Assembly (NCBI GenBank): GCA_013151915.1
Contig: JAADHJ010000045.1
Location: 1 to 41,898 of the forward strand
Reading direction: 5' to 3'
DNA from: Deltaproteobacteria bacterium
Lineage (GTDB): Bacteria > BMS3Abin14
DNA length: 41,898 nucleotides
In this document: positions 1-41,898 of the stretch, piece after piece
Layout: each line of letters begins with the position of its first letter
How positions within the stretch are numbered: position 1 is the stretch's first letter
Notes under the pieces: generated by a model
Told to the model about the DNA's origin: nothing
Databases searched by the model: none
Seen by the model: the letters and a program-made list of their open reading frames with translations, nothing else
Translations under genes and position numbers: made by a program

Positions 1-1
1 G

Positions 2-28
2 AAGAAGAAGGAGTGGGAAAAAATCTAA
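2..28 (+). CDS. Possible 3' end of an upstream gene (partial)
   Basis: One frame reads KKKEWEKI followed by a TAA stop 13 nt before the first dehydrogenase. The spacing fits an upstream member of the same operon, but only eight codons are inside the window, so no function can be assigned and the frame could be chance. Confidence 0.25.
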   Translation, partial: KKKEWEKI

Positions 29-41
29 CAGGAGTCTCAGT

Positions 42-830
42 ATGATCAATCTAGAAGAAAGAATCGCGATAGTAACCGGCGCCGGAAGTGGGATAGGGGC
101 TTCAGTGGCGGAAAAACTGTATGAACAGGGAGCAAGTGTAGTTTTAATTGGTGAATCTGAAAAAAACGTCAAAACAGTTGCCGGGAGAATTGGAAAAGAT
201 TCTGGGAGGCTGATACACGCAGCATGCGATGTAAGGGATGAAAGCCTGCTAAATGATTTGAAAAATAAAATTCTCGGTATGTGGAAGAAAATCGACATTC
301 TGGTTACATGTGCAGCCGCACCCGCCTCATCCGGGAAAACGGAAGAACTTGATTTTGAAGAATGGAAATCAGTTCTCAGAACGGACTTGGACGGGGTATT
401 TCTATGTTGCAAAGTCTTTGGCGAGAATATGGTAAGGAACCGTTATGGGAGAATTGTTAATCTGACCAGCTTTCATAACGTAGCGACCTATCCCCAGCGG
501 GTGGCCTATAATGCTGCGAAATCCGGCGTTGAAGGGATTACTAGAGCCTTGGCGGTTGAGTGGGGTAGCTACGGTATAGTAGTAAATTCCGTCGCACCGG
601 GACCAATCAGAACGCCAAGGACCTCCTGGTTCTTATCTCAGAGCCCTGATGTTGAAGCCGGAATGATTGGAAGGACGCCCAATACGAGGATAGGTGAAAC
701 AGAGGACGTATCAAATCTGGTGGCTTTTCTGGTCTCAGAAGAATCAAAACACATTAATGGTCAGCAGATTGTCATCGATGGCGGGTGGACGAAATGTGCT
801 TGGTGGGGCGTACATGAAAGAAAGTATTGA
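42..830 (+). CDS. Short-chain dehydrogenase/reductase (SDR), FabG-like
   Basis: A 262-residue classical SDR, predicted to be a cytosolic NAD(P)-dependent oxidoreductase. Visible motifs are the dinucleotide-binding TGAGSGIG (about 12-19) and the catalytic Ser143, Tyr156 (AYNAAK) and Lys160. The usual active-site Asn before the catalytic Ser (the N of a VNLTGTF-type motif) is Asp115 here (TDLDGVF), and the NNAG-type motif reads CAAA. The start has AGGAG at 30-34, 7 nt upstream. The last 17 nt overlap the next SDR, so the two are translationally coupled and may act on one substrate. The substrate cannot be read from sequence. Surface-glycan genes downstream suggest a sugar or polyketide-like keto group, which is inference. 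The gene is visibly A/T-rich compared with the rest of the window. Confidence 0.88.
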   Translation: MINLEERIAIVTGAGSGIGASVAEKLYEQGASVVLIGESEKNVKTVAGRIGKDSGRLIHAACDVRDESLLNDLKNKILGMWKKIDILVTCAAAPASSGKTEELDFEEWKSVLRTDLDGVFLCCKVFGENMVRNRYGRIVNLTSFHNVATYPQRVAYNAAKSGVEGITRALAVEWGSYGIVVNSVAPGPIRTPRTSWFLSQSPDVEAGMIGRTPNTRIGETEDVSNLVAFLVSEESKHINGQQIVIDGGWTKCAWWGVHERKY

Positions 831-1611
831 CCGGAATATTCAGGCTGATCTATCTGACAGGGTTTCCGTTGTTATTGGCGGAACTGGTTCAATAGGCGAA
901 GAGATTGCGCTGAGTCTGTTGAGAGCACATTCTGAAGTAATAATAACCGGCCACTCTGAAGATTCCATATCCGAAAGGATGAGAAAATATTTGGAAAGTG
1001 AGGTAAGACTTTCCTTCCATTTGTTGGAATTGCCCGATGAGGAAAGTGTCAATGAATTTTCACGTAAGATTATCACGAAGTGGGGCCGCGTCGATATCCT
1101 GGTGATAGCAAGCGGAGTTCAATTAAGAAAACCTTTTTACCAATATAGTCTTGATGAGTGGAATAAGGTTATTGGCGTAAACCTTACGGGTACTTTTTTG
1201 GTGTGTAAGTATTTTTCAAAATACATGATGGACCGTAATTATGGCAGGATCATTGGGATTACTTCATTAACATCGAAAATAGGATTAATTCATATTTCTG
1301 CCTATGCATCCAGCAAAGGGGGGATGTCGCAATTTCTGAAAACTTTATCTGTTGAATTAGCGCCATATAATATAGCCGTCAATATGATTGCCCCCGGAAG
1401 AATACAAACTGTAATGACGCAAGACCTGTTGTCGGATGCGAACACCAGGGAGGCAAATATCAACTGTATTCCAATGGGTCGTCTTGGAGTTCCCTCAGAT
1501 ATTACAGGTGCGGTACTGTATCTTGCGTCGGATTCTTCACGTTATATCACCGGGCAAACTATCGTTATTGATGGTGGATGGTTGGCCTCAGGTGGTAATA
1601 CAACAGGGTAA
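814..1611 (+). CDS. Short-chain dehydrogenase/reductase (SDR), second of a tandem pair
   Basis: A 265-residue classical SDR with IGGTGSIG (about 21-28) for NAD(P) binding, the conserved Asn in VNLTGTF (N123), and the triad Ser151, Tyr164 (AYASSK), Lys168. The frame opens upstream at 694, but alignment to the SDR fold and the ATG at 814 inside the end of the first SDR make 814 the real start. It is only distantly similar to its neighbour, so it is not a recent duplicate. The pair may catalyse successive or heteromeric steps. It is A/T-rich like gene one. The specific reaction is unknown. Confidence 0.87.
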   Translation: MKESIDRNIQADLSDRVSVVIGGTGSIGEEIALSLLRAHSEVIITGHSEDSISERMRKYLESEVRLSFHLLELPDEESVNEFSRKIITKWGRVDILVIASGVQLRKPFYQYSLDEWNKVIGVNLTGTFLVCKYFSKYMMDRNYGRIIGITSLTSKIGLIHISAYASSKGGMSQFLKTLSVELAPYNIAVNMIAPGRIQTVMTQDLLSDANTREANINCIPMGRLGVPSDITGAVLYLASDSSRYITGQTIVIDGGWLASGGNTTG

Positions 1612-1612
1612 A

Positions 1613-3607
1613 TTGGAACCTCTACATTTATACACGGTATTTCACCTCAATCTTGCCTATTCCTCCATCGAGGAAGACCAGCGTCCCGAAGTGATTCGTA
1701 ACTGCTACTGGCCCCTGCTTCACCTGGCAAAGGAACTAGGATTTCCTTTCGGTATCGAGGCGGCAGCCTCTACCCTGGAAACCGTGGCGGTCATTGACCC
1801 CTCATGGATCGGGGAACTCAAGCGGTTGATTAATGAAGGTCCTTGCGAGTTCGTTGGGTCCGGTTATTCTCAGATCATCGGTCCGCTTGTTCCTGCCGAG
1901 GTCAACACCGCCAACTTACGTATCGGAAACAGGGTATACCGAGATCTTCTGGGGATGCAACCCGGGGTCGCCCTGGTCAACGAACAGGCTTATTCTGCCG
2001 GTATGATCCAACATTACCTGGACAACGGGTATCAGGGTATCGTCATGGAATGGGACAACCCATCACGGTTCCACCCGGAATGGAATCCGGAATGGCGTTA
2101 TCTCCCTCAGATAGCCCGTGGCCGGCGAGGCGAGGAGATTCCGCTCCTGTGGAATAAATCCATTGCCTTTCAGAAGTTCCAGCGCTACGCCCACGGTGAG
2201 ATGGAGATCGATGAATATCTCGAATATCTGGTCTCCCATTTATCAGGTGATGCCAGGGCAATGTCCTTATACGGGAACGACGTGGAGATTTTCGATTTTC
2301 GACCGGGCCGATTCCATACGGAGGCACCCATTGAATTCAATGAGTGGGAACGAATTCGACTTCTCTTTAAGACTCTTATGGCGGATGATCGTTTCCAGTC
2401 GGTTTCTCCGTGGAGTGTCCTTGAGTGGATGGATCACTCCGGTGCGGGAAACAGGTTAAGTCTTGAATCCCCGGAGTCCCCTGTTCCAGTAAAAAAACAG
2501 GGCAAGTACAACATCACCCGTTGGGCTGTTACCGGCAGGGATGACTTGGGCGTCAATACCATCTGTTGGCGAATTTATGAAATCCTGAAAAGCAGTCAAC
2601 AGGCATCCGAGGAGGACTGGAAGGAACTATGCTATCTGTGGAGCAGCGATTTCCGGACTCATATTTCTGAAAAGCGTTGGAAAGACTTCAAGACCAGGCT
2701 GAGCGATATGGAAACCTGGGTATGCGGCGCCGGTTCTGCATCAGGAATGTCGAAAAAAAAACCTACCGCCCCCTTGCCGACTGCGGTCCACAAGGGAAAG
2801 ACACGAAGGGAAAGGAATTACCTTTTCGTTGAGACAGACGATATTTACCTTCAGCTAAACTGCCGAAGGGGGCTCGCTTTCGAAACGCTGCGGTTTACCG
2901 GATACGGGGAAACGTCTCTTTGCGGGACCCTGCCGCATGGGTATTTCGATGATATCGGATGGGGAGCCGATTTCTATTCCGGTCATCTCGTTCTGGAGTC
3001 GCCCGGGAGACCCAAAGTGACCGATCTCAATCCGGTGGAACCGGAGGTCCTGCGGCGGGATTCTTCCATCATAATCCGTGGGTCGGTTCAGACCGAACTG
3101 GGACCGGTTCATAAGGAGATAATCGTCAACCGGGGCGTTCCGCGGGTGGAGCTGAACTATTGTCTTGATTGGAGTGCCCGGCCCGTCGGTTCCCTGAGGC
3201 TCGGTCATGTAGCCCTGAATCCTGAGGTATTCGATTATGAATCCCTGTTTTACAGTACTCACAATGGAGGAAAGCTGGAGGAGAGGTTCGATCTGTACGG
3301 GGTGGATGTCGACCACGGCTTGCCGGTTTCGTTTCTCGTGTCGGCATCAAGCGGCATCGGTATCACCGAGGGCCTGGTGCGGATAGGGGACGGCGAGAAA
3401 CATTTGAGAATCGATGTCGACAGGACCGTAGCGGCTGTCATAGGTCTGGTGACATCCCACAGGGTGGGGAAGACCTATTTCTGCCGTGTGTCATTTTCCC
3501 TCCTGGAAATGGATGATACGACGAAACCGGATCCGGTCGACAGCCCTGCCGAACCGCTCAGGTTCAGGATGGCCATATCCCCCGGCGGCGCGTTTTCATC
3601 CTCATAA
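1613..3607 (+). CDS. Glycoside hydrolase family 57-like protein
   Basis: About 664 residues. The N-terminal half looks like a GH57 (beta/alpha)7 barrel: an early region with His11 (VFHLNLAYS), a candidate nucleophile Glu124 in ALVNEQAYS, and a candidate acid/base region LYGNDVEIFDFRPG (Asp223). The C-terminal half (about 400-650) is beta-rich, as in GH57 C-terminal or mutarotase-like domains. GH57 members act on alpha-glucans or alpha-galactosides, and some are transferases. The substrate here is unknown. The start is uncertain: TTG 1613 abuts the upstream TAA and follows CAGGG, while ATG 1571 and GTG 1592 are alternatives inside the SDR gene with no clear ribosome site. No signal peptide is visible, so it is probably cytosolic. 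Base composition is G/C-richer than the two SDRs before it. Confidence 0.75.
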   Translation: MEPLHLYTVFHLNLAYSSIEEDQRPEVIRNCYWPLLHLAKELGFPFGIEAAASTLETVAVIDPSWIGELKRLINEGPCEFVGSGYSQIIGPLVPAEVNTANLRIGNRVYRDLLGMQPGVALVNEQAYSAGMIQHYLDNGYQGIVMEWDNPSRFHPEWNPEWRYLPQIARGRRGEEIPLLWNKSIAFQKFQRYAHGEMEIDEYLEYLVSHLSGDARAMSLYGNDVEIFDFRPGRFHTEAPIEFNEWERIRLLFKTLMADDRFQSVSPWSVLEWMDHSGAGNRLSLESPESPVPVKKQGKYNITRWAVTGRDDLGVNTICWRIYEILKSSQQASEEDWKELCYLWSSDFRTHISEKRWKDFKTRLSDMETWVCGAGSASGMSKKKPTAPLPTAVHKGKTRRERNYLFVETDDIYLQLNCRRGLAFETLRFTGYGETSLCGTLPHGYFDDIGWGADFYSGHLVLESPGRPKVTDLNPVEPEVLRRDSSIIIRGSVQTELGPVHKEIIVNRGVPRVELNYCLDWSARPVGSLRLGHVALNPEVFDYESLFYSTHNGGKLEERFDLYGVDVDHGLPVSFLVSASSGIGITEGLVRIGDGEKHLRIDVDRTVAAVIGLVTSHRVGKTYFCRVSFSLLEMDDTTKPDPVDSPAEPLRFRMAISPGGAFSSS

Positions 3608-3645
3608 CCTTGCCGCTGTCCCAAGGTGAAAGACATCAAAATATC

Positions 3646-3673
3646 TTGACATCGTCTTTGGGAAACATATATA
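3646..3673 (+). promoter_or_regulatory. Candidate sigma-70 promoter
   Basis: TTGACA (3646-3651), a 16-nt spacer and TATATA (3668-3673) lie in the gap after the GH57 gene. It would drive the capsule-type genes at 3860-6330 with a leader of about 180 nt. Seen by eye only. Confidence 0.45.
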
Positions 3674-3783
3674 CGGAGACCTGAAAAGAGGGGCCCCCCA
3701 GCCATTCCCACACGGTATTAGACTGTCCAGCCGCTGTTCGGTTCTGCTGTCTTTCAATAATTATAACGCCATGAAATCCAAGG

Positions 3784-3808
3784 ACCGGCATCAGAACCGG
3801 TATTTTTT
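3784..3808 (+). terminator. Weak hairpin plus T-run (terminator or attenuator)
   Basis: ACCGG (3784-3788) can pair with CCGGT (3797-3801) around an 8-nt loop, followed by six T residues (3803-3808). It may end transcription from the SDR-GH57 genes. Because it lies downstream of the candidate promoter at 3646, it could also act inside the leader of the next unit. The stem is only 5 bp. Confidence 0.35.
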
Positions 3809-3859
3809 AGGAAGGATAGCGGTACATCCCTCAACAACCAAAATTTTAGGATGCTCAAT

Positions 3860-5197
3860 ATGAAAGATGGAAAGCGTGCTTTAGGTATAATATGGGGGTG
3901 GTTCAGCCCAAGTGGAATCGCAGCAATAAAATCCCTTGAGAAAGAAGGGTTGCTTGAAGTGGCCGCCTGGTTTGGTCATGCTGAAGAATGTTCGCATCAT
4001 ATTAATGATTTTGTTTATAAATTAAAGTTTTTAGACCCTGCTTATTCAGGCGACTGCAGTCATATAACCTCATCTGTTCTGGATGCTTTCCCAATTTTTA
4101 TGGATATGTATTCGCGTGTGTCCCTGTCCTCCGGGAAGCCTGTCCAGGAGTTGAAACATATTTTTCACATATATGTCGATTATTTTTTGCATCTTATCGT
4201 CGGCAATAAAGTTGACGTTGTCATTCTTTCAGGACCGCCGGTGTTTGGGCCTGACTATATTTTGTATCGTGTCGCCAAGGCCTTAAAGATAAAAGTGATT
4301 ATCACCTATCAGTCATTCTTTCCGAACCGATTTTTCTACGTGAAAAGCCTGGATGACTTCGGTATTTTTAATGATGTATCCTCCGAACAGGACACAAGGA
4401 GGATTTCCCTGCCGAAAGGGTTTAGAAAAGATTATATATATATGAAAAATATTAAACCGGTGAGGCATCACTGCCGGTCCAGCCTGGTAGCCGATCTTCT
4501 GCAGTTGGCGAATTCCCGGAAGAGAAAACCCATGTCACTTTCCGGAGTTTTCCAGAAATATCAGGCGTGCTGTGAATTCCGGCGATTTCAAAGTAAAACG
4601 GAAGTAAAGCACGTGAATCTGGATGTTCCCTTCGTATATTTCCCGCTCCATCTTCAACCGGAATTGACAACTTCCGCTCTCGGAGGGGAATTCGCGGATC
4701 AGTTGAGTGCGATCGAAAGATTACGCGTGCTCATTCCGGATAGTTGGGAAATTTACGTCAAGGAAAACCCGAAGCAGAAGTACAGGCAGCGTGGCATGTA
4801 TTTTTACACAAGGCTCGCGAGGATACCGGGAACAACACTCCTGTCGAGAAACATAGACACCTACAGTCTGATCGAGAAAGCCAAATTTACAGCTGTCATA
4901 TCCGGCTCGGCGGGATGGGAAACGATCTGTGGTGGTAAATCTGTTCTGGTTTTCGGACGTCCCTGGTACCTGTCACTGCCGGGTGTCGTAAGATACAGGG
5001 AAGGAGTTGAATTAAAGGAAATCATGGAATATAAGCACGATCATTCGTTGCTGGAAAAGGAGTTTGGGAATCTTTACAGAAAGATGGCCCCGGGTGTCAT
5101 AGATCCGGGTTACGCAGGACTTGTGAAAGACTACTCAGATGAAGAAAATTCGCGCCTGCTCCAGAAATTCCTTGAGAGAATTTTGGGGGATGACTGA
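3860..5197 (+). CDS. Capsule polysaccharide biosynthesis protein, KpsC/KpsS-like
   Basis: A 445-residue protein resembling the Capsule_synth family, cytosolic glycosyltransferases (often Kdo transferases) that build capsule linkers or surface glycans. The tell-tale parts are VYFPLHLQPELTTSALGGEF with the following IERLRVLIPDSWEIYVKENP (around residues 255-310) and, later, SGSAGWETICGGKSVLVFG, matching the family's conserved second domain. ATG 3860 is preferred over 3851 because AGGA ends 8 nt before 3860. The gene is A/T-rich, a sign of transfer. It is followed after 74 nt by a POLYST-like transferase, which supports a surface-glycan locus. Exact donor and acceptor are unknown. Confidence 0.7.
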   Translation: MKDGKRALGIIWGWFSPSGIAAIKSLEKEGLLEVAAWFGHAEECSHHINDFVYKLKFLDPAYSGDCSHITSSVLDAFPIFMDMYSRVSLSSGKPVQELKHIFHIYVDYFLHLIVGNKVDVVILSGPPVFGPDYILYRVAKALKIKVIITYQSFFPNRFFYVKSLDDFGIFNDVSSEQDTRRISLPKGFRKDYIYMKNIKPVRHHCRSSLVADLLQLANSRKRKPMSLSGVFQKYQACCEFRRFQSKTEVKHVNLDVPFVYFPLHLQPELTTSALGGEFADQLSAIERLRVLIPDSWEIYVKENPKQKYRQRGMYFYTRLARIPGTTLLSRNIDTYSLIEKAKFTAVISGSAGWETICGGKSVLVFGRPWYLSLPGVVRYREGVELKEIMEYKHDHSLLEKEFGNLYRKMAPGVIDPGYAGLVKDYSDEENSRLLQKFLERILGDD

Positions 5198-5271
5198 AGT
5201 TTTCGTCCGTGTTCATGAACCGGATATCAATAGATAGACGATCGGCCTGATGTGCCGGGGGAAAACTGCCG

Positions 5272-6330
5272 ATGGGTAGAGCGGGAGGAACGACAATCAA
5301 CCTGTTTATGGTCGCGTCTCCCCTGCATTACTTTTGCGCCCGAATTATCGCGGAGCGGTTCTGCAGAGATGAGGCCCGCCATCTGTTTTTCACCCGGGAT
5401 TTCCTCTCGAAGATCGTTTCCGAAGAAGGATGGGACAGCGTCACTTACCTTCCCTGGCCTCGTTTTTACCCCAAGGGAGGAATCTTCGGAAAGATCTGCC
5501 GGACACGTGAAAACCTGGATATCGTGGCAGGAAAGTGTCCGGATGCGGGTTTCATCAGGCTCCACGCCCCCGTTATTGACACGGAGGCTGTTAATTACCA
5601 TATAAACTTCCTCAGGCATTCCTTCCCTGAAGCCCGTTTCACCGTGAGGCTCATCCCAGACGGTCTGTTGAACGTACAAAGACACCCTCTTGGCATATCC
5701 AAGAAGATTGGACAGTACCTGAAAAAGCTCCGCCGGCTGGTCTTCCCTTCGCTGAACTATTATATCTTCAAAGGCGACAGAACCGGTTCCGATGATCCGA
5801 TAGTTGACCGTATCTATGTCCTTCCCGATATCCCGCATGAGTATCAGCCTTCGAAAATTGTTGAGCTGCCGTCGTTTTACAGTGAATCCGTTCAATCCAC
5901 CGAAGACGGCGACTTGAGAAACGCTCTTGTCCTAAGCCAACCCATGTCCTCCATGGGTCACCTGTCGGACCGTGAGGTTGTCTCCATCGCTCATGGTATT
6001 CATCAGTTTCTCGATGGGGCTGGAATTGAGGATATCCATTTCAAAAGGCATCCACGGGACCCACGCAGGGATTTTTTCCTTCCGGATTACCATGAAATTG
6101 AGCCGGAAAAACCTCTGGAGGACTATCTTGTCAACCATCCATACAAAATAGTCATCGGATTTTCCAGTACCGGGCTTGTGACCGCCAAAATGATCCTAGG
6201 CGGCCGCTGCCGGGTCGTGTCCTACGGCCTGGATGTGGTCAAGGAAAAGGGTGTAGAGCAGAGAAAAAAGTTCGAGCGAATGTTGTCGGATATCGGTGTA
6301 GAAGTGGTGGCTCATAGTGCAGACCAGTAA
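5272..6330 (+). CDS. POLYST / GT52-like glycosyltransferase
   Basis: A 352-residue protein of the sialyl- and polysialyltransferase-like superfamily. It begins with a family-like INLFMVASPLHYFCARII, carries a basic HP motif in FKRHPRDPRRDFF (around 260), and has IGFSSTGLVTAKM (around 300), corresponding to the Ser/Thr motif that binds the CMP part of the donor. It is predicted to be a cytosolic glycosyltransferase that adds a nonulosonic acid or another sugar to a surface glycan. No CMP-sialate synthesis genes lie in this window; kdsB at 11042 makes CMP-Kdo, so Kdo is a possible donor (inference). ATG 5272 follows GGGGGA with a suitable gap. It ends convergently, 26 nt from the next gene. Confidence 0.6.
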   Translation: MGRAGGTTINLFMVASPLHYFCARIIAERFCRDEARHLFFTRDFLSKIVSEEGWDSVTYLPWPRFYPKGGIFGKICRTRENLDIVAGKCPDAGFIRLHAPVIDTEAVNYHINFLRHSFPEARFTVRLIPDGLLNVQRHPLGISKKIGQYLKKLRRLVFPSLNYYIFKGDRTGSDDPIVDRIYVLPDIPHEYQPSKIVELPSFYSESVQSTEDGDLRNALVLSQPMSSMGHLSDREVVSIAHGIHQFLDGAGIEDIHFKRHPRDPRRDFFLPDYHEIEPEKPLEDYLVNHPYKIVIGFSSTGLVTAKMILGGRCRVVSYGLDVVKEKGVEQRKKFERMLSDIGVEVVAHSADQ

Positions 6331-6356
6331 AGGTGCTGTGCATCAGCCGGCTGCGA

Positions 6357-7469
6357 TCAACCTTTCGATCTGTTTTTTTGCATGTTGAGATAGACCCTCA
6401 GATTTCCTTCCACCATCTCCTCAATGGAAAAGCTTTCCCTAACCATTTTCTTGCCCGCCAGTCCCATGGCTCGGGCCGAGTCGGGCCGAGCCAGAAGTCT
6501 GACGACGGCATCGGTTATTGCCCCGGTTGAACCGGGTTCTATCAGGTACCCGTTCATCCCATCCCTCACTACCTCCGGTATTCCCCCCACGCGGGTTCCG
6601 ACAATGGGTACCCCCGCGGCGGCCGCCTGGAGGAGGGAAACACCCAGGCCTTCCATCAGGGCAGGATGGACCAGAAGATCCAGGCAGGGGATGACCCTCT
6701 CCGGATCATCCCGGAAACCGGCGAAGATTACGTGGTCCAAGATACCCGACTTTCCGCACAGGAGCTTCAGCTCAGCCTCCATGGGTCCTTTTCCCAGGAA
6801 GAGGAAGTACGCTTCACTGCAGTTTCTGAGGATTTCCGGGATCGCTTCGATAAGGTACCGGTGTCCTTTGCGTTCGATTAATTGGGCCACTACGGCACAG
6901 GTCCTGGCATCCCCGGGTAGACCGAATTCCTTCAGAAACCACTTTCTGTCGCCCGGTTGGGAGTATTTTTCCACATCAACGGCGCTTCGCACGCACGAGA
7001 TCTTTTCGGTGGGTACGCCTTCACTGACGAGGACGGCCTTTATGCCGTTGGAGATGGCGATGATGTGGTTGTAAAGGCCGTATTTGAGCCCTGCGATCAG
7101 GCGGTGTTCGGGGTTGTCGACCCTTCTCGTCAGTATGCATCTCGTGCCTGTCAGCTTCGCCGCAATTCCGCCCAGGATATCTGCGCCCCTCCGGCTGTGG
7201 AGGTGGACGATGTCCGGCCTTTCCTGATGAATGATCCTCGTCAATCGAAGGATGAATGGTAAGTCGAGGTCTCCGCGCATGGACACTGTGTAAACCCTGT
7301 CCGCAACGCTTTTGGCCTCAATGCCGATCCTGCTTCCCGTTGGGCATACCAGGATGTTTTCTATTTCCCCTTTGTGCTTTAACCCATCAAGCAGGTGATA
7401 GACCTGGAGGGCTCCCCCGTAAAGGTGCATACCGGTTTCCACGTGGAGGATCTTCAGCGGGCCCGTCAT
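6357..7469 (-). CDS. Glycosyltransferase family 4 (GT4)
   Basis: A 370-residue GT-B fold transferase. The N-terminal domain starts ILHVETGMHLYGGALQVYHL with the Gly-rich donor loop. The C-terminal domain has LIERKGHRYLIEAI, the catalytic-type stretch HPALMEGLGVSLLQAAAAGVP (E-x7-E region) and GTRVGGIPEVV, as in retaining GT4 enzymes. It probably adds a sugar to the LPS core on the cytoplasmic face of the inner membrane. The ATG at 7469 overlaps the stop of the GT9 gene by 4 nt, so the two are cotranscribed and coupled. The sugar is not identifiable. Confidence 0.85.
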   Translation of the reverse strand: MTGPLKILHVETGMHLYGGALQVYHLLDGLKHKGEIENILVCPTGSRIGIEAKSVADRVYTVSMRGDLDLPFILRLTRIIHQERPDIVHLHSRRGADILGGIAAKLTGTRCILTRRVDNPEHRLIAGLKYGLYNHIIAISNGIKAVLVSEGVPTEKISCVRSAVDVEKYSQPGDRKWFLKEFGLPGDARTCAVVAQLIERKGHRYLIEAIPEILRNCSEAYFLFLGKGPMEAELKLLCGKSGILDHVIFAGFRDDPERVIPCLDLLVHPALMEGLGVSLLQAAAAGVPIVGTRVGGIPEVVRDGMNGYLIEPGSTGAITDAVVRLLARPDSARAMGLAGKKMVRESFSIEEMVEGNLRVYLNMQKNRSKG

Positions 7470-8506
7470 CTTTCCCCCAGAAGGCCGCTTGCGGTCTCCA
7501 TCACTTCATTTGCCGTTATGAACCCCATGCACGGGAACTTCCCCTCGCAGGTGGGGCTTCTTCGACAGGGGGAGCACTCCATCGGGTGATAGATGACCGC
7601 CGCCGTGTCGCTGCCCGTGTCAATGTAGGGGCAAGTCGCCCCGAAAAGGGCAACGGTGGGGGCGCCCAAGGCGACCCCGATGTGGGTCAGGCCGGTGTCC
7701 ACTCCCACGAGGAGCGAGGACCTCTTGATAAGCCCGGCGGCCTGTTTGATAGTCGTTTCCCCCACCATGTCGATGGACCACTTCACGTCCACCCCCCTGA
7801 TCCGGCGGGCGGCCTCCTTATCCCCGGGCCCCCCGAGTATAAGAACCGGCATGCCGAATTCACTACTAATTCGACGGGCGAGTTCTTCCCATCTCTCTTC
7901 GATCCAGTGTTTCTGGGGCCTGGTCGTAAACGGGCAGAAAACAGCGTATTTGTCGGCGATTCCGGCCCGGTTCATGACGGAATCCACAAATCGGTCCTCC
8001 TCGGGACCCGTGGGGATGCACATGGAAAAATCGGAGGTATCCAGACCAAGCGCCTCGGCGCCAAGCAGGTACTGGGAACTGATCCGGTCCGATGCTCCAC
8101 TCCGGTCGATGACCCTGGTCATGAGGAGCCGGCTGCCCTCTTTTGACCCGATGCCCACCTTGACCTTCGCCCCTGAAAGGAAGGCCCATATCCCGCTTTT
8201 CAACAGGCCCTGCGCATCGAGGGCCAGATCGTATCCCGGCCTTTTCCGAAGCTTACGGATAAACACGGAGGCCTCCTTGAACAGCCTGATAAAATGCCAC
8301 CCCTTAAGAAGCCTCCGCCACTCATCCCGCGGCCAGACTATGACCTCGTCCAGATCCCGATTGCCTAACAGGACATCCTTCGATCCTTTTTCCACCAGCC
8401 ACGAGATCCTGCTCTCCGGATAGGTCCTCTGGAAGGCGCCGATCAGGGGCGATGCCATGACGACGTCACCGATGGCACTCAACCGAACGATCAGGATTCT
8501 TTTCAT
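7466..8506 (-). CDS. LPS heptosyltransferase, glycosyltransferase family 9
   Basis: A 346-residue ADP-heptose:LPS heptosyltransferase family member. The start ILIVRLSAIGDVVMASPLI is diagnostic of WaaC/WaaF-type enzymes. RPQKHWIEERWEELARRI and VGVDTGLTHIGVALGAPTVALFG match the ADP-heptose-binding half, and a Cys-rich end (CSPCRRSPTCEGKFPCM) is common in this family in Desulfobacterota-like genomes. It should transfer L-glycero-D-manno-heptose to the inner LPS core. It fits with rfaE1 (10056) and the Kdo genes nearby. WaaC versus WaaF cannot be decided from sequence alone. Upstream lies a multi-hairpin repeat. Confidence 0.88.
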   Translation of the reverse strand: MKRILIVRLSAIGDVVMASPLIGAFQRTYPESRISWLVEKGSKDVLLGNRDLDEVIVWPRDEWRRLLKGWHFIRLFKEASVFIRKLRKRPGYDLALDAQGLLKSGIWAFLSGAKVKVGIGSKEGSRLLMTRVIDRSGASDRISSQYLLGAEALGLDTSDFSMCIPTGPEEDRFVDSVMNRAGIADKYAVFCPFTTRPQKHWIEERWEELARRISSEFGMPVLILGGPGDKEAARRIRGVDVKWSIDMVGETTIKQAAGLIKRSSLLVGVDTGLTHIGVALGAPTVALFGATCPYIDTGSDTAAVIYHPMECSPCRRSPTCEGKFPCMGFITANEVMETASGLLGER

Positions 8507-8523
8507 AGCGTTCTATTGTCCCA

Positions 8524-8662
8524 GGGTCGTAATAAACTGCGGTTGCTTCTGAGGAAAGCGAAAAGTGTCATTTTCACTTTCCTCACAAATCTTCGATTTG
8601 AGCGCCCCTAAATGGGAGCTTTGATGACTTCTGGCGCTTTGATGACTTCTCACGAAGCCATC
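8524..8662 (-). repeat. Multi-hairpin repeat, copy in minus orientation
   Basis: Read on the minus strand, the core from GGCGCTCAAATC to CGCTTTCC (roughly 54 nt) is essentially identical to the 31-kb tandem copies, and the far end retains TTACGACCCT. The first hairpin (8641-8662; GATGGCTT, loop CGTGAG, AAGTCATC) overlaps the end of the GT4 gene and its loop contains that gene's TGA stop. The middle part is diverged. Confidence 0.8.
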
Positions 8663-9711
8663 AATTTTTCAATGATCCGGTTTATCTGCTTGTCCCAGCT
8701 GAAATTCGACAGAGCCCGCTGCCTGGCATAGTTTCGAATGGGTTGGAAGCTCACGGGATCGGTAAATATGCGATCCAGAAGATCGGCCAGTTGGGCATGG
8801 TCCCCGGGCCGGACCAGGAAGCCGGATCTGTCCCTTTCAATGGCATCGGGAATTCCTCCGGTGTCAGTTCCGATCACGATTTTGCCCATGGCTGATGCCT
8901 CAATGAAAGTTATTCCGAAACCCTCAACCTCGAAATTCTTTTCATCAATTTCACTGGGCATACAATAGATGTCGCATGAGGCGTAAAGGTCCAGTTTGTC
9001 GTTCTCCGATACGAACCCCGGCAGCTCCACCATATCCTCAGTCCCTTCCTGCCTGATCATATCCTCAATAGTCGTCCGGTAGGGTCCTGATCCAGCGATT
9101 ACAAGACGGATGTCCGGATGTCTGCTCCTGATGCTCGCCACAGCTTTTATGACCGTTAGGTGTCCTTTCCGTCTGACCAGGCGGCTCAGCATAAGGATCG
9201 TCTTACCTTTCGATGCTATATCCGGATTTCCGTGCACTGTTGTGGGGTGATTCAGGAAGCGTTCGACAGGTATACCGGGCGGAACTATGGAAATATTATT
9301 AAATTCCCCCAAATCTTCAACGATTTTCATTATGTATCTGCTGTTTGCAAATACGTGTTGACATGCCCGGAGATTTTTCCTGAGTGTACCCTTCTTTTTG
9401 TGAAAAAGCCTGAGGGTCTCATTCCCGTGAAGGAAACTGACGCATTTCCATTTTAACGCTGGTCTTAACCACCTGAAAACCTTCACGTTGTTGATCAGAA
9501 GTGAATAAAAGACGATCTTTTCTCCGTACCTGAACCGCAGCCGCAGCAATAGCAGAAGCAACCTTATGTCGCTCGAATTTTTCGTCCTGAACGGTTTTCT
9601 CAGTCTGAATACCTCAATTCCACTTCCGTCAAAAACCTGAGTGTCGATTCTTCCGGCGACAACGACTTTAAACCCTCTGGATCTCAATGAACGTGCGATC
9701 CAGTAGGCCAT
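8650..9711 (-). CDS. Glycosyltransferase family 4 (GT4), N-terminus extends further upstream
   Basis: A GT4-type GT-B transferase, 353 residues from the first ATG. Visible: LSRLVRRKGHLTVIKAV, the catalytic-type EGFGITFIEASAMGK and GTDTGGIPDAI. In the same frame upstream of the ATG the codons read LVVHDGASPDGGGIQN (9712-9759), which is the Gly-rich N-terminal donor loop expected of the family, so the true protein must start earlier. No ATG, GTG or TTG exists in frame before a stop at about 9814-9816. Only CTG (9777) or ATT (9765) are available, or a frameshift separates an ATG (9817, reading MKITL) from the body. The last codons, MAS-stop, lie in a repeat hairpin. Likely role: an LPS core or surface-glycan sugar transfer. 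Confidence 0.8.
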   Translation of the reverse strand: MAYWIARSLRSRGFKVVVAGRIDTQVFDGSGIEVFRLRKPFRTKNSSDIRLLLLLLRLRFRYGEKIVFYSLLINNVKVFRWLRPALKWKCVSFLHGNETLRLFHKKKGTLRKNLRACQHVFANSRYIMKIVEDLGEFNNISIVPPGIPVERFLNHPTTVHGNPDIASKGKTILMLSRLVRRKGHLTVIKAVASIRSRHPDIRLVIAGSGPYRTTIEDMIRQEGTEDMVELPGFVSENDKLDLYASCDIYCMPSEIDEKNFEVEGFGITFIEASAMGKIVIGTDTGGIPDAIERDRSGFLVRPGDHAQLADLLDRIFTDPVSFQPIRNYARQRALSNFSWDKQINRIIEKLMAS

Positions 9712-10055
9712 ATTCTGGATTCCTCCACCATCCGGCGATGCACCATCGTGAACGACGAGGTGAATATACTCTTTCAGCGTTGTCAGTGTATGGGTCCTTT
9801 CACAGGGTAATTTTCATTCCAACCCGAATTTCCGTATCCTCTCGGCTATTTGGAGAAAATTCTCAAGAAGGACTTATCTTCAGATGGAGGAGACCCGCGA
9901 GGTTGCTGCGTTTATACCAATAAAACCCTGCGCTGGCAACGATTTGCCCCCGGTATGATTCAGCATCCCCTTGCCAAGAAGGACCGCACGTTGTAAAAAT
10001 GCTAAGGTTAATGAAAATGGAAAAAGTCCGCATCAAACGGAACGAGGGGTCCATT
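9712..10055. other. Gap between divergent GT4 and rfaE1
   Basis: The first 66 nt (9712-9777) are still coding-like for the GT4 N-terminus on the minus strand. The rest holds no gene I can support. It must contain the promoters of both divergent units. A plus-strand candidate is listed separately. Confidence 0.5.
9971..9999 (+). promoter_or_regulatory. Candidate promoter for the rfaE1-kds operon
   Basis: TTGCCA (9971-9976), 17 nt, TAAAAA (9994-9999), about 55 nt upstream of the rfaE1 start. It is imperfect at -10 and is supported mainly by its position before a long operon. Confidence 0.3.
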
Positions 10056-11041
10056 ATGAAAAAAATTGTCTCCAGGGACGAAGAACACCTGAACAGGCTC
10101 GAGGGAAAGAAGGTCCTGGTCGTCGGCGATCTGATGATCGATCAGTACATATGGGGCGACGTTTCGCGTATGTCCCCGGAGGCGCCTGTTCCGGTGGTCG
10201 GGGTCGATCGTGAGACCTTGCGGCTTGGGGGCGCGGCCAACGTGGCGAACAATATTATCTCTCTCGGAGGGAAGGTAGAACTTTGCGGCGTGGTGGGCGA
10301 TGACCAGATGGGCCGCTGGATTGCCCAGGACCTCAGGAAAAAGGGCATAGGTGTCAGAGGGGTCCTCCTTGGCGGGGATCGGCCCACAACGATCAAGACA
10401 CGGGTTCTTGCTCAGAATCAGCAGGTCGTTCGGGTGGACAGGGAGGTTACCACCCTTCTGTCCAGGGATGAGGAGGGGACGCTGCTCGGGGCAATACGAT
10501 CTTTCCTGGACGATTGCGGGGCTCTGGTAATCTCGGATTACGCCAAGGGGGTTGTCACGCCCACACTTGTCCGGGAGATCGTCGCCATGGCGGAGGTGGA
10601 AGGGGTTCCGGTGGCCGTGGATCCCAAGGTCAAACACTTTGCCATCTACCGTGGGGTGACCGTCCTGACACCCAACCTGCTGGAAGCCTCCGCAGGGGCG
10701 GGGATTATTATCGACAGCATGGATGCCATCATTGAAGCCGGCAGGATGATTATGGAAAAACTGGACTGCAGATCCCTCGTCATCACCCGCGGGGACCAGG
10801 GTATGACCCTGTTTACAGGTGACGGTAAATGGGTTCACATACCCGCAGTCGGCCGCGAGGTCTACGATGTTACCGGAGCGGGAGATACGGTTATCGCCAC
10901 CATCGCCCTGGGCCTGGCGTCCGGCCTGGATCTCGAGGACTGCGCCCGGCTCTCCAATGTCGCCGCAGGCGTTGTTGTGAACGAGGTCGGGACGGTACCC
11001 ATTACCCTTGACCAGATGAGGGCCCGTCTCAGGGAGCTGTA

Positions 11042-11045
<4 letters not shown>
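10056..11045 (+). CDS. rfaE1: D-glycero-beta-D-manno-heptose-7-phosphate kinase
   Basis: A 329-residue PfkB-family kinase matching the kinase half of HldE (RfaE domain 1). It phosphorylates heptose-7-phosphate at C1 in ADP-heptose synthesis for the LPS core. Visible: VGDLMIDQYIWGDVSRMSPE near 23-42, LGGAANVANN (58-66), SDYAKGVVT (160-168) and the PfkB signature DVTGAGDTVIATI with catalytic Asp277. The cytidylyltransferase half (RfaE2) is not fused and not in the window. The frame opens at 9999, but ATG 10056 has GAGGGG about 8 nt upstream and starts where HldE homologues start. Its last 4 nt overlap kdsB. Confidence 0.93.
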
Positions 11046-14304
<3,259 letters not shown>

Positions 14305-14308
<4 letters not shown>

Positions 14309-15282
14309 TTCCCATAGATCCCAAGTCCGTGCTGTCCACCGCAAGGCAGGTCCTGACCGTCGAGGAGCGGTCCATAGCGAAAATGAGGAAGAGGCTTGGA
14401 GGAGAGTTTGTCACTGCCGTTGAGATGCTCCTGGCCTGTAAAGGGAGGGTCGTTTTCGCTGGAATGGGGAAGTCGGGCCTGGTATGCCGAAAGATCGCCG
14501 CGACCTTCGCGAGTACCGGCACTCCTTCCCTTTTCATCCATCCCGCGGAAGGAGGCCATGGCGACCTGGGGATGCTCGTCAGGGGGGATGTCCTTGTTGC
14601 CGTGTCCAACAGCGGCGAAACGGAGGAGATGATCAGGCTTCTGCCGTCGGTAAAGAGGTTGGGGATTCCCATAATATGTATGACGGGCAAAGGCCCTTCC
14701 ACCCTGGCCAAAAGGGCGGATGTAGTCCTGGATATCTCGGTAGAGGAGGAGGCCTGTCCCCTGGGCCTGGCCCCGACCGCCAGCACCACGGTTACTCTGG
14801 CGTTGGGAGATTCCCTAGCCGTTTCCCTGCTGGAATTAAGAGGGTTTTCAGAGGAGGATTTCGCCATGATTCATCCGTGGGGAACGCTGGGACGCCGTTT
14901 CCTCACCGTGGCTGATATCATGCATACCGGTAATGAGATCCCGGTGGTCAACGAAGAGGTCCCCCTCCGGGAGGCCATTTTTGAAATCACCTCCAAGCAG
15001 CTCGGTTTTACAACTGTGGTGGATGTAAATCGCGCTCTCCTTGGAGTTATCACCGACGGAGATCTCAGGAGGCTGCTTGAAACAAAGGCAAACCCGCTTG
15101 GGCTTACCGCCGGACAGGTTATGACCAGAAACCCCAAGGCCATCACCATGGAAACCATGGCCGCCAAAGCCCTTCAGGTAATGGAGAGCCACTCCATTAC
15201 AAGCCTGGTCGTCACGAACCCCGAGGGGACCATGGAAGGGGTTATCCATCTGCATGACATTCTGAAAGGGGGAGTCGCCTGA
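14305..15282 (+). CDS. kdsD: D-arabinose-5-phosphate isomerase, KdsD/KpsF family
   Basis: A 325-residue enzyme converting ribulose-5-phosphate to arabinose-5-phosphate, the KdsA substrate. The N-terminal SIS domain shows FAGMGKSGLVCRKIA (52-66), EGGHGDLGM (82-90, usually EAxHGDLGM) and SNSGETEEM. HPWGTLGRR replaces the usual HPGGxLG. Two CBS domains follow from about residue 205 to the end (VADIMHTG, VTDGDLRRLL, VMTRNPKAI, LVVTNPEGTMEGVIHLHDIL) and may sense nucleotides. GTG start, overlapping the kdsA stop by 4 nt, with GAGG 8 nt upstream supplied by a repeat fragment. Confidence 0.95.
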
Positions 15283-15848
15283 TGACCCCCCTGAAGGGAA
15301 CAGATAAGTCAGGTATGGAAGCTGCCACTGGGAAAATGCTGGCTTCCGCCAGAAAAGTAAGGTTGGTGGCTTTCGATGTGGATGGGGTTTTGACGGATGG
15401 AAAAGTTTCCTATACATCCTCCGGCGATGAGATCAAATCGTTCAATGTCCGGGACGGACATGCCATAAAGCTTGCCCAGAGAGCGGGATTGACGGTTGCC
15501 TTCATCACCGGTCGTATGAGTCCCATAGTGGACATCAGGGCCGGGGAGTTGGGAGTCAAGCACGTTTTCCAGGGGGTAAAAGATAAAATCGTTGCTCTGG
15601 ATTACCTCCTTTCCACTCTTGGTCTGGAGTCCTCCCAGGTTGCCTACATGGGGGACGACCTGGTTGACCTTCCAATATTGTTGAAGGTCGGCCTTGGCTG
15701 TGCGGTTGCCGACGCCCCTTCGGAGGTCAGGGAACGTGCGGCCATTGTATTTGATTCCCCGGGAGGGTGCGGGGCGGCAAGGGATCTTATCGTTTTCATC
15801 CTCAAGGCCCAGGACCTGTGGGACAGTACCCTTAAACGTTACCTGTAG
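15282..15848 (+). CDS. kdsC: Kdo-8-phosphate phosphatase (HAD family)
   Basis: A 188-residue HAD-type phosphatase that releases Kdo from Kdo-8-phosphate. The nucleophile motif is AFDVDGVLTDG (Asp32 and Asp34). KSFNVRDGHAIKLAQRAGL, FITGR and YMGDDLVDLPIL follow the KdsC pattern and lack a cap domain, as in tetrameric KdsC. The ATG shares one base with the kdsD stop (TGATG), with GGGGGAG 8 nt upstream. The first about 25 residues precede the conserved fold and are slightly long. It completes the Kdo pathway in pathway-linked gene order. Confidence 0.94.
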   Translation: MTPLKGTDKSGMEAATGKMLASARKVRLVAFDVDGVLTDGKVSYTSSGDEIKSFNVRDGHAIKLAQRAGLTVAFITGRMSPIVDIRAGELGVKHVFQGVKDKIVALDYLLSTLGLESSQVAYMGDDLVDLPILLKVGLGCAVADAPSEVRERAAIVFDSPGGCGAARDLIVFILKAQDLWDSTLKRYL

Positions 15849-15909
15849 TTTATGCAACTTTTGCGCCATCTTCTTTTCTTTCTCCCGACATTATGATACT
15901 CTAGCGGGT

Positions 15910-16446
15910 ATGAACGTCCGTGATAGATCACTCCGTGCATCTGCTCCGGTCCTTCTGCTTCTGGGCGGTATTGTCATGACCCTTGTTTTCACGGTCCCCC
16001 CTTCAAGTCTGGCCTCGGATATCCAGTTGAAGGGATTTAAAATCGTTGAGGAGAACGGTCCCGCACCCTGGCGGATCCAGGCAGCTGAAGCCTCCGTCCG
16101 GAATAAATCCCTGGTCGCCCTCAGGGATATCAGGGCCCAGATGCTGGAAGGCGCTGTGGAAAAGGTCTGGGCTCGGGGCGACAGGGGCCTGTATAACACG
16201 GACACCAGGATCCTTGATCTCGAGGGGGATACGAGGGCCGGAACCGTTTCCGGCTTCCATTTTTCCGCCCCCACCCTCCGATGGGATGGAAACAGCTCGA
16301 TTATCACCTCCCAGGGTGGGGTAGAGTTGACGGCTTCCTGGCTTCGTGTGCGAGGTCGAACCCTCAGCTATAATATCTCTACCGGCATAATGTTCATCAC
16401 CGGGGATGTCAGGGCCAGATGGCTTCTGGACGGGAGGACTCCATGA
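15910..16446 (+). CDS. lptC: LPS export protein LptC
   Basis: A 178-residue bitopic inner-membrane protein. A membrane anchor (PVLLLLGGIVMTLVFTV, about 11-27) is followed by a periplasmic LptC/OstA-like beta-jellyroll with GFKIVEENGPAPWRIQAAEA and LEGDTRAGTVSGFHFSAPTLRW. It receives LPS from LptBFG and hands it to LptA. The frame is open from 15694, but ATG 15910 gives the expected anchor. A good -10 (TATGAT, 15892-15897) just upstream lacks a clear -35. The end overlaps lptA by 4 nt. Confidence 0.88.
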   Translation: MNVRDRSLRASAPVLLLLGGIVMTLVFTVPPSSLASDIQLKGFKIVEENGPAPWRIQAAEASVRNKSLVALRDIRAQMLEGAVEKVWARGDRGLYNTDTRILDLEGDTRAGTVSGFHFSAPTLRWDGNSSIITSQGGVELTASWLRVRGRTLSYNISTGIMFITGDVRARWLLDGRTP

Positions 16447-16910
16447 GAGGTTTGTCCGCAAGGGCTCTGGTTGCCCTGATGCTTCCGGTTTTGTTGCTGC
16501 CCATAACGGGTTTCGCGGCCGGTCAGGAGCTGAAGATCCAGTCCGATTCTCTCAAGATCGACGAGACGAAAAGCGAGGTCAGGTTTGAGGGCAACGTGTT
16601 CGTAAAGTTCCAAACCGCCGAGCTGACATGCAACTCCCTGGTCGTGGTCACCACGGATTCCTCCCGGGTCAAGAGGGGGACCGCTAAGGGAAATGTTGTT
16701 TTGACCCGGATGGGCGATAAGGCCGAAGCCCAAAAGGCGGAGTTTGACCTTACAAGCGGAAAGGTCATCCTGACAGGCTCACCGCGACTTTTAAGAGGGA
16801 GGGACCGCATTAATGCGGTCAGGATTTCCTACGATGTGAACACCGGTGTAGCCGTCTTTGACGGTCCTGTGGATGCCGTGATAATTCCGTCATCGGGGAG
16901 CAGCCAATGA
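16443..16910 (+). CDS. lptA: LPS transport periplasmic protein LptA
   Basis: A 155-residue OstA-like protein. A signal peptide (SARALVALMLPVLLLPITGFAAG, cleavage likely after GFAAG) precedes a single jellyroll domain: LKIQSDSLKIDETKSEVRFEGNV, then repeating strand units such as KGNVVLTR and GSPRLLRGRDRI. LptA oligomers form the periplasmic bridge for LPS. ATG 16443 overlaps the lptC stop (ATGA), and the end overlaps lptB by 4 nt. Confidence 0.9.
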   Translation: MRGLSARALVALMLPVLLLPITGFAAGQELKIQSDSLKIDETKSEVRFEGNVFVKFQTAELTCNSLVVVTTDSSRVKRGTAKGNVVLTRMGDKAEAQKAEFDLTSGKVILTGSPRLLRGRDRINAVRISYDVNTGVAVFDGPVDAVIIPSSGSSQ

Positions 16911-17626
16911 GGCTCGTTGCTGATTCCCTCGTTAAACGATATCGGAAACGGACGGCGGTGGACGGCGTGTCCATCACCCTCTCTCCCGGCGAGGTCGTTG
17001 GGCTGCTCGGACCCAATGGGGCCGGCAAGACCACCATGTTCTACATGATCTCGGGGATGGTGAGGCCGGATGGCGGACAGGTTCTTCTTAACGGCACCGA
17101 TATAACGAGGTGGCCTGTGCATCGCCGGGCACGGGCCGGCCTGGGGTATCTCCCCCAGGAACCATCCATATTCAGGGGGATGACTGTGCAGGATAACCTC
17201 CTGTCCGTTATGGAGGCGGTGGGCATCCCTGCCGGGTCGAGAAATGCTCTGCTGGAGGAACTGACTGAAGCAATGGGTGTTGCCCATCTTGGCAAAAACC
17301 TTGGTGGAAAACTTTCGGGGGGTGAGCGGCGGAGAGTGGAGATTGCCAGAGCTCTCGTGGCGGACCCATCCTATCTTCTGCTGGATGAACCTTTCGCCGG
17401 GATTGATCCCATTACGGTCCTGGAGCTGCAAGAGCTTATCCTGATATTGAGGAAACGGGATCTCGGAATTCTGATTACGGATCATAACGTCAGGGAATGC
17501 CTGGGAATCACCGATAGGGCCTACATCCTGGCGGAAGGCAAGATCCTGGAAGAGGGATCCCCGGAGGTGATCACGTCCAGTGAGAAGGCCCAAAAAGTTT
17601 ATTTTGGAGAGGGATTCAGCCTGTGA
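16907..17626 (+). CDS. lptB: LPS export ABC transporter ATPase LptB
   Basis: A 239-residue ABC ATPase that powers LPS extraction with LptF/LptG (27592-29831). Walker A GPNGAGKT (35-42), LPQEPSIFRGMTVQDN at the Q-loop and following region (LptB-typical), signature LSGGERRRVEIARAL (136-150), Walker B LLLDEPFAGIDP (157-168) and H-loop His193 in TDHNVRE. Start and end overlap lptA and rpoN by 4 nt each, an order (lptA-lptB-rpoN-hpf) conserved across Proteobacteria. Confidence 0.97.
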   Translation: MRLVADSLVKRYRKRTAVDGVSITLSPGEVVGLLGPNGAGKTTMFYMISGMVRPDGGQVLLNGTDITRWPVHRRARAGLGYLPQEPSIFRGMTVQDNLLSVMEAVGIPAGSRNALLEELTEAMGVAHLGKNLGGKLSGGERRRVEIARALVADPSYLLLDEPFAGIDPITVLELQELILILRKRDLGILITDHNVRECLGITDRAYILAEGKILEEGSPEVITSSEKAQKVYFGEGFSL

Positions 17627-19074
17627 ACATCAAAATACATCTCCAGATGAAACAGACCCAACAGCTGGTTATGACCCCTCAGCTGCAGCAGGCCATTAAA
17701 CTTCTTCAGCTTTCCCGGCTTGAACTCGCAGAAATGGTACGCCAGGAGATTCTCGAAAACCCTGCCCTTGATGAGACATCCCCCCCGGAAAGTCCCAATG
17801 ACATTTCCCTGGATCAGCAGGACATCTCCTCCGACGAACCGGTCAGGAAGGAACCGGAAAGGGAGGAAGAGATAAATGTCCTGTCCATCCCCGATAACCT
17901 GAAGGAGTGGGAGGCCTATCTGGATTCCGGACAGAACCTTCCTTACCATGTCCGGGAAGAACAGGAACGCCCTTCCTTCGAGAGCCTCATCAGCAGGCCC
18001 GACACCCTGCAGGAGCACCTCCTCTGGCAGCTTCGAATGTCGAAGCTCAACCGGAAAGAATTCGATGTCGGGTCCTTGATTATCGGGAATCTTGACGAGA
18101 ACGGTTACCTCAGGACAGACCTCGAGGAGGTTCTCCTCCCCCTCGGAGACGATGTGCTTTTAATCGGGGAGAAGATACTAGGCTTCGTACAGCAGCTGGA
18201 TCCTCCAGGCGTGGGAGCCAGGGACTTGAAGGAATGTCTTCTCCTACAGGTTCGTCAGCTGGGAATCGAGGGCAGCCTGACGGAGCGTTTGATAGCCGAA
18301 CATCTGGAGGATCTGGGCAAGGGTGACCTTGCCGGTATCGCCAGGGAACTTGATGTTCCCATGGAGGACATCCTGTCCGCACAGAGGATTCTGCATGGAT
18401 TGGAACCCAAGCCGGGAAGGCCTTTCGGGGGTAGCGCCCCTGTCTATGTAACGCCGGATGTGCATCTTTTCAAAATGGATGATGAATGGATCATCATGCT
18501 TAATGATGACGGAATGCCGAAACTCAGGATCAACAGCTACTACCGGGAACTTCTTAACCGCGGTTCCAAACTTCCGGAGGAGGACCGGGCATTTCTTCTG
18601 GAGAAGATCAGATCGGCGGCATGGTTGATAAAAAGCATCGATCAGCGTCAGCGGACCATCTACCGGGTAGTAAAAAGTATCCTGGGGAAACAGATGGAGT
18701 TTTTCGAGCGTGGGGTAAAATATTTAAGACCCATGGTTTTAAGAGATGTGGCGGATGACATCGGGGTACACGAGTCCACGGTCAGCCGTGTCACCACACA
18801 GAAATATCTTCATTGTCCTGAAGGTTTGTTGGAACTCAAATATTTCTTCAACCCGGGGATACAGACTGTCTCCGGGGAGTTTCTGGCGTCGGAAAGCGTG
18901 AGGGCCAAGATAAAGGATATTATCAAGGCAGAGAACCAGGATAAGCCTCTGAGCGATCAGGCCATTTCCGATATGCTGAAACTGGAGGGCATCGATATCG
19001 CCAGGAGAACCGTCGCCAAATACAGGGAGAACATGGGAATACTACCCTCCTCACGGAGGAAAGGGTCCTTCTGA
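17623..19074 (+). CDS. rpoN: RNA polymerase sigma-54 factor
   Basis: A 483-residue full-length RpoN. The Gln/Leu-rich region I (LQMKQTQQLVMTPQLQQAIK and LLQLSRLELAEMVRQEI) interacts with enhancer-binding ATPases. An acidic region II follows (about 50-90). The core-binding domain contains LDPPGVGARDLKECLLLQ. The DNA-binding HTH has HESTVSRVTTQKYL, and the RpoN box is ARRTVAKYRE (460-469), which reads the -24 promoter element. GTG start overlapping the lptB stop by 4 nt. No enhancer-binding protein is encoded in this window. Confidence 0.97.
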   Translation: MNIKIHLQMKQTQQLVMTPQLQQAIKLLQLSRLELAEMVRQEILENPALDETSPPESPNDISLDQQDISSDEPVRKEPEREEEINVLSIPDNLKEWEAYLDSGQNLPYHVREEQERPSFESLISRPDTLQEHLLWQLRMSKLNRKEFDVGSLIIGNLDENGYLRTDLEEVLLPLGDDVLLIGEKILGFVQQLDPPGVGARDLKECLLLQVRQLGIEGSLTERLIAEHLEDLGKGDLAGIARELDVPMEDILSAQRILHGLEPKPGRPFGGSAPVYVTPDVHLFKMDDEWIIMLNDDGMPKLRINSYYRELLNRGSKLPEEDRAFLLEKIRSAAWLIKSIDQRQRTIYRVVKSILGKQMEFFERGVKYLRPMVLRDVADDIGVHESTVSRVTTQKYLHCPEGLLELKYFFNPGIQTVSGEFLASESVRAKIKDIIKAENQDKPLSDQAISDMLKLEGIDIARRTVAKYRENMGILPSSRRKGSF

Positions 19075-19154
19075 CACGGTAAAATCCCAGCGGGGTTGAC
19101 TTTGGCCCGCAATCATGTTTACGTCCACTCTACTTTTCTTTAGGAGGGCATTGA

Positions 19155-19700
19155 ATGCAGATCGAAGTATCGTTTAGAAGGATGGAACAAAGTGATGCCC
19201 TGCGCAGCTACGTCGAGGAGAAATTGTCAAAAGTTCTTAAACCTCTGATCGAGCCGGTCAGTGCGCAGGTCGTCTTTCAGGTGGAGAAATACAGGCATAT
19301 TACCAAGGTCACTGTGGCTGCCAACGGTATCATCATCAAGGGCAAGGAGGAGACGAATGACATGTACTCCTCCATCGACCTGGTCCTGGACAAATTGGAC
19401 AGGCAGGTCAAGAAGTACAGGGAAAAGATTCAGAGACATGGTGATCGTGACGCTGTCAGGGTTTTCAAGGCCAGCCACAGAATTATACATGACGCTGACG
19501 ACCTGGGAAAAACGCCTGAGATTATCCAACAGAAGGAAATAATCCTGAGGCCCATTACGGTCGATGAAGCTGTAATGCAGATGGAATTGATGAATAAACC
19601 TTTCCTGCTGTTCAACAATTCAAACTCCAATGAACTCAATGTAATTTATGTACGGGATGATGGGCATTACGGCCTCATCGAACCCCGTATGCAGGATTAG
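19155..19700 (+). CDS. hpf: Ribosome hibernation promoting factor, long form
   Basis: A 181-residue protein. The N-terminal HPF/YfiA domain (about 1-100; VSFRRMEQSDALRSYVEEKLSKV) binds the 30S decoding centre. The C-terminal dimerisation domain (about 125-181; ILRPITVDEAVMQMELM to HYGLIEPRM) makes this the long type that forms 100S ribosome dimers alone. Strong ribosome site AGGAGGG 8 nt upstream. It follows rpoN by 80 nt with TTGACT at 19096 as a possible -35 without a convincing -10. The rpoN-hpf-ptsN order is conserved. Confidence 0.95.
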   Translation: MQIEVSFRRMEQSDALRSYVEEKLSKVLKPLIEPVSAQVVFQVEKYRHITKVTVAANGIIIKGKEETNDMYSSIDLVLDKLDRQVKKYREKIQRHGDRDAVRVFKASHRIIHDADDLGKTPEIIQQKEIILRPITVDEAVMQMELMNKPFLLFNNSNSNELNVIYVRDDGHYGLIEPRMQD

Positions 19701-19713
19701 GTAAGAGGTTGTC

Positions 19714-20175
19714 ATGGAGATTGTTGATTTTCTTTCGCCGGAGGATATTATCCCGGAGCTTAACGCCTCCTCCATGGAGGGGGCGTTAAGAGAGTTTGCG
19801 GGACATCTGAAATCACGAGAAATTATCAAAGACACCGATGGACTGGTGGAAGTCCTTCTGGACAGGGAAAAACTGGGAAGCACCGGGATTGGAAACGGTG
19901 TCGCTATTCCCCACGGCAGGCTTCCGGACATTAATGGAATCGTGGTTGTTTTCGGACGTTCCACCAAGGGGATTGAGTTCAATGCCCACGATCAGGAGCC
20001 GGTTCATCTGCTTTTTCTCCTTGTTGCACCGGAGGACTCCGGTGGTGATCATCTTAAGACCCTCGCGCGGATTTCACGGATCATCAAAAGCCCCGATTGC
20101 CGCCGGGCACTTATGGAATCCACGGACGATGAATCGCTCTATCGGGTGATTTCCGAGGAGGACAAGCGGCACTAA
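19714..20175 (+). CDS. ptsN: PTS EIIA, nitrogen-regulatory/fructose type
   Basis: A 153-residue EIIA of the PtsN/fructose family. The phosphorylated His is His67 in NGVAIPHGR. The domain is complete, with LLFLLVAPEDSGGDHLKTLARIS as a further signature. In nitrogen-PTS systems it is a regulator rather than a sugar carrier, phosphorylated via EI-Ntr and NPr. Here the only HPr-like donor is ptsH at 24342 and no enzyme I is nearby. It lies 13 nt after hpf and 12 nt before hprK. Confidence 0.92.
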   Translation: MEIVDFLSPEDIIPELNASSMEGALREFAGHLKSREIIKDTDGLVEVLLDREKLGSTGIGNGVAIPHGRLPDINGIVVVFGRSTKGIEFNAHDQEPVHLLFLLVAPEDSGGDHLKTLARISRIIKSPDCRRALMESTDDESLYRVISEEDKRH

Positions 20176-20187
20176 TTCCAGGGCCGT

Positions 20188-21159
20188 ATGAGCAGTATCC
20201 CCGTAAGTACTTTCTTTGAACACAACCGTGAAAACCTTGGTCTTGAGGTCCTCGCCGGCTGGGACGGGGTTGAAAGACCGATCCGGATTGCCCGTATTCA
20301 GAAGCCTGGATTGGCCTTGGCCGGCTATTTCGATCAGATTCACAGGGATCGGGTTCAGGTTCTCGGACAGACTGAAATATCCTATCTGGCCACACTGAAG
20401 GCCGAGGTGGCACGGCAGCGTCTCGATGGGCTGTGTTCCTCAGGGGTTTCCTGCCTTATCGTCGCAAAGGGCCTGAACGTTCCTGACGCGATGCTGGAAC
20501 TGGCCGACCGGCACAAGGTTCCGTTATTCCGATCGCCGGATATCTCGTCAGACCTTATCAGAAGGGTTACTACCTATCTCGAGAATGTCCTGGCGCCTGA
20601 GACCTCTGTCCATGGCGCCATGGTTGATGTGTTCGGCGTAGGCATCCTGTTGCTCGGGAAGAGCGGCATCGGGAAAAGCGAATGCGCCCTCGGACTGGTG
20701 GAAAGGGGCCACAGGCTTGTGGGCGATGATGTCGTCATCATTAAAAGAACGGCCCCCGGCGTACTGTTCGGAAGCGGAGATAAACTCATAGAACACCACA
20801 TTGAGATCCGAGGATTGGGTATTATCAATATTAAGGATCTGTATGGGGTCTCATCCATCCGAAAGACAAAAAAGCTCGAACTCATAGTTGAGATGGTGGA
20901 GTGGCGGAAGGGAGAGGAGATTGATCGGACGGGACTCGACGAGCACACCTATCCCATCCTCGGTTCAAAGGTGCCCTACCTGAGGATACCGATTCGCCCG
21001 GCCCGGGATCTTTCCCTCATAGTTGAGGTGGCCGCCCGCAACCACCTACTCAAAGAGATGGGTTATAATGCGGCTCAGGAATTCGACGGGAATCTCTCCA
21101 GGAAGATAAATGACAACATGGTGAAAAGGGGAAAACCTAACTTGGAGTCGGTTGAATGA
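20188..21159 (+). CDS. hprK: HPr kinase/phosphorylase
   Basis: A 323-residue bifunctional enzyme that phosphorylates and dephosphorylates HPr on Ser46. The N-terminal domain (about 1-130) is followed by the catalytic domain with VHGAMVDVFGVG (His142), Walker A GKSGIGKS (157-164), GHRLVGDDVV, and the HprK signature EIRGLGIINI (206-215). The HPr encoded at 24342 carries the target Ser46, so the pair is functionally consistent. The stop overlaps rapZ by 4 nt. In Proteobacteria this enzyme usually belongs to regulatory PTS systems. Confidence 0.96.
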   Translation: MSSIPVSTFFEHNRENLGLEVLAGWDGVERPIRIARIQKPGLALAGYFDQIHRDRVQVLGQTEISYLATLKAEVARQRLDGLCSSGVSCLIVAKGLNVPDAMLELADRHKVPLFRSPDISSDLIRRVTTYLENVLAPETSVHGAMVDVFGVGILLLGKSGIGKSECALGLVERGHRLVGDDVVIIKRTAPGVLFGSGDKLIEHHIEIRGLGIINIKDLYGVSSIRKTKKLELIVEMVEWRKGEEIDRTGLDEHTYPILGSKVPYLRIPIRPARDLSLIVEVAARNHLLKEMGYNAAQEFDGNLSRKINDNMVKRGKPNLESVE

Positions 21160-22025
21160 AGAGGACCGAATTTGTCATTATAACCGGGGCATCAGGCACT
21201 GGGAAGACCACCGCATTGAAGACCCTGGAGGATATCGGCTACTACGCTGTCGATAACCTTCCGGTGGATCTCCTCCATGCCTTTGCCCATCTCGTTGAGA
21301 CGGGACATCCGGATATCAGCCGGGCGGCCATGGTTATGGACATCCGGGAACCTGACCTTCAGACTCGCTTCCCGGTCGTCATAGAATCCCTGAAGGACTC
21401 CGGCTATAAGGTTATCGTTGCCTGTCTGGAGACCTCGATGGACGCACTCCAGAAGCGATTCAGCGAGACGAGACGGGTTCACCCCCTGGACCCGGCTTCG
21501 CCTTTGTCGGAGGCGCTTCAAAGGGAGCATGAGCTCATTAAACCTCTGAGTGATGCCGCCGATATTCATATCGATACCACCGATCTTAATCCACATGAGC
21601 TGAAAAAACTTATTCGGAGACGGTTTGGAGGAACGGACAAAGACGGCCGGATGGTTCTGACCTTTGTCTCCTTCGGATACAAACTGGGACTCCCCAGGGA
21701 GGCCGACCTGGTTTTTGACGTCCGTTTTCTCCCCAACCCGTTTTTCGTGGAGGGTCTCAAGGACAGGGACGGCAGGGACCCAGAGGTCCGGCGCTTCATT
21801 GAGATGTCCGATGGGACAGAGGAGTTTCTGGAAAAGCTCGAGAATTTTCTGTCTGACCTTATCCCGAAATATGCCGGTGAGGCCAGGGGTTATCTGACGG
21901 TGGCCATTGGGTGCACCGGCGGGCGGCATCGTTCGGTGGCCGTTGTGGAGAAGATTGCCGAAAAATTCTCGGACAACACTCTGGTTAACGTACAGGTCAG
22001 GCATCGGGACCTGCGGGAGGAGTAG
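21156..22025 (+). CDS. rapZ: RapZ/YvcJ family nucleotide-binding protein
   Basis: A 289-residue protein with an N-terminal P-loop domain (Walker A GASGTGKT, 11-18; GYYAVDNLPVDLL) and the C-terminal RapZ domain (FVSFGYKLGLPREADLVFDVRFLPNPF, VAIGCTGGRHRSVAVVEKIA). In E. coli RapZ guides sRNA decay controlling GlmS and hence amino-sugar supply for the envelope. That role is not established in this group. It overlaps hprK by 4 nt and precedes the EII-Man genes by 6 nt. Confidence 0.95.
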   Translation: MKRTEFVIITGASGTGKTTALKTLEDIGYYAVDNLPVDLLHAFAHLVETGHPDISRAAMVMDIREPDLQTRFPVVIESLKDSGYKVIVACLETSMDALQKRFSETRRVHPLDPASPLSEALQREHELIKPLSDAADIHIDTTDLNPHELKKLIRRRFGGTDKDGRMVLTFVSFGYKLGLPREADLVFDVRFLPNPFFVEGLKDRDGRDPEVRRFIEMSDGTEEFLEKLENFLSDLIPKYAGEARGYLTVAIGCTGGRHRSVAVVEKIAEKFSDNTLVNVQVRHRDLREE

Positions 22026-22031
22026 TCACGC

Positions 22032-22442
22032 ATGATCGAGGGTATAGGCATAGTCCTTGTAACCCATGGAGGGCTCGGTGAGGCCTTGGTTGACACCTGC
22101 GCCTCCATAACCGGCAAACTGGAGAACATGGTCCATGTGGCGGTCAAAGCCTCCGACGGTGTCGAGGATGTCAGGGAAAACATTGGACGGGCGATCGAGA
22201 GCGTAAAAGGCGTCAGAGGAGCCATTCTCCTGGTGGATATGTTTGGTGGGACCCCATCGAACATAGGTCTTTCGTTCCTTGCCGAAGGTGAGGTTGAGGT
22301 TGTGACCGGCGTCAATCTCCCCATGCTGCTGAAAGTTGCGACCTTTGATAGTACAACCTCCTTGGGGGAGGCGGCCCGGACCCTCAGGGATTATGGCAGG
22401 CAGCATATCAAGGTGGCTGCGGAATATCTGTCAGGTAAGTAG
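22032..22442 (+). CDS. PTS EIIA, mannose/sorbose family
   Basis: A 136-residue EIIA-Man domain. The phospho-acceptor His12 lies in VLVTHGGLGEAL, and VDMFGGTPSNIGLSFL is the family hallmark. It would pass phosphate from HPr to the EIIB encoded 3 nt downstream. It is a single-domain protein, unlike the EIIAB fusion of E. coli ManX. In Desulfobacterota-like genomes such genes sit after rapZ and may serve regulation or sugar uptake. Confidence 0.92.
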   Translation: MIEGIGIVLVTHGGLGEALVDTCASITGKLENMVHVAVKASDGVEDVRENIGRAIESVKGVRGAILLVDMFGGTPSNIGLSFLAEGEVEVVTGVNLPMLLKVATFDSTTSLGEAARTLRDYGRQHIKVAAEYLSGK

Positions 22443-22445
22443 CGT

Positions 22446-22934
22446 ATGCCGGTGGTCCTTGCCAGGGTGGATGATCGTCTTGTCCATGGACAGATCATCG
22501 AAAGTTGGGTCCCATATCTCCAGGCCGATTTTATCTGTGTGATCGACAATGAAATCTTCGAGGACGGACCCAGATGTCGCCTGATGCGCATGATCGTTTC
22601 CACCTCAACCAAATTTTCCGTCGTTTCAACTTCCAGCCTGAAACCGTGTCTTGAAAGAGAAAAGGGGAGAAATAGTCTCCTCCTGTTCAGCTCTCTTGCG
22701 GACGTTCTCGCGGTGGTCAAGAACGGGGTATCCATCGATGCCGTGAACGTCGGAAATCTCCATCACCTGCGGCGGGGATGGAAGGTGAGCCCATCCGTTT
22801 TCCTGGACAGAAATGACCTGGATGTTCTTCGGGAACTGTTATCCCTGGGGATTGAAGTCGAGGCCACGGATCTCCCGGGCGGAAAATCCTACGACCTGAA
22901 AAAATTCGCCCTTTCAAAGGAAGATATCCAGTGA
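22446..22934 (+). CDS. PTS EIIB, mannose/sorbose family
   Basis: A 162-residue EIIB-Man/Sor protein. The active His14 lies in ARVDDRLVHGQI, the family signature, and the fold continues with DAVNVGNLHHLRRG and GIEVEATDLPGGKSYDL near the end. It accepts phosphate from EIIA and gives it to the sugar at EIIC/EIID. 4-nt overlap with the EIIC gene. Confidence 0.92.
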   Translation: MPVVLARVDDRLVHGQIIESWVPYLQADFICVIDNEIFEDGPRCRLMRMIVSTSTKFSVVSTSSLKPCLEREKGRNSLLLFSSLADVLAVVKNGVSIDAVNVGNLHHLRRGWKVSPSVFLDRNDLDVLRELLSLGIEVEATDLPGGKSYDLKKFALSKEDIQ

Positions 22935-23626
22935 GTTCCCTGCCGGGTCTTCTCGTTTCCACCGCCCTTATCGGCGGCCTTCTTGGTGTTGAGAGGACAG
23001 CCTTTGGCCAGTTTTCTCTGTCCAGGCCGCTTGCCGCGTCCTTCCTTTTCGGTATCCTCACCGGCCAGCCCGCAGAGGGGGCAATGGTGGGCATCCTTTT
23101 TGAACTGCTTTTTATTCGTGCCATTCCCGCCGGTTCCTATGTTCCCTATCACCCCCTCTACCCGGCCCTTCTCGCCGTGATGCTGCTCGCATCGGGGGTG
23201 CTTGGCGACCATGGCTGGATGAGGGTCCCGGCAGCCGCCCTGTTTGCTCTTCCCGCCATCCTGCCGGACCGCCTGGCAGAAATCGTCTGGAGGAGGTCCA
23301 ACGAACGGGCCATAACCAGGTCTGTGGCTCTCTTCAGAATGGGGAATCCTCGACAGGCACGCACTGTACATCTGCTGAGTATCAGTCGGGCATTCCTTTT
23401 CCACGCCCTGTCAATTGCCCTGTCCGGGGCCATCCTCTATTTCTTTTCCTCATGGATTCTGGCCGCAATACCGGGAGCGTTGGGGTATTTTGCGATTATC
23501 GGCATAACCCCGTTTTTCGTCGGGTTGGCCGGTGTGTCGGCCAATCGTCTCCGGGGGCTTGGATGGATCGGGTTCGTCCTGGGCCTGCTGGCGGGTGCCC
23601 TCGTAGGAAGCGGCGTTCTGGCATGA
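22931..23626 (+). CDS. PTS EIIC, mannose/sorbose family
   Basis: A 231-residue membrane protein with about six hydrophobic segments (first at 2-18, GLLVSTALIGGLLGVERTAF; last AALVGSGVLA type). LTGQPAEGAMVGILFELLFI matches the EIIC-Man family. It is somewhat shorter than typical EIIC-Man proteins of about 260 residues. GTG start at 22931 overlapping EIIB. Together with EIID it would form the sugar channel. The sugar is unknown. Confidence 0.85.
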   Translation: MSSLPGLLVSTALIGGLLGVERTAFGQFSLSRPLAASFLFGILTGQPAEGAMVGILFELLFIRAIPAGSYVPYHPLYPALLAVMLLASGVLGDHGWMRVPAAALFALPAILPDRLAEIVWRRSNERAITRSVALFRMGNPRQARTVHLLSISRAFLFHALSIALSGAILYFFSSWILAAIPGALGYFAIIGITPFFVGLAGVSANRLRGLGWIGFVLGLLAGALVGSGVLA

Positions 23627-24360
23627 GCAAAATCGGAATCAGGCAGAGGATTCTTTTTTTAATCCGCTCCCTGTCCATACAGGGATCCTGGAGCTATAGG
23701 CACATGCAGGGGTTGGGGTATTTTTACGTCCTTTACCCATGGCTCAGGAGGTTCACCGGAGATGATTTTCATAAGGTGTTCAAGGGCCACCTCACCTATT
23801 TCAACACCCACCCCATCATGGCCTCCTACCTGTTCGGTGTAAGCGCCCGACTGGAGGAGGAAGGAGACCATGAGGGGTCGGTTCGGGCCAAAAACATCCT
23901 CATGGGTCCCTTGGGAGCGACGGGCGACCGCCTCTTTTGGGGCTCCCTGAGACCGCTTGTCACCGTTTCAGGACTGTGTGTCGCCCTTTTCAACCCTTTG
24001 GCAGGGGTGTTTACGCTTCTCTTGCTCCATAACACCATCCAGCTGATCTCCCGGTGGTTACTGTTTGACAAGGGGTTCGAGAACGCCGCCGACCCGTTGT
24101 CCTATATCGCCGATCACGATAGCGTTGGGCTTTCCAGGATAACTCGCTCGGCCATAGCGCCCTTCGCGGGTTTTCTCCTCGGAATGGTAGCGTTCAGAAC
24201 CGGGACGCCTGGAACCGTTCTCCTGCTTTTCTGTGTTCCCCTGGCCCTCTACCTGAAGGGGAGGAGCACACTGACGGTGTGGGTCACTGTCGCCTTTATC
24301 TCTCTGATCCTGGGTGTACTGGGGTTAAGGATGGAATTACCGTGGTTTCTGCCGAGGTGA
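23623..24360 (+). CDS. PTS EIID, mannose/sorbose family
   Basis: A 245-residue EIID protein. RSLSIQGSWSYRHMQGLGYFYVLYPWLRRF and FNTHPIMASYLFGVSARLEEE and the GPLGATGDRLFWGSLRPL stretch are diagnostic. Hydrophobic segments occur in the last third. The frame is open from 23452, but ATG 23623 overlaps the EIIC stop (ATGA) and begins the conserved region. It is slightly shorter than the usual about 275 residues. Its last 19 nt overlap the HPr gene. Confidence 0.88.
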   Translation: MSKIGIRQRILFLIRSLSIQGSWSYRHMQGLGYFYVLYPWLRRFTGDDFHKVFKGHLTYFNTHPIMASYLFGVSARLEEEGDHEGSVRAKNILMGPLGATGDRLFWGSLRPLVTVSGLCVALFNPLAGVFTLLLLHNTIQLISRWLLFDKGFENAADPLSYIADHDSVGLSRITRSAIAPFAGFLLGMVAFRTGTPGTVLLLFCVPLALYLKGRSTLTVWVTVAFISLILGVLGLRMELPWFLPR

Positions 24361-24605
24361 TCATCAGCAACAGGCTTGGCATGCACGCCCGTGCCGCCGC
24401 CGTATTTGTCCGAGAGGCCTCACGGTTCCATAGCGAGGTATGGCTTGAAAAGGGAGGAAAGAAGGTCAACGGCAAGAGTATCATGGGGATACTTACCCTT
24501 GCCGCGGCCAAAGGCGAGACCCTCGTTGTGGCGGCGGAGGGCACAGACGAGGATGGTGCCGTCAGGGCGCTGGTTGAAATCGTGTCTTCCGGGTTCGGTG
24601 AATAA
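24342..24605 (+). CDS. ptsH: Phosphocarrier protein HPr
   Basis: An 87-residue HPr, standard length. GMHARAAAVFV carries the catalytic His15 and VNGKSIMGILTLAA carries regulatory Ser46, the target of HprK. Start taken as GTG 24342 (AAGGA 10 nt upstream), which puts His at 15 and Ser at 46. Earlier in-frame codons belong to EIID. Enzyme I (ptsI), which commonly follows in related gene clusters, is absent: the next 490 nt are repeat-derived and metK follows. Confidence 0.93.
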   Translation: MVSAEVIISNRLGMHARAAAVFVREASRFHSEVWLEKGGKKVNGKSIMGILTLAAAKGETLVVAAEGTDEDGAVRALVEIVSSGFGE

Positions 24606-24662
24606 TGCAGGAACCCGTAGCGTGGAAGCGGTCACATGCCGGACCTGGCGGTTGTGTTAAAC

Positions 24663-24693
24663 CAGACCTTTTGCTATGAATGGCTCTGTTTTT
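24663..24693 (+). terminator. Weak terminator-like hairpin after ptsH
   Basis: CAGACC (24663-24668) can pair with GGCTCTG (24682-24688) with one bulge, followed by TTTTT. It would end the long kds-lpt-PTS transcription unit. Confidence 0.3.
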
Positions 24694-24700
24694 AAAAAAA

Positions 24701-25061
24701 TTCATCCTGGAAATGAGTACCTGGATAAAGACCCGACTGGGGAAAAGCTGATTTAACACAGGGTACACGGAGTTACACAGGGTGACGCAGGGTTTATTCA
24801 AAACAATTCTTTTGGCAGGTTTAGTGCGAATCTACCAGGGTCATGAATAAATGCATTACCATCCTTTCTCTGCATGATGGCATGTCCTGTGAAACCCTCT
24901 TTTAAAACCCTGCCTGTCCTGAGCTTGTCGAAGGGTGGAGCAGCCTTCCATGGGCTGCACTGTGATGAGTCAGCTTTTGATCTTAGGGATTGCGTCGCAT
25001 ATTATCGCCTCACAATGACAGGCGGAAGATAAAGGTACACGTTAGCCGGATGAACCTAAAA
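24701..25061 (+). repeat. Composite intergenic repeat, left arm of an inverted pair
   Basis: Read on the plus strand, blocks in order are TTCATCCTGGAAATG, TTAACACAGGGT with GGGTTTATTCAAAAC, AAACCCTCTTTTAAAAC, GGAGCAGCC..GGGCTGCAC, GGGATTGCG..CAATGACAG and AGCCGGATGAACC. All recur in the same order on the opposite strand at 32951-33389. There is no gene in the 24606-25098 gap. The blocks resemble several short intergenic repeats joined together. Confidence 0.8.
24977..25005 (+). promoter_or_regulatory. Candidate promoter for metK inside the repeat arm
   Basis: TTGATC (24977-24982), 17 nt, TATTAT (25000-25005), about 93 nt before metK. The right arm of the inverted pair lacks the TATTAT, so this would be copy-specific. 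No SAM riboswitch structure was recognised. Confidence 0.35.
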
Positions 25062-25098
25062 AAACATTTGAAACCCTTGATATGGAGGATTACAGGCA

Positions 25099-26247
25099 AT
25101 GAGCATGACCGATTTTCTCTTTTCTTCGGAATCCGTGACCGAAGGACATCCCGATAAAATATCCGACCAAATATCCGATGCCATCCTTGATGAAATCATA
25201 AAGGAGGATGTCGGATGCAGGGTGGCATGCGAAACCCTGGTTACTACCGGTCTGGTATTCGTAGCCGGTGAGATAACAACCTCCACCTACGTTGAGATCC
25301 CGGAAATCGCCAGGGGGGTGATCAGGGATGTAGGATACAACAGCTCGCAGATGGGTTTCGACTGGGAATCGTGCAGCGTGCTCACCTCCATCCATCATCA
25401 ATCGCCGGACATAGCCATGGGAGTTGATCCCGGTGGTGCCGGTGATCAGGGTCTCATGTTCGGCTACGCCTGCAATGAAACACCGGGTCTGATGCCGATG
25501 CCCATCGTATTTGCTCACCAGCTTACCAGACGGCTGACCGATTGCCGGAAGGAAGGGATTCTCGATTTCCTGAGGCCCGACGGAAAATCCCAGGTAACCA
25601 TCGAGTACAAAGGGTATCAGCCTGTTCGCATTGATGCTGTGGTTCTGTCCTCCCAACACCACCCCGACATTGAGCAAAAGGTGTTGAGGGAGGGGATTAT
25701 TGAGGAAGTCGCCCGAAAGGTTCTTCCGTCGGAAATGCTGGATGATCGGACCAAATTTTTGGTGAATCCCACAGGCAGGTTTGTCATGGGCGGGCCGATG
25801 GGGGATACGGGACTTACAGGGCGGAAGATTATCGTCGATACCTACGGTGGCCAGGGCAGTCACGGAGGAGGGTGCTTTTCGGGGAAAGATCCATCCAAGG
25901 TAGATCGATCCGCATCCTACATGGCCAGGTATATTGCCAAAAACGTGGTAGCCGCGGGTCTGGCCGAAAGGTGTGAGGTTCAGCTTGCTTACGCAATCGG
26001 GGTTCCCGATCCCGTTTCGGTCATGATCAATTCATTCCAGACAGCGAAGATCTCCCCGGACAGAATCGCAAAAATTATCAGAGATATCTTCCCCCTGAGA
26101 CCCAGGAAGATAATCGAAGCGCTGGATCTCCTTCGGCCGATCTACCGGAATACAGCTGCCTATGGACATTTTGGGCGTGATGACCCGGAATTTACCTGGG
26201 AGAAGACCGACAAGGTTGAGGAACTCCGGTCCGCCGCGGGTCTGTAA
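25099..26247 (+). CDS. metK: S-adenosylmethionine synthetase
   Basis: A 382-residue enzyme making S-adenosylmethionine from methionine and [23 protein letters not shown] holds the ATP/methionine-binding His and Asp. [12 protein letters not shown] and [20 protein letters not shown] are the two MetK signatures. Length is typical. ATG 25099 has GGAGG about 11 nt upstream (a second ATG lies 6 nt on). Adjacent ahcY recycles the product after methyl transfer. Confidence 0.98.
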
Positions 26248-26254
26248 TCATTGA

Positions 26255-27541
<1,287 letters not shown>

Positions 27542-27591
27542 TAAAACGCCGTCTTGGCGACTCCATTGCTGCCTGTTTACCGGGGGCGGAA

Positions 27592-28683
27592 TCACGTCAG
27601 CCGCGGCGATGGTTTTATCAGGATCGCGGCCACGGCTACCACGGAGAAAATAATGTTGGCTCCCCATGCAGCCAAGGCGGCGGGGATAATACCCGAGTTC
27701 CCGAGGGACAAAAAAAGGGAATAGACCGACCAGTAGGCAAGGGCGACCACGATTCCCAGTCCCATACCCAGGGGAATACCTCCCCTGACTGGAACCCGAA
27801 AACCTACGGGGAGGGCCAGCAGTGCGAAGATAAAGGGGAGAAAGGCGGTTGCCGCCTTGTTGTAGAGCCGCACCTCGAATCGACTGTACGGCACTCCGGA
27901 TTTACGGAGGTTATTCACATACTTTCTCATCTCCTTCCGGTTCATCTCATCGGGGGTCCTGCGGATTCCGAAAAATTCGTCCGGGCTGATTTTGATAGGT
28001 GCTTTGATCCACCCCGGGTCGGTGGTCCGGATGAGGGCTCCGTTTGAAAAAGTCCGTACAATCCCACGTTCCATGACCCACGCTCCATTTTCCCAGCGGG
28101 CTTGGGGAGCATCAACCCTTTTTACGAGAGTCTTGAGCCCTTTGCCGGAGAATTCCAGAACAGTCGGTTCAAGAAGAAGGTCCCCCTCCTCAAGGACACT
28201 CCCGATATGAATGACCCTCTTGCCTTCCAGGAGCCAGATCTGGCTGATGCCGATAATTCTGGAAACATTTTTTCTGTTGGACCTCAGGATGTTCTTGCTG
28301 GCCTTTATGGATGACGGAGCCAGCGTTTCCCCCCAATAAAAGCCGATGGCGCATATTGCCAGCGCTGCGCCAAGCAGTGGAGCGCCAATGCGAAGGCTTC
28401 CGAAACCCGAACAGAATATTGCGGTAAGCTCTTTTGTTTTCTTCATCCCCGTAAGCACCATGAGTGTGGCGAGCAGCGCTGCCAGCGGAGCCATCTGATA
28501 GGAGATTGAGGGGAGCTTTAGAAGAAAGTGGAGGGCAAGCTTGAAGGGAGGAACGTTCTTTTCCAAAAGGCCCCAAACCCGGAAGGCGATTTCACTGGAC
28601 AGATAGACGGAGCTGAGAACGGCAAGAGTGGGCAGGAAGAACACGAACCAGTTTTTGATAAGATACCGGTCGATGCGGGTCAT
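27592..28683 (-). CDS. lptG: LPS export permease LptG
   Basis: A 363-residue YjgP/YjgQ-family permease: N-terminal membrane segments (about 10-125; IDRYLIKNWFVFFLPTLAVL start), a periplasmic beta-jellyroll (about 130-265; IWLLEGKRVIHIG) and three C-terminal membrane segments (FLPFIFALLALPVGFRV, GMGLGIVVALAYWSVYSLFL, AAWGANIIFSVVAVAAIL). It works with LptF and LptB. The frame opens at 28788, but ATG 28683 overlaps the lptF stop by 4 nt and starts at the first membrane helix. Assigned LptG rather than LptF by position and the GMGLG-type helix. Confidence 0.88.
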   Translation of the reverse strand: MTRIDRYLIKNWFVFFLPTLAVLSSVYLSSEIAFRVWGLLEKNVPPFKLALHFLLKLPSISYQMAPLAALLATLMVLTGMKKTKELTAIFCSGFGSLRIGAPLLGAALAICAIGFYWGETLAPSSIKASKNILRSNRKNVSRIIGISQIWLLEGKRVIHIGSVLEEGDLLLEPTVLEFSGKGLKTLVKRVDAPQARWENGAWVMERGIVRTFSNGALIRTTDPGWIKAPIKISPDEFFGIRRTPDEMNRKEMRKYVNNLRKSGVPYSRFEVRLYNKAATAFLPFIFALLALPVGFRVPVRGGIPLGMGLGIVVALAYWSVYSLFLSLGNSGIIPAALAAWGANIIFSVVAVAAILIKPSPRLT

Positions 28684-29831
28684 GATCCAACCATTTGCCG
28701 GTTTTTTGAACCGCGAAAATACTGGCTGACAAGGAAGGGACAAAAACTGGCGAGGGCGATAATGGATAAAACGGCGTCGGGCAGCCATGCCGCAAATGCC
28801 GGCGAAAAAATTCCCCCCCCCGCCAACTTGGTGCTGAAGGCAAAGAGGAAGAAGCTGATGCCGAAGAGAATTATGGATGCCAGAAAAGCCGCTGGTTTTC
28901 CATAATTCCGGGAGGATACAGCCAGGGGGAAGATTATGAAAGGAAAGATCATGATAACTGCGGGCAGTGAGATCCGCCTGTTAATGGTCATTACCAGGTC
29001 CCGTGTTTCCACCGTTTTCCCTTTTGATTTCAGCTCCGGCAGTTTTTCGCGTAATTGTCCCAGGGTAAGACTGGCATAGATCTGCTCTTTATTCAGATCT
29101 TCCGCGGATCCGTGTTTTTCAATTCGTGTGGTAAGGTTGTCGAAAGCGGCGGATGTGTACCCTGGTTCAGGTGCGCTGACCGGCTGAATCGTGCCTTGAT
29201 GAAGACGGAGCTTAATGTCCCCTCCAGGCACCGAGGGGATCTCGATAAAGCCGGATTTCGCCAGAATCAGGTCTCCCCTGCCTTTTGCCCAGTTTTGAAC
29301 CATCAATATATGGCCCATCTTTCCTGATGCAGGATCGAAATCATCCACCAGGAGGACGGTACCTGGTATACCCTTGAAAAACGCTCCTGGTTTTAATTCG
29401 CTTAATACTCTTTGCCTTGCCATTTCCAGCAAACTGCCGTTATAGGCTCTGAAACTTATGGGTGAGATATAGATGGAGAGGCTTAACAGGACAATAAATA
29501 TGCACGAGGCGGTAATGATAAAAGGAACGAAGATGGAAAGCGGAGAGATCCCGGCATAATAGATTGAGGTTAATTCCTGATCCTGCTTCATCTGTCCGAT
29601 GGTAACGATCATTGCCATGAGAAATGCCAGTGGGAGGCTGTAGGTCAGCATTTCCGGTAAGAGAAGGGAAAAGGTCGTCATGAACTGGCTGAAGCTGGTC
29701 ATCTGTGGAGCGATCTCATTGACCTGCCTGGAGGCCTGGTCCATCAGAAAAAGAGCCGTGAAGATACCGGCTCCAACGGAGAAATGGGAGATGAATTTAA
29801 GCAGGATGTATTTTTGGATCTTAAACGCCAT
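28680..29831 (-). CDS. lptF: LPS export permease LptF
   Basis: A 383-residue YjgP-family permease. It opens MAFKIQKYILLKFISHFSVG, has six predicted membrane segments in two groups of three around a periplasmic domain (about 130-285) and ELTSIYYAGISPLSIFVPF at the coupling helix that docks with LptB. ATG 29831 preferred; a GTG at 29849 would add six residues. First gene of a two-gene minus-strand unit, remote from lptCAB. Confidence 0.88.
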   Translation of the reverse strand: MAFKIQKYILLKFISHFSVGAGIFTALFLMDQASRQVNEIAPQMTSFSQFMTTFSLLLPEMLTYSLPLAFLMAMIVTIGQMKQDQELTSIYYAGISPLSIFVPFIITASCIFIVLLSLSIYISPISFRAYNGSLLEMARQRVLSELKPGAFFKGIPGTVLLVDDFDPASGKMGHILMVQNWAKGRGDLILAKSGFIEIPSVPGGDIKLRLHQGTIQPVSAPEPGYTSAAFDNLTTRIEKHGSAEDLNKEQIYASLTLGQLREKLPELKSKGKTVETRDLVMTINRRISLPAVIMIFPFIIFPLAVSSRNYGKPAAFLASIILFGISFFLFAFSTKLAGGGIFSPAFAAWLPDAVLSIIALASFCPFLVSQYFRGSKNRQMVGS

Positions 29832-29925
29832 CGAGTGAAAGCCCCGCACTGTCTTGGAGTTGAATTTACACAGCTATAACATGGAATGGGGGGAAGTTTG
29901 AAGGCGCAGGTATGGGGGCATATCA

Positions 29926-29967
29926 GTCCAGGGTCCAGAGTCCAGGGTCCAGAGTCCAGAGTCCAGA
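29926..29967 (+). repeat. Heptanucleotide tandem repeat, six units
   Basis: Six consecutive 7-nt units of GTCCAGG or GTCCAGA (order G,A,G,A,A,A in the last base). It is intergenic. Such arrays can change copy number by slippage. Confidence 0.9.
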
Positions 29968-30156
29968 GGGAAAGGGCATCCGTGGGGACGCGGTGTTGAG
30001 GTTCTTGAACCCTTGAACCTCTTTCCACCATCCTGTCACGCCAAAGCCTTTGGGAGAAGGCGGAAGCTCGTAGAGCGAAGGTGGATGAAACTTGACCTTC
30101 CCATGCCGGAATGGTAGTTTTCAATTGCTTGGATTTGCACGATTTTTCAGCAGGGA

Positions 30157-30185
30157 ATAACGTTCCTGTTAATGGGAAACGTTAT
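30157..30185. promoter_or_regulatory. Inverted repeat upstream of cheW promoter (operator or hairpin)
   Basis: ATAACGTT (30157-30164) is matched by AACGTTAT (30178-30185), extended by CC/GG with one bulge. It sits just upstream of the -35 candidate at 30187, a position suited to an activator site. Confidence 0.35.
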
Positions 30186-30186
30186 A

Positions 30187-30214
30187 TTGCCAAGGGGAAT
30201 TTTCATAATAAAAT
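30187..30214 (+). promoter_or_regulatory. Candidate promoter for the cheW pair
   Basis: TTGCCA (30187-30192), 16 nt, TAAAAT (30209-30214): one mismatch in each box. It lies about 41 nt upstream of the first CheW start. Confidence 0.45.
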
Positions 30215-30255
30215 ACCACCGGCTGAGCCTGTAGTATTTTGTGAGGTCATCGTTA

Positions 30256-30669
30256 ATGGGCGACAGGTTGGTTCTTTTTCGCATTGGTCAGACCCTTTTT
30301 TCCGTTCCCTTTGAAGCTGTTGATGAGATTGTCGGCAGTGAGCGGGTGACCGACAGGGAGGCTCTTCCCGACAATGTACTATCCGGCGAGAATGATAGCG
30401 ACCAATGGGTGTATGCCAGGGGGGACTGGTTTCCGCTGCATACCCTTGTTCCCGGGTTGGATCTTTCGGAAAGGACGCAGGTGGTCGTTTTGAGGTACAA
30501 CGGGCAAGGCAGGGCCTTTTCTGTGGACCAGGTGATGGGGATTGAAGCTCTTCCGCTTCTGCAACCCATTCCCGAACCTGTTGTCCGTTGCACCGACTTT
30601 CCTCTCTCCGGGTTTCGCATCTGGAAAAGGAAGATCGTTTTCGACCTTGACCTTTCCAGACTGATTTAA
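30256..30669 (+). CDS. CheW-like chemotaxis scaffold protein 1
   Basis: A 137-residue single CheW domain. LVLFRIGQTLFSVPFEAVDEIV, WVYARGDWFPLHTLVPGLDL and GRAFSVDQVMGIEAL follow the CheW beta-barrel pattern. CheW bridges receptors and CheA kinase at the membrane. No CheA, MCP or other che gene is in the window. ATG 30256 (GAGG 11 nt upstream) preferred over GTG 30241. The domain is diverged, so function as a bona fide coupling protein is not certain. Confidence 0.78.
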   Translation: MGDRLVLFRIGQTLFSVPFEAVDEIVGSERVTDREALPDNVLSGENDSDQWVYARGDWFPLHTLVPGLDLSERTQVVVLRYNGQGRAFSVDQVMGIEALPLLQPIPEPVVRCTDFPLSGFRIWKRKIVFDLDLSRLI

Positions 30670-30694
30670 TATTCATGGAGCCGGGAGGACCTTC

Positions 30695-31123
30695 ATGACG
30701 GACAGTCGTCTGATTTTCTTCCATGTGGGTGATTGTAGTTTTGCCGTGCCCCTCAATGAGGTCCGAGAGATCGTTGTCGCTGTAGCCGTAACGCCGGTCC
30801 CGGGTTCCAGACCGCCTCTGGAAGGGGTGATGATTTACCAGGGAGAAGGGGTCTTGCCCGTGTTTTCCCTTCTAAGCGCTCTGGGCAGAGCTTCCGAAAC
30901 GGCCGGCGGCCTTGTTGTAGTTTCTGAACTGGGCGGGGTATTTATCGGGTTCAGGGTCGAGGGAATTGGGGGAGTTGTCAAAAGACTGGAGGGAGACCGC
31001 CTGGATAAGTACCAGGATGAATTGAAAGGACGGCCGGGCGCTATTGAAGGGACTTTTGAATCCGGGGGTCGGTCCCTGATCGTTCTTAGCCTTTCTGGTG
31101 TATTTCAGGAAGTGCTGCGTTGA
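30695..31123 (+). CDS. CheW-like chemotaxis scaffold protein 2
   Basis: A 142-residue CheW domain: LIFFHVGDCSFAVPLNEVREIV, GVMIYQGEGVLPVFSLLSALG, IGFRVEGIGGVVKRL and a C-terminal helix SGVFQEVLR. It is 25 nt after the first CheW and clearly distinct from it in sequence. A tandem multi-hairpin repeat begins at the last base of its stop codon. Confidence 0.8.
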   Translation: MTDSRLIFFHVGDCSFAVPLNEVREIVVAVAVTPVPGSRPPLEGVMIYQGEGVLPVFSLLSALGRASETAGGLVVVSELGGVFIGFRVEGIGGVVKRLEGDRLDKYQDELKGRPGAIEGTFESGGRSLIVLSLSGVFQEVLR

Positions 31124-31262
31124 ATGTTGATGGACTTGCAAAGAGTCCATCAACGCGCCCATTGAAGGGCGCTCAAATCGAAGATTTGTGAGGAAAGTGA
31201 AAATGACATTTTTCGCTTTCCGTGGAGCAAAAAGCCATGAATGGACTTTTTACGACCCTATC
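31123..31262 (+). repeat. Multi-hairpin repeat unit, tandem copy 1 (140 bp)
   Basis: Four successive stem-loops: GTTGATGGACT/AGTCCATCAAC (11 bp, 31126-31154), GCGCCC/GGGCGC (31155-31172), CAAATC/GATTTG with a GAA loop (31174-31188), and GGAAAGTGAAAA/TTTTCGCTTTCC (31192-31221). A tail with GGACTTTTTACGACCCTATC follows. No coding potential seen. Confidence 0.92.
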
Positions 31263-31402
31263 AATGTTGATGGACTTGCAAAGAGTTCATCAACGCGCCC
31301 ATTGAAGGGCGCTCAAATCGAAGATTTGTAAGGAAAGTGAAAATGACACTTTTCGCTTTCCGTGGAGCAAAAAGCCATGAATGGACTTTTTGCGACCCTA
31401 TC
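31263..31402 (+). repeat. Multi-hairpin repeat unit, tandem copy 2 (140 bp)
   Basis: A direct, gap-free duplicate of the preceding 140 bp with four substitutions (136 of 140 identical). The changes keep the four stem-loops; the one in stem 1 turns a G-C pair into G-U. Confidence 0.93.
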
Positions 31403-31463
31403 AATGATAGTAGCCTCGAAAAGGTCACTGTTGCGAATTTCACTTGGAGGGGGAGGAGCCCCT

Positions 31464-31469
31464 TATAAT
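31464..31469 (+). promoter_or_regulatory. Candidate -10 element of the receiver-protein gene
   Basis: A perfect TATAAT, 34 nt before the start codon. No good -35 at 16-18 nt; the nearest T-rich hexamer (TTCACT, 31439) is 19 nt away. It would depend on an activator or an extended contact. Confidence 0.35.
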
Positions 31470-31470
31470 T

Positions 31471-31491
31471 CTCCCTGACTGGGCCAGGGAG
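31471..31491 (+). promoter_or_regulatory. Leader hairpin next to the ribosome binding site
   Basis: CTCCCTG (31471-31477) pairs with CAGGGAG (31485-31491). The 3' arm touches the GGAGG ribosome site (31492-31496) of the receiver protein, so the hairpin could limit ribosome access. Confidence 0.35.
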
Positions 31492-31503
31492 GGAGGACCG
31501 CGG

Positions 31504-32835
31504 ATGAAAAAGATCCTGGTAGCTGATGACAGCGTCACTATTCAGAAGGTTATCGCCCTTACCTTTGCCGACGAACCCGTCGAGGTCCAGTCCGTTGGTT
31601 CCGGATCGGATGCCTTGGATAAAATGAAGGAATGGAGGCCTGATATTGTCCTGGCGGACGTCATCATGCCGCGGGTAAACGGGTACGAACTTTGCCGGGC
31701 CGTCAAGGAAGATGAATCCACCAGGGACATCCCTGTACTTCTTCTGGCAGGAACCTTTGAGGCCTTCGATGAGGAGGAGGCAAAGGGCGCCGGGGCCGAT
31801 GACTTCATCACTAAACCGTTCGAGTCGATGGAACTCATCGAAAAGGTCAACGGGCTGTTGGAAAAAGGTACCCCGCCGCCCCCGGAACCTCATGCGCATC
31901 CTGAAGTCCCGCCGCCCCCGGAATCTCATGCGCATCCTGAAGTCCCGCCGCCTCCGGAATCTCATGCGTATCCTGAAGTCCCGCCGGATGCCATCCCGGA
32001 GCCCCCCTCGCCGTCCTTTGGGGATGTCCAGGTGAAAGCCCCTCAGGTCCCTGTTGCGGAGCCTACTTTTGAACCCATTCAGGGTGTCGCCGGCATGGAT
32101 GCCGCCATGGCGACCGCCCCCCCTGGAGGAGGGGCAACTCCAGAACCGGATATCTGGGATATTCTCAGCGAAGCCGATGAGATGAAGCCCGTTGAGGTGC
32201 AGGAACCGGCGGAGGTGGAGACGGACTCCCCATCCATCGGACCGCTGGAGGGTTCCGGCGTTGTGGATTTTGGGAGTTTCGACGTCGGGCTTGACAGGGC
32301 GGAGGAAACCCGGGAAACCGGGATGACTACAGCTCCAGATGAAATCCCGCCGCCCATCGAAGACGCGGTCCCGCCAACCGGAATGCCGTTGGATGCTGAC
32401 GGCGGAAGTAAGATAGAACAACGGGAAAGGAACTTTTTCGGACTCGAGACCGAAAGAACGGAGCCGGAGTTCCTGGATATTTTGGGAGAGGCGGTCGAGG
32501 AAATCACCTTCGATGTTGAGGAACCCGCCCCGCTTGATGTCCAGGAGCCGGCCTCGCTTGATGTCCAGGAACCGACTCCGTTTGATGTCCAGGAGCCCAT
32601 TTCACAGGATGTCAGGGAAGAAGAAACGGGATTCTCCGTTCCGGAACCCATGCTGGATGAGATTCATGAGACGGTAGAGGCTGCTATATCCCAGATTGAT
32701 GATGTCAAGCTCGAGTCAATCATAAGGGAGGTTGTGGAAAAGAGAGTTGAGAAGATCGCATGGGAGGTTGTGCCGGAGCTCTCAGAGATTCTGATTAAGG
32801 AAGCTATCGAGAAAATCAAGGGCGGCGGAGCCTGA
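31504..32835 (+). CDS. Receiver-domain response regulator with disordered Pro/Glu-rich tail
   Basis: 443 residues. The receiver domain (1-120) has KKILVADDSVTIQKV, phospho-acceptor Asp52 (VLADVIMP), Thr84 and Lys104 (ITKPFE). Residues about 123-390 are acidic, Pro-rich and predicted disordered, with three 12-residue repeats (PPPPESHAHPEV) and four 8-residue repeats (DVQEPxxx). The last about 50 residues (IREVVEKRVEKIAWEVVPEL to KEAIEKIKGG) form a helical tail of a type I recall from Desulfobacterota and myxobacterial receiver proteins such as those linked to polarity or motility (e.g. RomR-like architecture; inference). There is no DNA-binding domain, so output is probably protein-protein. 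ATG 31504 with GGAGG upstream is preferred over 31444. Confidence 0.85.
   Translation: MKKILVADDSVTIQKVIALTFADEPVEVQSVGSGSDALDKMKEWRPDIVLADVIMPRVNGYELCRAVKEDESTRDIPVLLLAGTFEAFDEEEAKGAGADDFITKPFESMELIEKVNGLLEKGTPPPPEPHAHPEVPPPPESHAHPEVPPPPESHAYPEVPPDAIPEPPSPSFGDVQVKAPQVPVAEPTFEPIQGVAGMDAAMATAPPGGGATPEPDIWDILSEADEMKPVEVQEPAEVETDSPSIGPLEGSGVVDFGSFDVGLDRAEETRETGMTTAPDEIPPPIEDAVPPTGMPLDADGGSKIEQRERNFFGLETERTEPEFLDILGEAVEEITFDVEEPAPLDVQEPASLDVQEPTPFDVQEPISQDVREEETGFSVPEPMLDEIHETVEAAISQIDDVKLESIIREVVEKRVEKIAWEVVPELSEILIKEAIEKIKGGGA
31873..31980 (+). repeat. In-gene tandem repeat, three 36-bp units
   Basis: Three units encoding PPPPEPHAHPEV, PPPPESHAHPEV and PPPPESHAYPEV differ at only a few positions, so the array is recent and may vary in copy number between strains. 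Confidence 0.9.
32512..32607 (+). repeat. In-gene tandem repeat, four 24-bp units
   Basis: Four 8-residue units: DVEEPAPL, DVQEPASL, DVQEPTPF, DVQEPISQ. More diverged than the 36-bp array, in the linker before the C-terminal helix. Confidence 0.85.
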
Positions 32836-32855
32836 TCCAACCTGTCGTTGTGTAT

Positions 32856-32889
32856 AAGGAGGGCTTTCGGGGAACCGTAAGCCCTCCTT
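32856..32889 (+). terminator. Strong hairpin terminator after the receiver gene
   Basis: AAGGAGGGCTT pairs with AAGCCCTCCTT (11 bp), and an inner CGG/CCG closes on a GGAA (GNRA) tetraloop. It lies 21 nt after the stop codon. There is no long T-run downstream, so it could also protect the mRNA end. Confidence 0.65.
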
Positions 32890-32950
32890 CTGTATGGCTG
32901 CAACACCATAAGGCTGCCGACGCTCATTGTCTCCGATTGCGGGAACATTT

Positions 32951-33389
32951 TTTGGTTCATCCGGTTAATGCGTACCTTATTGTTTTGCTGTCATTGCGAG
33001 GAGCATCGAGGGAGACGAGAATGACGCGGCAATCCCGGGCGGAGCTGAAAAGGTCAAGAGCTGGTTTACCACGGTGCAGCCCCTCGCAGGCTGCTCCACA
33101 GGGTTTTAAAAGAGGGTTTAACCAGCCTTCGCGTAAAGCTTCAGCTTGACAGGCAGAGGAGATCTAACCATAAGGTCCCGGTTTTAAACTTCGCGAAACC
33201 TCGTTAACTTGTTCTTGACCTGTGCAAAAACAGAAACAAAGTTGTTTCACCGCAAGATACGCCAAGTTGCACCAAAAGAACTGTTTTGAATAAACCCTAT
33301 GTTACCCTGTGAAACTCTGTGCACCCTGTGTTAAGTTAGCTTTTTACAAAATCCGGTCATCCTTCAGGTACCCATTTCCAGGATGAACC
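32951..33389 (-). repeat. Composite intergenic repeat, right arm of an inverted pair
   Basis: The minus strand repeats the blocks of 24701-25061 in the same order, with extra sequence of about 80 nt (roughly 33140-33240). Conserved blocks include TTCATCCTGGAAATG, TTAACACAGGGT, AAACCCTCTTTTAAAACCC, GGATTGCCGCGTC..CGCAATGACAG and ACCGGATGAACC. It fills most of the 603-nt gap before valS, where no gene is supported. Confidence 0.8.
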
Positions 33390-33438
33390 TGTAATGTTAA
33401 AGCGTGAGGCCGCAGTATTATATCAGGAGCGATGATCC

Positions 33439-36090
33439 ATGAATGACAACATGGAAAAATATTTCAACCCGGCGGAAGCGGAAAAGCGCTGGTATGCCAC
33501 CTGGATGGAGAGAGGATACTTTCATGCCGATGAGAACTCCTCCCTTCCCCCCTTCAGCATTGTGATTCCCCCTCCAAACGTAACAGGTTCTCTCCACATG
33601 GGACATGCGTTGAACAACACCCTCCAGGATATTCTTGTCCGTTATCGAAGGATGGCCGGGTTCGAGGTCCTTTGGATGCCGGGGACCGACCACGCCGGTA
33701 TTGCTACACAGAACGTTGTTGAGAAACAGCTGGCTATCGAAGGGATCGACAGACACACCCTTGGGTGCGAGCGTTTTGTGGAAAGGGTTTGGGAGTGGAG
33801 GAAGATGTATGGCGGGGTTATCCTTGAACAGCTAAGGCGGTTGGGTGCGTCATGTGACTGGGAAAGGGAACGCTTCACCATGGACAATGGCCTTTCAAGG
33901 GCTGTCAGGGAGGTATTTGTCCGACTCTACAAAGAGAATTACATATACCAGGGCGATTATATAATAAACTGGTGTCCCAGGTGCCAAACGGCTATTTCAG
34001 ACCTGGAGGTTGAATACAAAACCGTAAGGGGGCATCTCTACCATATCCGATATCCTGCTTCAGATGGGCGCGGGGACGTGATGGTTGCCACCACCAGGCC
34101 GGAGACCATGTTGGGAGATACCGCCGTCGCCGTTCATCCGGAGGACACACGTTACAGCAGTTCAGCCGGTCGATTTTTCCGTCTTCCCCTGACATCGAGG
34201 GAGATTCCCCTGATCACCGACGCCTACTGCGACATGGAGTTTGGCACCGGCGCCGTAAAGGTGACCCCTGCCCACGATCCCAACGATTTTGACATCGGGG
34301 AACGGCATGATCTTCCCGGTATTACGGTAATTTCACTTGATGGAACAATGACGCATGAGGCCGGTGAGCGTTATGAGGGTTTGGACCGATACGAGTGCCG
34401 AAAGAAGGTCGTCAATGATCTAAAAGAGGGCGGATACCTGGCAAGGGTCGACGAACATGAGCACTCGGTTGGACAATGTTACCGGTGCCAGACGGTCATT
34501 GAGCCGATCATCTCCAGGCAATGGTTTGTAAAAATGAAGGATCTGGCAAAACCGGCAATGGAAGCCGTGGAAGATGGCCGCATCAGGATCTATCCGGAAA
34601 ACTGGGAGAAAACGTATTTCGAGTGGATGAACAACATCAGGGATTGGTGCATATCCAGACAGATCTGGTGGGGACACCGGATTCCGGTTTGGACCTGTCC
34701 GGAGTGCGACGAGATCATGGTTGAGGTTGAGGACCCGACGGTTTGCACTGCCTGCGGGTCCAGGGATATCCAACAGGCGGAGGATGTTCTGGATACCTGG
34801 TTCTCGTCGGCGCTTTGGCCCTTCTCAACCATGGGATGGCCGGAAGAAACGCAGACGCTGAAAAAATTCTATCCCACAAGCTGTCTGGTCACCGGCTTTG
34901 ATATCCTCTTTTTCTGGGTAGCCAGAATGACCATGATGGGAATAAAATTCATGGATGATGTTCCCTTCAGGGAGGTCTATATACATGCTCTCGTCCGGGA
35001 TGGGGAGGGGCATAAGATGAGCAAATCCAGGGGAAACGTTATAGATCCTCTTGTGATGATCGATAAGTACGGCGCCGACGCCTTCCGTTATACCCTTACC
35101 GCATTCGCTGCTATGGGAAGGGATATCAAATTGGCCGAGGACAGGATTGAGGGCTACAGACACTTCATCAACAAGATCTGGAACGCGTCCGGCCTTGTCC
35201 TGCGATATATCGGTGGTTTCAAGGAGGAGCAGATCCTGAATCCGCCTCCGCCGAACGGTCAGCACAATAGATGGATACTGAGCAGGCTGTCCCAGGTGAT
35301 AATTTCGGTGACGGATGCCCTGGATACCTATCGGTTCAATGAGGCGGCCAATCTCATATATCAGTTTTTCTGGCACGAGTTCTGTGATTGGTACCTGGAG
35401 TTAGCCAAACCGTCTTTCTATGGCGAGTACGGTGGGTCGGGCCGCCGGGAGACGTCGTTGACGGCCGCTCACGTCCTGGAGGCCGTTTTGAGGCTCATGC
35501 ACCCTGTTATCCCGTTCATAACCGAGGAGATCTGGCAGAGGCTGCCCATGGGTGGGGAGAGCATCATGTTGGCGCCATTCCCAGAGGCCAGGGAGAGCGA
35601 CAGGAATCCGGAAGTGGAGGAAGTGTCGGCTATCGTAATGGATGTTACCAGCGCCATTCGGAACCTGAGGGCACAACTGGGGGTTCAGCCGTCCCAACGG
35701 GTTCCGGCAACCGTACTTTGCCATGATGCAATAATTGCCGCGGTGCTTCGCGGCAATGTGACCGACATTGTGAGGCTGGCTGCACTCGAGAGCCTTGAAA
35801 TTCTTGAGGATGGCGAAAAACCGGATGATGTTTCCATTACCATTGTCCGGGGGCAGGAAGTGTACATCAGGCCTGATACCCGGGTGGATGTGGAAGCCGA
35901 GATGCTTCGCCTTGGCCGCGCCCTTCAGAAGGCCGCCGCGGAACTGGAAAAGGTTGAAAGGAAGCTGAAAAATCCGCAGTTCATTCGGAAGGCACCGGGC
36001 GAGGTTGTTGAGAAGAACCGGAATATCAGGGATGAATTGAACCTCCAGATCCTTAAACTGAAACAGAATATGGAGCGGTTGGATGCGTGA
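33439..36090 (+). CDS. valS: Valyl-tRNA synthetase
   Basis: 883 residues, full length for a class Ia enzyme charging tRNA-Val. [13 protein letters not shown] carries the HIGH motif (HMGH). [15 protein letters not shown] carries KMSKS. The CP1 editing domain has [17 protein letters not shown]. ValRS-type Zn knuckles are present ([18 protein letters not shown] and CTACGSRD). The C-terminal about 65 residues are the ValRS coiled coil that binds tRNA. ATG 33439 has AGGAG 11 nt upstream. The end overlaps nadC by 8 nt. Confidence 0.98.
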
Positions 36091-36925
36091 ACTTCCCACC
36101 GCCGTCCACCGGCTGATTGATCTGGCGCTGGATGAAGATCTGGGCCCGGGTGATGTAACCAGCGCAGCCCTGATCGGCGCCTGCAATGGGGAGGCGATAA
36201 TAGAAGCGAGGGAAGAAACCGTCGTGTGCGGCATGGGTGTGGCGGAATCCGTTTTCAGAAGGATCGATCCAGCCATCCATTTCAACAGCCTTGCCGTGGA
36301 GGGCGAGACCGCAGTGGGGGGAGATATACTGGCTGAACTCACGGGGCCCGTTTCCTCCCTGTTGGCCGGGGAACGTACCGCTCTTAACTTTATCCAGAGG
36401 ATGTGTGGGGTGGCAAGCCTCTCACGGCAATACGCTGAAAGGGCAAAAAGCAAAGCCGTCGTTCTAGACAGCAGAAAGACCATTCCCGGATGGCGATGGC
36501 TCGACAAGCTCGCCGTTCGGACCGGAGGCTGCCGGAACCATCGTATGGGGCTTTTTGACGGTATCCTGATCAAGGATAACCATATCACGGCCTGTGGTGG
36601 AATCCGCGAGGCGGTGACGAAGGCTCTTCTTAAAGCCCCTCCCGGCCTGACCGTCGAGGTTGAGGTGGATTCACTTGCTGGGGTAAAAGAGGCACTTACG
36701 GCGGGAGCGGGAATCATCATGCTCGACAACTTCACCCCTGACCAGGTTGCCGCCGCCATCCCCGTTGCGGCAGGCAAGGCGCTTATCGAGGTCTCCGGCG
36801 GTATCACCCTGGAAGACATGGATGGGTATATTCAAAGCGGAAAAGTGGACTACATTTCCGTGGGAGCCCTGACCCATTCGGCAGTTTCAAAGGACATCAG
36901 TATGGAGATAACGATGACTTCGTAA
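36083..36925 (+). CDS. nadC: Quinolinate phosphoribosyltransferase (decarboxylating)
   Basis: A 280-residue enzyme making nicotinate mononucleotide from quinolinate and PRPP in de novo NAD synthesis. Visible: [69 protein letters not shown] and EVEVDSL. All are typical. It overlaps valS by 8 nt. The TAA stop lies in the loop of a repeat hairpin, and the last residues (MTS) are repeat-encoded. It is the first of the NAD-biotin-CoA cofactor genes nadC-birA-coaX. Confidence 0.97.
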
Positions 36926-36967
36926 GAAGTCATCGACGCGCCCACTAGATGGATTTACGACCCTATC
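36913..36967 (+). repeat. Multi-hairpin repeat, internally deleted copy
   Basis: The first hairpin is GATGACTT, loop CGTAAG, AAGTCATC (36913-36934). GACGCGCCCA follows as in the full unit, then a deletion joins directly to GATTTACGACCCTATC, the 3' end of the unit. The nadC stop is within the hairpin loop. Confidence 0.75.
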
Positions 36968-36983
36968 AGATAATGAAGGCTCG

Positions 36984-37748
36984 GTGAACCTGGTGATGGA
37001 CCTGCGCCGATACGATACTGTTCCCTCCACAAGCGATCTGCTCAAGACCATGGCGAACGAGGGAGCCGCCGAATGGACTGCCGTCATGTCCAGTTCCCAG
37101 ACAAGAGGAAGAGGGCGTTTCGGGCGACATTGGCATTCCCCCCCCGGCAACATTTACCTCTCTGTCCTCCTGCGTCCCTCCATCCTTCCCATTGAGCTTC
37201 CAAGATTATCCCTTATAGCCGCGCTGGCGGTTTTTGAAACCGTCCACAGGGAAGGGACTCCACTGAAGCTGAAGTGGCCCAACGATATTCTCTTCGATGG
37301 CCGGAAACTCGCCGGGGTGCTTCTTGAGGCAAAAACCCAAGGGGAAAACGTGGAATATGTCGTGGTTGGAATAGGCATCAATCTAAAAGCGCCGGAGGGG
37401 AGCCTGCCCGAAGATCTGGTGGGGAAAACCGCTTCCCTGGAGGAACTGGGCGGGTGCCTGGACGTGGGACGCATTATTGAGGGGCTGGAAATGAACCTTC
37501 GACGGTACAGTATTTCCTATCGCGGCACCAGTTGGGAGGATGTGCGGACCAGGTGGCGGGAATACGCTGACTGGGACCGGGAATATTCCGCCATGAGCGC
37601 CGGTCGTCGATATGTGGGTCGCCCCGTAAATCTTAATCCGGATGGGTCCCTTCTTTTCGCAGCTTCCGACGGCCCTGTTACCTTAACCTCCGGGGAACTT
37701 GTTGAGGTGGGAGATCGCCGCCCTGGTCATCAGAAGACGATGAGGTGA
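36984..37748 (+). CDS. birA: Biotin--[acetyl-CoA-carboxylase] ligase
   Basis: A 254-residue biotin protein ligase that joins biotin to carboxylase carrier proteins via biotinyl-AMP. SSQTRGRGRFGRHWHSPPGNIYLSVLLRP is the biotin/ATP-binding signature, and KLKWPNDILFDGRKLAGVLLEA follows. A C-terminal SH3-like domain (about 205-254) is present. The N-terminal DNA-binding domain of E. coli BirA is missing, so it is a non-regulatory (group I) ligase. GTG 36984 (AAGG upstream) or ATG 36996 could be the start. Confidence 0.94.
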   Translation: MNLVMDLRRYDTVPSTSDLLKTMANEGAAEWTAVMSSSQTRGRGRFGRHWHSPPGNIYLSVLLRPSILPIELPRLSLIAALAVFETVHREGTPLKLKWPNDILFDGRKLAGVLLEAKTQGENVEYVVVGIGINLKAPEGSLPEDLVGKTASLEELGGCLDVGRIIEGLEMNLRRYSISYRGTSWEDVRTRWREYADWDREYSAMSAGRRYVGRPVNLNPDGSLLFAASDGPVTLTSGELVEVGDRRPGHQKTMR

Positions 37749-37750
37749 AT

Positions 37751-38527
37751 ATGAAGAAAGACCTGCTTCTTTGTATTGATGTCGGTAATACCCAGACCAT
37801 CCTTGGAACATTCAGTGGTCTTAAGGTCACTTCCAGGTGGAGAATTCGGTCGGACCGTGGAAGGACCGCCGATGAGTACGGTCACCTCATAAAAGATCTC
37901 CTCCGGAGCGCAGATCTGGACATGGGCTCCCTGAAGGGGATTGCCATATCCTGTGTAGTTCCACCCGCCCGCCAGGCCCTTGTGGAGATGTCGAAGTCCG
38001 GTTTTGGAATCGATCCCATTGTCATAGGCCCGGGGATCAAGACCGGCATGTCCATCCTCTATGATAATCCAAAGGAGGTCGGCGCAGACAGGATCGCCAA
38101 CACGGTCGCTGCATACGAACATTTCAAACGGGCATTGATAGTCATCGACTTCGGTACCGCCATAACTTTCGATGTCGTATCCGGTAACGGGGATTATCTG
38201 GGCGGGGTGATCTTCCCCGGAATACAGATCTCCCTGGATGCGCTCTTTCTCAATGCGTCAAAACTCCCCAGAGTGGAACTGGAATATCCCCCCTGTGTTA
38301 TCGGGAGAGATACCATAAGCAGCATTCAATCCGGAATTGTATACGGATATGCCGGGCTTGTGGATTCCCTCGTACGAAAGATAGAAAAGGAGATGGTGGA
38401 GACACCTTATGTCGTGGCAACCGGGGGCATGACGCCCGTGTTGGCCGGCGAGTCTCAAACAATTCAGGAAATTCTCCCCGACCTGACCCTGGAGGGGCTC
38501 AGGATTCTCTACGATCGGAATTGCTGA
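37751..38527 (+). CDS. coaX: Type III pantothenate kinase
   Basis: A 258-residue CoaX that phosphorylates pantothenate in the first step of CoA synthesis. LLCIDVGNTQTILGTFSG is the ASKHA phosphate-binding loop. KEVGADRIANTVAAYEHF, DFGTAITFDVV and VATGGMTPVL are further family motifs. ATG 37751 has GAGG 5 nt upstream; a GTG at 37745 is an alternative. The birA stop is 2 nt upstream. A repeat fragment follows the gene. Confidence 0.96.
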   Translation: MKKDLLLCIDVGNTQTILGTFSGLKVTSRWRIRSDRGRTADEYGHLIKDLLRSADLDMGSLKGIAISCVVPPARQALVEMSKSGFGIDPIVIGPGIKTGMSILYDNPKEVGADRIANTVAAYEHFKRALIVIDFGTAITFDVVSGNGDYLGGVIFPGIQISLDALFLNASKLPRVELEYPPCVIGRDTISSIQSGIVYGYAGLVDSLVRKIEKEMVETPYVVATGGMTPVLAGESQTIQEILPDLTLEGLRILYDRNC

Positions 38528-38554
38528 CCGAAGGGGAAGCCATGCCCCGCTTGG

Positions 38555-38591
38555 TAAAATGGCTCGAAGAGACTTTTTGCCGGGTTCTCAA
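38555..38591 (+). repeat. 3'-end fragment of the multi-hairpin repeat after coaX
   Basis: Matches the fragment at the kdsA 3' end (14267-14303) at 32 of 37 positions, with AATGGCTCGAAGAGACTTTT as the shared core. It is intergenic. Confidence 0.6.
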
Positions 38592-38619
38592 CTCAAATGC
38601 TGCCGGGGTCTCTTTGACC

Positions 38620-38647
38620 TTGACGCTATTTTCCACAGGATGATACT
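38620..38647 (+). promoter_or_regulatory. Candidate promoter for the EF-G-like gene
   Basis: TTGACG (38620-38625), 16 nt, GATACT (38642-38647), followed by an A/T-rich stretch, about 85 nt before the start. A second TTGACC directly precedes the first box. Confidence 0.3.
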
Positions 38648-38731
38648 TATATATGTTTGAACCATGTGTAGAGAAATTCCGGGGATAGCGGCCTACAACG
38701 GAATTGTCGAAACTGACGGAGGTGTCAACGG

Positions 38732-40816
38732 ATGAAACAGGTTCAGGTGGACAGGATCAGAAACATCGCAATCATCGCCCACGGCAGCGCAGGTAAGACC
38801 GCTTTGGCGGAGGCCATTTTATATAATGCCGGGGCCACGAGCCGCCTTGGGAAGATCAATGAAGGCAACACTATGATGGATTTTCTGCCTGAGGAGATTT
38901 CCCGAAAGATCAGCACCAGTTCAGCCACAGCCTCCATACAGTGGGATGGTTGTCAGGTTAACCTCATCGATACCCCCGGATATCAGGATTTTATTGTCGA
39001 TACCCTGTATGCCCTCATGGTTTGCGATGGCGCACTGCTTATTCTAAGCGCCATCTCGGGCGTCAAGGTCCAAACCGAGAGGCTATGGAAAATCGCCAGA
39101 GAAAATGGTGTTCCCTGCGTCGCGTTCGTTAACAAGATGGACCGGGAGAGGGCGGACTTCAAAAAAGCTTTCGGTGATGTCAATACGGTCCTCAATGCGA
39201 ATCCTGTTCCCGTCCAGGTCCCCATAGGGTCGGAGGCGGATTTCAAAGGGGTTGTCGACCTGATCCGTATGAGGGCATTCATCTACAAAATGGATGGAAG
39301 CGGTGAATTCGAGGAAAAGGACATCCCGGCGGAGATGGCCGACGAGGTTAACGAATACAGGGAGAAACTCGTCGAGTCCGCCGCGGAAGGGGAAGATGCG
39401 CTGGTTGAGAAATACCTGGATACGGGAGAGCTGTCAGACGAGGAGATAATCCGCGGCCTGAGGGCCGGTGTTATCGCGGGCCAGGTTATCCCGGTGTTCT
39501 GCGGCTCAGCGTCCCTGAATATCGGGGCCCGGAAACTTTTGGACAACCTCGTTGCGCTTTTGCCCTCCCCGGTTGATCGCGGGCCGGTTGCGGGCGTTGA
39601 TGCCGACGGGGTTGAAACATCAAGGAACCCTTCCGTGGACGACCCTTTTGCCGCATACGTTTACAAGACGTTCGCCGACCCATATGCCGGTAAACTGACC
39701 CTGTTTAAGGTGGTTTCCGGGTCCCTTAAAGCGGATTCCGCGTTTTTCAACGCTACCCGGGAGGCCAAGGAGAGGTGTGGTAACATCTTCCAACTCCAGG
39801 GCAAGAAACAGACACCCGTTCTCGAATTATCCGCTGGACAGCTGGGCGCTGTTGCCAAGCTCAAGGAGACCCGTACAGGGGATACCCTCTGCATGGAAAG
39901 CGATCCATTCATACTTCCCCCCCCCAAGGTGCCCGAACCGGCGCTTTCCTACGCCATAGTCCCCAAGACCAAGGGAGACGAGGAGAAGGTCAGCTCAGCC
40001 ATTGCTCGACTTTTGGATGAGGACCCGTCCCTTCGGGTGTCGAGGGATAACGAAACCAAAGAAAATATCCTTTCCGGCATGGGGCAGCTCCACATTGAGG
40101 TAACTGTCGGGAGGATGAAGGAGAAATTTGGGGTGGAGGTGGAGATGAAAATCCCCAAAGTTCCTTACAGGGAAACCATCAAGGGTAAGAGCAAACTCCA
40201 GAGCCGCTATAAAAAGCAGTCGGGAGGGCGGGGACAGTATGGGGATGTCTGGCTCGAGATTGAGCCTCTTACGGACGGATCAGGGTTTGAATTCGTTGAC
40301 AAGATCGTCGGCGGCGTTGTGCCGAGACAGTATATTCCGGCTGTCGAAAAAGGGGTCCGTGATGCCATGGCTGAGGGTGTCCTGGCGGGCTATCCTGTAA
40401 CAAATGTCAGGGTATCCCTCTACGACGGGTCTTTCCATTCTGTGGATTCCTCGGAGATGGCGTTCAAGATCGCCGCGTCGATGGGATTTAAAAAGGGTTT
40501 CATGGAGGCAAGACCCATTCTCCTGGAACCCATCGTCGACCTCGAGGTCTCTGTGCAGGACGATTATATGGGATCCGTTATCGGGGACCTTAACTCCAGG
40601 AGGGGAAAAGTTGTCGGGGTGGAACCCCAGTCGGGAAGCCAGTTGGTGAGAGCCCAGGTACCGATGGCGGAAGTTCTGACCTACGCTCCCGATTTGAGGT
40701 CCATGACTGAGGGGAGGGCCTCCTTCAGCCAGACCTTTTCACATTATGAGGAAGTCCCGGCGCATCTGGCGTCGGGAATTATCGAAAAAGCCAACGAGAA
40801 AAAGGAAAAGGATTGA
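38732..40816 (+). CDS. EF-G-like translational GTPase with altered switch residues
   Basis: 694 residues with the full five-domain EF-G layout: G domain (about 1-280), domain II, domain III, domain IV with SLYDGSFHSVDSSEMAFKIA, and domain V ending SQTFSHYEEVPAHLA. It is not canonical: G1 reads AHGSAGKT (usual AHIDAGKT), switch I reads RKIS at 58-61 (usual RGIT), and G3 is DTPGY with Tyr84 where EF-G has the catalytic His. G4 NKMD and G5 GSA are kept. This fits the EF-G2-like paralogues rather than the main FusA. Its role in translocation or recycling is unknown. Strong GGAGG ribosome site. Confidence 0.88.
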   Translation: MKQVQVDRIRNIAIIAHGSAGKTALAEAILYNAGATSRLGKINEGNTMMDFLPEEISRKISTSSATASIQWDGCQVNLIDTPGYQDFIVDTLYALMVCDGALLILSAISGVKVQTERLWKIARENGVPCVAFVNKMDRERADFKKAFGDVNTVLNANPVPVQVPIGSEADFKGVVDLIRMRAFIYKMDGSGEFEEKDIPAEMADEVNEYREKLVESAAEGEDALVEKYLDTGELSDEEIIRGLRAGVIAGQVIPVFCGSASLNIGARKLLDNLVALLPSPVDRGPVAGVDADGVETSRNPSVDDPFAAYVYKTFADPYAGKLTLFKVVSGSLKADSAFFNATREAKERCGNIFQLQGKKQTPVLELSAGQLGAVAKLKETRTGDTLCMESDPFILPPPKVPEPALSYAIVPKTKGDEEKVSSAIARLLDEDPSLRVSRDNETKENILSGMGQLHIEVTVGRMKEKFGVEVEMKIPKVPYRETIKGKSKLQSRYKKQSGGRGQYGDVWLEIEPLTDGSGFEFVDKIVGGVVPRQYIPAVEKGVRDAMAEGVLAGYPVTNVRVSLYDGSFHSVDSSEMAFKIAASMGFKKGFMEARPILLEPIVDLEVSVQDDYMGSVIGDLNSRRGKVVGVEPQSGSQLVRAQVPMAEVLTYAPDLRSMTEGRASFSQTFSHYEEVPAHLASGIIEKANEKKEKD

Positions 40817-40819
40817 GCT

Positions 40820-41898
40820 ATGGACGATGATTTTGATCTCTTTCCAAAGAGGGACAACCTGGACCCGTTTTCTTTTGGACAGAAGGAAAATGGCCCGAAA
40901 GAAGAGGAAAAACCGGAGGAACCCACCGATCTTGTTTTTGGCAGGAAAGAGGAGGACGCTGCCGACAGCCTTCCGGATCTGGATGTGGACAAGATCCTGA
41001 CCGAGCCGTATTCATCCGACCGGGAACCCGAACCTCCCATGGCCGGGCCCATACCCGATGAACAGTCAGGAATAGGTATCCCTCCGGCCGAAGACGACCT
41101 GGGATCTGGTGGAGGAGCCGGCCCGGGAAAGCGCAAGCCCTCCCCGTTTGTTCTCATTGGGGGCGCACTTGTAATTATTGTGCTCATCCTGTGGGTAGCC
41201 CTGAACTATCTTCACCAGAGCAAGAGAACAGCTTCCAGGGTTCGGGCGCCTGCGGTTAACAGCGTCACCGTCAAGATGAAAAAACTCCCCCAAAATACCG
41301 CTCCTCGGGCAACGCCTCCCGTTCCCAAACAGGTTCCTGTACCGGCTCCGGAACCGTCAAAAGCGCCCGTTCTCAAGCCGGCCCCCGTACCAGCGCCAAA
41401 ATCAGCTCAGGCACCCGCGATTAAACCTGTTACAACACCATCACCGCAAAACACCATGGCGGTTGTCGAAAGGGTGGAGGGAAAATATTCCGTCCAGGTT
41501 GGGGCCTGCATCCTTAGATCGAGCGTGAAAGAGCTCGAAAAAAAGCTGGCCGCCGCCGGCTACGATCCGCTCTACAAAAAAGGATCCACACAGGCGATGA
41601 TGCATTTTCTGACGGTAGGTCCCTTTGCCAGTTCCAGCGAAGCCAAAAGAGTCCTTTCCGATCTCAAACAGGCGAAGATTGAGGCCAACCTTTCGAGGGT
41701 TTCCGGAGGAGGAACAGTTATAAACGCCGGAAGTTACCTGCTCGAAGGAAATGCCCGGATGATAATGACACGCATACAGAAAATGGGGTACAGGGTAAGA
41801 TTGACCAAAAGGGAAACCACGCTTCCCATGACCTTTGTCAGGGTTGGAAAATTCCAGACAAGGCTGGAGGCGGCCAGCTTTAGCGATGAACTCAAGGG
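40820..41898 (+). CDS. SPOR-domain membrane protein (partial, 3' end outside window)
   Basis: At least 359 residues, cut by the window end. Order: acidic cytoplasmic N-terminus (1-110), one membrane helix (FVLIGGALVIIVLILWVAL, about 112-130), a Pro/Ala/Lys-rich periplasmic linker (about 150-215), then two SPOR-like domains: YSVQVGACILRSSVKELEKK to IEANLSRV (about 223-295), and TVINAGSYLLEG onward with FVRVGKFQTRLEAASF (about 300-359, incomplete). SPOR domains bind denuded peptidoglycan at division sites, so it may be a division or envelope protein. It starts 3 nt after the EF-G-like stop, so the two are probably cotranscribed. Confidence 0.85.
   Translation, partial: MDDDFDLFPKRDNLDPFSFGQKENGPKEEEKPEEPTDLVFGRKEEDAADSLPDLDVDKILTEPYSSDREPEPPMAGPIPDEQSGIGIPPAEDDLGSGGGAGPGKRKPSPFVLIGGALVIIVLILWVALNYLHQSKRTASRVRAPAVNSVTVKMKKLPQNTAPRATPPVPKQVPVPAPEPSKAPVLKPAPVPAPKSAQAPAIKPVTTPSPQNTMAVVERVEGKYSVQVGACILRSSVKELEKKLAAAGYDPLYKKGSTQAMMHFLTVGPFASSSEAKRVLSDLKQAKIEANLSRVSGGGTVINAGSYLLEGNARMIMTRIQKMGYRVRLTKRETTLPMTFVRVGKFQTRLEAASFSDELK

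Follow-up and report, generated by a model that had tools for sequence, protein, structure and literature searches.

A high-copy, probably MITE-like repeat with five conserved hairpins that lies at gene ends in distantly related bacteria

The tandem repeat flanked by a cheW-like and a response-regulator gene in the 41,898-nucleotide stretch of Deltaproteobacteria bacterium DNA analysed here (contig JAADHJ010000045.1, "the window") consists of two copies of an abundant element. This element is most probably (probability about 0.8) a non-autonomous MITE-like DNA transposon that is present in high copy, inserts near stop codons and has five hairpins kept by selection, and the pair in the window is best taken as a later duplication. 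We observe for it a high copy number, a conserved structure with covariation, inverted ends, a 2-bp duplication at its flanks, empty sites in a relative, alignment with stop codons and a bias toward the sense orientation. It appears to be a repeat family common to distantly related bacteria that is unnamed in our searches and has escaped annotation.

The chromosomal surroundings of the pair are ordinary core genes, and the features of the locus are the following:

30695-31123, + strand: CheW-domain (cheW-like) gene, whose TGA stop codon (31121-31123) lies 3 nt 5' of copy 1
31125-31126: TG dinucleotide left of copy 1, the target duplication, with AA before it as in the family target AA-NN-TT
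31127-31264, + strand: element copy 1, TTGATGG...CTATCAA, 138 bp with five hairpins (covariance-model match, E = 3.5e-36)
31265-31266: TG dinucleotide separating copies 1 and 2
31267-31404, + strand: element copy 2, likewise 138 bp, with 97% identity to copy 1 (covariance-model match, E = 9.6e-37)
31405-31406: TG dinucleotide right of copy 2
31444-32835, + strand: response-regulator receiver domain gene, the next gene after the pair (listed open reading frame; it may start later in the same frame)

The original prediction described a near-perfect, gap-free tandem of 140-bp units that each form four hairpins, with substitutions that preserve pairing. The tandem is as described (direct copies at 31123-31262 and 31263-31402, 97% identical), and comparison with other copies of the family sets the element ends at the 138-bp limits listed above, TTGAT...ATCAA, with TG before, between and after the two copies. 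The number of hairpins has to be corrected to five, with an imperfect one at 31228-31252 as the fifth. All four differences between the units are indeed neutral or favourable for pairing; read directly, two are in unpaired positions, one changes a G-C pair to G-U, and one restores a C-G pair at the foot of hairpin 5. One unit has a predicted folding energy of -57.6 kcal/mol versus -30.4 +/- 3.5 for shuffled sequences (z = -7.9). The identity of the pair stands at the 99.7th percentile among all pairs of copies, and the remaining tandem neighbours are 88-92% identical to one another; the window pair is most likely a later local or tandem duplication of one inserted copy, and elements seem usually to stack by insertion at 2-nt spacing. 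We note that the response-regulator gene itself has short tandem repeats at 31872-31986 (36-nt units) and 32512-32607 (24-nt units), which would give repetitive linkers in its protein.

The five hairpins lie in series in each copy and, in copy 1, are placed as follows:

31127-31153, + strand: hairpin 1, which holds the left terminal inverted repeat and a palindrome of its own
31155-31172, + strand: hairpin 2, GCGCCC-loop-GGGCGC
31174-31188, + strand: hairpin 3, CAAATC-GAA-GATTTG, in a shortened form
31192-31221, + strand: hairpin 4, GGAAAGTGAAAA-TGACAT-TTTTCGCTTTCC, a 12-bp stem and the most conserved part of the element
31228-31252, + strand: hairpin 5, imperfect AAAAAGCC...GGACTTTTT, which holds the right terminal inverted repeat

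The length of the element is about 137-157 bp. Hairpin 3 is 35 nt long in the ~157-bp form, which is found in the host genome and in other genera, and its inside has been lost in the 138-bp form; hairpin 5 of the window pair has the imperfect form AAAAAGCC..GG-A-CTTTTT. Among 48 copies, mainly from the host's family, two-sided changes are found at 18 of the 52 pairs, versus 4.9 after shuffling and at most 8 when the structure is slid along the alignment, although the conservation of hairpin 4 is overstated in this set, in which many copies were retrieved by exact matching within that hairpin. Compensatory changes are present in all five hairpins. Copies from distant genomes keep the same order of five hairpins with largely rewritten stem sequences, and when they are folded one by one the minimum is five serial hairpins in most, not all, of them. 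When the distant copies are aligned by fitting them to the model, covariation is found at 47 of 52 pairs, and the score is 0.56, versus 0.17 after shuffling and no more than 0.11 after sliding; these A3 counts depend on the structure-fitted alignment, which also contains 12 weak matches on the reverse strand. Variation among host copies is 0.038 at paired positions and 0.196 at unpaired ones. G-T exceeds A-C at paired positions by 100:32 in alignment A1, 31:4 in genome G101 and 24:6 in G118, an excess that points to the sense strand as the folded one and of which much is carried by a few columns.

A covariance-model search and a copy count had been proposed as a check on the original prediction, and an absence of both further copies and compensatory changes, or a match to a known REP, BIME or Rfam family, as evidence against it. 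The covariance-model search finds 51 copies in the sister species and, up to its scoring limit, at least 150 full-length ones in the host, with relatives across further genomes, and the covariation just described is strong. The window and the distant copies have no Rfam match at the gathering score, and the element lacks the anatomy of GTAG- or CGTC-tagged REPs. In the host genome BLAST gives 57 matches, the end motif TTGATNNNNTCGYAAAAAGTC is matched at 470 places with at most 2 mismatches (at 0 for the reversed control), and the element makes up 1.5% of 842 kb sampled. By BLAST the element is present in 11 of the host family's 12 genomes and in 0 of 49 genomes of other families. The covariance model matches nine of ten further genomes of the host's family, four of them with at least 120 copies, and also one Mariprofundaceae genome; in a set of 61 genomes around this one, matches are found in 25, of which several have dozens of full-length copies, and not in the other 36. 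Phage, plasmid and viral collections gave no match to the element, and a search of the literature by sequence string gave neither a match nor a published name. Because several contigs of the host assembly (C22, C30, C39, C43 and C59 of G000) terminate within copies, arrays of the element probably interrupt the assembly, and the genome probably has more copies than were counted.

The terminal inverted repeats, TTGATGACTTCGCAAAAAGTC and TTGATAGGGTCGTAAAAAGTC, are imperfect (TTGATNNNNTCGYAAAAAGTC in the host). Both ends change jointly between clades, for example to AGCCTGTCGCAGAATG and AGCCCGTCGCAGAATG in G118, as is expected if one protein binds both. The flanks of 115 clear-ended copies have the form AA-NN-[element]-NN-TT(GA), with A at positions -4 and -3 in 92 and 83 copies and T at +3 and +4 in 62 and 78. 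Flanking target duplications had also been suggested as something to look for, and one of 2 bp is found: the two NN agree in 42 of the 115 copies versus 11.2 expected (shuffle maximum 22), and in 34 of 85 versus 7.4 expected when tandem neighbours are left out, although the exact duplication is present in only 37% of copies. It is plain in the distant genome G099, where the dinucleotides are varied (TC..TC, AG..AG, GG..GG). In the sister species collinear sites are empty of the element (flank identity mostly 80-92%), and the junctions at these empty sites fit best with the loss of 2 or 3 bp. Short size, inverted ends, 2-bp target duplication and presence or absence between relatives are together those of a MITE, and we conclude firmly that the element was mobile in the past. 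The proposal that the repeat family is mobile or RNA-structured, for example a non-autonomous element, is thus supported by its copies, covariation, inverted ends, duplication and empty sites.

The tips of the element, TTGA..., ATGA... or TAG... according to clade (often TAG in G118), are or contain a stop codon. Of the host genes that run into the left end, 9 of 14 stop exactly at the TGA of the element (p = 0.017 versus 1/3). In G099 nearly all entering genes end exactly at the tip, and they do so from both sides, so that in convergent pairs both genes end there. Because the element starts with the same letters in which the target ends, TTGA or ATGA, the host gene retains its stop; in one comparison with the sister species (case 62) the gene end is unchanged apart from TAA becoming TGA. 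The nearness of host copies to stop codons is no greater than short operon spacers predict, and targeting of stop codons judged by distance alone was discarded for this reason; only the exact frame alignment goes beyond chance. Copies between co-directional host genes are 58 in sense and 21 in antisense orientation (p = 4e-5), those in named contigs of related genomes 22 and 8 (p = 0.016), and those in the sister species 7 and 4, which is not significant. Genes were called with a simple purpose-made codon-score finder, so their starts are uncertain and their stops less so.

These features suggest the following model. An enzyme acting in trans would insert the element at AA-NN-TT(GA)-like sites and duplicate NN, and a gene ending at the target would retain a stop codon, the tip being or containing one. 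Because the tip would supply the stop, insertions at gene ends would be nearly harmless and would pile up between genes, including those within operons. The end of the element together with the duplicated NN would rebuild the target, allowing further elements to stack with 2-nt spacing. The five hairpins of the transcribed strand would be selected either because folding of this strand aids movement or because a folded insert is tolerated in mRNA. The enzyme and its chemistry are inferred, as is the reason for the internal structure. A plain MITE needs no conserved internal hairpins, and the strongest signal is therefore partly unexplained by the model. If the five-hairpin RNA or single strand were itself part of the mobility machinery, needed by the enzyme for placement at stop codons, the conservation of internal hairpins, beyond the ends, across distant bacteria would be explained; we consider this extension of the model unlikely.

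The part of the genome and the transposase families examined yielded neither an autonomous element nor a transposase that has the ends of the element. Two inward-facing ends 0.5-5 kb apart, as expected of an autonomous copy, were sought in the sampled DNA, and no size class above about 210 bp was seen. The rve and DDE_Tnp_1 transposases of four genomes are few and none has element ends. IS30 transposases are absent from most of the element-rich genomes tested and, where present, are not flanked by element ends, although an IS30 partner may be lost or lie in unsequenced DNA. The mobilising enzyme may have been lost, may be of another family or may be encoded by the host. An alternative is that the element is a REP/BIME-type repeat mobilised through single-stranded DNA by a RAYT (an HUH tyrosine transposase), with folding of one strand needed for mobility. 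The host does have two intact Y1_Tnp genes, the G-T excess makes one strand appear folded, and stop-supplying ends and a position after genes are reported for GTAG REPs (PMC3733652). We nevertheless regard this as quite improbable: few columns supply much of that excess, HUH transposition is not expected to give a target duplication, and a repeat of 137-157 bp with five hairpins and no GTAG or CGTC tag in its consensus is not of REP type. Moreover, the two host Y1 genes carry inverted repeats of their own, unrelated to the element (GGGGACGTAGTTAAG... and TGGGGTCAAAGCTC...), as in TIRtrons, no Y1 gene in the host's family is flanked by the element, and neither G007 (133 matches, though the genome is 80% complete) nor G008 has a Y1_Tnp hit; RAYT and TIRYT enzymes were rejected as the mobiliser on these flanks. 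The repeats of the host Y1 genes (L086 and L087) are perfect or near-perfect, 27-28 bp long, and start with GGGGACG and TGGGGTC, like those of published TIRtrons.

Strong covariation in every hairpin, the sense bias and the placement between operon genes would also be expected of a cis-acting RNA element (a 3' end stabiliser, attenuator or processing site) selected for host gene regulation, with mobility secondary. This is very unlikely, since host copies are free to vary outside the stems and many are partial, many collinear loci have no shared insertion site in the sister species, and the neighbouring genes in the window are of no common class. The resemblance of the target half-sites to the element's own junction, ATCAA-NN-TTGAT, could point instead to a site-specific recombinase, of serine type or similar, that integrates a circle at a two-base core, NN then being a shared crossover and not a duplication. 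However, NN varies widely within G099 (TC, AG, CC, GG, CG, GA), unlike a fixed crossover dinucleotide, and a scan of the fetched DNA for the serine recombinase motif, a weak test, gave no match; we find this hardly credible.

The MITE-like transposon that we favour shares features with several known systems. Prokaryotic MITEs include Correia, Chunjie of Geobacter uraniireducens, QMITE and ERIC (reviewed in PMC10969869), and like them the element is under 500 bp and mostly intergenic, with inverted ends, a short target duplication, many partial or internally deleted copies, and stable hairpins in transcripts. Unlike them it has five hairpins in fixed order that covary among very distant hosts, its ends serve as stop codons, and no related IS was found; this degree of internal structural conservation is unusual for a MITE-like element. 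It was set apart from Correia, ERIC and Chunjie by their descriptions. With the GTAG/CGTC REPs and BIMEs it shares high copy number, palindromic structure, a position mostly 3' of genes and ends that can give stop codons, but REPs are 20-40 bp long and carry a GTAG or CGTC tag that is not seen in the element, and the text on REPs in PMC3733652 does not mention a duplication such as the 2-bp one found here. TIRtrons, which are tyrosine transposase (TIRYT) genes with inverted repeats (PMC3733652), resemble the element in having a family of inverted, possibly self-complementary ends, although those of the host's Y1 genes are other than the element's. Its 2-bp duplication, near-palindromic target and 2-bp spacer between ends are like those of the IS30 family, even though the transposase survey above did not connect the two. 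IS30 elements give a 2-3-bp target duplication, use near-palindromic targets and form joined ends with a 2-bp spacer.

The element provides a clear example of mobile DNA with tips that also act as stop codons, which lets it fill gene ends at little cost, and its internal RNA-like structure is under selection. This raises the question of which enzyme moves it and whether that enzyme reads the structure. Such repeats matter for the assembly of metagenome-derived genomes, in which contigs can end within copies, and for RNA discovery, in which they can mimic conserved non-coding RNAs.

Further copies and fragments are present in the window:

8523-8633, - strand: nearly full copy, flanked by two glycosyltransferase genes and in sense orientation to each
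14248-14303, + strand: related element end that codes the C-terminal residues of a kdsA-like open reading frame (DAHP_synth_1 family)
26251-26271, - strand: solitary right-end motif in the metK / ahcY interval
36911-36969, + strand: copy with an internal deletion that joins the left hairpin to the right end; it overlaps the nadC end
38536-38591, + strand: second copy of the related end at 14248, 3' of a type III pantothenate kinase gene

Four relatives of the tandem had been named in the window; those at 8524 and 36913 are the nearly full and the internally deleted copy above, and those at 14267 and 38555 share only the terminal repeat. The C-terminus of the kdsA-like protein is coded by the remnant of such a related end (14248-14308). 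Many host copies are partial, with sequence outside the stems that varies freely; solitary ends and short forms of ~49 bp, in which hairpin 1 is joined to the right end, make up a second size class. At three loci (L063, L044 and L067) the copies are composite, with an extra hairpin 4-5 module inserted or fused within the element. The window also contains, at 24701-24984 and 33050-33387, two inverted intergenic repeats unrelated to the element; they have arms of 73, 50 and 46 nt that are 78-88% complementary and runs similar to ACAGGGT, and are probably another dispersed repeat.
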